Source: Cohnella sp. AR92
Lineage (GTDB): Bacteria; Bacillota; Bacilli; Paenibacillales; Paenibacillaceae
Length of the DNA stretch: 64,000 nt
Direction: 5' to 3'
Assembly (NCBI RefSeq): GCF_003990975.1
Contig: NZ_RZJR01000002.1
Span: forward strand, 407,550 to 471,549
This document shows positions 1 to 64,000 of the stretch, in pieces. Position numbers and translations under genes: made by a program. The stretch's first letter is position 1. Every line of letters begins with the position of its first letter. The notes beneath the pieces are model-generated. The model had not been told where the DNA came from, made no database searches, and saw nothing but the letters and a program-made list of their open reading frames with translations.

Positions 1-9
1 TGAATGTAC

Positions 10-74
10 AAAGAAACCGTTCCTTTCGTAAGTGGTTGGGTGGTACCTCCATTTTACCAAAGAACGGTTTCTTT
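10..74. repeat. 13-bp perfect inverted repeat enclosing a T-box-like core
   Basis: The arms AAAGAAACCGTTC (10-22) and GAACGGTTTCTTT (62-74) are perfect reverse complements around a 39-nt loop. The loop contains GGGTGGTACC, the core of a T-box antiterminator, but the usual following GCGG is absent (CTCC instead) and no plus-strand gene follows. It may be a decayed T-box leader, or simply a terminator of a gene to the left of the window. The GGTACC match alone could be chance. Confidence 0.35.
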
Positions 75-112
75 GCGTTTTGAAGTTATGCATTTTCTTA
101 AAAAAGCGATAC

Positions 113-240
113 AAAAAAGAGGGCATGTGTCTCCTGGAGGAGCGGAGCGTTTGCTTTTGCCGACGTGAAATCCCCTTGTAACGGGGTTACCAAATCCGAT
201 TTCACGGCGGCACCAGCAACCGGAAGGAGACACATCCCTC
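113..240 (-). other. Long interrupted hairpin with U-tract; possible small RNA or repeat element
   Basis: Read on the minus strand, a 16-bp outer stem (225-240 with 119-135, one bulge) encloses a second stem (GTGAAATC 165-172 with GATTTCAC 198-205) and an apical CCCC/GGGG pairing, followed by six U residues (113-118). The whole is about 122 nt plus tail, shaped like a rho-independent small RNA or a nested terminator. It lies downstream of the rocA terminator, so it would need its own promoter or read-through. No known RNA family was recognised. A 73-codon ORF overlaps it but has no ribosome site and is not called. Confidence 0.4.
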
Positions 241-257
241 CAAATACTAAATCGCTA

Positions 258-303
258 ACTAAAAGACAAGGGCTGTCCCTAAGTTGGACTTTTGGGACAG
301 CCC
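258..303 (-). terminator. Rho-independent terminator of rocA
   Basis: A 10-bp perfect stem, GGGCTGTCCC with GGGACAGCCC, has a 14-nt loop and is followed on the minus strand by TTGTCTTTT. It begins about 20 nt after the rocA stop codon. Confidence 0.85.
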
Positions 304-323
304 CTTCGTTTCGCCGCATATGC

Positions 324-1901
324 TTACTTCTTCACCGATAGCGCCTTCGCTTGCGTGAACTGGAGCAGGTAGTCGTGGCCTCCGGCCTTGGAATCGGTGC
401 CCGACATGTTGAAGCCGCCGAACGGATGGGCGCCGACCAAGGCGCCGGTGCACTTGCGGTTCACGTACAGGTTGCCGCAGTGCATCGTGTCCAGGGCTTC
501 CTCGATTCGGGCTTCATCCCTCGAGAAGAAAGAGCCGGTGAGGCCGAACTCCGTGTCGTTGTAGAGCGCGATCGCCTCGCGCCAATCCTTGGCCTTGCCG
601 ATCGCGAGCACCGGGCCGAAAATTTCTTCCTGCATGATGCGCGCCTTGCCGTCCACGTCGGCGAAGACGGTCGGCTGAATGTAGTAACCGTTGCCTTCCG
701 CTTTGCCTCCGCCGACTAGAAGCCTTCCTTCGCTTTTGCCTATCTCGATATAATCAAGGATTCTGCGAAACGAGGTTTCGTCGATTACCGGTCCCGCCGC
801 GTAATTCTCCTCCGGCAAGCCGATGGCGAGCCGCTTGGTCAGCGCCGCGACCTTCTCGACCACTTGGTCGTAGACGGCTTCGACGATGAACGCCCGGGAG
901 CCCGCGGAGCACTTCTGCCCTTGGAAGCCGAACGCCGACGCAACGATCGCTTGCGCCGCCGCGTCCAGGTCGGCCGTCTCGTCGACGACGATGCCGTCCT
1001 TGCCGCCCATCTCCGCCACGAGCCGCTTGATCCAGATCTGGCCGGGAGCCGTCTCCGCCGCCAGCCGGCTGATATGAAGGCCCACTTCCTTCGAACCGGT
1101 GAAGCTGACGAAGCGGGTTCGCGGATGGCCCGTCAGATAATCCCCGACTTCGGCTCCGCTTCCGGGGAGGTAATTGATGACGCCGGGCGGCAGCCCGATC
1201 TCTTCCATCAGCTCGACGAACATGTGCGCGATGACCGGCGTCGTCGATGCCGGCTTCAGCACCACCGTATTGCCGGAGACGACCGCCGCGCTCGTCATGC
1301 CGACGCAGATCGCGAGCGGGAAATTCCAGGGCGGGATCACGATGCCGACGCCCAGCGGAATGTAGCGCAGCTTGTTATCTTCGCCGGCCACCGCCGTCAG
1401 CGGCTGCGCCTCGTTAATCCGGCTCAGGCGAATCATCTCTCGGGCATAGTATTCGAGGAAGTCGATCGCTTCCGCCGTATCGGCGTCCGCTTCGGCGTAG
1501 TTCTTGCCCGATTCCAGGATCATCGTTGCTGAGAATTCATGCTTGCGCTCGCGCAACCGCTTCGCGGCCTTGAACAGATATTCCGCGCGGTCGGCCGCCG
1601 GCACCTTCTTCCAAGTCTCGAATGCCGCCAGCGCCGCTTGCATCGCTTTCTCGGCCAACTCCCGGTTCGCCTTGCTGACGTAACCGACGACCTCGTCCAG
1701 ATTGCCGGGATTCCGCGATTGGATCTTGGCTTCCGTGTAAATCTTCTCCGCTCCGATATGCAGCGGATATTCGGCGTTCAACGCTTCCTTCGCCTTGGCA
1801 ATCGCCTTCTCCATCGCTATCCGGTTCTCTTCCAGCTTAAAATCGACGAACGGTTCGTTGGCAAAAGGACTTCTATTCGTAACTATGCTCATCCTCCGCA
1901 T
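324..1901 (-). CDS. rocA: 1-pyrroline-5-carboxylate dehydrogenase
   Basis: This cytosolic enzyme oxidises pyrroline-5-carboxylate / glutamate semialdehyde to glutamate with NAD+, the last step of proline and arginine breakdown. The 525-residue protein has the aldehyde dehydrogenase fold, with the IPPWNFP segment near residue 189, the general-base glutamate in AEMGG (Glu297) and the nucleophile in FQGQKCSAG (Cys331). Length and the N-terminal segment FANEPFVDF match Bacillus RocA. An in-frame ATG at 1892 also fits a ribosome site (AGGAG), and so does the ATG at 1901 (AGGGAG); either may be used. The gene stands alone, with its own terminator and a 430-base non-coding stretch upstream that carries a repeat array. 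No putA or roc neighbours are present. Confidence 0.93.
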   Translation of the reverse strand: MRRMSIVTNRSPFANEPFVDFKLEENRIAMEKAIAKAKEALNAEYPLHIGAEKIYTEAKIQSRNPGNLDEVVGYVSKANRELAEKAMQAALAAFETWKKVPAADRAEYLFKAAKRLRERKHEFSATMILESGKNYAEADADTAEAIDFLEYYAREMIRLSRINEAQPLTAVAGEDNKLRYIPLGVGIVIPPWNFPLAICVGMTSAAVVSGNTVVLKPASTTPVIAHMFVELMEEIGLPPGVINYLPGSGAEVGDYLTGHPRTRFVSFTGSKEVGLHISRLAAETAPGQIWIKRLVAEMGGKDGIVVDETADLDAAAQAIVASAFGFQGQKCSAGSRAFIVEAVYDQVVEKVAALTKRLAIGLPEENYAAGPVIDETSFRRILDYIEIGKSEGRLLVGGGKAEGNGYYIQPTVFADVDGKARIMQEEIFGPVLAIGKAKDWREAIALYNDTEFGLTGSFFSRDEARIEEALDTMHCGNLYVNRKCTGALVGAHPFGGFNMSGTDSKAGGHDYLLQFTQAKALSVKK

Positions 1902-2074
1902 CTCCTCTCCCTATAAGCTTATTCGGGCGGATCGGCACAGTTGCTCAGCCGCGTTCCGATTTGCCGTCTCCCGCAGGTTTCGGGGAACCGGAAGCGGAGC
2001 GCCGTTGGCGGCCTGCGAAACCTGATGCTTGTAAAACGGAGGAAGAGGAGAATCGCCGATTGCGGTTAAACCCG

Positions 2075-2257
2075 TAACGGAACGGAGAGCCCTTATTTCG
2101 CCCAAAAAACGAGAATTCTATTTTTAACGGAACGGAGAGCCCTTATTTCGGGATTTCACCCTATAAAAGCGCGTAAAAACAGAAATAAAGGTCACCTAGT
2201 TCCGTTAGAAATCGGATAGCCGCTTTTTCGAGCTATTAAGGGCCGTGAGTTCCGTTA
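2075..2257. repeat. 183-bp composite inverted-repeat element, copy 1
   Basis: Two direct copies of a unit beginning TAACGGAA and containing CCCTTATTT start at 2075 and 2125 (26 identical bases in each). Two inverted copies end with TTCCGTTA at 2207 and 2257. The period is exactly 50 nt on each arm and the total is 183 bp, giving a large imperfect hairpin if transcribed. The same layout occurs at 22700-22882. It fills most of the gap between rocA (start 1901) and the sbcC terminator (2277). Nothing else is seen in 1902-2074. Confidence 0.85.
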
Positions 2258-2276
2258 GAATCTTCAGACGAATAGA

Positions 2277-2323
2277 AACAGGGTCTGTCTCATAAGTCAT
2301 GGACTTATGGAACAGACCCTGTT
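2277..2323 (-). terminator. Terminator of the sbcDC unit
   Basis: AACAGGGTCTGT (2277-2288) pairs with ACAGACCCTGTT (2312-2323), with an inner CATAAGT/ACTTATG stem. The hairpin lies 13 nt beyond the sbcC stop codon and ends on the minus strand in TTTCTATT. Confidence 0.8.
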
Positions 2324-2335
2324 CTCCCCTTCGAA

Positions 2336-5300
2336 TCAGCTCACCCGGAATCTCGTATAGCTGCAGCCCTCGGCCGATTTCTTGACCTCCAGAACGGCGG
2401 GGATCGCCTGCTTCAGCTCCTGGACGTGGGAGATGATGCCGATCATGCGTCCGGTCTGCTGAAGCTCGATCAGCGTGTCTATCGCTTTGTTCAGCGATTC
2501 CTCGTCGAGCGAGCCGAAGCCTTCGTCGATAAACATCGTCTCCAGCGAGATGCCGCCTTCGTAGGACTGGATAACGTCGGCCATGCCGAGCGCCAGGCAG
2601 AGGGAAGCGTTGAACTTCTCGCCCCCCGACAGCGTCTTCACGTCGCGATACTGCCCCGTGTAGTTGTCGAACACGTCGAGGCCGAGGCCGCTCTGCTTGC
2701 CGTGCTTCTCGCGCCGGTCGCTGCGGGCCAGGTAGAACTGGCCTCCCGAGATCGTCTCCAGCCGCAGATTCGCCGCCTGAAGGATCCGGTCCAGGAACTC
2801 GACCAGCAGGTACCGTTCGAAGGAGATCTTGAACTTGTTCTCCCCGCGGACGACGTCGTAGAGATCCTTCACGAGTTGGAACTCTTTCTCCGCCTGCCGG
2901 TACCCGCTTTCCGCCTGAACGATTCTCTCTTTGCCTTCAAGCGCTTTGTCGTGATGGTCCTGCGCCTGCGCCAGCGACTGCCGGGTGAGCTCCAGCTGCG
3001 CTTCCATCCGCTCGTTCTCTTCCGCGAGTGCCGCCAGATCGGCTCGCGCTTTATCCTTAAGCTGCGCTTCCAACTCCTCGACCTGCTTGCGGATCGCCGC
3101 CAGATCGGCATCGAAGCGCTCGATCTCGCGCTTCAGCTCCTCCCGGGCCGAGTCCGACAGCTTCGCCTGCCGGTACTCCTCCTCGGACGCGAAGCCCGCC
3201 GACCGCACCTCGGCGCGGAAGTCCGCGCTCGCCTGCTCCAGGCGCGTTCTCGCCTCGGCCAACTGCTTGTCCGCTCCGGCTTGATTCGCCGCCGCGGCGG
3301 CCTGCCGCTCCCGAGCCGCCTGGAACTGCTCTTGGGCCGCGCGCCAAGCCGCTTCCAGCTTGAGCTTCTCCGCTTCCGTCTCCGCCAGCTTCTTCTCCAG
3401 CGCCGCAAGCGAGCGGATCTCCTCCGGCACGCTGTTCAGCGCCTGCTCATAGAGCGCTTGCTCCGTCGCGAAGGCCGTAGCCAGCCGATGGTGAGCGGCC
3501 GCTTTCTCTTCCTTTTCTCTAACCGCGTTCTCTAGTGCCCGCTCCGTCTGCTCCAGCTGCCGCTTCAGCTCAAGCGCCGCGGCCTGATCCGCTCGCAGCC
3601 TCGCCACTTCGGCGCTGAGCTTCTTGCCCGCCTCGACCAGAGCCAGATAGTCGCGTTCGATGCCCTCGAGGCCGCTCGAGTAGCCCAGCTCGGCCGCCTC
3701 CCGCTCCTTCGCGCGCAGCTGCGCCTCCAGATGCTCCCGCTTCGCCTTGGCTGCCAGATAGGCCGTCTCCAACGCCGATCGCCGGCTCCTTTGCTCCTCT
3801 AGCCTTTCTCTTGAAGGCGTATCTTCGGCCACGACCGCCTTATGGGGATGCGCCGCGCTGCCGCAGACGGGACATGGCATGCCGTCGTGAAGATGTCCGG
3901 CCAGCAAGCCGGCCTGCCCTTCCAGCCATGCGGCTTCCAGCCGCGCGTACTCCCGAGCGGCGGCGTCGAACATCCCTTGCTGCTCCCGCTCCTCCTTGCC
4001 GGTCGCGCTCAGCTCTCTCGCCAATTGAAGATTCTCCTGGAGCACCTTGACGTCCGTCCGCATCCGGTTCAGCTGCTCGTCCAGCTCCGGAAGCGCGACG
4101 ATCTGGCCGTCCAACGCCCGAACGCGTTCCGCCAATCCTCGCTTCTCTTCTTGCAGAGACGCGGCCCGAGAGTCTATCGCCTTCAGCTCGTCATGGGCTT
4201 GAAGCGCCATTCGGCTCGCCCGGTCCACCTGTGCCTTGCGAGTATCCAGCTCGCGAACGACCGGCAGATCCCGATTCATCCTCTCGAGTTCCCGAACGAG
4301 TCGCTCCCGCAGCTCCCCCTTGCTCTCTTCGGCGCGATAGGCCTCTTCCTTCCGGCGGTAATCCTCTTCCGCACTCTCCTTGGCGACTTTCGCTTCCTGC
4401 AGCTGAAGCTCCTTCGTCCGGGCCTCCTCCGCCGCGAACGCGACATGCTTCTCCTGCACCTGAAGCGGCAGCGTCTTCTCGGCGAGCTTCAGCCGTTCCC
4501 GCTTCCGCCCGACCTCGGGGATCTCCGTCTCCAGGCGGTCCCGTTCGGTCCTCTTCCGATCCAGCTCGTCGAACTGAGCATTCAGGGACGCCGCCAGGTG
4601 GAGCTTCTCCACCAGCTCCTTCTGCCGTTTGGTCTCCTCGTCCAGCTTCGCTCTGCGAGAGAGCTTCTCCTCCGCATAATAAGAGATCTCGCTCTCTAAC
4701 GCTTCGAGCACCTGATAGGCGTTGTAATGCTCCTCGGCCAGCACCCGATGGAGCTCGGAGCCTTCCCTCTCTTCCAAGGCGAGCCGAAGGTTGACCGTCA
4801 GCATGTCCAAGTCGCGCTTGGCGAGCTCGCAGGCGGCCTGCGCCGTCCTTCTCCGGTCGTTGAGAATCTCGGCCACGTTCTTGAAGAGGTGCGTTCGGAA
4901 AATTTTCCGCAGAATCTCCTCTTTGTTCTCCGTGTCGGACGTGAGCAGCTTGCGGAATTCGCCCTGGGGAAGCATCACGATCTGGCTGAACTGCTCCTTC
5001 GTGAGCCCGATCAGGCTCTGCATTCTCTCGTTGATCTGCCGGACCATGTACCGGTCCACCATCATTTTCTCCTGGCCGCCGGTCGTCTCCACGAACTCGT
5101 ACCTCTCGCCCGTCGCGTTCTTGTTGCCTTCCTTGACGTGGGACAGCTGCCTCAGAATGCGATAGGTACGCTTCTTCAGCTCGAACTCGAACTCGACCGC
5201 CGTATGGACGTCATCCTCCGCGAACTGGCTGCGCAGGTTCTTCGAATCGCTGCGGTCCTCCCCGCTCGCTTCTCCGTAGATCGCGAAGCAGATCGCGTCG

Positions 5301-5443
5301 AAGATCGAAGTTTTGCCCGCGCCGGTATTGCCGGAGACGAGGAACAGACGGTGGCCGTTCAGCTCGGAGAAATCGATCGTCTCCTTGTCCTTATACGGCC
5401 CGAACGCCGTCATGGTCAGCTTGATGGGCTTCATTCCGTTCAC
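2336..5443 (-). CDS. sbcC: SbcC/Rad50-type DNA repair ATPase
   Basis: This is the ATPase subunit of the SbcCD nuclease, which opens hairpins and processes DNA ends and protein-blocked ends. The 1035-residue protein has the SMC-like layout: N-terminal Walker A GNTGAGKTS (residues 38-46), Q-loop region QIVMLPQGEF (about 154-163), two long coiled-coil arms, a zinc hook CPVC at 524-527, and C-terminal signature LSGGEKF with Walker B MFIDEGFGSLD. It overlaps the 3' end of sbcD by about 50 bases, so translation is probably coupled. The listed start is GTG; an ATG three codons inside (5434) is equally plausible. The family's usual length is about 1050 residues, so it is intact. Confidence 0.95.
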   Translation of the reverse strand: MNGMKPIKLTMTAFGPYKDKETIDFSELNGHRLFLVSGNTGAGKTSIFDAICFAIYGEASGEDRSDSKNLRSQFAEDDVHTAVEFEFELKKRTYRILRQLSHVKEGNKNATGERYEFVETTGGQEKMMVDRYMVRQINERMQSLIGLTKEQFSQIVMLPQGEFRKLLTSDTENKEEILRKIFRTHLFKNVAEILNDRRRTAQAACELAKRDLDMLTVNLRLALEEREGSELHRVLAEEHYNAYQVLEALESEISYYAEEKLSRRAKLDEETKRQKELVEKLHLAASLNAQFDELDRKRTERDRLETEIPEVGRKRERLKLAEKTLPLQVQEKHVAFAAEEARTKELQLQEAKVAKESAEEDYRRKEEAYRAEESKGELRERLVRELERMNRDLPVVRELDTRKAQVDRASRMALQAHDELKAIDSRAASLQEEKRGLAERVRALDGQIVALPELDEQLNRMRTDVKVLQENLQLARELSATGKEEREQQGMFDAAAREYARLEAAWLEGQAGLLAGHLHDGMPCPVCGSAAHPHKAVVAEDTPSRERLEEQRSRRSALETAYLAAKAKREHLEAQLRAKEREAAELGYSSGLEGIERDYLALVEAGKKLSAEVARLRADQAAALELKRQLEQTERALENAVREKEEKAAAHHRLATAFATEQALYEQALNSVPEEIRSLAALEKKLAETEAEKLKLEAAWRAAQEQFQAARERQAAAAANQAGADKQLAEARTRLEQASADFRAEVRSAGFASEEEYRQAKLSDSAREELKREIERFDADLAAIRKQVEELEAQLKDKARADLAALAEENERMEAQLELTRQSLAQAQDHHDKALEGKERIVQAESGYRQAEKEFQLVKDLYDVVRGENKFKISFERYLLVEFLDRILQAANLRLETISGGQFYLARSDRREKHGKQSGLGLDVFDNYTGQYRDVKTLSGGEKFNASLCLALGMADVIQSYEGGISLETMFIDEGFGSLDEESLNKAIDTLIELQQTGRMIGIISHVQELKQAIPAVLEVKKSAEGCSYTRFRVS

Positions 5444-6593
5444 CGTCCTCTCGATCGATCTCCCTCAGCACCTGCAGGAACAGCTGCTCCGTCTCCTCGG
5501 AAGCTTCCGCGTCCTTGGCATCCCGATAGAAGGAGCGGAACAGCGACAGCATGTCCATGCCCGCTTTGCCGCCGCCGGAAGCCAGCTCCGCCTGCCCGTT
5601 CAGATGCTGCAGCACCGAGCTCTGGCCGACATGCATCGCATTCGGGTAGACGGCGCGCACTCGCTCCATCGGCGAGAGCACCGGCAGCTCGTCGAGCAGC
5701 TTCACGTAGACGTAATCCTCGTTTCTCTCATGCCGCTCGATCTCCGCCATATAGCCTTCGACGGTGCGCATGTCGCGGCGCGGCTCCAGCAGCCTTTTCT
5801 CCACCGTCGCCGTCCCGTTCGCGTCCAGCTCCACGATCAGGTATCCCTTGCGGTGCTTCTCCTCGGAGATCGAATATTTGAGCGGCGAGCCGGAATAGCG
5901 TATCGTCTCGTCGCCGACATGATGCGCCTGGTGCAGATGCCCAAGCGCCGTGTAGTTAAAATCCTTGAAATGCGCCGAGCTAACGTGCTCCGCTCCCCCG
6001 ATCGCCAGCGGCCGCTCCGAATCGCTCGTGTTCGGCTCCGCCTCGCCGCCCTTCGTGACGAACGCATGGCCGACGAAGACGTTCCTCGTTCCCGGCTTTA
6101 TCGTCTCTTTGATCTTCGCAATGACCGCACTCATCGCATCGTCGTAGGAGCCGATGTCCTCCTCTTGAAGCGCCTGGCGGACCGTCGCCGGGTCGGCGAA
6201 CGGAACGAGATAGAACTGCACGGGACCATGCTCGTCGCTTAACGTGACCGGCTCGAACGGCGGCGCGAATTCCCCTGCGATATGTAAGCCCGCCGCCCGC
6301 ATGATGCCGCTGCCGAAGTTCAGCCGGCTCGGGCTGTCATGGTTCCCGGAGACGGCCAGCACCGGCGTCTTCAGGTCGAGCACGATCGTCTTCAGCACCC
6401 TGTCGAGCAGCTGCACCGCGTCCGTCGGCGGCACGGCGCGGTCGTACAAGTCTCCGGCGACGATGACCGCGTCCGGCTTCTCCGTCTCGATGTCCCGCAG
6501 CAATTGCCGCAGGACATGCTCCTGGTCCTCCGTCATATAGACGTTCTGCACCAGCTTGCCCAAGTGCCAATCGGCCGTATGGAACAGCTTCAA
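5391..6593 (-). CDS. sbcD: SbcD/Mre11-type exonuclease
   Basis: This is the metallophosphoesterase nuclease subunit of SbcCD. The start is placed at a TTG (6593) giving MKLFHTADWHLGK: an AAAGGAG ribosome site lies 8 nt upstream and homologues begin exactly here. The longer frame reaching 6704 carries no family-like sequence and runs through a poly-A tract. The metal-binding motifs are in order: TADWHLGK, AGDLYDR, SGNHDSPSR and LGHLHQAHH. The length of about 400 residues equals E. coli SbcD. sbcD is first and sbcC second in a two-gene unit, with an extended -10 promoter at 6639-6644 and a terminator after sbcC. Confidence 0.95.
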   Translation of the reverse strand: MKLFHTADWHLGKLVQNVYMTEDQEHVLRQLLRDIETEKPDAVIVAGDLYDRAVPPTDAVQLLDRVLKTIVLDLKTPVLAVSGNHDSPSRLNFGSGIMRAAGLHIAGEFAPPFEPVTLSDEHGPVQFYLVPFADPATVRQALQEEDIGSYDDAMSAVIAKIKETIKPGTRNVFVGHAFVTKGGEAEPNTSDSERPLAIGGAEHVSSAHFKDFNYTALGHLHQAHHVGDETIRYSGSPLKYSISEEKHRKGYLIVELDANGTATVEKRLLEPRRDMRTVEGYMAEIERHERNEDYVYVKLLDELPVLSPMERVRAVYPNAMHVGQSSVLQHLNGQAELASGGGKAGMDMLSLFRSFYRDAKDAEASEETEQLFLQVLREIDREDGERNEAHQADHDGVRAV

Positions 6594-6636
6594 CCAACCC
6601 ACTCCTTTTTTTTCCGACAACCTAGTATCTATTACG

Positions 6637-6648
6637 TTATTATAGCAA
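6637..6648 (-). promoter_or_regulatory. Extended -10 promoter for sbcDC
   Basis: The minus strand carries TTGCTATAAT, a perfect -10 hexamer (6639-6644) preceded by TGC, about 45 nt upstream of the TTG start of sbcD. No good -35 hexamer is seen, as is usual for extended -10 promoters. No LexA box was found here. Confidence 0.55.
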
Positions 6649-6702
6649 GTTTGAACGTCCGCCGCTTCTTCCGCTATTAGGCAATTAATAGATTCCCCAT
6701 TC

Positions 6703-6762
6703 AAAAAAAAGCCCCCCTCGGGTCGCCCGCGGAATCCGCGAACGATGGCCGAAGCGAGGCTT
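6703..6762 (-). terminator. Terminator of the small coiled-coil gene
   Basis: Minus-strand AAGCCTCGCTTCGG (6749-6762) pairs with CCCGAGGGGGGCTT (6709-6722) around a small inner CGCGGATTCCGCG stem, and is followed by eight T residues (6703-6710). Confidence 0.8.
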
Positions 6763-6809
6763 GGCTGTGTTCCAAAATCGATCGTTACCCTATGGACATT
6801 AACGTTGAG

Positions 6810-7157
6810 TTACTTCTTATCGACCTGAAGCAGTGTGACCTGCTGGATCGAATACGTATCGCGGATCGATTCCTCGGTGATGACGTTCAGCTTGACCAGG
6901 CTGCCGATCTTGGACGAGTCCGGCTTGGAGAGCAGCCGCCACACCTCCGGATCGGGAAGCGCCTCGTACAGCTTGCCGCCGTCGTATTCCTTGCGTTCCT
7001 GCAGGACGAGCCTTGCTTGATACCCGCCCGCCTCGAACTCGGACAGGCTCTGCTCGCTGCAATAGTTCAGGATGGAAGCCCTCAGCTCGGACAGCTCTTG
7101 CTCGATCTCTTTATTCTTCTGCTTGAGTTGATAGTACCGCTTCAGAATCTTGTCCAT
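6810..7157 (-). CDS. Conserved hypothetical protein with N-terminal coiled coil
   Basis: The product is a soluble protein of 115 residues with no signal peptide or membrane segment. The first 45 residues are charged and heptad-like (LKQKNKEIEQELSELRASI), predicting a coiled coil. The rest is a small alpha/beta region with YQARLVLQERKEYDGG and LLSKPDSSKIGSLVKLN. The start is the ATG at 7157, 8 nt after GAGGAGGG; a GTG three codons earlier overlaps that ribosome site. It is a single-gene unit between tyrS and sbcD, with its own terminator. No function can be assigned. Confidence 0.7.
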   Translation of the reverse strand: MDKILKRYYQLKQKNKEIEQELSELRASILNYCSEQSLSEFEAGGYQARLVLQERKEYDGGKLYEALPDPEVWRLLSKPDSSKIGSLVKLNVITEESIRDTYSIQQVTLLQVDKK

Positions 7158-7307
7158 ACTCTTCACCCTCCTCGATACAACATGTGTATGTGGAAGAAGC
7201 GAGATTAAGACAAAGACAATAACCCTGCCGATGATAGGGCGGAATCGGGATTCGCCCCCGTACCGTCAAGCTAGCCAATGATCCTTGCGGAGGAACGCCC
7301 CATTTTG

Positions 7308-7336
7308 TTGACAATAAAATAAGGGGTCGCTATACT
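7308..7336 (+). promoter_or_regulatory. Sigma-A promoter of tyrS
   Basis: TTGACA (7308-7313), a 17-nt spacer and TATACT (7331-7336) give a near-consensus promoter. Transcription would start near 7343 and run into the T-box leader. Confidence 0.9.
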
Positions 7337-7342
7337 AGCTGT

Positions 7343-7603
7343 AATCTACTCATATCCTTGCGAGGATGGAGATCAGTAGCGGCGTTGTCCCTGTTCCAGA
7401 AAGTCAGGGGTCGATGGGACCTGACACACACAGCGGCCGCGAATTACGCCTCCGGAGCACTTGGGTAATGCCAAGCGGAAGAAGCGAACGATATCTCGCT
7501 GAAGCGGCACAAGCAGTCCGATAACGGCTGTCGGTGCAATCTGGGTGGTACCGCGGTTAAACAATCGTCCCTACGTCTACGATAGACGAGGGGCGTTTTT
7601 TTA
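7343..7603 (+). promoter_or_regulatory. T-box riboswitch (tyrosine) upstream of tyrS
   Basis: The leader between the promoter and tyrS contains the conserved T-box sequence GGGTGGTACCGCGG (about 7544-7557). It is followed by the intrinsic terminator CGTCCCT...AGGGGCG with seven T residues (7566-7602). A TAC tyrosine codon in GAATTACGCC (7445-7447) is in the place expected for the stem I specifier. By family knowledge, uncharged tRNA-Tyr pairs with the specifier and the T-box bulge, stabilises the antiterminator and allows tyrS transcription. The specifier call is inference. Confidence 0.9.
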
Positions 7604-7630
7604 TTTTCTTAGGAAAAAGGGGATGCAAGC

Positions 7631-8893
7631 ATGAACATTATCGACGAACTCGAGTGGCGCGACGCCATCAACCAGCAATCCGACGAGGAAGGGCTTCGCA
7701 AGCTGACTAACGAGAAGGCCGTGTCGCTCTATTGCGGCGTCGACCCGACCGGCGACAGCATGCATGTCGGGCACCTGATCCCGTTCATCGTGCTGAAGAG
7801 ATTCCAGTTGGCGGGCCATCGCCCCGTCATCCTGATCGGCGGCGCGACCGGCACGATCGGCGATCCGAGCGGACGCACGACCGAGCGCTCGCTGCAGACG
7901 ATGGAGCAGATTCAAGCGAACGTCGAAGCGCTCACGGCGCAGATGAAGAAGCTGTTCGTCACCGATAACGACGCCAGCCAGGTTCGCCTGGTCAACAACT
8001 ACGACTGGACTCACAAGATCAACGTCATCGAGTTCCTGCGCGATTACGGCAAGAACTTCAGCATCAACACGATGCTCGCCAAGGACGTCGTGGCCAGCCG
8101 CCTCGACAGCGGCATCTCCTTCACCGAGTTCTCCTACCAGATCCTGCAGTCGCTCGACTACCTGCACCTGTTCCAGAACGAGGACGTCCAGCTTCAGATC
8201 GGAGGCTCCGACCAATGGGGCAACATCACGAGCGGCCTTGACCTCATTCGCAAGAAGGAAGGTCCGGAAGCCCAGGCGTTCGCCCTGACGATCCCGCTCA
8301 TGCTGAAGGCGGACGGCACCAAGTTCGGCAAGTCGGCCGGCGGCGCCGTCTGGCTCGACCCGAACAAGACGACGCCTTACGAGTTCTACCAGTTCTGGGC
8401 GAACACGGACGACCGCGACGTCGTGAAGTACCTGAAGTACTTTACCTTCCTGAGCAAGGAAGAGATCGAAGCCCTGGCGGCGAAGGTGGAGACCGAGCCG
8501 CACAAGCGCGAAGCCCAGAAGGCCCTGGCCGAAGAGATGACCCGCTTCGTTCACGGCGAAGAAGCGCTTGAGCAAGCGAAGAGAATCACGGCCGCGCTGT
8601 TCAGCGGAGACATCCGCTCCCTCTCGGCGGACGAGATCGAGCAAGGCTTCAAGGAGATGCCGACCTTCACCGCAGGCACGGAGCCGAAGAACATCGTGGA
8701 ATGGCTCGTCGATGTCGGCATCGTACCTTCGAAGCGCCAGGCCCGCGAAGACCTGACCGCCGGAGCGATCTACCTGAACGGCGACCGCGTCACCGATCTG
8801 GAGCTGGAAGTTACGCCGGAGCATGCGATCGGCGGGCGCTTCATCATCATCCGCAAAGGCAAGAAAAAATACAGCCTCGTCAAGCTCGGCTAA
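7631..8893 (+). CDS. tyrS: Tyrosyl-tRNA synthetase (TyrS type)
   Basis: This class I aminoacyl-tRNA synthetase charges tRNA-Tyr. The 420-residue protein has the HIGH-type motif HVGHL (about residues 46-50), GSDQWGNI in the tyrosine pocket, and the KMSKS-type loop KFGKS (about 236-240). A C-terminal S4-like RNA-binding domain begins around residue 350 (VPSKRQAREDLTAGAIYLNG). The length is normal for bacterial TyrS. It is regulated by the T-box immediately upstream; the start ATG follows AAAAAGGGG. An exonuclease gene follows after 88 bases and may share the transcript, because no terminator lies between them. Confidence 0.97.
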   Translation: MNIIDELEWRDAINQQSDEEGLRKLTNEKAVSLYCGVDPTGDSMHVGHLIPFIVLKRFQLAGHRPVILIGGATGTIGDPSGRTTERSLQTMEQIQANVEALTAQMKKLFVTDNDASQVRLVNNYDWTHKINVIEFLRDYGKNFSINTMLAKDVVASRLDSGISFTEFSYQILQSLDYLHLFQNEDVQLQIGGSDQWGNITSGLDLIRKKEGPEAQAFALTIPLMLKADGTKFGKSAGGAVWLDPNKTTPYEFYQFWANTDDRDVVKYLKYFTFLSKEEIEALAAKVETEPHKREAQKALAEEMTRFVHGEEALEQAKRITAALFSGDIRSLSADEIEQGFKEMPTFTAGTEPKNIVEWLVDVGIVPSKRQAREDLTAGAIYLNGDRVTDLELEVTPEHAIGGRFIIIRKGKKKYSLVKLG

Positions 8894-8981
8894 GCTGACA
8901 AAAATCGGGCAGAAGCTTATAATAACGAAAGCACGTTTTTATGCGGGCTTCGAGAAGCGTTGACGATAAGGTGTGACCGTC

Positions 8982-9656
8982 TTGACTTATATTGTTTATG
9001 ACCTGGAAATGACCGTACGCCGCAAGAAAGGCCAAGTTGCCGAGATCATCGAGATCGGGGCGGCCAAGGTAAAAGTTCTGGAAGGCGTTCCGACGATCGT
9101 CGATACGTTCCAGACGTTCGTGCGGCCGGTCGTCGTCCCCCAGCTGTCCGAGGATACCACTTCCTTCACGGGCATTACGCAGGATGACGTTGCCGGCGCG
9201 AGCACGCTCCGCGATGCGATTCGCGGCTTCGTGGAATGGATTGGGCCGGAGGAATATTACCTGTGCGCCTGGGGGCCGGACGACCATCGCCAGCTTGTCC
9301 AGGAATGCCGGGAGCAGAAGATCGAGACCGGCTGGATCCTGAACCATAACAATCTGCAGAAAATGCTGTCCAAGACGTTCAAGCTGGAGAAGCACCAGCA
9401 GATGGGACTGAAGAACGCGCTGGAGATGCTGGAGATTCCGTTCGTCGGCTCCCATCACCGCGCGATGGACGACGCGGTCAATACGGCGCAGATTCTCGTA
9501 AAGCTGTTCGACCAGCTTCAATTCCGGCGCAACAAGCTGTCGGAGGAGCCCAAGCTGGAATCGGAGATCGTCTACAAGACCGATCACTACGAGAATTTGC
9601 CCTTCGCCGCGCTGGCCAAGCTTTTCCCGGACGAACGCAAAAGCTCCAAGCCCTGA
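8982..9656 (+). CDS. ERI1/KapD-like DEDDh 3'-5' exonuclease
   Basis: This cytosolic 3'-5' exonuclease belongs to the DEDDh superfamily. The TTG start at 8982 is chosen because AAGGTG lies 9 nt upstream and the product then begins TYIVYDLEMT, as family members do; the frame also reaches a GTG at 8973. The acidic residues are recognisable: YDLEMT (first D and E), WGPDDHRQL (second D) and SHHRAMDDAVNT (H and last D). The pattern resembles ERI1-like proteins and B. subtilis KapD, named for an effect on sporulation. The substrate is unknown. The gene lies after tyrS and ends inside its own terminator hairpin. Confidence 0.8.
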   Translation: MTYIVYDLEMTVRRKKGQVAEIIEIGAAKVKVLEGVPTIVDTFQTFVRPVVVPQLSEDTTSFTGITQDDVAGASTLRDAIRGFVEWIGPEEYYLCAWGPDDHRQLVQECREQKIETGWILNHNNLQKMLSKTFKLEKHQQMGLKNALEMLEIPFVGSHHRAMDDAVNTAQILVKLFDQLQFRRNKLSEEPKLESEIVYKTDHYENLPFAALAKLFPDERKSSKP

Positions 9657-9674
9657 ATGGGCTTGGAGCTTTTT
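9641..9674 (+). terminator. Terminator overlapping the exonuclease stop codon
   Basis: AAGCTCCAAGCCC (9641-9653) and GGGCTTGGAGCTT (9659-9671) form a perfect 13-bp stem followed by T residues. The TGA stop (9654-9656) sits in the 5-nt loop, so the last codons are part of the terminator. Confidence 0.9.
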
Positions 9675-9701
9675 GGTTGTTGGGCACGACGGCTGAAGAG
9701 G

Positions 9702-10355
9702 TCATTGGTTCAACCGCCTTCCGTCGAACCGGTTTGCTATGAGCATGGATGCCGCTAAGAGGACGGTTCCGACCGCGAGCAGCCACCCCTTCTCGTCATA
9801 GCTTCCCTCCGACATCGAGAATAGCTTTAACGGCCCCAGATGCTTGCCCCCCGACATCAGATTATACGTGTAGTACATAAGAGGCAGCATATAACCGATA
9901 GCGATCTGTCCGGTCAAGCTATAGAAAAGCAGCCCTATCGCGCCCAAGCAATAAGCGCTGGCGAAGGTTCCTCCCGCATACGGAAGCCAAGGAAATTCAC
10001 CGCCGGCTCGCAGCAGAAGGAGAACATAAACCGCGAGGAAAACAGCAAGCGACAGGACAGCCAGGAAGAGGCGGGTCAACCGGACCGCGGCGAGCGGCGT
10101 CTTCTTGGAAGCGAGAACTTCGCGCACGGCCGGATGCTGCTCCGCCTGGAACAGCGGAGTCAGCAGCGCGATGCCGATCAGCGAGACGAACTTCTCCAGC
10201 GGCTCGGCTGCTTCGGCGCCGACCCGATTGGCCATGCCGAACAGCATGGGGGATATCATCAGAAGCAGCGCCGCGATTCCAAGTGAAGGGGCTTGGTTAT
10301 TGCGCAGATTGGCTCCGGCCAGGTAACCGTATTTTCTTATAAAAGCCGCGAACAT
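9702..10355 (-). CDS. ABC exporter membrane subunit, second permease
   Basis: This hydrophobic protein of 217 residues has about six membrane segments (for example SLGIAALLLMISPMLFGMAN, LFLAVLSLAVFLAVYVLLLL and a C-terminal pair). It is the last gene of the unit RR-HK-ATPase-permease-permease. Its start has an excellent ribosome site (AAAGGAGGGGG) lying within the coding end of the previous gene, giving a 59-bp overlap in different frames, which suggests tightly coupled translation. No substrate-defining motif was recognised. With the preceding 383-residue permease it probably forms a heterodimeric ABC-2-like membrane channel. Confidence 0.75.
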   Translation of the reverse strand: MFAAFIRKYGYLAGANLRNNQAPSLGIAALLLMISPMLFGMANRVGAEAAEPLEKFVSLIGIALLTPLFQAEQHPAVREVLASKKTPLAAVRLTRLFLAVLSLAVFLAVYVLLLLRAGGEFPWLPYAGGTFASAYCLGAIGLLFYSLTGQIAIGYMLPLMYYTYNLMSGGKHLGPLKLFSMSEGSYDEKGWLLAVGTVLLAASMLIANRFDGRRLNQ

Positions 10356-11448
10356 TCAGCTTCCCCCTCCTTTTCCTCTCGTAGATCCATGCCGTTGCGA
10401 GTACCAGCAGTAGCGACAGGAGCGTGTACCCGATCCGGTTCGCGGCAAGCGTGCCGAGATGATCGAGGAATTGCTGCGAATTGCCCGCCGTATTATGCCG
10501 CAACGCGAGATCCCAGCCGTATCCGCCATCGATATGCTTGATGCCTTGGTTCAGCCCGACGAACCAGCCAATTCCTTGGACCGCCACCGCGATCGGCGTC
10601 TCGGTCAGCTCGGTCAGAAACATTCCGATCGCCGTTGTCGCCAGCAAGGTCGGCAGCAGCCAGCCGAAGGAGTATTTAAAGAATGCAAATCGATCGATCT
10701 CGCTCCAGCCATACTGCGTTCCGGACAAATAGGTCGCGTATGCAGCCAACAGAAGGACAGGCAGGAACAAGGCGATAATAAGAGCCAGATAGCGGCTTCC
10801 TACGATACGGATGGATGCGGCGCTTCGGACGTCGAGCAGCTCCTTCATGCCGGCGCGGCGATCTTTCATCCCGAACGCTACGGCTACGAACACAGGCACG
10901 AAGGCGAGCATAACGCCAAGGTAGTCGCTGAACAGCCGAGCATCGGCTCCGCTAAAGCGGTCCTTCTCCACAATCAGATTGTAGTCGGATAGCGCCTCTT
11001 CATAGGTTCTCGGAACGTTACCGAACGTGGACAGAGAGCCGCTTGCATAGGAAGTGCCGCCGCCGATCAGCTTGTCCGCTTGATCCATCCGCTGCTTGAA
11101 ACGGGAGAAATCTTGAGCCTTTTGAGCTTTGGCAATCTCGGCAAGAAGCTCGCCAATCCGGTCCTGCTCCCGCTCGCTTAGCTTCACATTCTTGTAGAAG
11201 CCGAGCGGATAAGCGGCGTACGAGTTGGCCGCATATTCGGCTTCCAACGACTGACGGGCGCCCTGCATGATGATTGATGGTTCGTTCGAGCTTCTCATCC
11301 CGTAGCTGTCGGCTCCCGGCTTCGGCGGATCGATTCGATCGAATTGAGCGCCGACCTGCGAATAGAGGAAGCCGACCAAGAAAATCACGTAGAGGATATA
11401 AGTGACGCTGAACCATCCTTTCTTAAGCTCCAGTCGAAGCATCGTCAC
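10297..11448 (-). CDS. ABC exporter membrane subunit, first permease
   Basis: The 383-residue ABC-2-like permease has one N-terminal membrane helix (about residues 12-31) and an extracytoplasmic region of about 140 residues rich in charged helices (SEREQDRIGELLAEIAKAQ). It then has about five more helices from residue 178. This helix-large-loop-helices layout is typical of peptide or antimicrobial exporters with an outside domain, but the substrate is unknown. The GTG start overlaps the TGA of the ATPase gene (GTGA), and the 3' end overlaps the second permease by 59 bp. It belongs to the unit controlled by the adjacent two-component system. Confidence 0.78.
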   Translation of the reverse strand: MTMLRLELKKGWFSVTYILYVIFLVGFLYSQVGAQFDRIDPPKPGADSYGMRSSNEPSIIMQGARQSLEAEYAANSYAAYPLGFYKNVKLSEREQDRIGELLAEIAKAQKAQDFSRFKQRMDQADKLIGGGTSYASGSLSTFGNVPRTYEEALSDYNLIVEKDRFSGADARLFSDYLGVMLAFVPVFVAVAFGMKDRRAGMKELLDVRSAASIRIVGSRYLALIIALFLPVLLLAAYATYLSGTQYGWSEIDRFAFFKYSFGWLLPTLLATTAIGMFLTELTETPIAVAVQGIGWFVGLNQGIKHIDGGYGWDLALRHNTAGNSQQFLDHLGTLAANRIGYTLLSLLLVLATAWIYERKRRGKLNVRGFYKKIRLPGRSQSAQ

Positions 11449-12350
11449 CGCACCTCCCCTGGCAAGTGAACCGAAGCGCCCTTTTCCCGCATGAGCAGCA
11501 TGTACGCATCTTCCATATTCGGCACGCAGGGCACCGCTCCCGCGATCGGAGGGGCGTCTGCGACCAAGCGGACCTGGACCCGATTCCCGGATGCCAGCAT
11601 CCCCGTCACGGTATGCTTCTTCTTCAAGCTGTCCAGCTCTTGACGGTCGACCTCCGCTATATAAACTTTCCCCTCCGCCGAAGCCGTAAGTTGGGCCGTG
11701 GTTCCCTGATACAGAAGCCTGCCGCTCTCCAATACGGCGATGTTCTCGCAGGCTGCTTCGATATCCCCGACGATATGGGTGGAGAGGATAACGATCCTCT
11801 CTTCCGCGAGCTCGGCCAGCAGATGACGGAACCGAATTCTCTCCTCCGGATCCAAGCCCGCCGTCGGCTCGTCTACGATAAGAACCTTCGGATCGTGAAG
11901 GATCGCCTGGGCGATGCCCAGCCTTCTTCTCATCCCTCCGGACAACGCTTTAACCTTGGTCCGGTGATGCCTGTCCAGATTCACCCGCTCCAGAAGGCGG
12001 GGAATTCTCTCCTTGCGCGCCGAACGATCCAGACCCGAGAGAGCGCCGAGGTAATCCATGGCGGCGTAGACGCTCATTCGAGGGTACATCGAGAAGTCTT
12101 GCGGAAGGTAACCGATCAACCCGCGGACCTCGCTTGCGTTCTCGATCGGAATGCCGCATACGTTAAGGCGCCCGCCGCTCTTCGGAAGCAGCGTCGCTAA
12201 CGTTCTCATCAGCGTCGTTTTCCCCGCGCCGTTCGGGCCAAGCAGCCCAAACATGCCTTGCCCTATCGTTAAAGTGATCTCGCTTAGCGCTTTCTTGCGC
12301 CCGTAATGCTTGATTAATTCGAGAATCTCGATCGACAGCTTGTCCTTCAT
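11445..12350 (-). CDS. ABC exporter ATP-binding protein
   Basis: The 301-residue nucleotide-binding subunit powers the two permeases encoded downstream. Walker A is LLGPNGAGKTTLM (about residues 36-48), the Q-loop lies in GYLPQDF, the ABC signature is LSGGMRRRLGIAQ, Walker B is VLIVDEPTAGLDPEER and the switch histidine is in ILSTHIVGD. A C-terminal accessory region of about 80 residues follows, as in drug and peptide exporter ATPases. The ribosome site is AAAGGAGGG. It starts 52 bases after the sensor kinase gene, so the regulator and transporter probably share one transcript. Confidence 0.88.
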   Translation of the reverse strand: MKDKLSIEILELIKHYGRKKALSEITLTIGQGMFGLLGPNGAGKTTLMRTLATLLPKSGGRLNVCGIPIENASEVRGLIGYLPQDFSMYPRMSVYAAMDYLGALSGLDRSARKERIPRLLERVNLDRHHRTKVKALSGGMRRRLGIAQAILHDPKVLIVDEPTAGLDPEERIRFRHLLAELAEERIVILSTHIVGDIEAACENIAVLESGRLLYQGTTAQLTASAEGKVYIAEVDRQELDSLKKKHTVTGMLASGNRVQVRLVADAPPIAGAVPCVPNMEDAYMLLMREKGASVHLPGEVR

Positions 12351-12402
12351 AAGAAAAACCCTCCTTTAAGCTTACAAGGAGAGTGTACCGAGAGAATATC
12401 AA

Positions 12403-13620
12403 CTATCTATCTACTTCTCTGCTTCTAGGGGCTAGGAACGAGGCGACAACGATTGCTCCGCCCGTATCGGCATTAGCCAGCTGCAGCTTGCCGCCATGCT
12501 TCTCGCAGAGCAGCCTGGCGATATGCAAGCCCATTCCGAAGTGCCCTCCCTGCTCCCGTTCGCCCTGATAGAAAGGAGAAGCGGCCATCCTGAGCGCTTC
12601 CTCCGAGAACCCGTCGCCGTCATCCTGCACCTTCAAGGTCAATAGGCCTTGCTCCCAGCCCAGCTCCACGGCTATCTTCGCTCGGGCATATCGGATCGCA
12701 TTGCCTATCAGATTGTCCGCGACGCGAAGGAGGACATCGAGATCCGCTTGGACCGATCGGGGAGCGTTGCCGGCATGCACGAAGACGGCGATCGAACGGT
12801 TATGGGCTTGCTCGAGCGCGTTCGAGACCGAGCGAAGCGCCTCTCCGATCTTCTCCAAGCTTTGGGTGGAGGGATGAATGGCGATATCCTCAAGCTTCTG
12901 AATGGCGCTCATGGAATCGACATAGCTCTGAATCCGCGCGGCATGGCCGGCGATCGATCCGATCACTTCGAGCAGTTTCTCTTCTTTTACTCTCCCCTGC
13001 GGCACGTATTTGTTCAGGAAGTCGGTATAGCCGCGAAGCACCGTAAGCGGGGTTCGAAGATCGTGGGAGAATGCGGCGTTGAGCTGCTTGCGCTCCTCCA
13101 TCGTTCTCCACATCTCGCGATAATGCCCTTCAAGCGAATCGCGCATGCTGTCCAGCGAAGCGCACAATCTCCCCATCTCGTCTCGGGATTCGTAATCAAG
13201 CGAGAAGTCAAGCTCTCTATGCGCAATCTTCTCCGCCGACTTCTCGATGAGCTCGATCGGCTTCTTCAGTTTATGACGGTAGATGAGCATAGCGGCCAAA
13301 AGAATGAATCCTCCATAGAAAACGGGAATGACGAGCAGTTGAGCGACGTTGATTCCTTTGAGCAGCAGGCCGTCTTTTCTTGAGAATTCGACGCCTTCCT
13401 TCTGCTCCTGAAGGCCGATGAGGATTCTCCTGCCCTGCTCGTCGGTAAAGTAGCTCTCCTCCGCCGAGTAATAGTTCGAATAAATATGGGCCTGCCAATG
13501 CTCGAGACGGTTCATGGCGATCCCGCTCAGCAGAGTAGCAAGCAGCATGAACGCGACGGTATAGGCTGCTATCGTATGTCGGATCGACAGGTCCTTCCAC
13601 TTCCGCTTCAGCCGACCCAT
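12403..13620 (-). CDS. Sensor histidine kinase of the ABC-exporter unit
   Basis: Membrane-bound kinase, partner of the adjacent OmpR-type regulator. The start is placed at the ATG at 13620, with GGGGAG upstream; the ATG at 13638 lacks a ribosome site. It then overlaps the regulator's end by 13 bases. Layout: first helix (about residues 15-35), an outside segment of roughly 55 residues, second helix, HAMP, HisKA with the phospho-acceptor in AAFSHDLRTPLTVL, then HATPase with N-box DNLIGNAIRYA and glycine boxes DDGDGF and GMGLHIARLL. The outside loop is larger than in Bce-type intramembrane kinases, so it may sense the ligand directly. The signal is unknown. Confidence 0.88.
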   Translation of the reverse strand: MGRLKRKWKDLSIRHTIAAYTVAFMLLATLLSGIAMNRLEHWQAHIYSNYYSAEESYFTDEQGRRILIGLQEQKEGVEFSRKDGLLLKGINVAQLLVIPVFYGGFILLAAMLIYRHKLKKPIELIEKSAEKIAHRELDFSLDYESRDEMGRLCASLDSMRDSLEGHYREMWRTMEERKQLNAAFSHDLRTPLTVLRGYTDFLNKYVPQGRVKEEKLLEVIGSIAGHAARIQSYVDSMSAIQKLEDIAIHPSTQSLEKIGEALRSVSNALEQAHNRSIAVFVHAGNAPRSVQADLDVLLRVADNLIGNAIRYARAKIAVELGWEQGLLTLKVQDDGDGFSEEALRMAASPFYQGEREQGGHFGMGLHIARLLCEKHGGKLQLANADTGGAIVVASFLAPRSREVDR

Positions 13621-14282
13621 TTGTACCCGACTCCCCATACGGTCGCGATATAAGTTCTGTCGCTAATAACGCCAAGCTTCGCGCGGATGCGGCGAATATG
13701 CTCGGCCACGACGGAGCTGTCCCCTTCGCTGTCGTAACCCCAGAGCCGCTCGTAAATCCGTTCCTTGTCGAAGATCTGGCCCGTGTTCGTCGAGAGAAGC
13801 TCGATAATATCGAACTCCTTCTTCGCCAAGGCAAGAAATTCGCCCTTCGCGGATACCGTCCTCTCGCTGTAATCGATGGTCAGATCGCCGGTAAAGCTTA
13901 CTCTCGTTCGGCTTCGCTGGCGTTGCTCCCTTCTTAGATGGGCGTCTACTCGGGCTCCCAGCTCATCGAGGGAGAACGGCTTCACGATATAATCGTCCCC
14001 CCCTGCCCGCAATCCGTCGATCCTGTCGGCCTCTTCCACTTTGGCCGTAAGGAACAGAATCGGGCAGGCCACGTGATCGCGGATCGCCCCGCACACCGAT
14101 AGGCCGTCCCGTCCCGGCAGGTTGATATCCAGAAGGATGAGATCCGGCTGGCGGGCCGCCTGCTTCATCGCTTCCTCGCCGTCCGCCGCGGTCATCACCG
14201 TATAACCGTTCATCTCGAAATAGTCCTTCAGAAGCCTGACGATATCGGCTTCGTCATCCACGATCAATAATTGGCCTCGCAT
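13608..14282 (-). CDS. OmpR/PhoB-family response regulator
   Basis: The 224-residue regulator has a receiver domain (acidic pair in VDDEADIV, phospho-acceptor Asp in LILLDINLPGRDG, conserved Lys in YIVKPFSLDE) and a C-terminal winged helix (FDIIELLSTNTGQIFDKERI and HIRRIRAKLG). The start is the ATG at 14282, 6 nt after GAGAGGTG; the GTG three codons earlier lies inside that ribosome site. Just upstream are four perfect 11-bp direct repeats (14318-14361). OmpR-family proteins bind direct repeats of this spacing, so autoregulation of the whole operon is likely by inference. Confidence 0.92.
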   Translation of the reverse strand: MRGQLLIVDDEADIVRLLKDYFEMNGYTVMTAADGEEAMKQAARQPDLILLDINLPGRDGLSVCGAIRDHVACPILFLTAKVEEADRIDGLRAGGDDYIVKPFSLDELGARVDAHLRREQRQRSRTRVSFTGDLTIDYSERTVSAKGEFLALAKKEFDIIELLSTNTGQIFDKERIYERLWGYDSEGDSSVVAEHIRRIRAKLGVISDRTYIATVWGVGYKWVG

Positions 14283-14317
14283 GGCATTCACCTCTCAGAT
14301 GAACCTATCGGACGCGG

Positions 14318-14361
14318 ATCAACTTTTTATCAACTTTTTATCAACTTTTTATCAACTTTGT
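14318..14361 (-). promoter_or_regulatory. Four 11-bp direct repeats, candidate response-regulator operator
   Basis: The plus-strand motif ATCAACTTT begins at 14318, 14329, 14340 and 14351, an exact 11-bp period, with TT filling the spacers (AAAGTTGAT on the minus strand). The array ends 35 bases upstream of the regulator start. One repeat per helical turn is the known pattern for tandem dimers of OmpR/PhoB-type regulators. Confidence 0.75.
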
Positions 14362-14384
14362 TCTAGGATTCCTTCCCGACTGCA

Positions 14385-14427
14385 CAAAAAAACTTCTCGA
14401 CCGAGCGCGAAGCTCGCATCGAGAAGT
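14385..14427 (-). terminator. Terminator of the urease operon
   Basis: Minus-strand ACTTCTCGA (14419-14427) pairs with TCGAGAAGT (14392-14400), with an inner CGAGC/GCTCG stem and a seven-base T-run. It lies just after the ureD stop and directly abuts the regulator's repeat array. Confidence 0.88.
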
Positions 14428-14436
14428 CGGGCAGGC

Positions 14437-15336
14437 TTATCCTCCCTTCAGCAGCCGAACGGGGGAAGCGCCGAATAAAACCAAGCGGGCGGCATCCCAT
14501 ACCTCTTGCATGGCGCGTTGAACCTGCCACGTGCGGTTACCGACCAGCATAGCGACCAGGCCGTGCCTTGCGGTTCTAGCGAGCGCCAGCTTAACCTCGC
14601 CGCGGTCGTCCGCCAGCAAGCCGCTCTCCTCAAGCTGTGCCGTCATCGCGGCGATCGCCGGTCCGTCCAAGCGATCCGAGAAGATCGATAGGGATCCTAG
14701 GTGCGTCTTTGTTCCGAAGCAGCCCGGAGCCTTCAAATCCATCTGACCGGGCAGCCATCGCTGTCGCTGATGATGGATCAGCTCGCCTTGATACCGTACG
14801 CTCAGGCTCGTCTCGCAGCGATCGAAGCCGAAGACCTCTCCTCTGGCTATACGCCCCGGGCAGAACAGGTCCGCAAGCATGCAGACGCTCTCCGGTTCAA
14901 GCTCGACCTGCGTATCGCAGCGATACTTCGCCCCCCGGAAGAGCATCACCGGTTCCGGTAGCCATTCCAGCACCGCTCCCCTCCCCAGACGGAAACGCTG
15001 CTCCGCCCGGGCATCGGAATCCGGGCATGGATGCACCCGCGTATAAGCTTGATTGGTCGCATAGAGACGGGCACCCGCTCCGACCGTCCAATCGTAGAAG
15101 TAACGGTCTCCGTCCAGAAGCCCGGGGGAGACATCCATCTGGACGACGGCTAGCTGCGGCCCCGCCTCGTCGCGAAGGGCGAACGTCTTCGCGATCTTGA
15201 GCGGAGCGGTATGGTAACGGCTCGTCAGCTCCGGCTTGCCGGCGACGAGCGAGACGGCCGCCGCCAGCTCCGCGCGAACCTTAAGAAGGCTCGTTTCTCC
15301 TGCCTCTGCCCGATCGGCTTCAACCGGCGGTCGCAT
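14437..15336 (-). CDS. ureD: Urease accessory protein UreD
   Basis: UreD scaffolds the UreD-F-G complex that delivers nickel to apo-urease. The 299-residue protein has family features [13 protein letters not shown] near residue 40, [31 protein letters not shown]-type central strands, and GREVFGF-like [16 protein letters not shown] near residue 165. It is the last gene of the urease operon: its ATG overlaps the end of ureG by 17 bases and a strong terminator follows the stop codon. The length is within the family range. The order F-G-D matches many Bacillota urease clusters. Confidence 0.93.
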
Positions 15337-16081
15337 GACGTCCCGCTTCGCGCTCTACCCAGGATACGACTTCTTCGAGACCGTCTCCCCCTTGCAGGTT
15401 CGTAAAGACGAACGGCTTCTCGCCGCGCATGCGGCGCGAATCCTGCTCCATGACCTGCAAGCTGGCGCCGACGAAGGGAGCCAGGTCGATCTTGTTGATG
15501 ATTAGCAGGTCGGATCGGCTGATGCCGGGTCCGCCTTTGCGCGGAATCTTCTCGCCTTGAGCGACGTCGATGATATAGATGAAACGGTCCACGAGCTCCG
15601 GGCTGAACGCGGCCGCCAGGTTATCCCCGCCGCTCTCGATCAGGATGAGCTCCAGATGAGGGAATCTCAGCTCCAGCTCCTCCACCGCTTCGAAGTTCAT
15701 GGACGCGTCCTCCCGAATCGCGGTGTGCGGGCAGCCTCCGGTTTCGACGCCGATAATCCGCTCCAGCGGCAGGCACCCGGTCGCGTTCAGGATGCGGGCG
15801 TCTTCTTTCGTATAGATGTCGTTGGTGATGACCGCCAGATCCAGTCGTTCCTTCAGCTCGAACGCCAGCCTCTCCACCAGCTTCGTCTTGCCGGAGCCGA
15901 CCGGTCCGCCGATGCCGATCCGCATCGGGCGCCCGCCGGCGAATGCCGGGGTCTCCCACTCCGGATGCTCATGATCGTGGCCCGTGCGATGGAACCGAAG
16001 CTCTCGGCTCACCTCGCCGCATGTACCTCCGTTCACGCGGTCGATATGATGCAGGCGTTCCTGACGATTGAACATATTCAT
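15320..16081 (-). CDS. ureG: Urease accessory GTPase UreG with N-terminal extension
   Basis: UreG is the GTPase that drives nickel insertion into urease. The G domain begins near residue 52 ([18 protein letters not shown]-loop). It has the metal-binding CPH motif in [14 protein letters not shown], the ESGGDNLAA signature and the base-recognition motif NKIDLAPF. The full product is 253 residues, about 50 longer than typical UreG, because of an N-terminal segment containing HHIDR and [12 protein letters not shown]. Such histidines could help hold nickel. No ureE lies in the operon, so this extension may partly replace it (inference). The start has a moderate ribosome site (GGGAGGG) upstream. 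Confidence 0.93.
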
Positions 16082-16161
16082 CGACTAATCCCTCCCATTG
16101 GATTAATTGAAGAGCATTCGAATATGGCCGGGCGGCTTGGGTTGCCTCGCTCCGGCGCTCC

Positions 16162-16184
16162 GTAACCCGACGATAACGGGTTAC
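16162..16184. other. Intercistronic hairpin between ureF and ureG
   Basis: GTAACCCG (16162-16169) pairs with CGGGTTAC (16177-16184) over a 7-nt loop. No T-run follows on the minus strand. It lies in the 142-base gap between the ureF stop and ureG start, where a processing or stability element is plausible. Confidence 0.5.
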
Positions 16185-16223
16185 AGCCCAGCTAAGCGGC
16201 TATCCCGCCTACGGCGCTCTCCC

Positions 16224-16958
16224 TTACGACATAAATAATCGCGAATACAGCCGCTCATGGCGGATCATCGCCATCTCGGCGAGCGGCATGGCGCCGTAAG
16301 CCTCCTCCGGGTCCATCCCGCGCGCTTCTTGCCAAGCTTCCGCAATCGAAGGAAGCGTCCGGGACAGAATGCGCTGCGCTTCCTGCTGCCCCATCGCCAT
16401 TAAGCGCAGGGCCGCATTGACGCAGGTCTGGGCGCACATGTACAAATAGCCTTCGGCTGCCCGATCGAGCGGCACTCCAAGCTTTAAGCAGATCCATCCG
16501 TACACGAGCGGATGCGTCCCTAGCGAACGCCTCTCGCTTACGGCCTGCCGCAAGTCCTCCAGCGGCAGCTCGGGCCACAAAGCCGGGGCCAGCTTGAGCA
16601 GCCGCCTGCCCGTCTTCTCGATCCCTTCCCGCGTCTCGATGCCGAGGCGCTGGAGGTGGACGAGCCGCTCGACTCGGCACGCGTACTCAAGGCTTTCGGC
16701 GAATTCGGCGCTCGCGGGAAGTTCCTGCCTTCCCGGCTTCTCCGGCTTGCCGTAAGCCGCCTTGATGACCATCGCGTCCGAGACGGCCCAGCTCTGCCGA
16801 AGCATCCCGGCCAGATAACGGTGCAAATCCGCGCCGGTCCGGATCTCCCCCTTCTGCACCAATGTCTCCAAGCCGTACGAATGGGCGAAGCTTCCGATCG
16901 GAAGCGCGGAATCCAGCATTTGCTGAAGGGATAACCACGAATAAGAGGATGTTGTCAC
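16224..16958 (-). CDS. ureF: Urease accessory protein UreF
   Basis: UreF bridges UreD and UreG and gates GTP hydrolysis during nickel delivery. The 244-residue, mostly helical protein starts with the family hallmark LDSALPIGSFAHSYGLE (residues about 14-30) and has HPLVYGWICLKLGVPL in the middle and a conserved C-terminal MIRHERLYSRLFMS. It starts with GTG, 40 bases after the ureC stop codon, in the same operon. Length and motif order are normal. Confidence 0.92.
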   Translation of the reverse strand: MTTSSYSWLSLQQMLDSALPIGSFAHSYGLETLVQKGEIRTGADLHRYLAGMLRQSWAVSDAMVIKAAYGKPEKPGRQELPASAEFAESLEYACRVERLVHLQRLGIETREGIEKTGRRLLKLAPALWPELPLEDLRQAVSERRSLGTHPLVYGWICLKLGVPLDRAAEGYLYMCAQTCVNAALRLMAMGQQEAQRILSRTLPSIAEAWQEARGMDPEEAYGAMPLAEMAMIRHERLYSRLFMS

Positions 16959-16998
16959 CGTATATGCTGCCTCCCTCCCACGAGCATCCGCCCATTTC

Positions 16999-18711
16999 TC
17001 AGAATAGAAAATACCTCTGCGCCATCGGCAGCGTCTTGGCAGGCTCGCAAACCGCCGGCACTCCGTCTACCGTCACCTTATACGTCTCCGGATCGACCTC
17101 GATCTTCGGCGTCGCGTCGTTGTGAACCATATCCTTCTTGCCGATTCCTCGGCAGCGGCGCACCGGCTCGACCCTCTTGGCGAGGCCAAGTCGCTCCGCG
17201 ATGCCGCCGTCGTAAGCCGCCTGGGAGACGAAGGTAATCGAGCTCTGGGAGAGCGAACGGCCGAAGGAAGCGAACATCGGCCTGCCGAACACCGGCTGCG
17301 GAGTCGGGATGGACGCGTTCGGGTCGCCCATCTGAGCGAAGGCGATACTGCCCCCTTTGAGCACCAGATCCGGCTTCACGCCGAAGAAGGCCGGGGACCA
17401 GACGGTCAAGTCCGCCCACTTGCCGGGCTCGACGGAGCCGACCAGATGGGAGATGCCGTGGGCGATGGCGGGGTTGATCGTATATTTCGCGATGTAACGC
17501 TTTATCCTAGCGTTATCGCCATCCTCGTCGTCGCCGGTCAGCGGTCCGCGCTGGGCTTTCATTTTGTCGGCCGTCTGCCAGGTGCGGAGGATGACTTCGC
17601 CGACCCTTCCCATCGCCTGGGAGTCCGAGCTGATGATGCTGAAAGCGCCGATATCGTGCAGGATGTCCTCGGCGGCGATCGTCTCGGGCCGGATGCGGGA
17701 GTCGGCGAACGCGACGTCCTCGGGGATGCGGCTGTCCAGGTGATGGCAAACCATAAGCATATCCAGATGTTCTTCGATGGTGTTGACCGTGAACGGCCGG
17801 GTAGGATTCGTGGAGGAAGGAATGACGTTCGGTTCGGAGGCCGCCTTGATGATGTCCGGAGCGTGTCCGCCCCCCGCGCCTTCCGTGTGGTAAGTATGGA
17901 TGGTCCGGCCGCCGATCGCGCGGAGCGTATCTTCGACGAAGCCGGCTTCGTTAAGCGTATCGGTATGAATGGCGACTTGCACGTCGTATCGGTCTGCCGC
18001 CTGGAGGCAAGCGTCGATCGCGGCGGGAGTTGTGCCCCAATCCTCGTGCAGCTTCAAGCCGATCGCCCCCGCCTCGATCTGCTCGATCAGCGGAGGAAGG
18101 GAACTGGCGTTGCCCTTGCCGAGAAAACCGAGGTTCATGGGAAAAGCCTCCGCCGCCTCCAGCATCCGCCGAAGGTGCCAGGATCCCGGCGTGCAGGTCG
18201 TCGCGTTCGTGCCCGTCGCCGGCCCGGTGCCGCCTCCGATCATGGTCGTGACGCCCGAGGAGAGCGCCGTTTCGATCTGCTGGGGAGCGATGAAGTGAAT
18301 GTGCGCGTCGATCCCGCCGGCCGTGACGATTCTGCCTTCGCCGGCGATAATCTCGGTGCTTGCGCCGATGATCAGGTTCGGGTCGACGCCGTCCATGATG
18401 TCGGGGTTGCCCGCTTTGCCGATTCCGGCGATACGGCCGTCCTTCAACCCGATGTCGGCTTTGACGATTCCCCAATGGTCGATGAGCAGCGCGTTCGTGA
18501 TGAGCGTGTCCAGCACTCCATCGTCCCGGACCGCCCGGCTTGCCTGCCCCATTCCGTCCCGAACGACCTTGCCGCCGCCGAACTTGTTCTCGTCGCCGTA
18601 GACGGTGTAATCCTTCTCGACCTTCGCCCATAGGTCCGTATCCGCGAGCCGGACCGCGTCTCCGGTCGTCGGGCCGAACATGCCGGCATATCGGCTTCGT
18701 TCGATTCTCAT
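16999..18711 (-). CDS. ureC: Urease alpha subunit (catalytic)
   Basis: This is the catalytic subunit of urease, a nickel amidohydrolase that splits urea to ammonia and carbamate. The 570-residue protein shows all key elements: DAHIHFI (nickel ligands), the carbamylated lysine in [12 protein letters not shown], further histidine ligands in [12 protein letters not shown] and [14 protein letters not shown], the flap MVCHHLD and the catalytic Asp in [21 protein letters not shown]-type sequence. The ATG start overlaps the ureB stop by four bases (ATGA). The gene order ureA-B-C as separate subunits is that of most Bacillota. Confidence 0.98.
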
Positions 18712-19088
18712 GCCCGCGGCCTCCCTTCGAGGGATTGCCAGGCCCTTAGCCGTTCGATCGTTTCGGGCGAAGGCTTGCCCGCTTCCGCGAAGCCATCCGA
18801 CAGCCCGTTCAAGCCGTAAGCCAGCTTCGCGCCGCCGAGCTCGGTCAGCCGCACCGGCTTCTCTTCTCCCGGCTCGAAGCGAACGGCGGTGCCCGCCGGA
18901 ATGTCCAGCCGTCTGCCGTAAGCCGCTTCCCGATCGAAGATCAGCGCGCGATTCGCCTCGAAGAAGTGATAATGGGACCCGACCTGGATCGGACGGTCTC
19001 CCGTGTTGCTCACCGGCAGCTCGATGGATACGCGTCCCGCATTCAGTTCAATGTCTCCGGCCCTCGTTCGGTATTCCCCGGGTATCAT
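18708..19088 (-). CDS. ureB: Urease beta subunit
   Basis: This is a structural subunit of the urease trimer. The 126-residue protein begins [19 protein letters not shown] and has [24 protein letters not shown], the typical UreB core, and the [17 protein letters not shown] segment. It has a C-terminal extension of about 20 residues ([20 protein letters not shown]) compared with the shortest homologues. It sits 12 bases after ureA and overlaps ureC by four bases. Confidence 0.97.
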
Positions 19089-19100
19089 AAGCGTCCCCCC

Positions 19101-19403
19101 TCAAGGTATCGGTTGGTGAACGGTGACCAGCTTCGTCCCATCCGGAAAAGTCGCCTCGACCTGTACCTCGTGAATCATCTCGGGAACGCCTTCCATGACC
19201 TGCTCGCGCTTCAGAAGCCTCGTCCCGTAAGCCATCAGCTCGGCGACGGTTCTGCCGTCCCTCGCTCCTTCGAGGATCTCCGACGTGATGAAGGCCACGC
19301 ACTCGGGGTAGTTCAGCTTGACGCCGCGATCCAGCCGCCTGCGCGCCAAATCCGCGGCCACGGTGATCAGAAGCTTCTCTTTCTCTCTCTCCGTAAGGTT
19401 CAT
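19101..19403 (-). CDS. ureA: Urease gamma subunit
   Basis: This is the smallest urease subunit and the first gene of the operon. The ATG at 19403 is chosen because it follows GGAGGAG by 5 nt and yields the standard 100-residue UreA ([20 protein letters not shown]). The frame stays open upstream to 19580 but that part is not family-like. The motifs [21 protein letters not shown] and [21 protein letters not shown] are diagnostic. A promoter is found 30-60 bases upstream. Confidence 0.97.
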
Positions 19404-19431
19404 CCCACTCCTCCTTCTCCCATTTGCAACC

Positions 19432-19460
19432 ATTATAGGTAACAAAAGTAGAGAAGTAAA
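19432..19460 (-). promoter_or_regulatory. Promoter of the urease operon
   Basis: On the minus strand TTTACT (19455-19460), a 17-nt spacer and a perfect TATAAT (19432-19437) precede the ureA ribosome site by about 20 nt. No clear TnrA or GlnR operator was recognised nearby. Confidence 0.6.
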
Positions 19461-19696
19461 CGAAAGCTTTCCCCGCGATTCGGACCGTCCCGGAGCCGAA
19501 AATTTACTATTGCCAAAAAAATCACAGAATCGACGCGTTATCCGGAGTTTGACGCGGTTTCCGTCGTTTACAGCCGTCATTTCGTGCGGAATCCGCCCAA
19601 ACTACCTGCTCATCCCATATGGCATGTACTCCTCATAATATGTTAGAATTATTCCTAAATATATCTGCGTCTCTACTCGATTGGAGGACTATCGTT

Positions 19697-21385
19697 ATGC
19701 CCGCACCCAAAAAAATGCGATCCGATATGATCAAGAAGGGGTTTGACCGCGCCCCTCACCGCAGCTTGCTTCGCGCTGCCGGCGTCAAAGAAGAAGACTT
19801 CGGCAAGCCGTTCATCGCTGTCTGCAACTCGTACCTCGATATCGTTCCCGGACACGTCCACCTTCAAGAATTCGGCAAGATCGTCAAGGAAGCCATTCGC
19901 GAAGCCGGCGGCGTTCCGTTCGAATTCAACACGATCGGCGTAGACGACGGCATCGCAATGGGCCACATTGGCATGCGCTATTCCCTCGCCAGCCGCGAGA
20001 TCATCGCCGACTCCGTCGAGACGATGGTTAACGCTCACTGGTTCGACGGCATGGTCTGTATCCCGAACTGCGACAAGATCACTCCCGGAATGATGATGGC
20101 CGCGCTTCGCATCAACATCCCGACGCTCTTCGTCAGCGGCGGCCCGATGAAGGCCGGACGCACGAAGGACGGCCGCGCCATCTCGCTGACTTCCGTCTTC
20201 GAAGGCGTCGGCGCCTACATGACCGGCAAGATCGACGAGCAAAGCCTGACCGAGCTTGAGCAATTCGGCTGTCCGACTTGCGGCTCCTGCTCCGGCATGT
20301 TCACCGCGAACTCCATGAACTGCCTGGCCGAAGTGCTCGGCCTCGCTCTCCCGGGCAACGGAACGATCCTTGCGGTCGCGCCGGAACGCCGCGAATTCGT
20401 TCGTCAATCGGCTAAGCAGCTGATGGAACTGATCAAAGCGGACATCAAGCCTCGCGACATCGTCACGAAGGCTTCGATCGACAATGCGTTCGCGCTCGAC
20501 ATGGCGATGGGCGGCTCGACGAACACCGTTCTCCACACGCTTGCTCTCGCTCACGAAGCGGACATCGAATACCCGATCGAACGCATCAACGAAGTGGCGA
20601 AGCGCGTTCCTTACCTGTCCAAGCTCGCTCCGGCCTCCGATCACCACATCGAGGACCTGCACCTGGCAGGCGGCGTCAGCGCCATCATCAACGAGCTGTT
20701 CAAGAAGGAAGGCGCGCTGAACGGCGACGTTCTGACCGTAACGGGCAAGACGCTCCGCGAGAACGTAGCCGGCTGCGAGATCCAAGATCACAGCGTCATC
20801 CGTCCGATCGACGATCCGCACTCCAAGGAAGGCGGCCTGTCCGTCCTGTTCGGCAACCTGGCTCCGGGCGGTTCGATCATCAAGGTCGGCGCGGTCGACA
20901 AGTCCGTCGGCGGCTACCACCGCGGACCGGCGATCTGCTTCGACTCCCAGGAGGAAGTGCTCCAAGGCCTCGCCGAAGGCAAGGTTAAGGAAGGCCACGT
21001 CGTCGTTATCCGCTACGAAGGACCGAAGGGCGGCCCCGGCATGCCGGAGATGCTCGCTCCTACGTCCCAGATCGTCGGCATGGGCCTCGGCACGAAGGTC
21101 GGCTTGATCACGGACGGCCGCTTCTCCGGCGCGTCCCGCGGCATCTCGATCGGCCACGTCTCCCCGGAAGCGGCCGAAGGCGGTCCGATCGCCTTCGTCG
21201 AAGACGGCGACATGATCGAGCTCGACATGAACAACCGCACGATCACCCTCGAAGTGAGCGACGAAGAACTGGAACGCCGTCGCGCCAACTGGAAGGGCTT
21301 CGAGCCGAAGATCAAGCGCGGCTACCTCGCCCGCTACTCCGCGATGGTGACCAACGCCAGCCGCGGCGGCGTCATGAAGATGTAA
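19697..21385 (+). CDS. ilvD: Dihydroxy-acid dehydratase
   Basis: This Fe-S enzyme dehydrates 2,3-dihydroxy-isovalerate and -methylvalerate, the third common step of valine and isoleucine synthesis. The ATG at 19697 follows TTGGAGG and gives 562 residues starting [15 protein letters not shown], as in homologues; an upstream in-frame ATG at 19619 adds an unrelated leader. Cluster cysteines are visible in [12 protein letters not shown] and [17 protein letters not shown]. The C-terminal part has [12 protein letters not shown] and [20 protein letters not shown]. It is monocistronic, with a strong terminator after it. Codon use is markedly biased to GGC, CGC and CTC, as expected for a highly expressed gene. 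Confidence 0.97.
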
Positions 21386-21427
21386 GCAGCCGCTTGCGAC
21401 CGACCGGACAAATAGAATGGAACGACA

Positions 21428-21472
21428 AAAGGGACGAAGCCGAGATCATTCTCCGCTTCGTCCCTTTCTTTT
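21428..21472. terminator. Bidirectional terminator between ilvD and the SRPBCC gene
   Basis: AAAGGGACGAAGC (21428-21440) pairs perfectly with GCTTCGTCCCTTT (21455-21467). A T-rich tail follows on the plus strand and AAAGG... on the other side gives a short T-run on the minus strand, so it can serve both converging genes. Confidence 0.85.
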
Positions 21473-21487
21473 TAAACGGCGATGCGC

Positions 21488-21886
21488 TTATTGCTCAAGC
21501 ACCTTCTCAAACTGGCCGAACCATTCCCCCCAGCCATATCTGGCGCCTTCCAGCCCTTGAGTATGGGAGAAGCCCGATTGCTCGAGGTGAAGATTGACCT
21601 TCCCGTCCCCCAGAACCTGCAGCGTCCAAGTGACCGTTTGCTGTTCCCCTCCGCTCGCCCAGATATAGGACAACCGATTGGGTTCGTCCACGGTCAGCAC
21701 TTCTCCGTCAACGATTCCGTCCCACCATTCGGACGGCTGATGGCGGAACTGGAAACGATGTCCTGCGACGGGCTTAAAGTCATTCACCGCGATCCACCCG
21801 GCAAGCTTGCCGGAATCGGTTAAGGCAGACCAGGCCTTCTCGATCGACGTCGCGAATGAGAAATCCATGGATAAAGTGAAACTCAT
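21488..21886 (-). CDS. SRPBCC (AHSA1-like) domain protein
   Basis: The 132-residue protein belongs to the START/Bet v1-like superfamily, AHSA1 type: MSFTLSMDFSFATSIEKAWSALTDSGKLAGWI at the start, RFQFRHQPSEWWDGIVDGEV and a final helix GWGEWFGQFEKVLEQ. These proteins bind small hydrophobic ligands in a helix-grip cavity; the ligand here is unknown. Its ATG overlaps the stop of the ArsR-type gene by four bases (ATGA), so the two are translated together. The ArsR-SRPBCC pairing is common in Bacillota. The longer upstream frame to 21961 is the shadow of the regulator. Confidence 0.85.
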   Translation of the reverse strand: MSFTLSMDFSFATSIEKAWSALTDSGKLAGWIAVNDFKPVAGHRFQFRHQPSEWWDGIVDGEVLTVDEPNRLSYIWASGGEQQTVTWTLQVLGDGKVNLHLEQSGFSHTQGLEGARYGWGEWFGQFEKVLEQ

Positions 21887-22212
21887 TCTTCTTCCTCCTC
21901 TAATAGTTCGTTTAAGCGATGCAGATTCGTCTCCCAGAACTTGCTGTAAGACTCCGTCCACTCCAGAATTTCTCTGAGCGGTGAAGCATTCAGCCGAAAT
22001 CGCGTTTCTCTGCCGGCTTTGCGGTCAAGCACCAGTCCCGCCTCTTTAAGGATGGTCAGATGCTTGGATAGCGCCGTACGGCCTATCGCAAACTGCGCGG
22101 TCAACTCATGCAGCGGGATCTCCTCGGCCTCTGCCAACAGACGGATCAGCCGACGCCGGGTCGGATCCGCGATCGCGTCGAACACATCCCGCAACGGGTT
22201 ATCCTCGCCCAT
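21883..22212 (-). CDS. ArsR-family transcriptional regulator
   Basis: The 109-residue winged-helix repressor has FDAIADPTRRRLIRLLAEAEE, then a helix-turn-helix ELTAQFAIGRTALSKHLTILKEAGLV and the wing DRKAGRETRFRLN. No metal-binding cysteine pair (ELCVCDL type) is present, so it is not a classical arsenic or zinc sensor. The ATG at 22212 follows GGAGGGGG; the longer frame to 22287 has no ribosome site. The promoter upstream carries two copies of a 16-bp palindrome, one inside the -35/-10 spacer, pointing to autorepression. Confidence 0.9.
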   Translation of the reverse strand: MGEDNPLRDVFDAIADPTRRRLIRLLAEAEEIPLHELTAQFAIGRTALSKHLTILKEAGLVLDRKAGRETRFRLNASPLREILEWTESYSKFWETNLHRLNELLEEEEE

Positions 22213-22335
22213 AACCCCCCTCCAAAAATTGAACTCCCATCCAAACCCCTTGCATCTGAGCCCGAACCAAGCTGAGCCAAACGCCAACTATGCGGGCCCA
22301 AATCCATCTAAACCCAATCCAGTCGAATCCATTTG

Positions 22336-22387
22336 GCCACCATATGGTGTCGGTTTGATTATATGACACCTTACGGTGTCCTGTCAA
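22336..22387 (-). promoter_or_regulatory. Consensus promoter with two palindromic operators
   Basis: On the minus strand, TTGACA (22382-22387) and TATAAT (22358-22363) are both perfect hexamers, 18 nt apart. The spacer holds the perfect palindrome GACACC-GTAA-GGTGTC (22365-22380). A second, near-identical one, GACACCATATGGTGGC, covers the expected start site (22336-22351). Dyad symmetry at these two positions is typical of a repressor blocking RNA polymerase; the ArsR-type protein encoded downstream is the obvious candidate. Confidence 0.88.
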
Positions 22388-22539
22388 TGCTGATAAGGAA
22401 GCATTACCGGCAAGATCAAGATCATCGCCATCGCTTTTCCGGACGCGCCGCACTATTCCTTGCCCTTATTCGCAGGCCCGCACGCCAACAACCGATTTGC
22501 TAATCATCAAGTCGCCGTCCTTTCCGCAATCCGTTATCC

Positions 22540-22680
22540 GCTGGCGGCTATCCTCCTTCCGCAATCGGCTAATCCGCTGATCGGCTTTATTCGCTATCGT
22601 CTATCACCGCTATTGTCTATCACCGCTATCGGCTGTTCTGCTATTGGCTATCCGCATCCGCTAATCCGTTGATCGGCTTG
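22540..22680. repeat. Low-complexity region of short direct repeats
   Basis: Two 20-nt copies of GCTAATCCGCTGATCGGCTT lie at 22568-22587 and 22660-22679 (one mismatch). A 16-nt tandem GTCTATCACCGCTATT is at 22599-22630, with more GCTAT(C/T) runs around it. No ORF with coding character is visible. It lies between the ArsR promoter and the second 183-bp element. Confidence 0.75.
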
Positions 22681-22699
22681 CCCTTTCTCAGCTGGCGGC

Positions 22700-22882
22700 T
22701 AACGGAAGTGAGAGCCCTTATTTGTTCGAAATTGAGGTGTTTTAAATTCTAACGGAAGTGAGCGACGCTTAAATTCGTCATTTGGCCTCGAAGTGAGGTT
22801 TATTGTCAGAATAAGGGCCGTGGCTTCCGTTAAAATCCAAAAGGCTTCAATCTGCGCCTCTAAGGGTCTCAGATTTCCGTTA
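22700..22882. repeat. 183-bp composite inverted-repeat element, copy 2
   Basis: Direct units start TAACGGAAGTGAG at 22700 and 22750. Inverted units end TTCCGTTA at 22832 and 22882. All internal distances (50, 82, 50) equal those of the copy at 2075-2257, although the spacers differ in sequence. The two arms are complementary across the spacers as well, and the tip is CCTCGAAGTGAGG (22787-22799). It lies downstream of the VOC gene, where a terminator would be expected. Confidence 0.85.
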
Positions 22883-22915
22883 AAAGTTTATCGCGAATAA
22901 GAAGCGGTTAGCCCA

Positions 22916-23269
22916 TCATTGATTATGAGCAAGAATATTGATAAGCTTGCCGAACGGGTCGCGGACAAAGAATCGTCGAACGCCCCAAGGCTCGTCAGCA
23001 GGCCCATATTCGATGGGAAATCCGGCTTTCTTCATGCCTTCTAGAGCCGCGTCGGCATCATCGACTTCAATCGATAGATCGGGAGTAGGCGTTTCCGAGC
23101 CGCCTTGCGAGGCGAAGCTGATTTGAATATTCATCTCTTCGTTCAGACCATAAGTTCTAATCCACCCATGGTCCATCATCAATTCGAGGCCGAGCACATC
23201 TTGATAGAAGCTTTTAGCCGCCGTGATCTCTTTCGTATGGACATTGGCGACGATTCGTTTGACCTTCAT
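22916..23269 (-). CDS. VOC-superfamily (glyoxalase-like) protein
   Basis: The 117-residue single vicinal-oxygen-chelate protein has two beta-alpha-beta-beta-beta modules: MKVKRIVANVHTKEITAAKSFYQDVLGLELMMD and DLSIEVDDADAALEGMKKAGFPIEYGPADEPWGVRRFFVRDPFGKLINIL. The C-terminal FFVRDPFGKLINIL is the usual VOC ending with a possible metal ligand region. Members include glyoxalases, dioxygenases and antibiotic-binding proteins; nothing here fixes the activity. The ATG at 23269 is chosen from GGGGGG upstream and from homology; the frame extends to 23317. It is a single-gene unit. Confidence 0.85.
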   Translation of the reverse strand: MKVKRIVANVHTKEITAAKSFYQDVLGLELMMDHGWIRTYGLNEEMNIQISFASQGGSETPTPDLSIEVDDADAALEGMKKAGFPIEYGPADEPWGVRRFFVRDPFGKLINILAHNQ

Positions 23270-23380
23270 TCCAATCCCCCCAGGCATAACCAGATTGTCC
23301 TTCAAGTTAGAAAACATTCGACGCCTAAGCGCGAATTCTTGCGTCCCCCTAACCGATCATAGAAAATAAAATCCGCCCAT

Positions 23381-23422
23381 AAAAAAGAACCTCCAACATG
23401 ACCAGACGGCCAAGGAGGTTCT
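23381..23422 (-). terminator. Terminator of the deacetylase gene
   Basis: Minus-strand AGAACCTCC (23414-23422) pairs with GGAGGTTCT (23386-23394), followed by TTTTT. It lies 180 bases after the stop codon at 23602, with a 13-nt tandem array filling the interval. Confidence 0.8.
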
Positions 23423-23589
23423 CCATGCTCGTTCACCCTACTCGTTATCCTTACTCGTTAACCTTACTCGTTAACCTTACTCGTTAACCTTACTCATTCC
23501 CGTTACTCTTTTACCTTACTCGTTCACCTTACTCGTTCACCTTACTCATTCCCGTTACTCTTTCGCTTTACTCGTTCCCGTTACTCGTC
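23421..23589 (-). repeat. Tandem array of 13 copies of a 13-nt unit
   Basis: Thirteen consecutive 13-mers with minus-strand consensus AACGAGTAAGGTT run from the terminator stem to 13 bases before the deacetylase stop codon. The unit length is exact throughout. A variant pair (AAAGAGTAACGGG next to AATGAGTAAGG) recurs four units apart, suggesting expansion in blocks. Stop codons fall in every frame, so it is not coding. It would be transcribed as the 3' untranslated region. Confidence 0.9.
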
Positions 23590-23601
23590 CCCTGACTACC
23601 G

Positions 23602-24999
23602 CTATTCCCTTGCCGAGACGGCAGGCCTCTTGGAGTGATACGCTTCGGAGACCTCGGCGGGCTTGCCGTTCTCCCAAGCCAGAACCCTCTCCCGAGGCAT
23701 GACGATGATGCGGGGCTCCAGCTTCTCCTCGTGCTTGCGGACCCTTCCGCCGCCTTCGGGATGGATGATCGACATGAGCAGTTTCAGATACCAGTTGGTC
23801 ATCTTGGAGAAAAGGCCGTCCGGCAGCGCGAACGTCTCGAAGCCAAGCCCGTCGGCGCCGCGGTTGATCGTGGAGATGCCGTAGGTCCCTTTGATCTCCC
23901 CGGCCAGGTCGATCCTCTTGATCTCGCGAGCCACGTCCGGCAATGCTTTCTGCACTTCGCGAATAATCTTGATCGCGATCTGAACCGAGGACTTCGCGTT
24001 CATGCCGAGCTCGAACATTCTCTCGTTGTTGAAGTGCATCTCCAGCAGCTTATCCCCGCGCTTCAGGCGGCCGCCGTCCTGCAGCTGAAGCTCGTCGCCG
24101 TTATAGCGGATGATCCGATAGTGCATGAAGTCGCCGCTTGCGATCGGCTTCAAACGGAACACGAGGTGGAAGAGCTTCTCCCAGAGCATGAAGAGCGACA
24201 CCACGATTTTCTTGAGAAAACCAAGCTTGCGCCCGTTCCCCTCTCCATGCTTCCCCTTCTCCTTCGCGCGTTGTTCCTTCTCCTCGTCCTTCATCGTCTC
24301 CGTGATCTCCATCAGTTCGCCGATTCCGACGTAACGGAGGCCCATGCGGTCTCCGTCCTCCAGAATGCGGGCGAGCGCGGCGATCATGTTAGCGGGGGCG
24401 TTCTCGTCGGCGCCGAAGGTCCGGCCGCAGTCGTGCAGCACGAACACTTCCCCGGGAGCAAGCTGCCTTCTCATCTTGTGATAAAGCTTGCCGACGCCGG
24501 CCTTCTCCTTCCAATCCCCGAACATCCCCGACCAGAGCACGATCTGGTAATGCCGCAGCTGCCGGTAGTCGAACAGGTTCAGGATCCCCCAAGGAGGCCG
24601 ATAATAGATGGGACGCCGTCCCGTGATCTCGAAGAGGACGTCGGAGGTGCGCTGCACCTGCTTCTTCACCGTTCGCGGGCTCATGATCCAGTTGCTGCGG
24701 TGCACGTAATTGTGAATGCCGAGAGAATGCCCCTCCTCGTACATTCGGCGAATGATCTCCGGATTGTTCTCCGCGTTCTCTCCGACGACGAAGAAAGTTG
24801 CCTTGGCATCGTGTTTTTTCAGCAAATCAAGCAGTTGGGGCGTATAAACGGGATCGGGTCCGTCGTCGAAGGTGATGGCGATCTCCTTCTCGGCCTTCCC
24901 GCGGCGAAAGACGCGGAACCCGAACACTCGGCTGATAAATCCAGGAATAAAGTCGTAAAGAGTCACGAGCGACAAAAGCCACCAAATCAATCTGTCCAT
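23602..24999 (-). CDS. Polysaccharide deacetylase with extra C-terminal domain
   Basis: The 465-residue protein is membrane-anchored by an N-terminal hydrophobic helix (WWLLSLVTLYDFIPGFIS). Residues about 35-230 form a NodB deacetylase: AITFDDGPDP (catalytic Asp and metal Asp), GIHNYVHR (metal histidines), RPPWG and LHDCG. After a charged linker (DEEKEQRAKEKGKHGEGNGRK as a low-complexity stretch), about 200 residues form a second domain with RIIRYNGDELQLQDGG and LLEMHFNNERMFELG. This resembles the domain found beside such deacetylases and in B. subtilis YkoP (from memory, moderate). It likely acts on cell-wall or exported glycan; the second domain's role is unknown. A long repeat-filled 3' untranslated region follows. 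Confidence 0.85.
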   Translation of the reverse strand: MDRLIWWLLSLVTLYDFIPGFISRVFGFRVFRRGKAEKEIAITFDDGPDPVYTPQLLDLLKKHDAKATFFVVGENAENNPEIIRRMYEEGHSLGIHNYVHRSNWIMSPRTVKKQVQRTSDVLFEITGRRPIYYRPPWGILNLFDYRQLRHYQIVLWSGMFGDWKEKAGVGKLYHKMRRQLAPGEVFVLHDCGRTFGADENAPANMIAALARILEDGDRMGLRYVGIGELMEITETMKDEEKEQRAKEKGKHGEGNGRKLGFLKKIVVSLFMLWEKLFHLVFRLKPIASGDFMHYRIIRYNGDELQLQDGGRLKRGDKLLEMHFNNERMFELGMNAKSSVQIAIKIIREVQKALPDVAREIKRIDLAGEIKGTYGISTINRGADGLGFETFALPDGLFSKMTNWYLKLLMSIIHPEGGGRVRKHEEKLEPRIIVMPRERVLAWENGKPAEVSEAYHSKRPAVSARE

Positions 25000-25165
25000 T
25001 TCTTCTCACCATTTAACCGTTCTTTATAATTAGCGAGCCCTTAGGTTCGACTCTTATTTTATCATAGGCGGCCGAAATAGACATGCCGGCGGGCATTCTT
25101 TTTTGGATTCGTGTACAATGGATGATGATTGATTGTTATTATGCGGCAAGGGTGGTTGTTTCCGG

Positions 25166-26368
25166 ATGCTCTCTTTGTACAAAAAATATTGGCGGACGGC
25201 GTTCGACATCGGGGTTCTGGCGTTTACCGTCTGGCTCGTCATGTTCATCTTCAGTTACCTGTATCACCTCGCCACTCCCGTGTTCCTCTCTTTTGTCGTC
25301 TTTTTCTGCATCGAACCGTTGGCCAAGAGGCTTCATCGGATCGGAATCCGCAAGGCCATCGCATCGGGCATCAGCGTCCTGCTGTTTACATTGATTCTGC
25401 TTGGAGCGCTGGCCGGCATCGGCTTTATTTTCTATCACCAGGTCGATCAGTTGATCGACAAGCTGCCGCAATACCAGAAGGGAATCACCGAACAGATCGA
25501 CTACCTGACGCAGGAGCTTCAGAAGCATACGGACAAGCTGCCGAGCGACATGACCGATAAGGCCAAGGAAGCGATCGATTGGGTCACGAAGTTCGGCACC
25601 GATATGGCCGTCGACTTCCTGACCTGGCTCGTGTCGTTCTTCAAGTCCTTCTCCTCGTTCCTAGTCAACTTCGGCATCGCGATCATTCTCGCCTATTTCC
25701 TAAGCGTAGAGATCGACAGCTGGCGCAAGTTCGCGAACGATCGCTTCCCGAAGACGCTGAAGACGGCTTTCTCTTTCCTGCGGTTCAATGTCTTCCGCGG
25801 GATCGGCGCTTACTTCTCCGCCCAAGCGAAGCTGATCTCCATCACGTTCATCGTGATCTTCCTGTCGCTCCTGCTGCTTCGCGTGAATAATGCGTTCGCG
25901 ATCTCCCTGATCGCCGGGATCTTCGACGTGCTTCCTCTGCTCGGGGTGAGCACCCTGTTCATTCCGTGGATTATCTATCTGCTCGTGTTCGGCGACATGA
26001 CGCTGGCCATCTGGCTGATCGTTCTGCTTCTCGCCGTGACGCTGACCCGGCAGTTCCTGGAACCGCGGATTACCGGCAACACCGTCGGCGTCTCCGCCTT
26101 CACGATGCTCGCCTTCATGATGGTCAGCTTATCCCTCTTCGGCGTGATCGGGCTCATCATCGCTCCGATCCTGATGATCCTGCTCAAGGCGCTGTACGAC
26201 CAAGGCTACCTGCAGCGCTGGATTCATCTCCCGCACGAGGAATTTATCGTTTCCCCGCTGGACCCGCATTCCGGAGCCGACGGAGACGATCCGGCTCCGT
26301 CGCCGGATGAAGCTGCCGCCGCTCCCAAGAAGCGCTGGCGCCGGTCGGACAAGCCTTCGGACGAGTAA
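25166..26368 (+). CDS. AI-2E family membrane transporter
   Basis: The polytopic membrane protein of 400 residues belongs to the AI-2 exporter / PerM-YtvI superfamily. It has N-terminal helix pairs (GVLAFTVWLVMFIFSYLYHL, VFLSFVVFFCIEPLA), an amphipathic region (QLIDKLPQYQKGITEQIDYL) and the conserved C-terminal part AGIFDVLPLLGVSTLFIPWIIYLL with LEPRITGNTVGVSAF. The C-terminal tail of 40 residues is acidic, proline-rich and disordered. The ATG at 25166 follows AAGGGTGG; earlier in-frame codons lack a ribosome site. The substrate is unknown; the family name does not prove AI-2 transport. A second family member is at 40590-41660. Confidence 0.85.
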   Translation: MLSLYKKYWRTAFDIGVLAFTVWLVMFIFSYLYHLATPVFLSFVVFFCIEPLAKRLHRIGIRKAIASGISVLLFTLILLGALAGIGFIFYHQVDQLIDKLPQYQKGITEQIDYLTQELQKHTDKLPSDMTDKAKEAIDWVTKFGTDMAVDFLTWLVSFFKSFSSFLVNFGIAIILAYFLSVEIDSWRKFANDRFPKTLKTAFSFLRFNVFRGIGAYFSAQAKLISITFIVIFLSLLLLRVNNAFAISLIAGIFDVLPLLGVSTLFIPWIIYLLVFGDMTLAIWLIVLLLAVTLTRQFLEPRITGNTVGVSAFTMLAFMMVSLSLFGVIGLIIAPILMILLKALYDQGYLQRWIHLPHEEFIVSPLDPHSGADGDDPAPSPDEAAAAPKKRWRRSDKPSDE

Positions 26369-26393
26369 GCCGCTAATCGTACGCGCATAGCAT

Positions 26394-26437
26394 AAGGGAT
26401 GCCGACAAGTCGCTTAGACTTTGGAGGCATCCCTTTT
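26394..26437. terminator. Shared terminator between convergent genes
   Basis: AAGGGATGCC (26394-26403) pairs with GGCATCCCTT (26426-26435), followed by TT. Its right arm lies within the last codons of the convergent transpeptidase gene. Confidence 0.75.
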
Positions 26438-28240
26438 GTCCTTCGGTTCGCGCAGCCGGTCCATGATCTCGCCGAACAGCTCGGAGGCGCGATTGCGCGC
26501 GCCCGCCGGCTGATTCTCGATCAGGACGGCGACCGCGTAGCGGGCCTTTCCCTCGGCGGGCCCATAGCCGACGAACCAATGATCGTTGTGCGAGGAGGCC
26601 GAGTCGCCCAGCTCGGCGGTCCCCGACTTCCCCGCCAGCGGCCATTCCTCGCCCGCGAGCGAGTGCTCGGCGGTGCCTTCCAGCACGACGGAGCGCATCG
26701 CATGCCGGAGTATCGAAGCCGTCTTCGCCTTGATCGTCCCGTAGGCGGACGGCGAGGCTTGCGTCGGAAGGGCCGCCAGCAGCCCCCCGTCCGCGTAGCG
26801 AAGCTCGCTTACGATCCGGGGAGCGAGCACCTGCCCTTCATGCAGCAGCGTGACGGCCAGGTTGGCGGCTTGCAGCGGGGTGATGCGCACGTCGCGCTGC
26901 CCAATGCCGGTTCCGGTGCGCACGCCCCCGTCCTTCCCCGCTTCAACATTCTTGAAGATGGTCCCCGCTTCTTCCTCGGGCAGCAGACGCAGCGCCCCTC
27001 CGTTCAGGAAGCTGTCGGCATGCCACCCGATCTGCCTGCCCAAGCCCAGCCGGTCGGCCGTCTTCTGCAGCATGGCCGGATGAAGACGCTCCGCGAGCGC
27101 TGCGAAGACGACATTGCACGACTCGGCATAAGCTTGCTCCAGCGTCAGCACGCCGTGCCCTTCTTCCCTCCAGCATTTGAGCCCATAGCGGCCGTAATGG
27201 CCCTGGCATCGGAAGCGCTCCGAGAGGTTCGTCACGCCCGCTTCCAGCGCCGCCGCCAGCGTTACCGTCTTGAACACCGAGCCCGGCGGAACGGCGATCA
27301 GCGCATGGTTCCGCTCGTCGCTTCCCTTCTCGCCGATCCTTGTCGGGTCGTAAGCGGGATAAGACAGCATGGCGAGCACGTCGGCGTTGCCGGCATCCAG
27401 CACGACGACCGCCCCTTGCCGAATCCCGTGCTTCTCCATGACCGCCTGCGCGGCTTGCTGTATGCGGGAATCGATCGTGGTCTTCACCTGCAGCGGATAA
27501 TGCGGATTGTCCGGCGCCTGGACCCGCAGGCCGAGACCTTGAAGCGGCCTTCTCGCCGCGTCCGTCACCACGATCGCTTCCGTTCTGCCGACGCCCTGGA
27601 TCCACCGATCAAGCGACAGCTCCAGCCCCGCTCCGCCGATCGAATCTCGCAGCCGCAGCTTGCGCTTGCTCAAGGCATCGCCGTAGAGCGCCTTCATCCT
27701 CTCCGGATTCTGCGACACGTAACCGATCGCATGGAGCGCCGACAGCGAGTCCGACGTCGGATAGCGGTTGCGGTAGGGCAGCACCATGACGCCGGTCAGC
27801 CTCAACTGCCCGGCTTCCTTCGCTTGAGCGTCCGTCAGCGCATAGGCGCGCTTGCCGTCCTTGCCGCGCCAGACGTCCGCGGCGCGGAGGCCGTTCAGCC
27901 ACGCCTCCAGTTTCCCTTTATCCTGCTTGAGAATCGCCGCAAGCTTCCCAATCTCCTCTTCCGAGCCCCTCGGCATCCCGCCGGAGGGGAATGCCGCCAG
28001 CGCCCGGACCGTCTCCCCCGTCAGGAAGGCTCCGCCACGATCCAGGAACTGGGCCCGCCCCGTATCGAGCTCCAGGTTGTCCGCCCGCTGCAGCGCGGCG
28101 CTCCGCTCGAGCGCCGGCGCGGCCGGCTGTTCCCGGCCGGCGCGAAGTTGAATCCAAGCGAGACGCAGCTCCACCACGCAGAATGCAATGGAGATCGCCA
28201 GCAGAACATGAAGCAGCCGCACCGCAATCCGCCTATTCAC
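26414..28240 (-). CDS. Penicillin-binding transpeptidase (class B type)
   Basis: This peptidoglycan transpeptidase is anchored by one N-terminal helix (RLLHVLLAISIAFCVVEL) and acts outside the membrane. The GTG at 28240 is preferred (AAGAGGG six bases upstream), giving 608 residues; the ATG at 28285 has a poor ribosome site. An N-terminal dimerisation-like region of 230 residues precedes the catalytic domain: active-site SVFK (Ser321), SCN (Ser374) and KSGT (Lys538), the last being KSG instead of the commoner KTG. Two cysteines flank FRCQGHYGRYGLKCW, unusual for an exported enzyme. The exact physiological class (elongation, division or spore) cannot be told; no neighbours suggest it. Confidence 0.88.
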   Translation of the reverse strand: MNRRIAVRLLHVLLAISIAFCVVELRLAWIQLRAGREQPAAPALERSAALQRADNLELDTGRAQFLDRGGAFLTGETVRALAAFPSGGMPRGSEEEIGKLAAILKQDKGKLEAWLNGLRAADVWRGKDGKRAYALTDAQAKEAGQLRLTGVMVLPYRNRYPTSDSLSALHAIGYVSQNPERMKALYGDALSKRKLRLRDSIGGAGLELSLDRWIQGVGRTEAIVVTDAARRPLQGLGLRVQAPDNPHYPLQVKTTIDSRIQQAAQAVMEKHGIRQGAVVVLDAGNADVLAMLSYPAYDPTRIGEKGSDERNHALIAVPPGSVFKTVTLAAALEAGVTNLSERFRCQGHYGRYGLKCWREEGHGVLTLEQAYAESCNVVFAALAERLHPAMLQKTADRLGLGRQIGWHADSFLNGGALRLLPEEEAGTIFKNVEAGKDGGVRTGTGIGQRDVRITPLQAANLAVTLLHEGQVLAPRIVSELRYADGGLLAALPTQASPSAYGTIKAKTASILRHAMRSVVLEGTAEHSLAGEEWPLAGKSGTAELGDSASSHNDHWFVGYGPAEGKARYAVAVLIENQPAGARNRASELFGEIMDRLREPKDKRDASKV

Positions 28241-28440
28241 GTTAGCCCTCTTTTCCGCAAGTCTGTTAATGGTCAGTATTTCCATATCCGGCTTCTCTTA
28301 GGCGATTGCTCGGGGTTAAACGCGCCAATAGATGCTTATTGCTAAATCCGTTTATCCACGGTAGAATTCTATAGGTTATTCCGCCGCCGCAACTAGACTC
28401 GTTCGACCGCAACACAGGAATACCAGGAAGGAAATTACCG

Positions 28441-29361
28441 TTGAAACCAGCCACACCCTCCGCGCCGCCTATCTCGCCTTGGATTCCGCTGCTGATCGGC
28501 ATGATCGCCATCTCCTTCGCGCCCATCCTCGTCCGATACTCGGATGCCCCTGTCTCGGTGCAGGGAATGTACCGCATGCTGTTTACCGTCTTGATCATGC
28601 TGCCGTTCGGAGCGAAGCAGGGCAAAGCCTTGCGGGAGATCTCCCGCAAAGACTGGCTGCTGCTCATCCTGGCCGGCTTTTTCCTGGCGCTGCACTTTCT
28701 GCTCTGGATGGCTTCGCTGAACTATACCTCCATCGCCAGCTCGACGATCATTCTCTCTCTGGAGCCGGTTCTCGTCATGGTCGGCGCTTATTTTGTTTTC
28801 CGGGAGCGTTCCGCTAGGAGAGCGATGCTGGGCATGCTTCTGGCCATCATCGGCGTCGTCTTCGTCGGCTCCGGGGATTCCGGGGTATCCAGCGATGCTC
28901 TGCTCGGCGATCTGCTCTCGTTCCTCGGGACGCTGGCCATCGTCGTCAACATGCTTATCGCGAAGCGGCTCATGGCTCGAAACCCGTCTTATTTGTACAG
29001 CTTGATCGCCTTCGCGATCACGTTCCTGTTCTTCCTCGCCTATAATCTGGTCACGGACACGCCCATGCTGGACTATCCGGGCCGCGAATGGCTGCTGTTC
29101 GTGCTTCTGGCTATCGTTCCGACGGTGTTCGGGCATATGGTGTTCAACTGGCTGCTCCAATACGTGAAGACGACGACCATCTCGATGTCCGTGCTCGCCG
29201 AGCCGGTCGGCTCCTCGATCCTCGGAATCTTCCTCTTCAAGGAGTATCTCGGAACCGCCCAGCTGCTCGGCGGCTTCTGCGTCATCGTCGGGCTTGTTCT
29301 TTATATGCGTTCGGAGCAGAGCGCTTCGGCGTTGAAGGCGGAAGCGGCAGCTTCGGCATAA
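28441..29361 (+). CDS. EamA (DMT) family transporter
   Basis: The inner-membrane drug/metabolite exporter is 306 residues long with ten predicted helices in two EamA repeats: first IPLLIGMIAISFAPILVRYSD... to LVMVGAYFVFRER, second from LLGDLLSFLGTLAIVVNML. It starts at TTG (28441), 5 to 9 nt after AGGAAGGAAA. The motif PTVFGHMVFNWLLQYVKTTTIS in the second half is typical of the family. The substrate is unknown. It is divergent from the transpeptidase gene and ends in a strong terminator. Confidence 0.85.
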   Translation: MKPATPSAPPISPWIPLLIGMIAISFAPILVRYSDAPVSVQGMYRMLFTVLIMLPFGAKQGKALREISRKDWLLLILAGFFLALHFLLWMASLNYTSIASSTIILSLEPVLVMVGAYFVFRERSARRAMLGMLLAIIGVVFVGSGDSGVSSDALLGDLLSFLGTLAIVVNMLIAKRLMARNPSYLYSLIAFAITFLFFLAYNLVTDTPMLDYPGREWLLFVLLAIVPTVFGHMVFNWLLQYVKTTTISMSVLAEPVGSSILGIFLFKEYLGTAQLLGGFCVIVGLVLYMRSEQSASALKAEAAASA

Positions 29362-29386
29362 CGGCTTCAAAGGAAAAGGCAAAGAA

Positions 29387-29434
29387 AAAGGGTGTCTCCT
29401 CGTCATCTTCGATGACGGTGGAGACACCCTTTCT
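29387..29434. terminator. Terminator between the EamA and chemoreceptor genes
   Basis: AAAGGGTGTCTCC pairs with GGAGACACCCTTT, extended inside by CGTCATC/GATGACG, making an almost continuous 20-bp stem. T-rich tails are present on both sides, so it can serve both converging genes. Confidence 0.85.
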
Positions 29435-29493
29435 GTTATGCGATTCGATATTTCGCGGGAACTAACTCCCTTATTCCGTCATCTCTTTACCCA

Positions 29494-31629
29494 TTAAGCC
29501 ACCGTGAACCGGGACAGCGATTCCTTAAGCTCCTTGGATACCTGCTCCAAGCGGTTCGAGAGCTGAACGAGACCTTCGCTCACGTTAAGCTGCTCGTTGC
29601 TAAGCGAAGCGACCTGCTCCGAGGTTGCCGAGGATTGCTGCGCCACGGCGCTCACGTTCGTCATGGCGAGCGACAGCGTCGTTTGAGACTCTTCCAGGTG
29701 GTTGATCGTCTCGGTGGCGGAATCCAGCTTCTCGACGAATCCGCTCATCTGGGACTGGACGTTGTGGAAGATCTGGTTCGCGTCGCGGACCGATTCGATC
29801 TGCGCCTGGAAGAGCGGGTACGCATCCGAGAGCACCGATACCGTCTCGTCGATCTCGCGCTGGATCGTCTGCACGACTTCTCCGACGACTCCGATGGAAT
29901 GCCGGGACTGGTCGGCCAGCTTCCGGATCTCGTCGGCGACGACCATGAAGCCCTTGCCGGCCGCTCCCGCTCTCGCCGCTTCGATCGTCGCGTTGAGGGA
30001 CAGGATGTTCGTCTGCTTCGTCAGGTTGCCCAGCACGTCCAGAATCTTGCGAATCGAGCCCGTGCTGTCCTTAAGCTTGTCGACCTTCTCGACCATGGAA
30101 CGGGTCATTTCTTCGGTCTGGCTTGTCTTGTCCATTAGAGCCGACATATACTCCGTACCCTTGCGGCTTGCTTCTTCGACTTCCGCCGCGGAGCGGCCCA
30201 TCTCGCTGTTCGCCTTGATGACGGATTGGACTCGCGCTCCGATCTGGCCGGTCATATCGCTTCCGCGCTCGGACTCGACCGCCAGGTTCGTCGCTCCCGA
30301 AGCGATCTCTTCGGTCGCGACCGCGATCTCCTTCGCGGAGCCGGCCGTCTTGTTCGAAGCGTCCGTCAGCGAAGCCGAGGTCGCCAGCACTTCCGCCGCG
30401 GATGACGTCGTCTGCACGACGAGGCCCGTGATCTGTTCCATCATCCGGTTGAAGCTGTCGGCCACCTGGCCGATCTCGTCCTTGCGCTTCAGGTCCGAGC
30501 GGACCGTCAGATTGCCGCGTTCCCCTTCGTTCATCAGGGTGCGAAGCTTGCCGAGCGGACGGCCGACCGACCAGACGATCAGCAAGCCGATCGCGACCGC
30601 GATCAAGCCGGATACGATACTCATGATGATCGTCAGCGTCCGGATGGCGCCTGCGGAGGCCACAAGCGTGCTCACCGGGATGTCCCCGACGATCTTCCAG
30701 TTGTTAACGGAACTGTCGGCGGCAACGGTCAGGTATTCCTTCTTGCCGATGCGGATTTTGTCCGAGCCTTTCTCTCCCGGGAGTTCGAACATATACGGCT
30801 GCCCGAGCTCGCTCTTGTCGGACGAATAGACGACGGTGCCGTCATCCGCGATAATATAAGCGTTGCTGTCTTGCCCGAATTTGACGGAATCGAGAATCTG
30901 CTTCATCGAGTTGAGGGAAATCTCCAGGACGAGCAAGTAAGGCTTCTTGCCGTTGCCGACGTTCAGCAAAGCCCGTCCGACGGCTATTGTCTCCGAAGTG
31001 AGGGATCCGGTAATCCCTTTGTTCATCGTCGGAACCCAGACCACCTTGCCGGAGGCTTCCAGCATCTTCTGCATGAAGGCGGGAGGGTTGTTCTTGACAT
31101 CCGGAAGCCCGCCGGCAGAGGCGGCGCCGATGACATCCTGGTCCGCGCTCGTCGGGATCAGATAAATTCCCGTCAGCATGTTATCCGAGAGCAGGACGGA
31201 GGACAGCTTCTGGGAGATCGTCCTCTGGCTGTCGAACTTCTCGTAATCGTCCGTGGACGTGACGGCGTTGTTCAGCAACGAGAGAAACTCCGAGTCGGAG
31301 AGGAACTCCATCGTTTTGCGTTCGTAGCTGTTCAGCAGGAGGTCTACGCGCCCCGAGGTCTGAATCGCCGTCTCCAGGCTCGCCTCGGAGATCTTCGTCT
31401 GGATGACGGACTTGGACTTGTTGTACGAGAAGAGGCCAAGCGAGACCACGCAAAGCAAGATTCCGCAGAAAATAAGAATAAATAACTTCATTCCCACCGA
31501 CCGAACGGGGTTGGAGAACTTCGTGTCTTTGATTTGTTCGTTCACGCGGCGAGCGAAACCGCTTACTTTTTGTGAATTGACATTCCTCTTCGCTGCGTTC
31601 ATTCGATCTCGCCATGTTGTTTTCTTCAT
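29494..31629 (-). CDS. Methyl-accepting chemotaxis protein
   Basis: The transmembrane chemoreceptor has 711 residues. The ATG at 31629 follows GGAGGGG by 9 nt and gives [15 protein letters not shown]; the frame continues to 31671 without a ribosome site. Order: basic cytoplasmic start, first helix ([19 protein letters not shown]), a double-Cache-like outside domain of about 250 residues ([28 protein letters not shown]), second helix ([20 protein letters not shown]), HAMP and a long signalling coiled coil. The CheA-contact hairpin has [20 protein letters not shown]. The ligand is unknown. It is monocistronic. Confidence 0.93.
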
Positions 31630-31764
31630 CTGTTGTAACCCCTCCGGCTCAAAATGACGAATAGACTGCAAATGCCGCTTCGGCGTCCTTGGACGTCAAA
31701 GAAGCTTTACGGAGACGATACAGACAAGGAAAAGCGATAACCTTATGTAATCCTGTACCGTTGC

Positions 31765-31825
31765 AAAAAAAAGACTTGTCAGATATTCCCTCTATAAAGA
31801 TACAATCTTTGTCCCGATCTGACAA
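31765..31825 (-). terminator. Terminator of the mltG-trhP1-trhP2 unit
   Basis: Minus-strand TTGTCAGAT (31817-31825) pairs with ATCTGACAA (31776-31784), with an inner AAAGAT/ATCTTT stem, followed after four bases by eight T residues (31765-31772). It lies about 105 bases after the trhP2 stop codon. Confidence 0.7.
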
Positions 31826-31930
31826 CGATTAATCTTCTATTGGGAATTTCGACAAGTCCGATTCAATATCCTGTTAGGTTATTTCGGATTTTGTTATTTT
31901 AGAGAATCTTACGAAAGGGATTGGATTATT

Positions 31931-33190
31931 TTACAAAACGCGTTTGCGCATCAAATCCAAGCGTCTGACGGGCTGCTCCGTATGCAGCTTGATCGTCTGC
32001 AGCGGGTGGCGGGCCACCTCCAGCACATTGCCTTCTTCGTCCCTCAATTCGCCGAGCTTCTGCTTGAAGCTTCTTCCCCCCGGACCGAAGAACTCGATCT
32101 CCATTCCCGGACGGAACGGGCTTCTCTGCTGAATCGTCGCGATTCCCGTGCTTTCGTCGTAATCTAGCACGAGCGCCGCGAAATCATAAGGAGCCGGCTT
32201 CTCTTCCGGTTCGTAGATATGCTCCTCGGCCCCCGGAGTGGAATAGAAGAAGCCCGTGTTCAGCGGCCGGTTCGCCGCCTTGCCGATCTCCTCCGCCCAA
32301 GCGGGATCCAATACGTATTGCTCCGGATCGGCCATATAGCTGTCGATCGCTTGACGGTATGCGTTCACGACGGAAGCGACGTAATGGATGCTCTTCATGC
32401 GCCCTTCGATCTTGAAGCTGTCCACCCCGGCCTCGATCAGATCCGGAATGTGCTTGATCATGCACAAGTCCTTGCTTCCCATCGTGAACAGGTTGTTCCC
32501 CTCTTCCAGGACGGACTCTCCGCCTTCGTGCAAATCGTACTTCCAGCGGCACGACTGGCAGCAGCCTCCCCGGTTCGAATCCCGATCCGTGAAGTGATTG
32601 GACAGCACGCACCGTCCGGATACCGACGAGCACATCGCGCCATGGATAAACGCCTCGATCTCGATGTCGACCCGATCCTTCATCTCGCGGATCTCCGCAA
32701 GCGTCGCTTCGCGGGCCAGAACGACCCGCGGCAAGCCTTCTTCCTTCCAGAACTGGACAGCCTGCCAGTTCATCGTCGACTGCTGGGTGCTAAGGTGCAC
32801 CTCCAGGCCCGGCGCCGCGCGCTGCGCCGTCTCGATGATGACGGGATCGGCCGCGATGATCGCCGAGATTCCGACCGATTCCAACTGGCGAAGGTATTCC
32901 TCGATACCTTCGAGATCTTCCTGATGCGCGTAGATGTTCGTCGCGACGAACACCTTCGCTCCATAGCGGGACGCGAACTCGACGCCCTCGCGCATCTCCT
33001 CCAAGCTGAAGTTGCCCGCATTCGAGCGAAGCCCATACTTCTGGCCGCCGATATAAACGGCATCCGCTCCGTAATGAACGGCGATCTTCAGCTTCTCCAG
33101 GCTTCCTGCCGGCGCAAGCAGCTCGGGCTTGTCCAGCCGGTATCTCCTGCCCGCTCCGCCCGTCGCCTTCTTCTCCAGCCCAACGCTCAT
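31931..33190 (-). CDS. trhP2: Peptidase-U32-family tRNA hydroxylation protein TrhP2 (YrrO-like)
   Basis: This U32-family protein has 419 residues. In B. subtilis its orthologue YrrO (TrhP2) with YrrN (TrhP1) makes 5-hydroxyuridine at tRNA position 34 using prephenate-derived chemistry (established for that species). The N-terminal half is a TIM-barrel-like region (LLAPAGSLEKLKIAVHYGADAVYIGG). The cysteine set GAMCSSVSGRCVLSNHF and RGGCCQSCRWKYD is the expected Fe-S or metal site, and a C-terminal beta domain ends VRRLDLMRKRVL. It follows trhP1 after 45 bases. The family was long annotated as collagenase-like protease, which should not be taken literally. Confidence 0.88.
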   Translation of the reverse strand: MSVGLEKKATGGAGRRYRLDKPELLAPAGSLEKLKIAVHYGADAVYIGGQKYGLRSNAGNFSLEEMREGVEFASRYGAKVFVATNIYAHQEDLEGIEEYLRQLESVGISAIIAADPVIIETAQRAAPGLEVHLSTQQSTMNWQAVQFWKEEGLPRVVLAREATLAEIREMKDRVDIEIEAFIHGAMCSSVSGRCVLSNHFTDRDSNRGGCCQSCRWKYDLHEGGESVLEEGNNLFTMGSKDLCMIKHIPDLIEAGVDSFKIEGRMKSIHYVASVVNAYRQAIDSYMADPEQYVLDPAWAEEIGKAANRPLNTGFFYSTPGAEEHIYEPEEKPAPYDFAALVLDYDESTGIATIQQRSPFRPGMEIEFFGPGGRSFKQKLGELRDEEGNVLEVARHPLQTIKLHTEQPVRRLDLMRKRVL

Positions 33191-33235
33191 TCCATTCGCT
33201 CCTCCTTTGCTTACTTAACCTCTTGCCGTTAACCG

Positions 33236-34159
33236 TTAATAGACCTGTTCCTTGTATAAGAAGCCGAAGCTCAGCTCGCGGTCCGACGGCTGCTGGTCCT
33301 GCAGCGCCTCCAGCCATTCCTCGCGGCACTCGTATCCTTCCGGATCCTGCTCCCAAGCTTCGATCGCCTGGCGATACGTCTTGATGGCCGTCAAGTTGTA
33401 ATCTTCCGGCTTTAGCAGCGTCTCGATGTAGAAGCTGTCCACTCCCGCGTTCAACAGCTCCGCCAGCGGCTCCAGCAAGGCGATATCGTCCGCGCTCATG
33501 ACATGGGTGCCGTTGCCGTCCTCATACACCGGCAGCTTCTCGTCCGGGCGCTCCGCCTCGACCAGATACCGGCCTTGGTCGGGACCTTGCTCGATACGCG
33601 CTTCTCTTCCCAGATGGTCCATATAGCTCTGCAGCAGATTGCGCTGCGAATGATAGATGTTCGTCATGCCGTGAACCTGCACTTGGATCTCCATCTCGGA
33701 CTTGCCCTTAAGGTCCAGGATCTCCTCTTCGTTCAGCTCCCTGGCCAGCACGGACCGAACGGCTCCCCTCCGGCCCCAATAGGCGGAAGAAGCCGAATTC
33801 GTCCCGGTCATCTCCGCGTTCCAATGCAAGACAAGCTCCGGAGCCGCCTCCCTTACGTTCAACAGCACGGCGGGATCGCTGAAGACGACCGCGTCCGCCT
33901 TCGCTTCCGCAAGCGTCTTCAGGTAGCCTGGCAGAGCAGGGAGCTCCTCGTTGCGAAACAGCTTATTGACGGAGACGTATGCCTTGGCGCCAAGACGATG
34001 CGCGAAGGCGATCGCTTCGGCGATCTCCTCCTCCCGAATGTCCCCGGGGAGTCTCATGCCGAAGCGGGCTTCGCCGATCAGCACGGCATTCGCTCCCGCT
34101 TCGATATATCGTTCCATCTGCCCGATCGAGCCGGCTGCGACAAGCAATTCCTTTCTCAT
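33236..34159 (-). CDS. trhP1: Peptidase-U32-family tRNA hydroxylation protein TrhP1 (YrrN-like)
   Basis: The 307-residue U32 protein is shorter than TrhP2 and lacks its cysteine cluster, as B. subtilis YrrN does. It starts MRKELLVAAGSIGQMERYIEAGANAVLIGEARFGMRL and ends near FGFLYKEQVY. It is inferred to work with TrhP2 in forming 5-hydroxyuridine at the tRNA wobble position. It lies between mltG and trhP2; in B. subtilis yrrM (trmR, the methyltransferase acting on this nucleoside) lies between mltG and this gene, but here the 103-base gap has no room for it. Confidence 0.85.
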   Translation of the reverse strand: MRKELLVAAGSIGQMERYIEAGANAVLIGEARFGMRLPGDIREEEIAEAIAFAHRLGAKAYVSVNKLFRNEELPALPGYLKTLAEAKADAVVFSDPAVLLNVREAAPELVLHWNAEMTGTNSASSAYWGRRGAVRSVLARELNEEEILDLKGKSEMEIQVQVHGMTNIYHSQRNLLQSYMDHLGREARIEQGPDQGRYLVEAERPDEKLPVYEDGNGTHVMSADDIALLEPLAELLNAGVDSFYIETLLKPEDYNLTAIKTYRQAIEAWEQDPEGYECREEWLEALQDQQPSDRELSFGFLYKEQVY

Positions 34160-34262
34160 AGCGGTTATCGTCCACCTCCGTTAATCATGACGACCCGGCG
34201 ACCGCTCCTGACGACTCCTGCTGGAGGTAGGATCACGTTCGCCGGGCCGCTGGCAGCGAGTC

Positions 34263-35717
34263 TTATTTCTTCGCGTTCTGCTCGCTGGCTTGAATGTTCT
34301 TCTGATGCTGTTTATAGGTGACGGCGAACAGATGCTGATTCGTGCCGTCCTTCTTCGTTACGTAATACAAGTAATCCGTATCGGCCGGGTAAAGCACCGC
34401 TTGGATCGACTTGACGCTCGGGCTCGCGATCGGGCCCGGCGGCAAGCCCGGATTGAGATAGGTATTATAAGGACTCTTGACCTTCAGATCGTCCGTGGTC
34501 AGCTTCTCCTTCTGCTTATCCAGCAAATACTGGATCGTCGCATCGATCTGGAGAGGCATCTTCTTGTCGAGACGATTCTTGATGACGCTGGCGACGATCG
34601 GTCTCTCCTCGTCGATGACGACCTCGCGTTCGACGAGCGACGCCATCGTCAGCAGCTGGTGAACCGTCAGGCCGCGCTCTTCCATCACCGACTGCCAATC
34701 CTCCGGCAGGCTGTCGAGCTTGCGGTCCAGCTCCGATGCCATGCGGTTGATGATATCCGCTGCCGTCGAGCCTTTCTTCATCTCGTAGGTCTCCGGGAAC
34801 AGATAGCCTTCCAGCGGATAACGAAGGTCCGCATCGTTCGGAATCTGCTTGATGTACGTGGAGCCGGTAATCGCCTTCGGGTTCTTCAGCGCGTCGAGGA
34901 AAGCCTGCTTGTCCACGTAACCGTCCTTGGAGAGCCGATCCGCGATTTGCACGACGGTGAAGCCTTCCGGAATGGTGAACTTGATCGCGGCGGCCGCGAC
35001 CGCGTCGCCCGAGTTGAGCTTCGCGACGATCTGCTCGCGAGTCATGCCTGGAGTCATGTCGTATTCCCCGGCTTGGAAGCGTGAGCCCTCGTTCTTATAT
35101 TTAAGCCAAATGCTAAACAAGAATGAGTTCTTGATGAGGCCTTGATCCTTCAGTTCTTCGGACACTTCGCTCGCTCTCATCCCCTTCGCGATCGTCACCC
35201 GAACGGGCGTGTCGGAAGCGGACGGCGTGCGCAATCCGTTCCACAGGTAGAACAGGACGGAAGCTCCCGCGATCAGGACAAGGCCGAGCGCGATAAAGAA
35301 CGACCACAAGAGCGGCCGCGGCTTTTTGCGCCTTCTTTGTCCTCCGGATTCCGGAGGAGCCTTCTTCCCCTTCTGCCCGTTCTCCCCGGTCTCCTCGCTA
35401 TCCGCCGAATCGGACACGGAAGCGGCAGCCTTCGGCTTCCTCCCGCGCCCTTCCTCCTCCGCTGCGGACAAGAATTCCCGCGGGTAACCGACATCCGGGC
35501 GATTCGTCTCCGTTCCCGGAGAAGGAACCGATCGCTTCTCGAAGCTCCCCGTCGGGGACTCCTCGACCCTCGCGGTCTCCCGAAGAAGCTCGTTCGCCCG
35601 GTCGAGCCCGCCTCGAATCGGCTTCGTGTCCTCCGCATCGGGTTCCTTGTTATCCTGACGTTGGTCAGAGTAGACCGATCTCCAGCCTTCCGGAGCTCCG
35701 TCGTGCTCTTTGCTCAT
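34263..35717 (-). CDS. mltG: Endolytic murein transglycosylase MltG (YceG-like)
   Basis: MltG is a membrane-bound lytic transglycosylase that cuts nascent glycan strands and sets their length. The 484-residue protein has an unusually long cytoplasmic head of about 130 polar residues rich in Glu, Ser and Arg, one helix (PLLWSFFIALGLVLIAGASVLFYL split near residue 140), a LysM-like region (VRVTIAKGMRASEVSEEL) and the YceG catalytic domain with the catalytic Glu in MASLVEREVVIDEERPIVASV and DATIQYLL. The synteny with B. subtilis yrrL supports the call. The ribosome site is AGGAGGGAAGGG. A U-tailed hairpin upstream suggests it is partly separated from the ireB-yqgF transcript. Confidence 0.92.
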   Translation of the reverse strand: MSKEHDGAPEGWRSVYSDQRQDNKEPDAEDTKPIRGGLDRANELLRETARVEESPTGSFEKRSVPSPGTETNRPDVGYPREFLSAAEEEGRGRKPKAAASVSDSADSEETGENGQKGKKAPPESGGQRRRKKPRPLLWSFFIALGLVLIAGASVLFYLWNGLRTPSASDTPVRVTIAKGMRASEVSEELKDQGLIKNSFLFSIWLKYKNEGSRFQAGEYDMTPGMTREQIVAKLNSGDAVAAAAIKFTIPEGFTVVQIADRLSKDGYVDKQAFLDALKNPKAITGSTYIKQIPNDADLRYPLEGYLFPETYEMKKGSTAADIINRMASELDRKLDSLPEDWQSVMEERGLTVHQLLTMASLVEREVVIDEERPIVASVIKNRLDKKMPLQIDATIQYLLDKQKEKLTTDDLKVKSPYNTYLNPGLPPGPIASPSVKSIQAVLYPADTDYLYYVTKKDGTNQHLFAVTYKQHQKNIQASEQNAKK

Positions 35718-35742
35718 TCCCTTCCCTCCTGCCGCCTCTGTC

Positions 35743-35770
35743 GCGAAAAAGAGCGGTTGCCCGCTCTTCT
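35743..35770 (-). terminator. Hairpin with T-run upstream of mltG
   Basis: Minus-strand AAGAGCGG-GCAA-CCGCTCTT is a perfect 8-bp stem followed by TTTC, within the 135-base gap between the second DUF1292 gene and mltG. It may terminate or attenuate read-through from the ireB unit. A second hairpin (CCGGCGAT with ATCGCCG, about 35829-35850) lies nearer the DUF1292 stop. Confidence 0.65.
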
Positions 35771-35852
35771 TCTAACCTGTCGTGCATGCGCCCGGTGCTC
35801 GGGCATTCGGCTTGTCCGGCCCTAAGGCGGCGATCCCCTTGGAATCGCCGGC

Positions 35853-36164
35853 TTAAGGGCGGTCGTCGCTGCCGAATTGAAGATCGTCGTACGCTTCGGA
35901 GACGTTCTCCCATTCCTCGTCGTCCTCGACGGACTCCAATTGAGGCGCGTTATCGCTTCCATGAACGATACGGAGAATCTCGATGTCCCCGTCCTTGCGC
36001 ATCGCTTCGGACTGAAGAACGGCGTAGCTTCGCCCTTCCAGGGCAAGCTCGGCCAGCAGCGTCCATTCGACGGACGCCCCATCCTCGCCTTCGAGTTCGA
36101 TCTTGTTGCCGTAAATCTCCTTCAGCGAAGGTCCTCCTCCGCTCGGCGTCTTGGCCTCGCTCAT
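35853..36164 (-). CDS. DUF1292 family protein, second copy
   Basis: The small acidic cytosolic protein of 103 residues has NKIELEGEDGASVEWTLLAELALEGRSYAVLQSE and a C-terminal ESVEDDEEWENVSEAYDDLQFG. Its fold pattern and acidic tail match the DUF1292 (YrzB) family of the preceding gene, so the two look like an old tandem duplication. The function of the family is unknown. It is placed 30 bases after the first copy and has a normal ribosome site. B. subtilis has a single yrzB at this point. Confidence 0.75.
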   Translation of the reverse strand: MSEAKTPSGGGPSLKEIYGNKIELEGEDGASVEWTLLAELALEGRSYAVLQSEAMRKDGDIEILRIVHGSDNAPQLESVEDDEEWENVSEAYDDLQFGSDDRP

Positions 36165-36194
36165 TCCTTGACCTCCATCCGATCCCGCGTTCGC

Positions 36195-36497
36195 TTATCG
36201 GTCGTCTTCATCGCCGAATTCGGCCGTCAGCGTGTTGAACGTCTCTTCCACCATGTCCCATTCCTCTTGATCCTCGATCGGGAACAGCTGGATCTCGTCG
36301 TTCTCTTCCTCGTAGCGGAAAGCCAGAACTTCCTGCTCTTCGTCCTCGTCGTCTGCCGGAACGATCATCATGTACTTGCGGTTGGTGCCGTCATCCGGCT
36401 CGAACTTCATGATAACCTCGAACGCTTCGTCATTGCCGTCCTCGTCCGGGATATAGATAATTTCCGCTTCTTCCTCGCGGTTGTATTCGTCTGCCAT
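36195..36497 (-). CDS. yrzB: DUF1292 family protein (YrzB-like)
   Basis: The product is a very acidic 100-residue protein: EEAEIIYIPDEDGNDEAFEVIMKFEPDDGTNRKYMMIVPADDEDEEQEVLAFRYEE and IEDQEEWDMVEETFNTL, the family signature. It is always found in the alaS-ireB-yqgF-yrzB order in Bacillota, and the same order holds here. No enzymatic residues are apparent; the function is unknown. It begins eight bases after the yqgF stop codon. Confidence 0.9.
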   Translation of the reverse strand: MADEYNREEEAEIIYIPDEDGNDEAFEVIMKFEPDDGTNRKYMMIVPADDEDEEQEVLAFRYEEENDEIQLFPIEDQEEWDMVEETFNTLTAEFGDEDDR

Positions 36498-36504
36498 TCG
36501 AAGC

Positions 36505-36921
36505 TCACCTCGTCTTGGAATCTAAATAATTCTGCAGCAGGATCGCCGCAGCCATCTTGTCGACGACCAGCTTGCGCTTGGCGCGGCTCACGTCCGCTTC
36601 CAACAGCGTTCGCGTGGCGGCGACGGTCGTCAGCCGCTCATCCCACATCACGACAGGGATGCCCAGCGTCTGACGCAGTTCCTCCGCGAAGGCCTGGCAT
36701 ATCTCCCCGCGGGGGCCTATCGTTCCGTTCATGTTCTTGGGCAAGCCGACGACGATCGTGTCGACCTCGTTCTCGCTTGCCAGATGGCGAATCCGGGCGA
36801 TCTCGTCGCCTTCTTTCTTCCTGTCGATAACCTCGACGCCTTGGGCCGTCCATCCGAAGGCGTCGCTGACGGCAACCCCGATCCGCCTGTCCCCGTAATC
36901 CAATCCCATGATTCTCGGCAT
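36505..36921 (-). CDS. yqgF: Holliday-junction-resolvase-like nuclease YqgF/RuvX
   Basis: The 138-residue RNase-H-fold nuclease has acidic catalytic positions in MGLDYGDRRIGVAVSD, VVGLPKNMNGTIGP and VVMWDERLTTVAA, and a C-terminal DKMAAAILLQNYLD. Family members mature the 5' end of 16S rRNA and were earlier proposed as Holliday junction resolvases. Its ATG overlaps the ireB stop by one base (TGATG). It is conserved and usually essential. Confidence 0.93.
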   Translation of the reverse strand: MPRIMGLDYGDRRIGVAVSDAFGWTAQGVEVIDRKKEGDEIARIRHLASENEVDTIVVGLPKNMNGTIGPRGEICQAFAEELRQTLGIPVVMWDERLTTVAATRTLLEADVSRAKRKLVVDKMAAAILLQNYLDSKTR

Positions 36922-37196
36922 CAGCGGTGTTGCTCCAGGTAGAAACGAACCAGCTCTTCGATCAGCTCGTCTCTCTCTTTTTTCCGAATCAGGCTGCGTG
37001 CGTTGTTATGGCGGGGAATGTATGCCGGATCACCGGAGAGAAGATAGCCTACGATCTGGTTGATGGGATGGTACTCCTTCTCCACCAACGCGTCGTACAC
37101 AGACAGAAAGATATCTTTGGAGGACACCTCTTCCGGGTCGGGAACGACGTCGAATTTCACCGTCTTATCCATATAATTCTTGTCCGATGAGCTCAT
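36921..37196 (-). CDS. ireB: IreB family regulatory phosphoprotein (YrzL)
   Basis: The 91-residue protein of the UPF0297/IreB family has [63 protein letters not shown] as its nearly complete family core. In Enterococcus it is a substrate of the PASTA kinase IreK and a negative regulator of cephalosporin resistance. The threonine near the N-terminus (MDKTVKF) is the likely phosphosite. The ATG at 37196 follows GAGGTGCTGGAG; the frame extends upstream without support. An extended -10-like TATGAT lies at 37226-37231. Confidence 0.92.
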
Positions 37197-37427
37197 CTCC
37201 AGCACCTCGCTTTCTCGATACAATCCATCATAACACATTCTCCGACGGACAGGAAATGGAAGCGCGAAAGCGGCCTGACCGATCCCAAAGCAGTACCCTC
37301 ATAAATTGTTGAAAAAACGCGCAGCAAGGAGCAACGAAGGCGGAACGCAGCTGGAACGAGTATGCGCAGTCGATCGAGGCAAGTCAAGTCCTTCCCTCGC
37401 TAGCGTCTCATTGCCCACGGGACACAA

Positions 37428-37510
37428 GAGCCAGTGTTACTTCGATTTTCGAAGTAGCTTTGTACCCGGTGCCCCTCTGGAGCCGCTGTTACTTCGATTT
37501 TCTAAGTAAC
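37428..37510. repeat. Tandem pair of palindromic repeats, 52-nt period
   Basis: GTTACTTCGATTTTC occurs at 37436-37450 and 37488-37502, each followed by a palindromic partner (GAAGTA, then TAAGTAAC) and preceded by GAGCC. Each copy can form a small hairpin. The pair sits between the alaS terminator and the ireB promoter. The rest of the gap (37239-37427) shows no gene. Confidence 0.75.
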
Positions 37511-37551
37511 GCAATCGCCTCCGGCGTCCAAGGACGCCGAAGGCGATTCGC
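37511..37551 (-). terminator. Terminator of alaS
   Basis: GCAATCGCCTCCGGCGTCC (37511-37529) pairs with GGACGCCGAAGGCGATTCGC (37532-37551) with two mismatches and a minimal loop, nine bases past the alaS stop. The T-run is weak (GTTACTT). Confidence 0.65.
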
Positions 37552-37559
37552 AACCATTC

Positions 37560-40202
37560 TTAGCCGTTCAATTGGCCGAGCACGAGCGAAGGCGCCGCTT
37601 CCAGCGCTTCTCCCAGCTTGGACGGGTCTTTGCCGCCCGCTTGAGCGAGCTCCGGCTTGCCTCCGCCTCCGCCGCCGCAGATCGCCGCGAGCTCCTTGAT
37701 CAGCTTGCCCGCATGCAGGCCCTTGGACAGCAGATCGGGCGTCACGGCAACGACAAGCTGAACCTTGTCGCCGTCGACCGCGCCGAGCGCGAGCACCGCG
37801 GAGCCCAGCTTCGCCTTCAGCTCGTCGGCTACGCCGCGAAGCGCGTCCATGCCGGACGCGTTCACTTGCGCCGCCAGCAGCTTGACGCCGCCGACATCCT
37901 TCGCGGAGCCGGCCAGGTCGGCCGCTTCCAGGCGGCTCAGCTTGCCTTGCAGCGACTCGGCGTCGCGCTGCGCTTGGCGCAGCTCGCCTTGGAGCGATTC
38001 GACGCGCTTCGGCACGTCGGCGACGGTGCTCTTCAGCAGGGAAGCCGCGGAACGCAGCAGGCCCAGCTGGTCATCGAGATAAGCGTACGCATGGCGGCCG
38101 GTTACCGCTTCGATCCGGCGCACGCCGGAGCCGATGCCTCCTTCGCTTACGAGCTTGAACAGGCCGATCTGCGCGGTGTTCCGCACATGGCAGCCGCCGC
38201 ACAGCTCCAGGCTGTAGTCGCCGACGCGCACGACGCGAACGATGTCGCCGTACTTCTCGCCGAACAGCGCCATCGCGCCCATCGCCTTCGCTTCCGCGAT
38301 CGGCTTCAGGCTGATGTCCACGTCCGTTCCGAGCCAGATCTGCTCGTTGACGCGGCGCTCGATGTCGGCCAGCTCCTCCTGCGTAATGGAACCGAAATGA
38401 GAGAAGTCGAAGCGCAGGCGGTCCGGCTCGACGAGCGAACCCGCTTGGTTGACGTGCCCGCCGAGCACTTCCTTGAGCGCCTTGTGCAGCAAGTGGGTCG
38501 CCGTATGGTTTCGAATGATGTCTCCGCGGTCCGCCGCGTTGACGGTTGCCGTCACGACGTCGCCGACCTTCAGCGCGCCGGCCGTTACCGTCACGTGATG
38601 AACCGGCTGGCCGAGCGGAGCCTTGCTCATGCCGTTCACGGCGACAGTCGTGCCGCCTGCGCCGACGAGGACGCCGGTGTCGCTCACCTGGCCGCCGCTC
38701 TCGGAGTAGAACGGCGTGCGGTCCAGAACGACGGCGACGGTCTCGTCCGTGCCTGCCGCATCCACGAATTGCTCGCCCGATACGATCGCGACGACGCGAG
38801 CTTCCGCGGTCAGGCTGTCATAGCCGATGAATTCGCTCTTCTCGCTCAGCTCGGAGAGAGCGCCCCCTTGCACCTTCATGCTGTCCGTCTCCTGACGGGC
38901 GGCGCGGGCGCGTTCGCGCTGCTCTTCCATCGAAGCGTCGAAGCCTTCGCGGTCGACCGTCATGCCCTGTTCGGCCGCATAATCCTCCGTCAGATCGAAC
39001 GGGAAGCCGTACGTGTCGTACAGCTTGAACGCGTCCGGGCCGGAGATCCGGTTGACGCCTTCCGCTCTTGCCTTGCCTACGAGATCGGCGAGAATCGTGA
39101 GACCGTCGCTCAGCGTCTCATGGAACCGCTCTTCTTCGGTGCGGATAACCTTCTCGATGAATTCGCGTTTCTCGACGACTTCCGGGTAGTACGTGCCCAT
39201 GATGTCGCCGACCGTCGGGGTCAGCTCCCACAGGAACGGACGGTCGATGCCGATGACCTTGCCGTAACGAACGGCGCGGCGCAGCAGGCGGCGAATAATG
39301 TAGCCGCGGCCTTCGTTCGAAGGCAGAACGCCGTCGCCTACGGCGAACGCCACCGTGCGGATATGGTCGGCGATGACCTTTAGCGCCACGTCGTGCTCGG
39401 CGTTGTCCTTGTAGTTGATGCCGGCGATGCGGGCCGCATGGCCGATGATCGGCTGGAACAGGTCCGTGTCGAAGTTCGAATCGACGTCCTGGACGATCGA
39501 CGCGAAGCGCTCCAGGCCGGCGCCGGTATCGATGTTCTTGTTCGGCAGCGGCGTGTAGCTGCCGTCCTTGTTATGGTTGAACTGCGAGAACACGAGGTTC
39601 CAAACTTCGAGGAAGCGCTCGTTCTCGCCGCCCGGCGTGCACTCGGGATCGGACAGATCGCCGTACTTGTCGCCGCGGTCGTAGAAGATCTCGGTGCAAG
39701 GGCCGCATGGGCCTTCGCCGATATCCCAGAAGTTGTCCTCCAGCTTCACGATGCGCTCGGCCGGAAGGCCGATCTTCTCGTTCCAGAAGCGGAAAGCTTC
39801 CTCGTCCTCCGGATACACCGTGACGGACAGACGATCCGGATCGAAGCCGATCCATTCCGGTCCGGTCAGGAACTCCCAAGCCCAGGTGATCGCTTCTTCC
39901 TTGAAGTAGTCGCCGATCGAGAAGTTGCCCAGCATCTCGAAGAACGTGTGGTGGCGGCGAGTCTTGCCCACGTTCTCGATGTCGTTCGTGCGGATGCACT
40001 TCTGCGAGTTGGTGATGCGCGGGTTCTCCGGCTTCACGCGCCCGTCGAAGTATGGCTTCAGCGGAGCCATGCCGGCATTGATCCACAGAAGGGACGGGTC
40101 ATTGTGCGGCACGAGCGACGCGCTCGGCTCTACGTGATGTTGCTTGCTGGCAAAAAACTGAAGCCATTTCTCGCGGATTTCCGCGGCCTTCATCGGTTTC
40201 AT
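37560..40202 (-). CDS. alaS: Alanyl-tRNA synthetase
   Basis: This class II synthetase charges tRNA-Ala and edits mis-charged Ser and Gly. The 880-residue protein begins [23 protein letters not shown]; the aminoacylation domain has [13 protein letters not shown] and the motif 2/3 region. The editing domain zinc/active histidines are in [11 protein letters not shown] and the conserved cysteine-histidine [15 protein letters not shown]-terminal oligomerisation domain ends with [21 protein letters not shown]. The length is normal. It is controlled by the T-box leader directly upstream and starts a block in B. subtilis-like order (yrrI-alaS-yrzL-yrrK-yrzB-yrrL). Confidence 0.98.
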
Positions 40203-40237
40203 TCGAGATAACCTCCACCTTATATCGGATAGAAAAT

Positions 40238-40533
40238 AAAAAACGCCCCTGAAAATCAGGGACGAATCATTCGCGGTACCACCCTGGTTATTGCGCGCGT
40301 GCTATCGGCGCAATCGCCTTAGAAGGGCGTTAACGGGCCCACCCGTCGTTGTATCGAGCTCCAAGACCGGCTTCCCTCGTCCTTCGCAAGGAAGATTCTT
40401 GCAGCCACGTTTTTTCCCGGCCAGGATGGCCTCCAACGAAAAACCAAGGGAAAATAACGCCGAATCTTCTCTCTGTCTTGCGGTCTACGACGTACTCTTG
40501 TCTTGTCTTAGCTTTGGTCCTATAAACAAATCT
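40238..40533 (-). promoter_or_regulatory. T-box riboswitch (alanine) upstream of alaS
   Basis: The minus-strand leader contains the conserved AGGGTGGTACCGCG (about 40270-40284) followed by the terminator CGTCCCTGATTTTCAGGGGCG and TTTTTT (40238-40264). A GCT codon in GTGGCTGCAAG (40403-40405) is a plausible specifier but was not proved by folding. By family knowledge, uncharged tRNA-Ala stabilises the antiterminator and turns alaS on. Confidence 0.9.
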
Positions 40534-40539
40534 GAATTG

Positions 40540-40569
40540 ATTATAGACAAGCGGTTTCCCTAAAGTCAA
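40540..40569 (-). promoter_or_regulatory. Promoter of alaS
   Basis: TTGACT (40564-40569), an 18-nt spacer and a perfect TATAAT (40540-40545) on the minus strand lie just before the T-box leader and 20 bases after the stop codon of the upstream permease gene. Confidence 0.85.
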
Positions 40570-40589
40570 ACGTTTTTCTCCCATCCGGG

Positions 40590-41660
40590 TCAAACGGTTC
40601 TTCGCCTTACGTAATAAGCGAACAGATGCTGCACGATCACCTTCATCGCCGCATAGAACGGAACCGCCAGAATGAGGCCGACCACCCCCGCGAGCTCCCC
40701 GCCGACCAGCAGGACGAAAATAATCGTCAGCGGGTGCACGTGCATCGACCGGCCGACCACCTGCGGGCTGATGATGTTGCTCTCCACGAATTGGCACGCC
40801 GTATTCACGACCGCCGCAAGCAGCGCCATTTTCCAAGAGATCGTCAGAGCCATCAGGACCGCGGGCAAAGCGCCGAAGAACGGGCCCAGGTACGGAATGA
40901 TATCGAACAGCGCCACGAAAAAAGCCATCAGAAGCGGATACGGCATCCCGATGAGCAGGTAGCCGACGTAAGCCAGAATCGCGATGCACACCGATACGAG
41001 CAGCTGACCGCGAATATAGCTTCCCAGCGCTTCGTCGATCTCCTTCAGCAAGCGGGACATCCCCTGCCGCTTCTCGCGAGGCACGTACTTGAAGACCGTC
41101 CGCTCGATCACCTGCATGTCCTTGAGAATGTAGAAAGCGAGGAAGGGAACGATCATCAGGATAAAAAAGACGTTGACCACCGCTCCGATATTGTTCGCGA
41201 AAGAGGCCGTCCGTTCGGAGATCCGCTTCTCTACGCCGGCAACCGCGCGGTTAATGCCGCTCCTGACGCTCTCGGGGAACGATTCGTTGTTGTTCAAGTG
41301 ATCCATCATGCTCTGAGCCTTCATGGTGAGCTCGGGCACGTGCTCGTTCAGCTCTTGAACCTGGCTGGCGAACATCGGCGTTACGTTGACGAAGACGACC
41401 GTGACGGAACAGACGAATACCGTGTAGATGAGCAGCACCGCCGCCGTTCTCGGGACCTTGCGCCCGTGCAGAAGGCCGACGACCGGATTGAGCACGTAGG
41501 CAATGATCATGGCGATGAGGAACGGAGCGAGCACGGCTTTGAGAAAATCGTAAAGATGGACGAGCAGCGGACGGACGAGAATGAGCAGATAGAGTGCGAC
41601 AAGCGCCAGGATGACGCAGACCAGCGCCGCGAACAGCCGGCTTTGGGCTAACCGGTTCAA
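40590..41660 (-). CDS. AI-2E family membrane transporter (YrrI-like)
   Basis: The 356-residue polytopic membrane protein is a paralogue of the one at 25166-26368. It has N-terminal helices (LFAALVCVILALVALYLLIL, AVLAPFLIAMIIAYVLNPVV), an amphipathic middle region (VPELTMKAQSMMDHLNNNES) and the conserved end YLGPFFGALPAVLMAL and ISPQVVGRSMHVHPLTIIFVLLVGGELAGVVGLILAVPFYA. Its place before alaS equals that of B. subtilis yrrI. The substrate is unknown. Confidence 0.87.
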   Translation of the reverse strand: MNRLAQSRLFAALVCVILALVALYLLILVRPLLVHLYDFLKAVLAPFLIAMIIAYVLNPVVGLLHGRKVPRTAAVLLIYTVFVCSVTVVFVNVTPMFASQVQELNEHVPELTMKAQSMMDHLNNNESFPESVRSGINRAVAGVEKRISERTASFANNIGAVVNVFFILMIVPFLAFYILKDMQVIERTVFKYVPREKRQGMSRLLKEIDEALGSYIRGQLLVSVCIAILAYVGYLLIGMPYPLLMAFFVALFDIIPYLGPFFGALPAVLMALTISWKMALLAAVVNTACQFVESNIISPQVVGRSMHVHPLTIIFVLLVGGELAGVVGLILAVPFYAAMKVIVQHLFAYYVRRRTV

Positions 41661-41745
41661 CAGTGTCCCCCCGAATCGTTCGGCCTCCGGCCTTTTTGCT
41701 ATTCAGTATGGGTACTTGTTCCGGACCGTAAACCTGAGCAACGCG

Positions 41746-41787
41746 AAAAACGGGGACGAATAGCCGCGTATCGGCCTCGCCCCCGTT
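41746..41787 (-). terminator. Terminator of the cymR-iscS-yrrD unit
   Basis: Minus-strand AACGGGG (41781-41787) pairs with CCCCGTT (41749-41755), with GC-rich inner pairing, followed by TTTCGCG. It lies about 40 bases beyond the stop of the small zinc-ribbon gene. Confidence 0.75.
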
Positions 41788-41827
41788 CTTGTTGCCCTGC
41801 TATTCCATGCTCGATCCCATTCAAGGA

Positions 41828-42040
41828 TCAGGCTTGCAATCCGTTCGCTTGCACCTGGCTTGGGATGGACTCGCTGAAGAACAAGTCGTCAAGCGAGCTC
41901 AAGGTTCCGTCTTCTTCCACTTGGAAGACCGACATTTTATCTCCGTTCACCGTCAATTCAATAAAACAGCTCCAGCAATAGAACTGGTGCGAACCAATCT
42001 TGCCGATATCCTTGGAGTTGCAGTTCGGGCATCTCATCAT
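41828..42040 (-). CDS. Small zinc-ribbon protein
   Basis: The 70-residue protein starts MMRCPNCNSKDIGKIGSHQFYCWSCFIEL, two CxxC pairs forming a zinc ribbon, followed by VFQVEEDGTLSSLDDLFF. It lies 24 bases after yrrD in the cymR-iscS-yrrD unit. Similar small ribbon proteins follow yrrD in related genomes as far as I recall. The role is unknown; nucleic-acid or protein binding is typical of ribbons. Confidence 0.8.
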   Translation of the reverse strand: MMRCPNCNSKDIGKIGSHQFYCWSCFIELTVNGDKMSVFQVEEDGTLSSLDDLFFSESIPSQVQANGLQA

Positions 42041-42064
42041 CGATTATCACCTAATCTTTCCGTA

Positions 42065-42571
42065 TTAGGGATCCCTCTCCAGGATCCGCTCACACGAAGC
42101 GGGAACCAGGATGGCGTCTTCGCCCAGAGTAACGCCCTCGGGTCCGTTCGGCAAAAGCAGCTTTCGCCGACCCTCGAACACATCCGCGAGAAATCCGTCC
42201 GTCAATTCGTAACCTATTATTTGTGTACCCTCAGTCTTGCGAAAATAAACATCCGACACGCGGCCGAGCTCTTGTCCATCATCCGTGTAAACGGGCAACT
42301 CTTTGAGTTGGACCACGCCGGTATGGAAGGAACGCAGCAGTTCTTTTGCTCTTATGGTTATAATCGCTTGCCGGCTGCGGATGAAGACGGCGTCTTCGCC
42401 GCATCTTGTCACGTCCGGCCAATTCACGATTCTTACGGCTCGTCTGAACCAAACCTGAGAGTCAAGTACGATGCAGGAGAGCTGCCAGAACTCGTCGAAA
42501 CCGACATCCCGAATGCGCCCGGCTTTCTTGCCGTCAGCCAGAAACACGGGCAATCCGATCAGTTGTTGCAC
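42065..42571 (-). CDS. yrrD: PRC-barrel protein YrrD-like
   Basis: The 168-residue protein has two PRC-barrel-like halves: LIGLPVFLADGKKAGRIRDVGFDEFWQLSCIVLD and LKELPVYTDDGQELGRVSDVYFRKTEGTQIIGYEL. PRC barrels act in RNA processing (RimM) and photosynthetic reaction centres; YrrD's role is unknown. It follows iscS by 40 bases and precedes the permease and alaS, as yrrD does in B. subtilis. Confidence 0.88.
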   Translation of the reverse strand: MQQLIGLPVFLADGKKAGRIRDVGFDEFWQLSCIVLDSQVWFRRAVRIVNWPDVTRCGEDAVFIRSRQAIITIRAKELLRSFHTGVVQLKELPVYTDDGQELGRVSDVYFRKTEGTQIIGYELTDGFLADVFEGRRKLLLPNGPEGVTLGEDAILVPASCERILERDP

Positions 42572-42610
42572 GTTTCTTATTGGAAGTCACCCCGCCTAAC
42601 GAGGCGCCTG

Positions 42611-43771
42611 TTATCTTTTACGCAAACGCTTCGTAATGGTTGCAATGATTTTTGCGGTTTTTTCCGCTTCCGCACTATTATTGCCCATTCCAAAGCTAAA
42701 TCGGATCGCCGATTGAGAAAAATGAGTCTCAAGACCCATGGCAAGCAGCACGTGCGAAGGCTGTAGGGAGCCGGCCGTGCAAGCCGAACCGGCAGATGCC
42801 GCCACCCCCGCCAGATCGAGGTTCATCAGCATCGTCTCGTTCGAGATTCCGGGGAAGCTCAAGTTGACGATATGAGGCAATCTTGCCCCCTCTTCCGTCG
42901 CGCCGTTGATCCGGAAGGAGTCCGCGCCCAGCTCTTCCTCCAGAGCGGAGAGAAGCTTCGACCGGATTCGCTCCAGTTCCCGCCCTCGTTCTTCCAGATC
43001 GGCATATGCGAGCTCGGCCGCCTTAGCGAATGCCGCGATGCCGGCGACGTTCTCCGTTCCCGCGCGGCGGCTCTTCTCCTGGGAGCCCCCGACGGCGGTC
43101 GGTTCGAACGGGGTGCCTCTGCGAACGTACAGGACTCCCACTCCCTGCGGCCCTCCGATCTTGTGGGCGGACAAGCTGAGGAGATCGATCGGCAGCTCTT
43201 GCAGGAAGAGGCGTTCGTGACCGAACGCTTGAACGGCATCGACGTGCATGACGGCTCCGCGCTCCCTCGCCAATCGGCCGATCTCTTCGATCGGCTGCAG
43301 CGTACCGACTTCGTTGTTGCCGTACATGACGCTGACGACGGCGGTGTCGGGACCGATCGCTTCTTCCGCGGCGGACAGCAGCACTCGCCCAGTGCCGTCG
43401 ACGGGCAGAACCGTAAGCTTGAAGCCTTCGGCCTCAAGCTTGCTGCATGCGTTCAACACGGCGTGGTGCTCGATGGCGGACGTCACGATGCGGTCTCTCC
43501 CGGTGCGCTGGCGCTGGGCGTGAGCCGCTCCGTACAGGGCGGCGTTGTCGCTCTCCGTGCCGCCGCCGGTGAAGACGAGCTCTCCGGGATCGCAGCCCAG
43601 AAGGCGGGCGATCGAATCCCGCGAAGCGGTGAGCGCCGCTCTGGCCGCGCGCCCTTCGGCGTGCAGGCTCGAGGGATTGCGAGGTCCCTTCGCGGCCTCT
43701 TCCGCATAAGCCTTGATCGCTTCCGGATGCATCGGAGTCGTCGCGGCGTGATCGAAATAGATCATCGGCAT
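42611..43771 (-). CDS. iscS: Cysteine desulfurase
   Basis: This PLP enzyme takes sulfur from cysteine as a protein persulfide. The 386-residue IscS/NifS-type protein has YFDHAATTPMHPEA at the start, IEHHAVLNAC, the PLP lysine in LSAHKIGGPQGVG and the persulfide cysteine in ASAGSACTAGSLQPSHVL. In B. subtilis the neighbour YrvO gives sulfur to MnmA for 2-thiouridine in tRNA; the presence of mnmA 0.75 kb away supports the same partnership. It follows cymR by 43 bases. Confidence 0.95.
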   Translation of the reverse strand: MPMIYFDHAATTPMHPEAIKAYAEEAAKGPRNPSSLHAEGRAARAALTASRDSIARLLGCDPGELVFTGGGTESDNAALYGAAHAQRQRTGRDRIVTSAIEHHAVLNACSKLEAEGFKLTVLPVDGTGRVLLSAAEEAIGPDTAVVSVMYGNNEVGTLQPIEEIGRLARERGAVMHVDAVQAFGHERLFLQELPIDLLSLSAHKIGGPQGVGVLYVRRGTPFEPTAVGGSQEKSRRAGTENVAGIAAFAKAAELAYADLEERGRELERIRSKLLSALEEELGADSFRINGATEEGARLPHIVNLSFPGISNETMLMNLDLAGVAASAGSACTAGSLQPSHVLLAMGLETHFSQSAIRFSFGMGNNSAEAEKTAKIIATITKRLRKR

Positions 43772-43814
43772 CTTGCTTCTCTTCTTTCTTCTTGCAGCCT
43801 TCTAGGAGGATGAC

Positions 43815-44234
43815 TTAGATGTAGAACATATAGCTGTCTTGAGTCTCTTCTTCCTTGTAGTTGATGAGATCGAACAGCGTCGTGGAATCCATGACGTTCG
43901 CGATGCTGTCGCGAATGCGCAGCCACAGGTCGCGCTTCGCCGGATCGTCTTCTTCCGTGAAGTCGACCGGGCTGATCGGCCCTTCCAGAATGCGGATGAC
44001 ATCGCCCGCGGTAATGCCTTCCGGCTCCTTGGACAGGATGTAGCCGCCGTAGGCTCCGCGAATGCTCTTCACCAAGCCGGCGTTGCGCAAAGGCGCGATC
44101 AATTGCTCCAGATAGTGTTCGGAGAGTCCGTTCTTCTCCGCGATGCTCTTCAGGGAGATGGGACCCTCGCCGAATTTGGCCGCAAGCTCCATCATGATCG
44201 TCAAGCCGTAACGGCCCTTCGTCGAAATTTTCAT
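43815..44234 (-). CDS. cymR: Rrf2-family cysteine regulator CymR
   Basis: This is the master repressor of cysteine and sulfur metabolism genes in Bacillota, active in complex with CysK. The ATG at 44234 gives MKISTKGRYGLTIMMELAAKFGEGPISLKSIAEKNGLSEHYLEQLIAPLRNAGLVKSIRGAYGGYIL (winged helix), then ITAGDVIRILEGPISPVDF and a C-terminal DSYMFYI, near-identical in pattern to B. subtilis CymR, 139 residues. It lacks the three-cysteine Fe-S motif of IscR, as CymR does. It heads the iscS-yrrD unit and is divergent from mnmA. Confidence 0.95.
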   Translation of the reverse strand: MKISTKGRYGLTIMMELAAKFGEGPISLKSIAEKNGLSEHYLEQLIAPLRNAGLVKSIRGAYGGYILSKEPEGITAGDVIRILEGPISPVDFTEEDDPAKRDLWLRIRDSIANVMDSTTLFDLINYKEEETQDSYMFYI

Positions 44235-44347
44235 ACCTCGCACCTCTTCTCGTCAACTGCGAATCGAAAGTTTAACGTGTTTATCTACGCTTATGCGGAA
44301 TCATTCATCGGATGTAAGAAATGGGGGAGTATCCCCATATCAGATAT

Positions 44348-44362
44348 ATGTTATCATAACAT
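44348..44362. promoter_or_regulatory. Perfect palindrome between cymR and mnmA
   Basis: ATGTTAT-C-ATAACAT is a perfect 15-nt palindrome in the 280-base divergent region, about 115 bases upstream of cymR. It does not match the CymR consensus I know, so its binder is unknown. An extended -10 (TGCTACAAT, 44457-44465) for mnmA lies further right. Confidence 0.5.
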
Positions 44363-44469
44363 TAAGCATTGTGGGCAGAAAAAGACAATGTATTCATGTC
44401 AATTGCATTACAAAACGGTTACTCGCCCCTCTCCGGATGAGAATAAAGCCGGATTATGCTACAATGTAG

Positions 44470-45660
<1,191 letters not shown>

Positions 45661-45670
45661 TCTCGCCGAA

Positions 45671-45702
45671 TCGCCCCGCTGCCTGATTGCAGCGGGGCGA
45701 TT
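45671..45702 (+). terminator. Terminator of mnmA
   Basis: TCGCCCCGCTGC (45671-45682) and GCAGCGGGGCGA (45689-45700) form a perfect 12-bp stem with a 6-nt loop, ten bases past the stop; only two T residues follow. Confidence 0.75.
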
Positions 45703-45709
45703 CCGCAGA

Positions 45710-45765
45710 GAAAGAGCGCAACGAAGAACCTCCGGCGGATGCCGGAGGTCTTGTGGCGCTCTTTC
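45710..45765. terminator. Nested hairpin between mnmA and the cold-shock gene
   Basis: GAAAGAGCGC pairs with GCGCTCTTTC, enclosing the perfect ACCTCCGGC-GGAT-GCCGGAGGT stem. It lies 34 bases beyond the cold-shock stop codon on the minus strand and can act in both directions. Confidence 0.7.
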
Positions 45766-45799
45766 GTGATATGCGATAAGTCTTCGCTTAAAGCGAGAC

Positions 45800-45997
45800 T
45801 TACAGTTTCACCACGTTCGATGCTTGCGGTCCACGGTTGCCTTGCGTGATTTCGAACTCAACCGCTTGACCCTCTTCCAAGGTCTTGAAGCCTTCGCCTT
45901 GGATGGCAGAGAAGTGAACGAATACGTCGTTGCCGTTGTCTACGGAGATGAAGCCGTAGCCTTTCTCTGCGTTAAACCACTTAACTGTTCCTCTCAA
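45800..45997 (-). CDS. Cold-shock protein (CspB/CspD type)
   Basis: The 65-residue single cold-shock domain protein is an RNA chaperone binding single-stranded nucleic acid: [65 protein letters not shown] carries both RNP motifs, KGYGFI and VFVHF. It starts at TTG, 8 nt after a strong AGGAGG. A promoter with a perfect -10 is about 50 bases upstream. Confidence 0.96.
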
Positions 45998-46042
45998 ATG
46001 AAAAACCTCCTAAAATCTCGCCGTCGGTCGGCGAATGACATT

Positions 46043-46071
46043 ATTATAACTGATTCATTGTCAAGACGCAA
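46043..46071 (-). promoter_or_regulatory. Promoter of the cold-shock gene
   Basis: A perfect TATAAT (46043-46048) on the minus strand has TTGCGT 17 nt upstream (46066-46071). A TTGACA also lies between them but at the wrong distance. The transcript would have a short leader of about 35-40 nt. Confidence 0.55.
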
Positions 46072-46195
46072 TATGTGAACGTTTTGTTCCACGTTCGAAT
46101 CCGCAAGTCCCGCGAGGACAAGAAATCGGCGTCGCGTAGCGAATTACAGCGCTTTCGGCAAGTTCTCCGAATGGCGTCGAACACCCCCGTTTTCT

Positions 46196-46232
46196 CCCAA
46201 TATAATCCCTATTATTGGGTATATATCCCAAT
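46196..46232. promoter_or_regulatory. Three mutually pairing segments (CCCAATA/TATTGGG/CCCAAT)
   Basis: CCCAATA (46196-46202) can pair with TATTGGG (46213-46219), which can instead pair with CCCAAT (46227-46232). Such A-B-C pairing fits a multi-site operator or a switch in RNA. It lies in the 330-base region between the cold-shock promoter and the next gene; nothing else is seen in 46080-46190. Confidence 0.4.
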
Positions 46233-46328
46233 GTAAACGTTCTTTTGGCTGCCTCTCTCCGCTAGGTTCCGTCCGAAGAACCATAGTCCCTTTTTCCTAC
46301 GCCAATGTCGGTCCCTCCCGGGCTTTGT

Positions 46329-46357
46329 TTGATTTCTGATGCCATCTCTTCTATGAT
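46329..46357 (+). promoter_or_regulatory. Promoter of the 77-residue hypothetical gene
   Basis: TTGATT (46329-46334), a 17-nt spacer and TATGAT (46352-46357) precede the gene start by 45 bases. The same transcript could continue through the 57-residue membrane protein gene to pepF. Confidence 0.7.
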
Positions 46358-46402
46358 TAAGGAAAAAACGCCCTGTGGCTGCCTATGGAGGCCGATCGAT
46401 TC

Positions 46403-46636
46403 ATGTTCGCCAAACACGTTATCTACAAGCACGACAACTACAATATGCTGACCGTCGAGGTTCAAGGCAAGACTCTCGTGGTCCGCGAGATCTCCGATCA
46501 ATGGGGAGAAGAATGCCATAAGTTCCTCAGTCGTCCGGAGCTGATGAATTGGGCGGAGAGGCGCTTCACGGCCGGCGATTTCCCCGGAGGAGAAGCGCAG
46601 CTTCAGGAGACTCTTCAAGCCCTTCGTTCCATATAA
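46403..46636 (+). CDS. Conserved hypothetical protein
   Basis: The small soluble protein has 77 residues from ATG 46403 (GGAGG 12 nt upstream): MFAKHVIYKHDNYNMLTVEVQGKTLVVREISDQWGEECHKFLSRPELMNWAERRFTAGDFPGG. The pattern suggests three strands followed by two helices. The ATG at 46385 contains the ribosome site and is less likely. No family was recognised. It has a good promoter and is followed 32 bases later by a small membrane protein gene. Confidence 0.7.
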   Translation: MFAKHVIYKHDNYNMLTVEVQGKTLVVREISDQWGEECHKFLSRPELMNWAERRFTAGDFPGGEAQLQETLQALRSI

Positions 46637-46668
46637 TAGTCCTGTATCCTTAGGAGGTCGCCTGTCGC

Positions 46669-46842
46669 TTGGAAGCCAATCTTATCTTCGCGCTAGCCTC
46701 GTTCGTGCTTGCCGCCGTCCTGATCTGGCAACGCGAGGTCATTCCTCAGAAGCTTAGACGCGGAATGGCGATTATCTCGCTCGCGCTCGTCGCTTTCGCC
46801 TTCTTCCTGATCGTTTATTCCTTCTTTACCGCGGGGAGTTAA
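46669..46842 (+). CDS. 57-residue membrane protein
   Basis: A TTG start, 9 nt after TAGGAGG, opens 57 codons ending in TAA. The product has two hydrophobic helices, ANLIFALASFVLAAVLIW and MAIISLALVAFAFFLIVYSF, joined by the basic linker QREVIPQKLRRG, predicting a hairpin with a positive loop inside. The strong ribosome site, the clean TM-loop-TM design and tight spacing to the gene before it support translation. No family was recognised. Confidence 0.65.
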   Translation: MEANLIFALASFVLAAVLIWQREVIPQKLRRGMAIISLALVAFAFFLIVYSFFTAGS

Positions 46843-46922
46843 GCTCTCCTCCTCCCTTATATTTGCAGACCGCAAGGACATACTAGAACGGCAACCTTTA
46901 CCAATAACCGGGAGGGCCGTTC

Positions 46923-48878
46923 ATGAAGCCGTATGTCCTGTCGTCCGCCGCCGCATTGGCGGCTTTGTCTTTATGGTGCACCGCCGCGGAGCCGAGCGCG
47001 AAGGCCCAGCCGCAGCTTATGCCTTCCGCTCATGCGAAGCCCCGCGATTCTATAATTCAGAGGAGGTCATCTGACATGAACCAACTACCTAAGCGAAGCG
47101 AGACGGACGCCGCCTATCATTGGCGCCTGGAGGATCTGTATGCTTCCCAAGCCGAATGGGATGCCGAGTACGAGAAGGCCCGCAAGCAGATCGGCGAGGT
47201 CGCCGCATTCGAAGGCCGATTGAAGGATGCCGCCTCCATCAACCGCTGCTTCGAGCTCGAAGACGCCATCTCCCTGTATGCGGAGCGTCTGTACGTTTAC
47301 GCGAACATGCATCACCACGAGGACATGGCCGAAGGCAAGTACCAGTCTCTCGCCGAGAAGACGAAGCGGCTTAGCGTGGAAGTGAACGAGGCGCTCTCGT
47401 TTATCACTCCCGAGATCCTGTCCCTAAGCGAAGAGGAACTGAAGAAGCTGATTCAGGATCCTTCGTTGAAGCCTACATACAAGCGCACTCTCGAGGAGAT
47501 GCTGCGCCAGAAGCCCCACGTTCTGTCCAAGAACGAGGAAGCCCTGCTCGCCCAAGTCGGCAACATCTCCCAGTCGGCAAGCACGATCTTCGGCATGCTG
47601 AACAACGCCGACCTGAAGTTCCCGAAGGTGAAGAACGAGAAAGGCGAAGAAGTCGAGCTGACTCACGGACGCTACATCCAGTTCCTGGAGAGCCGCAATC
47701 CGGAAGTGCGCCGCGACGCCTTCAAAGCGGTCTACGAAACGTACGGCAAGCTGCGCAACACTCTCGCCGCCACTCTCAACGCCAACGTCACCAAGAATAT
47801 TTTCTACGCGAATGCCCGCAGCTACCCTTCGGCTCTGGAGATGTCGCTGTTCGGGGACAACATCCCGCAGAGCGTGTACGACAACCTGATCTCCACGATC
47901 CACGACCATCTGCCGCTGATGCATCGCTACATGGCGCTTCGCAAGAAGCTGCTGAAGGTCGACGAGCTTCATATGTACGACTTGTTCGCGCCGCTGGTCG
48001 ACGAGTTCGATATGGACATCACCTACGATCAAGCGAAGAAGACCGTTTACGACAGCCTCGCTCCGCTGGGCGACGATTACCGCAACGTCCTGCAAGAGGG
48101 CTTCGACAAGGGCTGGATCGACGTCTACGAGAACGAAGGCAAGCGCAGCGGTGCCTACAGCTGGGGAGCCTTCGGCACGCATCCTTACGTGCTGCTGAAC
48201 CATAAGGACAACCTGAACAGCATGTTCACCCTTGCGCATGAGATGGGCCATGCGATGCACTCCTACTATTCGGACGGCAACAACGAATACCGCGACGCTC
48301 AGTACCCGATCTTCCTAGCCGAAGTCGCTTCTACCTTGAACGAAGCGCTCCTGATGGATTATCTGCTGGCCAAGTCGACCGATCCGAAGGAGAAAATGTA
48401 CCTGCTCACGTATTACGCGGATCAATTCCGGACGACGGTGTTCCGCCAAACGATGTTCGCGGAGTTCGAGAAGATCGTGCACGCGCGGACCGAGAGCGGC
48501 GAATCGCTTACTCCTCAGGACTTGTGCGATATCTATTACGACCTGAACGTGAAGTACTACGGGGACGGCATGGTCATCGACAAGGACATCGAGATGGAAT
48601 GGGCGCGAATTCCTCACTTCTATACCAGCTTCTACGTATACAAGTACGCGACGGGCTTCTCCGCCGCGGCCAGCTTCTCCAAGCAGATCCTGGAGGAAGG
48701 CAAGCCGGCGGTCGATCGCTACCTCGGCTTCCTGAAGAGCGGCGGCAGCGACTACCCGATCAACATCCTGAAGAAAGCCGGCGTCGACATGTCCACTCCG
48801 GAGCCGGTCGCCCAGGCGATGAGCGTCTTCGAGGACTTGATCGAGCAGATGGAGAAGCTGACGGCTAACCAAAGCTGA
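46923..48878 (+). CDS. pepF: Oligoendopeptidase F with two candidate starts
   Basis: This M3B zinc peptidase cuts oligopeptides of 7-17 residues. The canonical protein starts at 47076 (MNQLPKRSETDAAYHW), after a perfect AGAGGAGG, and is 600 residues, the normal family length. The zinc motif is in TLAHEMGHAMHSYYSD with the third ligand Glu in FLAEVASTLNEALL. The frame is open further up to ATG 46923, which has its own ribosome site (GGGAGGG). The 51 extra residues (MKPYVLSSAAALAALSLWC, then AEPSAKAQ) look like a signal peptide with an AKA-Q cleavage site. The long form would be exported, the short one cytosolic; both may be made. Confidence 0.93.
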   Translation: MKPYVLSSAAALAALSLWCTAAEPSAKAQPQLMPSAHAKPRDSIIQRRSSDMNQLPKRSETDAAYHWRLEDLYASQAEWDAEYEKARKQIGEVAAFEGRLKDAASINRCFELEDAISLYAERLYVYANMHHHEDMAEGKYQSLAEKTKRLSVEVNEALSFITPEILSLSEEELKKLIQDPSLKPTYKRTLEEMLRQKPHVLSKNEEALLAQVGNISQSASTIFGMLNNADLKFPKVKNEKGEEVELTHGRYIQFLESRNPEVRRDAFKAVYETYGKLRNTLAATLNANVTKNIFYANARSYPSALEMSLFGDNIPQSVYDNLISTIHDHLPLMHRYMALRKKLLKVDELHMYDLFAPLVDEFDMDITYDQAKKTVYDSLAPLGDDYRNVLQEGFDKGWIDVYENEGKRSGAYSWGAFGTHPYVLLNHKDNLNSMFTLAHEMGHAMHSYYSDGNNEYRDAQYPIFLAEVASTLNEALLMDYLLAKSTDPKEKMYLLTYYADQFRTTVFRQTMFAEFEKIVHARTESGESLTPQDLCDIYYDLNVKYYGDGMVIDKDIEMEWARIPHFYTSFYVYKYATGFSAAASFSKQILEEGKPAVDRYLGFLKSGGSDYPINILKKAGVDMSTPEPVAQAMSVFEDLIEQMEKLTANQS

Positions 48879-48898
48879 ACGACCATCGTTTAATCGAA

Positions 48899-48940
48899 AC
48901 GCATCCTCCTCCGGTTGCCCTGGAGCGAGGATGCGTTTTT
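48899..48940 (+). terminator. Terminator of pepF
   Basis: ACGCATCCTC (48899-48908) pairs with GAGGATGCGT (48927-48936), followed by TTTTT, 21 bases past the stop codon. Confidence 0.88.
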
Positions 48941-49041
48941 GATGTGCGATAAAATTTGATACGGAATGATAAAAATGGCAGGATTCATCCGCATTCCTAA
49001 CGAATGATGTGTTTCAGTACGTTTGAAGGAGTGCATGGAGA

Positions 49042-50172
49042 TTGCTCAAATCGGAATTGTCCTCGGATCAGCTGCTAACGATTATTTTCGATTATATGGC
49101 CAAAATCTCCAGCGAGAAATCATTGGATCGAGTACTAGTGCGGATGGCGGACATGGGGCGGGAGATGATCGTCGCGGACCGCTGCGCGGTCTGGCTTATC
49201 GACGAGAGCAAGCGGGAGCTGTATACGACCGTCGCCCACGGGGTACAGGAGATTCGGATCCCGATAGGCAGCGGCGTCGTCGGCCATGCGATCGCAACCG
49301 GGGAGCCGATCATCATCGATGACGCGTACGCCGATCCCCGGCACAACGCCGATAACGATCGTCTGACCGGCTACGCGACCAAGTCGATCATTACGATTCC
49401 CTTCCGCAACAACGACGGAAGCGTCATCGGAGCTTATCAAGCCGTCAACAAGCTGACGGAAGCCGGCATCTTCTCGGAACGGGATCTGGAACTGCTGTCT
49501 CTGGCGGCCTCCTACGCCGGCATGTCCCTGGAATCGGTCATGCTGCATCAGGAGATCGTCGACACGCAGAGGGAGATTATCTCGACGATGGGCGAGATCG
49601 GCGAGCTTCATTCCAGGGAGACCGCCAACCACGTGAGACGTGTCGCCGAGTATTCTTACGTTCTTGCGCTGCGACTCGGGCTGCCGGAGCAGGAAGCGGA
49701 CAAGCTTCGAACCGTCTCCCCCATGCACGATATCGGCAAGATCGCGATTCCCGACTCGGTTCTGAACAAGCCGGGCCGCCTGACGGCAGAAGAGTACGAA
49801 TTGATGAAGTCTCATACCAAGATCGGCCACCAGCTGCTGCGAGGGTCACGGCGCGAGCTTCTGCTTGCCGCCTCCATCGTCGCGGAGCAGCACCATGAGA
49901 AATGGGACGGCAGCGGCTACCCGAACGGGCTTAAGGGCGAACGGATCCACGTCTACGGCCGGATTACCGCCGTCGCCGACGTATTCGACGCGCTCAGCGT
50001 CGAGCGGGTGTACAAGCCGGCGTGGCCGCTTCACCGGATCGAGCAGCTGTTCCGGGAAGAACGGGGCCGTCACTTCGACCCCGCCGTCGTGGACGCCTTC
50101 TTCGACAGCCTGCCTCAATTGCTTGAGATTCGCCATCGCTTGGCGGACGACGAGCCAGGGGACCGGCGCTGA
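49042..50172 (+). CDS. GAF and HD-GYP domain protein (putative c-di-GMP phosphodiesterase)
   Basis: The 376-residue cytosolic protein starts at TTG, 10 nt after AAGGAG. Residues about 10-170 form a GAF sensor (VADRCAVWLIDESKRELYTTVAHG, IPFRNNDGSVIGAYQAVNK). Residues about 190-360 form an HD-GYP domain with the first His in ANHVRRVAEYSY, the HD pair in SPMHDIGKIAIPDSVLNKPG, the double His in EQHHEKWDGSGYPNGLKGERI and VADVFDALSVERVYKPAW. All metal ligands are present, so it should be active on c-di-GMP or a related cyclic dinucleotide. The GAF ligand is unknown. Likely monocistronic. Confidence 0.9.
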   Translation: MLKSELSSDQLLTIIFDYMAKISSEKSLDRVLVRMADMGREMIVADRCAVWLIDESKRELYTTVAHGVQEIRIPIGSGVVGHAIATGEPIIIDDAYADPRHNADNDRLTGYATKSIITIPFRNNDGSVIGAYQAVNKLTEAGIFSERDLELLSLAASYAGMSLESVMLHQEIVDTQREIISTMGEIGELHSRETANHVRRVAEYSYVLALRLGLPEQEADKLRTVSPMHDIGKIAIPDSVLNKPGRLTAEEYELMKSHTKIGHQLLRGSRRELLLAASIVAEQHHEKWDGSGYPNGLKGERIHVYGRITAVADVFDALSVERVYKPAWPLHRIEQLFREERGRHFDPAVVDAFFDSLPQLLEIRHRLADDEPGDRR

Positions 50173-50318
50173 CGCCGCTTCCTGTCCGCTTGATGCGGGG
50201 ACGGCAAGATTTTCTCGCTATAATGAATGCTTAAGCCCTGGGCTATGTTAAAATAAGGTGTTCCCCTATTTTGAACTTAGGGTCAGAAATTATATCGAAC
50301 GAATCGGAGGCAGATACA

Positions 50319-51551
50319 ATGGCTATTACGGAGAAGCAATTGAATCAATACGCGGAGCTGATCGTAAGCATCGGGGTCAAGCTTCAGAAGGGCCAGAAGC
50401 TCGTCGTGAACGCGACGACGGAAGCGGTCGAGCTCGTGCGCGCCATCACCCGCAAGGCGTACGAAGCGGGAGCGTTCTCGGTCAAGGTGAACTGGAGCGA
50501 CGACGTCGTCAGCCGCACGCGCTACGAGCTCGCCCCGGACGAAGCGTTCCTCGAAGAGCCGAAGTGGTACGCGGCGGAGATGGAAGAGCTCGCGGAGAAC
50601 AACTTGGCGGTTGTCAGCGTCGTGTCCTCGGACCCCGATCTGCTCAAGGGAATCGCGCACGACCGCATCGTCAACCATCAGAAGACGTACGGGAAGACGC
50701 TTGCTAAATACCGCCAATACATGATGGCGAACAAGTTCAGCTGGTGCGTCGTCGCCGCGCCTTCGAAGGCCTGGGCCGCGAAGGTGTTCCCGGACGCTCC
50801 CGAAGCCGAGCAAGTCGACAAGTTGTGGGACGCGATCCTGAGCAGCGTTCGCGTGAACCTCGAGAATCCGGTCGCCGCTTGGGAGGAGCATATCCGCAAG
50901 CTGAACGAGAAGTCTCACTACTTGAACAAGAAGCAGTTCAAGAAGCTTCACTATGTCGCTCCGGGCACCGACCTGACGATCGAGCTGCCGGAAGGCCATC
51001 TCTGGCTTGCCGCGGACAGCGACAACGAAGCCGGAGTTCCCTTCGTCGCCAACCTTCCGACGGAAGAGGTGTTCACGGCTCCGCTGGCCAACGGCGTTAA
51101 CGGCTACGTCTCCAGCACGAAGCCGCTCAGCTACGGAGGCAACCTGATCGACGGCTTCAAGCTTACGTTCGAGAACGGGCGCATCATCGGCGTGGAAGCC
51201 GAGACGGGCGAGGAGACGCTGAAGAACCTCGTCGAGATGGACGAAGGCTCCCATTACCTCGGCGAAGTGGCGCTCGTGCCCCACTTCTCTCCGATCTCCC
51301 AATCCGGCATTCTGTTCTACAACACGCTGTTCGACGAGAACGCTTCGAATCACCTGGCGATCGGCAGCGCCTACGCCTTCAACCTGCAAGGCGGCACGAA
51401 GATGTCCCAAGAGGAGCTCAAGGAGAAGGGGCTCAATCAGAGCATGACTCACGTCGACTTCATGATCGGCTCCGACAAGATGGACATCTACGGCGTCACC
51501 GTGGACGGCGAAGAGATTCAAATCTTCCGCCAAGGCGATTGGGCGATCTAA
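50319..51551 (+). CDS. M29-family aminopeptidase
   Basis: This metallo-aminopeptidase is of the AmpS/PepS (M29) family. The ATG at 50319 follows CGGAGG and gives 410 residues: MAITEKQLNQYAELIVSIGVKLQKGQKLVVNA at the start. The metal ligands are expected in EVALVPHFSPIS, FNTLFDENA-like FYNTLFDENASNHLAIG and THVDFMIGSDKMDIYG, and VPFVANLPTEEVFTAP is the family signature. The length is normal. Its 3' end overlaps the convergent glycosylase gene by four bases, so the two genes share no terminator. Confidence 0.94.
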   Translation: MAITEKQLNQYAELIVSIGVKLQKGQKLVVNATTEAVELVRAITRKAYEAGAFSVKVNWSDDVVSRTRYELAPDEAFLEEPKWYAAEMEELAENNLAVVSVVSSDPDLLKGIAHDRIVNHQKTYGKTLAKYRQYMMANKFSWCVVAAPSKAWAAKVFPDAPEAEQVDKLWDAILSSVRVNLENPVAAWEEHIRKLNEKSHYLNKKQFKKLHYVAPGTDLTIELPEGHLWLAADSDNEAGVPFVANLPTEEVFTAPLANGVNGYVSSTKPLSYGGNLIDGFKLTFENGRIIGVEAETGEETLKNLVEMDEGSHYLGEVALVPHFSPISQSGILFYNTLFDENASNHLAIGSAYAFNLQGGTKMSQEELKEKGLNQSMTHVDFMIGSDKMDIYGVTVDGEEIQIFRQGDWAI

Positions 51552-52099
51552 TCAAGCTTAGGGGCGGATGGAATCAAAAAAGGCGACAGAATCTCGCGCC
51601 AGACCGCCAATCGATCCTCTAGGCCTCGGAATTTAGGAGTAGGTACCGGGCTGGAAGAAGGCAAGCGAAGCACCGTCCGGCTCCGAAGCTCCGGAGTGTC
51701 GCCGTATTGCTTCAACAGCTCGGTATGAGACTTGCTGCCGTTGCAGGCGATAACCTGAATGTTCGGGTAGCGGCGAAGCAAGCCCGGTACCTCGTTGGGC
51801 ACCGCGTTGCGGATATCGCTGTCCAGGCTTCCCGGCCGATTGCAAGCCTCGATCACGTCCCACATGGCAATTCCATGGCGCCTGGCGAAAGCCAGGCGTT
51901 CTTCGTATTCGGTCTCGGCCGCCCGCTCCGCCCCTTCCCCCAACAGCTCGAACAGCAGCCTCCAGAAGAAGTTGCGGGGGTTGCCGTAATATTGGTTCAT
52001 CTCGAGCGATCGGACGCCCGGCATGCTCCCCAAGAAGAGAATGCGGGACTGTTCATCCGCGATGGGCGGGAACGAATGGACGATCGGGGACTTCTCCAT
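51548..52099 (-). CDS. Hypoxanthine-DNA glycosylase (UDG family 6 type)
   Basis: The 183-residue DNA repair glycosylase is of the uracil-DNA-glycosylase superfamily, hypoxanthine (deoxyinosine) type. Motif 1 is RILFLGSMPGVRSLEMNQYYGNPRNFFWRLL, the central VIACNGSKSHTELLKQYG corresponds to the base-binding strand and helix, and motif 2 is RLPSSSPVP. The Asn in GNPRNFFW is characteristic. It removes deaminated adenine from DNA. It converges on the aminopeptidase gene with a 4-bp overlap. Confidence 0.88.
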   Translation of the reverse strand: MEKSPIVHSFPPIADEQSRILFLGSMPGVRSLEMNQYYGNPRNFFWRLLFELLGEGAERAAETEYEERLAFARRHGIAMWDVIEACNRPGSLDSDIRNAVPNEVPGLLRRYPNIQVIACNGSKSHTELLKQYGDTPELRSRTVLRLPSSSPVPTPKFRGLEDRLAVWREILSPFLIPSAPKLD

Positions 52100-52156
52100 C
52101 GACTGAGCCTCCTGGGCGCGTTGTGGTTCCCTTATTGTCTCATTCCGCCGCCGTCA

Positions 52157-52219
52157 GAGCAAACGGTCAAGGCCATAACGGCTCCGTCCCGGAACCGTTA
52201 TGGCCTTGACCGTTTGCTC
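52157..52219 (-). other. 25-bp perfect hairpin after the sugar ABC operon
   Basis: 52157-52181 and 52195-52219 are perfect 25-base reverse complements with a 13-nt loop, beginning three bases past the last permease's stop codon. No T-run follows on the minus strand, so it is an unusual terminator, or a processing or stability element for the operon transcript. Confidence 0.8.
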
Positions 52220-52222
52220 CAC

Positions 52223-53053
52223 TTAACCCTTCAAGCTGCCGGCCGTTAGTCCCTCGATGATTTTTCTCTGCAAGAAAGCGTACAGAATAAGCACCGGCAC
52301 GACGCTGAATACGATTCCCGTGCAGACGAGAGCATAGTTCGTCTGGAACGCGTCGCGGAATTGCACCATTCCCGACGGCAGCGTCCGGAGCGCGTCTTTG
52401 CTGATAAAGAAGAAACTCAGAAGGTATTCGTTCCAATTGCCCAGGAAATTAACGATAAATACGGTAACCAGAGCCGGCACGGTCAGCGGCAGAATGATCT
52501 GGAAGAACATGCGGAATACGTTCATGCCGTCCACGACGGCCGCTTCTTCCAACTCCTGCGGAATGGACTTCATGAAAGCCGAGATCAGCAGAATGCTGAA
52601 CGGCAACGCGCCGGCCGTGTAAGGCAGGAAGAGCGACCAGTGCGTATCCAGAATGCCAAGCTTCTGTACGAGGAGGTACTGGGCAATGAACAGAACGTTG
52701 CCCGGAATCAGCATTCCGATCAATACGAACTGGTAGATCCCGTTGCTCGTCCGTCGGAACTTCATGCGGGTGATCGCGTATGAAGTGGCCGCGGAGAGCA
52801 GAACCCCGACAACGGCGGCGGAGAACGCCAGGTACAAGCTATTGAAAAAGTAAACGTTGATCTTGGCTTTGACCCAGGCTTCCTTGTAATTTCCGAACTC
52901 CCAGGTTTTCGGCAGGCCGAACGGATGGGTCGCAATCTCCGTGTTGTTCACCTTGAGCGAAGAGAACAGAATGAACACGAACGGCAGGAGAATAATGACG
53001 ACATAGGCGATCATGACGATATGAGGGATTGATTTGCGCAGGGTAACCGCCAT
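52223..53053 (-). CDS. Carbohydrate ABC importer permease (MalG/LacG type)
   Basis: The 276-residue inner-membrane subunit has six helices and the EAA loop EEAAVVDGMNVFRMFFQIILPL that contacts the ATPase. It starts exactly where the first permease gene ends (1-base junction), ATG after a weak GGTGG-like site. With the 293-residue permease and the lipoprotein it makes a family-1 sugar importer. No ATPase gene is in the operon; in Bacillota a shared MsmX-type ATPase often serves such systems. Confidence 0.92.
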   Translation of the reverse strand: MAVTLRKSIPHIVMIAYVVIILLPFVFILFSSLKVNNTEIATHPFGLPKTWEFGNYKEAWVKAKINVYFFNSLYLAFSAAVVGVLLSAATSYAITRMKFRRTSNGIYQFVLIGMLIPGNVLFIAQYLLVQKLGILDTHWSLFLPYTAGALPFSILLISAFMKSIPQELEEAAVVDGMNVFRMFFQIILPLTVPALVTVFIVNFLGNWNEYLLSFFFISKDALRTLPSGMVQFRDAFQTNYALVCTGIVFSVVPVLILYAFLQRKIIEGLTAGSLKG

Positions 53054-53934
53054 CAGTATTCCACCTTTTCCTGTCTTCTTACGATAAGAATCTGATAGAG
53101 TGCCGTTAGAATGAGAGCGAATATGAAGATAATGATAGACAATGCGGTTCCGTAGCCGTAATCGCCGAACTTGATGGCCTTATTCACCATGTAGGACGCC
53201 ATAACTTCCGTCGAGCCTACGGGGCCGCCACCCGTCATGACGAGGACGATATCGACGACTCTCAGAGCTCCGGCAATCGAAAGCATGATGACGACGTTAA
53301 TAATCGGCTTGATCAGCGGCACCGTTAGGTACCAGGCCCGTTGCACTCCCGTTGCCCCGTCGATCATGGCCGCTTCGTCGATGTCTCTCGGAATGGACAG
53401 AATAGCCGCCAGAATAAGAACGATATAGAAGCCCATCCATTGCCAAGCGTTCGTAATCAGGATGGACACCAGAGCCCACTTCGTATCGGCAAGGAAGTAA
53501 ATAGGATCCATACCGAACGTTTTCAGGATGTTATTGATAAGACCCACGTCGGGATCGTAAATATATCCCCACAGAATCCCGATGACCGAGGTCGATAGAA
53601 TGGACGGCATGAAGACCGTCGTCTTGTAGAAGCCTTGGAATCTCTTCATTTGGCTGATTAGCAGCGAGAAAACGACGATCAGCGGAACTTGCACGCCGCA
53701 AGAGAAGAGGAGAATGTACACGTTGTTCAAGATCGAATTGCGGAAGTCGGCGTCTTTGAATGCGTTCACGAAGTTATCGAAGCCGATGTAATCCTTCGTG
53801 TTCAGTCCGTTCCAGTTCGTGAAGCCATAATAGACGGAAGTCAGCATTGGGTAGATAAAGAATAGAAAATACAACACGATAGTCGGAACGACGAAAAGCA
53901 AGTACACGTAGGGATTTTTCAGCGTTGTTTTCAT
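53053..53934 (-). CDS. Carbohydrate ABC importer permease (MalF/LacF type)
   Basis: The 293-residue membrane subunit has six helices, beginning YVYLLFVVPTIVLYFLFFIYPM, and the EAA loop DEAAMIDGATGVQRAWYLTVPL. It follows the binding-protein gene after 99 bases containing a stable hairpin. The sugar is not known. Confidence 0.92.
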   Translation of the reverse strand: MKTTLKNPYVYLLFVVPTIVLYFLFFIYPMLTSVYYGFTNWNGLNTKDYIGFDNFVNAFKDADFRNSILNNVYILLFSCGVQVPLIVVFSLLISQMKRFQGFYKTTVFMPSILSTSVIGILWGYIYDPDVGLINNILKTFGMDPIYFLADTKWALVSILITNAWQWMGFYIVLILAAILSIPRDIDEAAMIDGATGVQRAWYLTVPLIKPIINVVIMLSIAGALRVVDIVLVMTGGGPVGSTEVMASYMVNKAIKFGDYGYGTALSIIIFIFALILTALYQILIVRRQEKVEY

Positions 53935-53983
53935 GATTCCTCCCCCGCCGGCATCGGTAGTCGGCGAATCCCTTATTCATATG

Positions 53984-54023
53984 GAGAGGCACCCCCGCGC
54001 TTGGGCGGGCGGTGCCCCCTCTC
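53984..54023 (-). other. Intercistronic stem-loop after the binding-protein gene
   Basis: On the minus strand, AGAGGGGGCACC (around 54010-54022) pairs with GGGGTGCCTCTC (around 53984-53995), with GC-rich inner pairing and no T-run. Hairpins here often protect the upstream message, giving more binding protein than permease. Confidence 0.65.
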
Positions 54024-54033
54024 TTAGGCTTTA

Positions 54034-55458
54034 TTACTTGGCAGCCGCGTTCTCGGCTTCTTGAACCTTCTGAATCGCGTCGCCGACTTCTTGCGGCTTG
54101 GCTTTGCCCGCGATCAGCTTCTGCAGCTGATTCTCGGTTTCCGCATTGACCTTGGATTGAACGATCGAATCGAAGTGCGGGAAGGAAGCGCCGGCGTTCT
54201 TCAGTACGTCAAGCACTTGCTTCACGATCGGATCGGTCACCTTCGCGACGGAATCGTCGCTCAGCTTCATCGAAGGAAGCACGCCGTCTTCGAGCAGGCC
54301 GCGAAGCTGCATCTCGTCGCTGTACATGTTCTTGATAAACGCCTTTACCGCCTTCAGCTCGTTTTCGTTCAGATCGGCAGCGAAGCCGTAGCCTTCGCCG
54401 TAGTTCGCGTTTACGGACGTTTGGTTGGCCTTGCCGTTCGGTACGGCAGGCAGCGGTACGAATGCGACCTTGCCGGCGATCGCCTTGCCTACGGCATCAT
54501 CCTTGAAGGCGGAGGAGCGCCAGGAACCGTCGAACATCATGCCCGCTTTGCCGGCAACGAAGTCGTTAAGCATGTCGGCGTACTCTTTGCCGAGCTCGCC
54601 CTTCGTGAAGTAGCCTTTGCTCTCCCAATCGGAGATGATTTGGTAAGCGGCAACGACGTCCGGGGAATTCCACTTCGTCTCGCCCGTGATAAAGCCCGAG
54701 CTCGTGCCTTCTCCGGCAACGCGGCCGATCAGCGTATTGACGAGCATGTTGCCGACCCATGCCGCTTTGTTGCCGGTCGCGAACGGAGTGATCTTCTTCG
54801 CCTTCAGCGTATCCGCGGCTTTGATCAGGTCATCCCAGGTAGTCGGCGGGTTAAGGCCGTTCTGCTGGAAGATCTCCGTGTTATAGAAGATGCCTTCCGT
54901 ATTGCCGCCGATCGGCAAGCCGTACACTTTGCCGTCTACGGAGAACGGATCAAGAACGCCGCTCAGGAATTTGTCCTTTAAACCCAGATCTTCGAGAATC
55001 GGCGTCAGATCCAGCATTCGGCCGGCGCTTGCATACTTCTGCGTGTCGCCCGCTCCGCCGAATACGTCAAAGATAATAGGAGGGTTGCCCGCCGCCATCT
55101 CGGCCGGAAGCTTCGTAAAGCGGTTTACCGAGTCTTGCACGCCATCGAGCTCGATCTTGAGGCCCGGAACTTCTCCTTCCGTTTTCTTGACGACATCGTC
55201 AAGAATCGCCTTGCGGAACTTCTGAGCGTCTGTAATCTGGATGTGCCGAAGGGATACCGTGAAGTTCTCGACCTTCTCCGGGGAAGCCGATTCCGAAGCT
55301 GGGGCGGAAGCGGAAGCCGAAGGACTTGGACTAGCGCTTGCGCTCGGGCTCTCGCTAGCGGACGGAGACGACGTGTTGTTGTCGTTGTTGCCGCAAGCGG
55401 CGAGGAACGCGGACATTGCGACCGATAATGCCAAGACGGATACCAGTTTCTTTTGCAC
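54034..55458 (-). CDS. Sugar-binding lipoprotein of ABC importer
   Basis: The 474-residue family-1 extracellular solute-binding protein is tethered by lipid. The signal peptide MQKKLVSVLALSVAMSAFLAAC ends with the lipobox LAAC (Cys22), followed by a Ser/Pro/Ala-rich linker (about residues 28-60) and the two-lobed domain (DVFGGAGDTQKYASAGRMLDL, GKAGMMFDGSW). It starts at GTG after GGAGGG. No solute can be deduced. It is first in the operon; YesMN-type regulators usually control such importers, and one pair is at 61.6-64 kb. Confidence 0.93.
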   Translation of the reverse strand: MQKKLVSVLALSVAMSAFLAACGNNDNNTSSPSASESPSASASPSPSASASAPASESASPEKVENFTVSLRHIQITDAQKFRKAILDDVVKKTEGEVPGLKIELDGVQDSVNRFTKLPAEMAAGNPPIIFDVFGGAGDTQKYASAGRMLDLTPILEDLGLKDKFLSGVLDPFSVDGKVYGLPIGGNTEGIFYNTEIFQQNGLNPPTTWDDLIKAADTLKAKKITPFATGNKAAWVGNMLVNTLIGRVAGEGTSSGFITGETKWNSPDVVAAYQIISDWESKGYFTKGELGKEYADMLNDFVAGKAGMMFDGSWRSSAFKDDAVGKAIAGKVAFVPLPAVPNGKANQTSVNANYGEGYGFAADLNENELKAVKAFIKNMYSDEMQLRGLLEDGVLPSMKLSDDSVAKVTDPIVKQVLDVLKNAGASFPHFDSIVQSKVNAETENQLQKLIAGKAKPQEVGDAIQKVQEAENAAAK

Positions 55459-55604
55459 TCTTAAGACCCTCCTATTTGGTTGTCGTTGATTGGTTACACC
55501 CTTATTGTAAGGTCAAATTCTCTAGTCGTAAGGGCCTCATTCCCCTAAAATAGGGATACAATTATCTTGCAATTTCCGGAATTAAGCCCTATGTACGATG
55601 GGAA

Positions 55605-55651
55605 ATAAAAAACGGACGCCCCATTCTTCGATTCAAGAATTGGGGCATCCG
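55605..55651 (-). terminator. Terminator of the capA-gdpD-FAH unit
   Basis: Minus-strand CGGATGCCCCAATTCTT pairs with AAGAATGGGGCGTCCG with two mismatches, followed by TTTTTT. It lies 28 bases past the FAH-gene stop codon. Confidence 0.88.
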
Positions 55652-55678
55652 CATGGGATGATGGCTCGTATACGTCCG

Positions 55679-56311
55679 TTATTTCGACAGCACGACCTCG
55701 GCGCTTCCTACCTTTTGTTCATTCCAAGTCAGCGTAAGGACATCCCCGTTGCTGACCGCGCCGACACCGGCCGGCGTCCCCGTAAACAACAGGTCGCCTG
55801 CGCCGATCCCATAATTGGCGGCCACGAAGTCGGCGAGCTGGCGAATGCCGAACACCATGTCGCGGATATCCGCCCGTTGGACTTCCTTCCCGTTGATATC
55901 GAGGGCGAAAGGCTTCTCCGCGATGGCTTCCGTTCCCGGATAGGCCTTCCATTCGCCAAGGCCGGCGGAATTGCGGAAGCCCTTGGCCGGGAGCCAGGGG
56001 TAGCCCTTGGCCTTGATGACGTCTTGAACGTCCCGGAGCGTGAAGTCCAGGCCGATCGTGAAGTGGGATATCGCTTCGTCCAAGTCATCGCCGGGCTCGT
56101 ACGACTTGGAGAACAATAGAACGAGCTCCGCTTCATAGTGAACCGAGCCTTGCGTGCCCGTCAGCTCCACTTGGTTCTTCCAGGAGACGGCCGCATGATT
56201 CGGCTTGGTGAAGATCATCGGGCTCTCCGGCACGGCGTTGCCAAGCTCGGCGGCGTGCAGGCGATAATTGCGTCCTACGCAGTAAATGTTGCGAATCTCG
56301 GGGATTGTCAT
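55679..56311 (-). CDS. Fumarylacetoacetate hydrolase family protein
   Basis: The 210-residue protein contains only the FAH catalytic domain: IYCVGRNYRLHAAELG, FTKPNHAAV, metal ligands in SVHYEAELVLLF and TIGLDFTLRDVQ, and LLFTGTPAGVGAVSNGD. Family members are C-C hydrolases, decarboxylases or isomerases of beta-keto acids and oxaloacetate; the substrate here is unknown. The ATG overlaps the GDPD gene stop by four bases. Confidence 0.88.
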   Translation of the reverse strand: MTIPEIRNIYCVGRNYRLHAAELGNAVPESPMIFTKPNHAAVSWKNQVELTGTQGSVHYEAELVLLFSKSYEPGDDLDEAISHFTIGLDFTLRDVQDVIKAKGYPWLPAKGFRNSAGLGEWKAYPGTEAIAEKPFALDINGKEVQRADIRDMVFGIRQLADFVAANYGIGAGDLLFTGTPAGVGAVSNGDVLTLTWNEQKVGSAEVVLSK

Positions 56312-57075
56312 GTTTCATTCCGTCCTTCCTTTACGGCTATCAGCCATCGATCGGGATAATTCGTACAGATATGCAACGGCTCGGGGAGCGTGACAAGCCG
56401 GTCGAACTCCGCGGGCTCATTGACGGTCCATGCCATCACTTGGATTCCGGCCGCGATCGCTTCCTTCAGATTGTCTATCTTGATGGAAGAGTACTCGACG
56501 GACAGGAACGATATCTTCAAGGTGCGGAGCTTCTCGATGAGCTTCCGGTTAAGCTTCTTCTTCGTGATCCAGCCCACGGGAAGCTCCGGAGCCGCCCTTC
56601 TCGAAGCTTCCAGGAGAGAAAGCTCGAAAGAGGTAATGATCGTATCCTTCTCGAGCCCGAGCCGGCGAACGACTTCCGCCGTCTTGCGGGCAAGAAGCTC
56701 CTCGTCGTTCGTTCCTTCCTTCAACTCGATATTCAGCTTGCAGCGGCCGCCAAGAAGAGACAACACCTGCTCCAGCGTAGGCACCGATTCTCCCGCGAAG
56801 GAAGGATGGAACCAGCTTCCCGCATCAAGCTTGGAGAGCTCGGCGGCGGTATAATCCCTGACGCGCCCCTTGCCGTTAGTCGTTCGCTTCAGCTTCGAGT
56901 CGTGTATGACGACGGGAATCTCGTCCTTGCTGAGGTGGACATCCATCTCGACGGTATGTACGAAAGGCTCGCCTGCGGCCATTCGGAAAGCCGCCAGCGT
57001 ATTCTCGGGCGCATTGCCGGACCACCCTCTGTGCGCTACGCACGGGTGCAGACGCGCACGCTCGTTATTCGTCAT
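56308..57075 (-). CDS. Glycerophosphodiester phosphodiesterase
   Basis: The 255-residue GDPD hydrolyses glycerophosphodiesters to glycerol-3-phosphate and an alcohol. The catalytic residues are HPCVAHRGWSGNAPENTLAAF (first His, Arg, Glu), VEMDVHLSKDEIPVVIHD (Glu, Asp, second His) and LNIELKEG (metal Glu). There is no signal peptide, so it is cytosolic. It lies between capA (25 bases upstream) and the FAH gene. Confidence 0.92.
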   Translation of the reverse strand: MTNNERARLHPCVAHRGWSGNAPENTLAAFRMAAGEPFVHTVEMDVHLSKDEIPVVIHDSKLKRTTNGKGRVRDYTAAELSKLDAGSWFHPSFAGESVPTLEQVLSLLGGRCKLNIELKEGTNDEELLARKTAEVVRRLGLEKDTIITSFELSLLEASRRAAPELPVGWITKKKLNRKLIEKLRTLKISFLSVEYSSIKIDNLKEAIAAGIQVMAWTVNEPAEFDRLVTLPEPLHICTNYPDRWLIAVKEGRNET

Positions 57076-57100
57076 GTTTCTCCCTCGCTTCGCGGGTCAT

Positions 57101-58351
57101 TTAAGGAGAGGTCGTCCCGGCCGCCGGAACAAGGTTCCCATCCGCGTCAAGCGCTACCCCATAGGGAAGCGACAGATCCGACAGCCTGGCGAGCAGGTCG
57201 CTGCCTTCGTCAGCCGCCATCGGCGCCGGTTGAGCGTTGGTTGACAGCATAGGGTTGAATTTCAAGCGGCATTCCCCCTGCTTCGTGCACGCTGCCTGGA
57301 GCACTCCGGTCTCTTGCGTCAAGCGGTCTCCCGCCGTCGTGAAGACGAAGTTGCCCAGGCTGTAGGCAATCCACTTGCCCTTGTACGTCTCGAAGCCTTG
57401 AAGAACATGGGGATGGCTGCCGATGACCAGATCGGCTCCCGCGTCTATGAATTCGTGGCCTACCGAAGTTTGCAGGCCGATTGGCTTCTGCACCTTCTCT
57501 TTGCCCCAATGCACCATCACGACCACGATATCCGCCAGTTCCTTGGCATCCTTGATGGCTTGCACCGCCCGGGTCGTGCTATACGTCTCGGCCACTCCCG
57601 GGTGATTCTTGTCCGCCTTCCACTCGGTTACCGGAACGACATTCGTCACTCCGATGTATGCGACGCGGATTCCGTTATGCTCGAAATAGGCAGCCGTATA
57701 GGCCTCAGTAGCATCGTTGCCCGATCCGACGTGATCGATTCCCGCGTCGTCGAGGTAATCCATCGTATCGCTCAAGCCTTCCCAACCCTGGTCCAGACTA
57801 TGATTGTTGGCAAGAGTCAGCAGATCGATACCGGCGTTCTTCACTCCTTGAAGCGAGTCCGGGTGCCCCTTGAATACGAAGCTCTTATTCTCGGCGGGAG
57901 TTCCCCGCAGCGTGATCGGGTTCTCCAGATTGCCGGCCGCGACATCCGCTGTCTGAAGCAGATCGGACGACTTAAGAAAAGGATACTCCGCTCCGTTCTT
58001 GACGATGTACTCTTCCACTCGGGCTCCCAGCAGGATATCCCCTACGAAGGCAAGATTAACGATTGGATCGTCGCTCCCCGTTTCCAAAGGAGCGGCCGCT
58101 TCTTCATCCCCCGGCTCCCCGCTCGGCGCCGGCGATGCCGGATCCGACGACTGCTCCGGATTCCGGGTCGCGGACGCCTCTGTTTCGACCGGCGATTGCA
58201 ACGCCTGCTCCCCATCCTTGTCGTCCATCCAATGATAGACAAGAAGAGAGCCTGCCCCAAGGATCGCTGCAAGCATTACGACATTCAAACCGAGAAGAAT
58301 GCGGGCGCGTTTGCGATTCTTTCGGCGGCTTTGCATGCGAGAATAGGTCAT
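57101..58351 (-). CDS. CapA-family metallophosphoesterase-like protein
   Basis: The membrane-anchored 416-residue protein starts at ATG 58351 after GGGAGGG. It has a basic start (SRRKNRKRAR), one helix (ILLGLNVVMLAAILGAGSLLVY), a low-complexity linker (about 50 residues, Glu/Ala/Ser-rich) and a CapA/PgsA domain: LAFVGDILLGARVEEYI, GNLENPITLRGTP, LTLANNHSLDQGWEGL, VVMVHWGKEK and VIGSHPHVLQG. Family members take part in poly-gamma-glutamate synthesis or anchoring, but no pgsBC is present, so the role is open. Confidence 0.9.
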   Translation of the reverse strand: MTYSRMQSRRKNRKRARILLGLNVVMLAAILGAGSLLVYHWMDDKDGEQALQSPVETEASATRNPEQSSDPASPAPSGEPGDEEAAAPLETGSDDPIVNLAFVGDILLGARVEEYIVKNGAEYPFLKSSDLLQTADVAAGNLENPITLRGTPAENKSFVFKGHPDSLQGVKNAGIDLLTLANNHSLDQGWEGLSDTMDYLDDAGIDHVGSGNDATEAYTAAYFEHNGIRVAYIGVTNVVPVTEWKADKNHPGVAETYSTTRAVQAIKDAKELADIVVVMVHWGKEKVQKPIGLQTSVGHEFIDAGADLVIGSHPHVLQGFETYKGKWIAYSLGNFVFTTAGDRLTQETGVLQAACTKQGECRLKFNPMLSTNAQPAPMAADEGSDLLARLSDLSLPYGVALDADGNLVPAAGTTSP

Positions 58352-58607
58352 TGCGCGCGATCCCTCCCTATCCATTTCCTGCCCGTAATTATAGCATAAG
58401 CCAGCCTGGAACACATGCCGGAAATGTCGAAAGACCATTCCGCGGAACGACAATAACCGATATCCTCTTTAATCTCGAATGCCGCTCTCGACAGCTTCCT
58501 ATTTTTACCACTTATGTCCGGTTAAAAAATCCTTTTCTTCATCGCCATTTACAGTACCTTATCCCAGGCGCTCAGGGCTGCGAAATCTAGTAATATCCAT
58601 TTTCATA

Positions 58608-58636
58608 TTGATACGAGAACATATGTTTGGTATAAT
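58608..58636 (+). promoter_or_regulatory. Promoter with LexA-box-like spacer for the IS1595-like gene
   Basis: TTGATA (58608-58613), a 17-nt spacer and a perfect TATAAT (58631-58636) form a strong promoter. The spacer contains AGAACATATGTTTG (58616-58629), matching the Bacillus SOS box CGAAC-N4-GTTCG at all but two positions, with the common ATAT centre. LexA bound there would block the promoter. The rest of the gap to capA (58352-58607) shows no gene. Confidence 0.65.
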
Positions 58637-58671
58637 TGGGAAAAGAGAACCAGTCGGAGGAGGTACGATAA

Positions 58672-59613
58672 ATGCTCGATGACGCTGCGGCTTTCGAGGA
58701 GTTCAAGAAGCGATTCTCTTCCGAACAGGCCTGCGCGGAGGCGCTTTTCTTAGCTCGGTGGCCAACCGGGTTCCGCTGCCCGCAATGCGGCCACTCTCGT
58801 TGCTATGAGATTCGGACTCGCCGTCTCCCTCTTTACGAATGCAGCTCTTGCCGGCGCCAGACGTCTATCATTGCGGGCACGATCCTCGAGGGGAGCTCCA
58901 CGTCTCTCTCCCGCTGGTTCCAAGCCATCTACCTGCTCTCGCAGCCGGCCGGCATCTCCTCCGTGGATCTTTGCCATCTGATCGGGGTTACCTACAAGAC
59001 CGCCTGGCTGATGAGCCACAAGATTCGGCATGCCATGTCCGCTGAGATCGAAAGTCTCGTTCTGGCCGGCACGCTCCGGATCGAGCACTTCGAATATGGT
59101 TCCGTCTATTATCCGGATGCCTGTCACCCCCTACTTCTCGCTGGAGCAATAAACGAACAGAATGAGGCCGAGCAGATTCGCATCGTTCAACCTTCGCCCG
59201 AACATATCGACGACGCGTCCAGGCGAATCCTGAAAGAGGGCTGGCGCGCCTGCCAGCAAGCGTGCACGATTGGCGAGAACGTTACATACATTCAAAAAGC
59301 GGCCAGATCGCTTCCGTCCATGCACGCTCACAAAATCCGCAGCCGCAGGTGGCTTAACCGAACCTTTTGCGGAATTAGGGCGAAGCATCTTCAAGCATAT
59401 CTCAACGAATACTGCTTCCGCGCGAATCGGATTTCCAGAGGCGTCTGCGATATCGATTCGTTATTTTGCCGCGTTTTTGCGCAGTGCGCAGCAGTCCAAA
59501 CCATTCCCTATCCTGTTCTAACCCGTGACAAGCCCGTCCTTCAACCGCCATGGAGAAAACTCAGCAGCAAAGCCAAGTGGAGGGGGCGCTGGCTTACTTT
59601 GAGGTCTGCCTGA
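58672..59613 (+). CDS. IS1595/ISXO2-like transposase-derived protein lacking DDE residues
   Basis: The 313-residue protein starts with a strong ribosome site (GGAGGAGG). Residues about 10-100 match the N-terminal half of IS1595-type transposases: FLARWPTGFRCPQCGHSRCYEI and LYECSSCRRQTSIIAGTILE (zinc ribbon), then LSRWFQAIYLLSQPAGISSVDLCHLIGVTYKTAWLMSHKIRHAM. In true transposases a VEVDETY-type motif follows; here it reads LRIEHFEYGS. The later acidic residues are also not visible, although LQAYLNEYCFRANR keeps the family ending. No terminal inverted repeats were seen. It looks like an intact, domesticated DNA-binding protein. Confidence 0.75.
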   Translation: MLDDAAAFEEFKKRFSSEQACAEALFLARWPTGFRCPQCGHSRCYEIRTRRLPLYECSSCRRQTSIIAGTILEGSSTSLSRWFQAIYLLSQPAGISSVDLCHLIGVTYKTAWLMSHKIRHAMSAEIESLVLAGTLRIEHFEYGSVYYPDACHPLLLAGAINEQNEAEQIRIVQPSPEHIDDASRRILKEGWRACQQACTIGENVTYIQKAARSLPSMHAHKIRSRRWLNRTFCGIRAKHLQAYLNEYCFRANRISRGVCDIDSLFCRVFAQCAAVQTIPYPVLTRDKPVLQPPWRKLSSKAKWRGRWLTLRSA

Positions 59614-59898
59614 TTCCCGCTCCCCTTACTTTGGCCTGCTCGTCCCGAAGATCAAATACGCAGTCCTCCAGAATAACACCTTTTGAGGCGAACAGCCTTC
59701 TCCGGGCCTAACAGCTCCCAATACGAACCTCCACTCTCTTCGTCAAGCTTCTCCCACTTTGCTTGATTCTGCTAAGTCTCAACCCCCCTTCTTGTTTCCG
59801 TCAAGCACCGTCAACCGTTCCTGAGCGGGAGGGATAAGGTACTGTATTTGGGCTTTGTTATAAGAGACTTTTTAACGGGGAGATGCGTCGCGAAGGAA
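59614..59898. other. Non-coding stretch with no recognised feature
   Basis: This 285-base stretch after the IS1595-like gene shows no ORF with a ribosome site, no clear hairpin and no copy of the repeats seen elsewhere. I could not find a right-end inverted repeat matching the left flank of the IS-like gene. Confidence 0.5.
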
Positions 59899-59900
59899 AA

Positions 59901-59933
59901 ACAAAAAAGCCGGACGACAAATGTCATCCGGCT
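59901..59933 (-). terminator. Terminator of the yesMN-nagZ unit
   Basis: Minus-strand AGCCGGATGAC pairs with GTCGTCCGGCT over an ATTT loop (one wobble), followed by TTTTTTG. It lies about 40 bases past the nagZ stop codon. Confidence 0.88.
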
Positions 59934-59970
59934 AGGACATGCGCGCAAGAATGGAGATGGAAGCGATTGA

Positions 59971-61554
59971 TTAGTTCGTGCGAGTATAAGACCCAACGGT
60001 GATCGGGAGCCGGCCTTGGGCGGGAAGCCTGCCCGACAGGACGCCGGCGAGAGCGTTCATCATGGTCGGCTTGTTCTCGTAGGTACAGATGTAGAGAGGA
60101 ACATCCGGAACCTCCAGAAGGTCGTAAGGCGTCCGGGTTGCTACGAGACCGAAGATGCGGTTCGGAAGCTCGGACAAACGGCGGATCAGCTCCGTTTGAG
60201 GCTTGGAGAAACCGGCGTCATAGGAGGCGAAGAGGATGATATCCGCTTGCTCGGCAGCTTGCACGACCGACAAGCTCTCCTCCTCGTCCGGATACAGCCC
60301 CACTCGAAGCTCGTTAACGGAGTACCCCTCCGTCCGCAAGGCGGCGCCGAGAGTTCTCTCCTGCTCGATAACCTCTACTACCTCCGTGCCGACCCTGGCT
60401 TCGGCCCAGACGGTCAGCAAATTCGCGGATCGCGGCAAAGGAAGCCGTTCGCCGCCCTTGACGACCGTGACCGCCGCTTCGCTGATCCGCTTAGCGATCT
60501 CTTCCGCTTTCTCCCTGTTGGATGCGGCCGGAAGCTCATCCGTTAACAAGCCTCTTGCCTGCTTGAGCTTCCAGATTCGCTCAACCGCTTCGTTGATGCG
60601 GGATTCCGGAATTTCTCCGGCGAGAACGGCATCGTAGACCGCCTCGACGGCAGCGATCTGGCGATCCAATCGATGGCTGACCAGGATGAGGTCCGCTCCT
60701 CCTTTGACGGCTTTGACCGCGCCGCGGGCGACGCCGATCGTCTCGGAGATGGCATTCATCTCCAAGCAGTCGGTCACGACGACACCTTCGAAGCCAAGCT
60801 GCTCGCGAAGAAGCCCGGTCAGGATTCGCTTGGATAACGTAGCGGGAACATCGTCCGGTTCATAAGCCGGGAAGACGACGTGGGCCGTCATGATGGCATC
60901 TACGCCGGAGGCGATCGCCGCGCGGAAAGGAACCAGCTCGATGGAATCCAGGCGTTCGCGGCCGTGCGGAACGACCGGGAGCTCATGGTGGGAGTCGGCA
61001 TCGGTATCGCCATGGCCGGGAAAATGCTTGGCGACGGCAGCGACGCCGCTAGCCTGGTAGCCCTTGAGCGCCGCGACGCCTAATGCGGCGACGCTCTCCG
61101 GATGCTCCCCGTAGGAGCGGACTCCGATGACCGGATTCGACGGATTGTTGTTCACGTCGAGGCATGGAGCGAAGTTCATGTTGAGGCCGATCTCGCGAAG
61201 CTCGGCACCGGACAGGCTCGCCGCTTCGTATGCCCATTCGGGCTGACCGGCCGCGCCGATCGCCATGGCGCCCGGCATGACCGTCACGCCTTCCTCCAGC
61301 CGGACAACCATCCCTCCCTCCTGATCGATGGAGATGAACAGGGGGTACTTGGCTAACCGCTGAAGGGAAGCAGACAGCTCCGCCACTTGCGCGGCATCGC
61401 GCATATTGCGGCGGAAATAAACGATGCCGCCTAACGAGAACTCTTCGATAAGTCTGCGAATGCCTTCCGTCGGTTCATGGCCGTCGAATCCGCAGATGAA
61501 CAATTGACCTACTTTCTCTCGCAAGCTAAGGGTATTCCAAGCGACGTGCGTCAT
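59971..61554 (-). CDS. nagZ: GH3 beta-N-acetylglucosaminidase (NagZ-like)
   Basis: The 527-residue glycoside hydrolase family 3 enzyme has SIDQEGGMVVRL, the NagZ signature KHFPGHGDTDADSHHELP whose last histidines include the acid/base, and the nucleophile in GVVVTDCLEMNAI. A second C-terminal domain of about 180 residues follows, as in Bacillus NagZ (YbbD). No signal peptide is visible, so it is probably cytosolic and releases GlcNAc from muropeptides or from imported N-acetyl-hexosaminides. It lies 44 bases after yesN, GGAGAGGAG ribosome site, probably in the same transcript. Confidence 0.92.
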   Translation of the reverse strand: MTHVAWNTLSLREKVGQLFICGFDGHEPTEGIRRLIEEFSLGGIVYFRRNMRDAAQVAELSASLQRLAKYPLFISIDQEGGMVVRLEEGVTVMPGAMAIGAAGQPEWAYEAASLSGAELREIGLNMNFAPCLDVNNNPSNPVIGVRSYGEHPESVAALGVAALKGYQASGVAAVAKHFPGHGDTDADSHHELPVVPHGRERLDSIELVPFRAAIASGVDAIMTAHVVFPAYEPDDVPATLSKRILTGLLREQLGFEGVVVTDCLEMNAISETIGVARGAVKAVKGGADLILVSHRLDRQIAAVEAVYDAVLAGEIPESRINEAVERIWKLKQARGLLTDELPAASNREKAEEIAKRISEAAVTVVKGGERLPLPRSANLLTVWAEARVGTEVVEVIEQERTLGAALRTEGYSVNELRVGLYPDEEESLSVVQAAEQADIILFASYDAGFSKPQTELIRRLSELPNRIFGLVATRTPYDLLEVPDVPLYICTYENKPTMMNALAGVLSGRLPAQGRLPITVGSYTRTN

Positions 61555-61598
61555 TCCAAGCTGCTCCTCTCCATTATGTCCCTATCGATTTAACGGTT

Positions 61599-63215
61599 CT
61601 ATACGACCTCATTGGACGGCCGATGAGACTTCTCGCGATATTCCGAAGGCAGCATTCCCGTATACTTGCTGAACACCCGGGTGAAGTACCTTCGTTCCGC
61701 ATAGCCGACCATCTGGCCGACCAGAGTTACGCTTTTGTCGCTCAAGGCCAGCAAGGATTTGGCCATCTCCATCCTCTGTCTCGTGACGTATTCGACGAAC
61801 GTCTCGTTGAAATGCTGCTTGAAGAGCAGGCTGAAGTAGCTTCCGCTGATTCCCAAATAATCGGCAAGCATATCGATGCTCAGATCCGAGGACAGGTTCC
61901 TCTCGATGTAGTCCTTGGCCGACAGCATAAGAACGTCGCTCGTCTTCTTCTTCATGACATTATCGATCGATTGATCGACCAGCCGGTTGATGACTCCCAG
62001 GGTATCCCGAATTCCCGGGCTGTGATCGATTTGATTCCAATAATTCAATTCCTCGTTGCGCCCGATGACGTCCATCGCCCTCATCTCGCGGAGGAGGTGC
62101 AAGCAAATGTAATGAAGGATGGGCTCTACCCGTTCAAATGAAGATTCCGGAAGCCGCTTGAAGCTCTCGTTCAATTCTTTAAGCGCAGCTTCCGTCTTCT
62201 TCCGATCGCACCTCTTGAGCCCGGTTACCATCTCCTCGATACGATCCCACAGCCCGACGGTCTCGTCCGATTGGCCGCGGTTCTTCTCGGGGATGAGCAC
62301 CGCCCCCCCATTCGTTCCGGCGTTGCCGAGATGCAGGGATCTCTGCAGCGATTTGTAGGTCTTCGCCAGCTTCTCCAGCTTGACCGGCGCAGGATGGAGA
62401 AGCACTCGGATATTCAGCTTCAGGTATTTGAGGACCGCTTCGCGGAGCTTGCTTCCCCATTCGAGGCACTGGTCGCGATCGAACGTCTCGACCGGAAGCC
62501 TCTCGATCAGCACGCACCACTCGCCGCTTCGCACCTGCAGGACCGAATGGGGGACTTCGAAGCTGTTGAGATTCTCCAGCAGGATGTTATGAATCGCGAA
62601 ATTCCACAGCTTCCGTTCCTTGTCGTCCCAGATGCATTCCTTGCGGGAATACTCCTCGACGTCCACGAGCAGCATCGCGAACGTAAGGTCTTCCCCGGAA
62701 ACCTCGTGAAACTTCAGGAACGGCTTGGATGCTCCGCTTCCGCCGACATCGATGAGCAGGTCGTATAGCACTTTCTCGTACGCCAGGCTGAACATCTGCC
62801 GCCATTCGGTCTGAATGACCTGTTGCTCGGCGCGAAGCTCCCGAATACCGTCCGCCAGCCGGCTGATCGTCTGGGCGAGTTCCTCGTAATCGATCGGTTT
62901 CAGAATATAATCCCGTACCTCATATCGAATAACCGACCGAACATAGCTGAAGTCCTGATAACCGGTCATCATGATGACCTCCGCGTCGGTATTGAATTCG
63001 CGCAGCGCGCCCAAGAATTCAATCCCGTCCATGACCGGCATGCGGATGTCGCACAGGATCAGGTCCGGCGAATGCTCCCGAACGATCTCCAGGGCAATCT
63101 CGCCGTTCTTCGCCGTTCCCACGATCTCGACGCCGAGCTCCTCCCATGGAACGACGGCTTGCAGGTTCTTGAGGATATTGATCTCGTCATCCACCAATAG
63201 AACCTTCAGCATCAT
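61599..63215 (-). CDS. yesN: YesN-type AraC response regulator
   Basis: The 539-residue regulator has a receiver domain (LLVDDEINIL, phospho-acceptor Asp56 in LILCDIRMPVMDG, Lys in YILKPIDYEEL), a long central region of about 280 residues and a C-terminal AraC pair of helix-turn-helices (LSIDMLADYLGISGSYFSLLFKQHF and VTLVGQMVGYAERRYFTRVFSKYTGMLPSEYR). The start is ATG 63215 after AAGGGGTGAGG, overlapping the end of the kinase gene. Such pairs usually control sugar ABC importers and glycosidases; nagZ directly follows. Confidence 0.93.
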   Translation of the reverse strand: MMLKVLLVDDEINILKNLQAVVPWEELGVEIVGTAKNGEIALEIVREHSPDLILCDIRMPVMDGIEFLGALREFNTDAEVIMMTGYQDFSYVRSVIRYEVRDYILKPIDYEELAQTISRLADGIRELRAEQQVIQTEWRQMFSLAYEKVLYDLLIDVGGSGASKPFLKFHEVSGEDLTFAMLLVDVEEYSRKECIWDDKERKLWNFAIHNILLENLNSFEVPHSVLQVRSGEWCVLIERLPVETFDRDQCLEWGSKLREAVLKYLKLNIRVLLHPAPVKLEKLAKTYKSLQRSLHLGNAGTNGGAVLIPEKNRGQSDETVGLWDRIEEMVTGLKRCDRKKTEAALKELNESFKRLPESSFERVEPILHYICLHLLREMRAMDVIGRNEELNYWNQIDHSPGIRDTLGVINRLVDQSIDNVMKKKTSDVLMLSAKDYIERNLSSDLSIDMLADYLGISGSYFSLLFKQHFNETFVEYVTRQRMEMAKSLLALSDKSVTLVGQMVGYAERRYFTRVFSKYTGMLPSEYREKSHRPSNEVV

Positions 63216-64000
63216 GAGCCTCACCCCTTGTAGTCTTAGGTATGACACACTTGATAATCGTGCCTTGGCCCGGAGCGCTGCATAGAATCAACCCGTATCC
63301 CGCTCCGTAATGGATTCGGAGTCTGTCCGCTACGTTGCCCACTCCAAGCCCTCTTCGCTCGCCCGTCTCCGACGATTCCTCGTAGAGCTCCTCCAGCGTA
63401 GTGACTCCGCTTGCGGCGAATCGAGCAAGCTGCTCCTGCGAAATGCCGATGCCGTTGTCTTCGACGTAGAAGGCAATATTGCCCTCTTCTTCAACCCCTC
63501 GGACGACGATCCTGCCCAGATAGTCGATCCCTTCGAAGCCGTGCTGGATGCTGTTCTCGACGAGCGGTTGAAGCGTGAGCTTCAAGATGCTATGGGAGTA
63601 CAATTCGGGCGGGACGTCGATCTCGTATTCGAACAGCTCCTCGAAGCGGAATTTCTGAATCTCCAAGTAGCTTCTCAAATGCTCGAGTTCTTGATCGACT
63701 CGAATTTCCTCTTTCTGCTGAATGCTGATTCGGAATATATTCGCCAGTCGCTGCACCATTTTGCTCACCTTGCGCCCTTCGTTCTGGACCGCCAGGATGT
63801 TGATGGATTCCAGCGCGTTAAACAAAAAGTGCGGTTTGATCTGCGCTTGAAGCAGCATCATCTCGGCTTTGCGCTTGCGCTTCTGCTCCCGGGTGACGTC
63901 TTCCAGCAATTCGGATACCCTCTCGACCAGGCTGTTGAAGCCTTTGGCCAGGATGACGGTCTCGTCGTTGCCGGAGATCGACACTCTAGTGGCGAGGTCT
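63187..64000 (-). CDS. yesM: YesM-type sensor histidine kinase, C-terminal part (cut by window end)
   Basis: The reading frame continues past base 64000, so only the cytoplasmic part is visible: the end of a HAMP domain (ATRVSISGNDETVILAKGFN), the His_kinase domain with the phospho-acceptor in LLQAQIKPHFLFNALESI, and HATPase with VENSIQHGFEG and DNGIGIS plus GLGVGNVADRLRIHYG. The apparent GTG at 63984 is inside the HAMP domain and is not the true start. The gene overlaps yesN by 29 bases. Confidence 0.93.
   Translation of the reverse strand, partial: DLATRVSISGNDETVILAKGFNSLVERVSELLEDVTREQKRKRKAEMMLLQAQIKPHFLFNALESINILAVQNEGRKVSKMVQRLANIFRISIQQKEEIRVDQELEHLRSYLEIQKFRFEELFEYEIDVPPELYSHSILKLTLQPLVENSIQHGFEGIDYLGRIVVRGVEEEGNIAFYVEDNGIGISQEQLARFAASGVTTLEELYEESSETGERRGLGVGNVADRLRIHYGAGYGLILCSAPGQGTIIKCVIPKTTRGEAHDAEGSIGG

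Follow-up and report, generated by a model that had tools for sequence, protein, structure and literature searches.

The window, a stretch of 64,000 nucleotides from a contig of Cohnella sp. AR92, carries two intergenic four-unit elements (Table 1). The first is situated 79 bp from the stop codon of an SbcC-like gene (2336-5443, minus strand), and on its other side an aldehyde dehydrogenase gene (324-1901, minus strand) starts 174 bp away. A glyoxalase-like gene (22916-23317, minus strand) ends 34 bp from the second element, and the start of an ArsR-like gene (21883-22287, minus strand) is 413 bp distant. Other features were observed in the same DNA. A hairpin with 22-nt arms that are 91% complementary occupies positions 2277-2323, in the gap that separates the SbcC-like gene from the first element; it is perhaps the terminator of that gene and is absent from the output of a simple terminator scan. 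Next to the second element (22450-22690) the sequence is of low complexity, with words that resemble GCTATC / TCCGCTAATC. Positions 18267-18566 match Rfam family RF02514 (5' ureB sRNA) with 99.3 bits, a match that may simply reflect conserved urease coding sequence.

Table 1. Positions of the two elements and of their units in the window.
Feature	Position	Strand	Remarks
First four-unit element	2075..2257	.	183 bp, intergenic
Unit 1 dyad, first element	2075..2096	+	perfect half-site TAACGGAA, second half degenerate
Unit 2 dyad, first element	2125..2146	+	
Unit 3 dyad, first element	2186..2207	-	inverted
Unit 4 dyad, first element	2236..2257	-	inverted
Second four-unit element	22700..22882	.	183 bp, intergenic
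Unit 1 dyad, second element	22700..22721	+	
Unit 2 dyad, second element	22750..22771	+	
Unit 3 dyad, second element	22811..22832	-	inverted
Unit 4 dyad, second element	22861..22882	-	inverted

Both copies have two TAACGGAA boxes (offsets 1 and 51) followed by two TTCCGTTA boxes (offsets 126 and 176), with start-to-start spacings of 50, 75 and 50 bp. A sequence-only reading of the locus had described two copies with a total length of 183 bp and a 50-82-50 layout; this is exact to the base in each of them, and the two are identical at 95 of 183 positions. The core proposed in that reading fared less well: its constant part is TAACGGAA, but the longer CCCTTATTT is missing from some units, unit 2 of the second copy, for instance, being GACGCTTAAAT.

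When the complete genome (6.02 Mb in 36 contigs) was searched with a pattern of 32 fixed bases, fixed spacing and up to three mismatches, 38 four-box elements emerged, and none with the reversed pattern; two further copies measure 182 and 184 bp. Searches with fixed spacing found the four-box pattern also in 9 of 60 relatives (up to two mismatches); across the order they found it in 31 of 392 genomes (up to one mismatch; controls 0), which represent 12 of 49 genera and four families. The sequence-only reading would have been refuted by a lack of further copies or by random spacing; copies were found in the genome and in relatives, and their spacing is not random. Its argument that fixed geometry combined with diverged sequence points to selection is supported.

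Each unit is a dyad of 21-23 bp, TAACGGAA-N5-7-TTCCGTTA, the second half of which is degenerate in the window's family. Across 153 gap-free copies the conserved positions of the unit are TAACGGAA at 1-8, G15, C17, T20 and A/T at 21-23. Genome G197 has, in addition, elements made of perfect dyads (TAACGGAA-N6-TTCCGTTA) with starts 52, 63 and 51 bp apart. Taken together with the conserved positions, these perfect-dyad elements identify the window's family as a half-degenerate form, whose unit combines one strict and one loose half-site.

When the unit spacing was left open over 35-65 bp in eight genomes, hand counts for the two whose matches were listed gave exactly 50 bp in 48 of 53 matches from genome G047 and in 77 of 97 listed matches (116 in all) from G197; part of the G197 departures are the perfect-dyad elements. 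Centre distances between neighbouring dyads (138 pairs, many of them from a single genome, G138, that was fetched by its dyads) took only the values 50-52.5, 61-64, 71-73, 100.5-102, 112-116 and 163 bp, or approximately 5, 6, 7, 10, 11 and 16 helical turns. Within the range of 15-400 bp examined, not one of the 138 pairs was spaced by 53-60 or 65-70 bp. In the window's family the A/T content of the DNA between and around the boxes rises and falls every 10.0 bp (power 1.056, against a 99.9% null level of 0.576), with a phase coherence of 0.95 over 114 elements; the value for the flanks is 0.045. An A/T wave, with a peak at about 9.5-10 bp, also runs through the 30-bp linkers of perfect dyads spaced by 51 bp (46 non-redundant linkers). 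In G028, a genome of the window's genus, dyads form a tandem array with a period of about 51 bp over some 800 bp. Dyads on one face of the helix, in phased DNA, point to the assembly of protein on double-stranded DNA.

Perfect dyads (N4-8) occur in 40 of the 392 genomes of the order. Several single matches fall within genes, and some must be due to chance, since the reversed control matched seven genomes once each. In the class, the perfect N5 dyad is present in 6 of 398 genomes (38 of the 398 from the order; the reversed control matched two genomes, once each). Three of the six, from two other families, have several such dyads (40 in G548, 3 in G558 and 2 in G439), and the other three one match apiece. 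A tetrad, spaced 51/61-62/51 or 50/61/50, is present at each of the six loci fetched from G548 and G439; the three G558 loci hold two or three dyads each. Plasmids and phages gave no DNA match to either the window element or the 51-bp array. Viral contigs contained the dyad in 8 cases and the 50-bp half-element in 17, and among these 25 loci several dyads were found only in L352 and a weak tetrad in L360. The L352 tetrad (3015-3210) is perfect, is spaced 51/73/51 and has sulfatase-like and amidase-like genes on either side; it is possibly the host flank of a prophage.

Several isolated occurrences were recorded during these searches. A single TAACGGAA-N5-TTCCGTTA dyad near position 1501 in four genomes of family f7 (L378, L379, L380 and L381) sits between genes read as maf and radC; considered as an operator of the binder, the resemblance gave no lead. 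A tetrad-like element of Paenibacillus sp. Root444D2 (L054, position 6264), spaced 52/61/52, is built on the half-site WTGTTGTA-N5-TACAACAW, unrelated to TAACGGAA. Locus L383 (genome G755) has three dyads about 290 bp apart, and positions 12-115 of L289, at a contig end in G047, hold TAACGGAA units 48 bp apart. An element lies 3' of tatC both in G548 (L384, identified by Pfam) and in the window's genome (L018, read from the translation), an adjacency that may be due to chance.

Elements are conserved in place. One intergenic site of genus g21 holds an element in seven genomes (G180, G154, G113, G127, G074, G271 and G317). These orthologous elements have a mean identity of 79%, and the two 100-bp flanks 36% and 28% (gaps counted as differences); by part, identity is 96% in the strict half-sites, 88% in the second half-sites and 71% in the rest. 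At two such loci, with four genomes each, orthologues are identical at 0.78 and 0.79 and paralogues within a genome at 0.61 and 0.67. A gap common to G014 and the window's genome counts against a simple picture of conservation in place, the element identity there being 0.57, no higher than that of random pairs. The aldehyde dehydrogenase and SbcC genes that border the first element are apart in the genus, among the matches listed; they are nearest in G014, where the intervening 3.7 kb hold no element and hence no readable empty site.

A simple codon model called no gene that overlaps any of 160 elements; the L192 gene, overlooked by that model, has an end that overlaps its element by 49 bp. 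Among the 117 elements with both neighbours called, 63 lie between convergent, 43 between codirectional and 11 between divergent genes, the corresponding figures for 50 baseline gaps being 7, 33 and 10 (chi-square P = 1e-5). When one element is taken per locus the counts are 51, 42 and 10. The remaining 43 elements have a neighbour called on one side or on neither.

Comparison of the genes adjoining the elements brought out a family of proteins of about 220 residues, which was collected by phmmer with one query and then by a profile built from its matches. Of 7206 open frames, 15 belong to the family, and two of these represent the same place (L261 and L283). Its gene is present at 11 distinct element loci in 10 genomes (L008, L170, L188, L192, L200, L210, L261, L269, L274, L412 and L416), and at nine of these the site lies between -49 and +61 bp from the 3' end of the gene. 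Elements flank the gene on both sides at L188, L192 and L261; they are confined to the 5' side at L412 and at L008, in the window's own genome. There, the sole element adjoining the gene (G000:C16:42105-42755, minus strand) is 221 bp off. In G014, too, the element is found only 5' of the gene. The gene was within the fetched 1.5 kb at only 6 of 142 distinct window-type element loci, and our confidence in the explanation favoured below is slightly lower for this reason. The protein had no match in phages; in plasmids it was found in one record.

Five loci carrying a homologue of this gene, none of them fetched for its elements, were inspected, and all five have dyad tetrads or arrays nearby. 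L058 (P. alginolyticus), L059 (P. timonensis) and L114 (P. marchantiophytorum) had been fetched via the window's aldehyde dehydrogenase and, having come through an adjoining gene, are not wholly independent of the window element. L422 (P. cellulosilyticus plasmid record NZ_CP054613.1) and L421 (a viral contig) were found by protein search. At L058, L059, L114 and L421 the tetrads are 30-128 bp from the gene, with blind scores of 49-59 out of 64 (49 for L114); the window elements score 51 and 47 on the same scorer. Among 177 control windows, each of 3 kb, a score of at least 49 was attained just once, and the window concerned (L054, 57) resembles a further tetrad. At L422, 51-bp arrays of the TAGRGGCG type flank the gene on either side, some 180-380 bp away from the matched stretch; the best blind-score row there (50) is off register, and the arrays were read separately. 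Across these five loci the half-sites are altered and the spacing is similar. The half-site of L058 and L114 is AAGGGAA, a near variant of the window's, that of L421 is TAAGAGTC, with spacing 52/63/52, and that of L059 is TAAGTGGA, with spacing 52/62/51. Protein and dyad also vary together: subtype B of the protein (nine loci, at least 53% identical to L188) accompanies half-degenerate dyads with a self-complementarity of 4.2-5.5 out of 8 (L114 left out), and subtype A (seven loci) two-sided dyads with 5.8-8.0 out of 8. This match is confounded by ancestry: subtype B resembles one clade, so that the match possibly represents one or few events.

No Pfam or NCBIfam model matched the protein above cut-off, the weak matches being to the nuclease-like DUF559 and MTES_1575 and to winged helices; PADLOC gave weak helix-turn-helix matches for one of five proteins. 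An AlphaFold2 model has a mean pLDDT of 85, with values below 50 at residues 85-88, beside the invariant His87. Foldseek with this model returned nothing at E <= 0.001. When Foldseek matches were aligned with VIA-align, residues 29-141 superposed on the catalytic domain of I-Bth0305I (Z 12.2, rmsd 2.6, 97 of 97 residues aligned) and residues 144-217 on winged-helix domains (Z about 10-11). The protein is thus predicted to join a Vsr/EDxHD-like nuclease fold to a winged helix. E53, D67, E80 and H87 are invariant in all 14 sequences, and they may correspond to the known EDxHD / Vsr-like motif. Position 82 is Q, D or K; given this variability, catalysis may be lost in some homologues.

The anatomy of the elements, the helical quantisation, the A/T phasing, the conservation in place and the recurrent placement beside genes of one protein family are directly established. 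We consider that the four dyads, whole turns apart in bend-phased DNA, probably form a platform for a dimeric protein, a putative nuclease/winged-helix binder. The dimers would assemble side by side on the four dyads, on one face of the helix, and several of them may wrap or bridge the approximately 183 bp. To judge from the genes beside the elements, the strongest candidate for the binder is the protein with the nuclease fold and winged helix. By analogy with RAYT proteins and their presumed role in the spread of REP elements, a nuclease activity, present or past, may have helped to copy the elements here into new intergenic places. For the dispersed copies, our preferred guess at a host role is a nucleoprotein knot 3' of genes. 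The phased A/T could instead be of use to a different protein that wraps DNA, for instance gyrase or HU. A more ambitious version of the platform reading is, for now, tentative. The nuclease and winged-helix family would own cognate dyad arrays, with half-sites that vary by lineage and a fixed layout of about 51/61/51 bp; the protein, gathered into a wrapped particle on four phased sites, would copy its platform to new intergenic places by means of its nuclease domain, and hosts would then retain the copies as functional sites. If true, bacteria would possess a system of repeat dispersal or homing that has no relation to RAYT-REP, and with it a sequence-specific counterpart of the positioned nucleosome.

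It seems conceivable, if rather unlikely, that the elements are MITEs, the dyads being transposase sites whose geometry is kept by the synapse and the copies having no host function. Terminal inverted repeats are present in the form of the inverted terminal boxes, and the elements are small, non-coding, dispersed and patchy in distribution (31 of 392 genomes). Copies group into subfamilies inside genomes, about six of them stand in tandem with a 240-bp period in G180, and at three loci elements flank a nuclease-fold gene on both sides. Homology between copies mostly stops near the outer boxes, although some subfamilies have flank in common (up to about 300-440 bp in G138), and the outer flank carries almost no information past -2. 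What speaks against this reading is, first, the target site. A weak register signal for target duplication (z up to 7.1) did not resolve into real duplications: in the best register the highest agreement, 7 of 9 bases, was seen in a single element out of 159, and the 21 of 159 elements with at least five matching bases, against about 8.7 expected, are in part tandem copies. Second, copies are kept in place at the loci examined while their flanks are saturated, and orthologues exceed paralogues in identity, neither of which is expected of a dead insertion. The mobile element offered as an alternative in the sequence-only reading survives in part. Dispersal, patchiness, per-genome subfamilies and a plausible partner gene agree with it; the lack of a clear target duplication and the conservation of copies in place do not.

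Somewhat less likely still is a chromosome-architecture site for some general DNA-wrapping protein, be it gyrase, HU or a nucleoid protein as yet unknown, placed where convergent transcription meets, the nuclease-like gene being a passenger. The excess of convergent neighbours among the elements (63 of 117, against 7 of 50 baseline gaps) fits such a role, and the 10-bp A/T phasing resembles the GC periodicity of gyrase sites as given in the relevant passages of PMC6379681. Strict half-sites that vary by lineage are, however, unexpected of gyrase or HU; the distribution is patchy, and the link to the gene would be left without explanation.

The elements were also asked to behave as RNA. After near-identical copies had been dropped, covariation and unit similarity were computed on 116 of the 153 exact elements, the A/T phase above on 114 and the half-swap comparison on 87 of the 116. 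Both window copies fold more stably than shuffled sequence (z -4.75 and -6.82), because their four boxes stand in inverted order. When left and right halves of different elements were joined, with genome and orientation fixed, the folding energies of real and swapped elements did not differ (-57.8 against -58.3 kcal/mol; n = 87, P = 0.48). Their spacers were equally complementary (0.489 in both, P = 0.91). The strongest covariation between units linked the same position across all four, including units that would not pair. Units of one element were more similar than under shuffling in all six pairs (z 1.9-7.3, with a contribution from ancestry, since the shuffle ran across genomes), and the hairpin pair, U2-U3, was the weakest. 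Compensatory covariation at paired positions, the test for a structured RNA, was not observed, and at the gathering threshold Rfam has no match at the element, its one match in the window lying elsewhere. A role as a structured RNA, or as a hairpin at mRNA ends that RNase III would process, is therefore rejected as very improbable, and with it the selection on a long RNA or DNA hairpin that the sequence-only reading had suggested, since any four-fold inverted layout would beat shuffles, half-swapped elements fold equally well, covariation is common to all unit pairs, and helical quantisation and A/T phasing are features of double-stranded DNA.

Among known systems, none so far fits the layout, as the sequence-only reading had supposed; novelty is judged here against the families tested and the open-access literature, in the retrieved passages of which neither the elements nor the protein is named. 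Strong gyrase sites, in the passages of PMC6379681 that describe them, are likewise long symmetric regions with helical A/T-G/C periodicity, but there the 130-bp motif is degenerate and the period 10.75 bp, as opposed to sequence-specific boxes and 10.0 bp here. With bcr1 and other MITEs, as outlined in part of PMC6542083, the elements have in common that they are dispersed, non-coding and of about 100-400 bp; they differ in having no clear target duplication and in that, of 116 elements, only 1 has TTTAT/ATAAA no more than 12 bp from its left end and only 2 from the right end. The sopC site of plasmid F, bound by SopB/ParB, comprises twelve 43-bp repeats with 16-bp inverted repeats, according to the section of PMC6238139 concerned, and as tandem repeats holding inverted repeats it recalls the 51-bp dyad arrays of G028 and P. 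cellulosilyticus. The present elements are, in contrast, dispersed over the chromosome and mostly quasi-palindromic tetrads, and no par genes were recognised beside arrays L270, L274 and L275, whose neighbours were read as translations. The EDxHD homing endonuclease I-Bth0305I, for which dimerisation on a target of nearly 60 bp is reported (PMC3943268, in the part describing it), shares the predicted nuclease fold of the partner protein; the latter differs in being encoded by a free-standing chromosomal gene, in its putative winged helix and in the dyad arrays that adjoin it.

A further likeness is to REP/BIME elements and RAYT, described in the relevant part of PMC3733652 as short, dispersed, lineage-specific intergenic palindromes with a nuclease-type gene that is often flanked by copies. 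The 21-23 bp dyads fall within the 20-40 bp of an imperfect, dispersed, intergenic REP palindrome. They lack the constant GTAG or CGTC tag of REP (near the dyad ends of 464 units, GTAG/CTAC occurs 14 times and CGTC/GACG 39 times), and their spacing keeps to the helical turn, usually with four dyads together. RAYT is an HUH tyrosine transposase, whereas the neighbour here is predicted to be a Vsr/EDxHD-like nuclease with a winged helix. An unnamed, widespread class of intergenic repeats is now tied to a specific, uncharacterised protein family, whose lineage-specific half-sites in a near-constant geometry offer natural swaps for recognition tests. If the platform reading is true, the fixed four-site helical DNA would be a direct testbed for protein-driven wrapping. 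The presence of a nuclease-like gene beside related elements suggests a new repeat-plus-enzyme partnership, one that, if so, would have evolved in bacteria independently of RAYT-REP.
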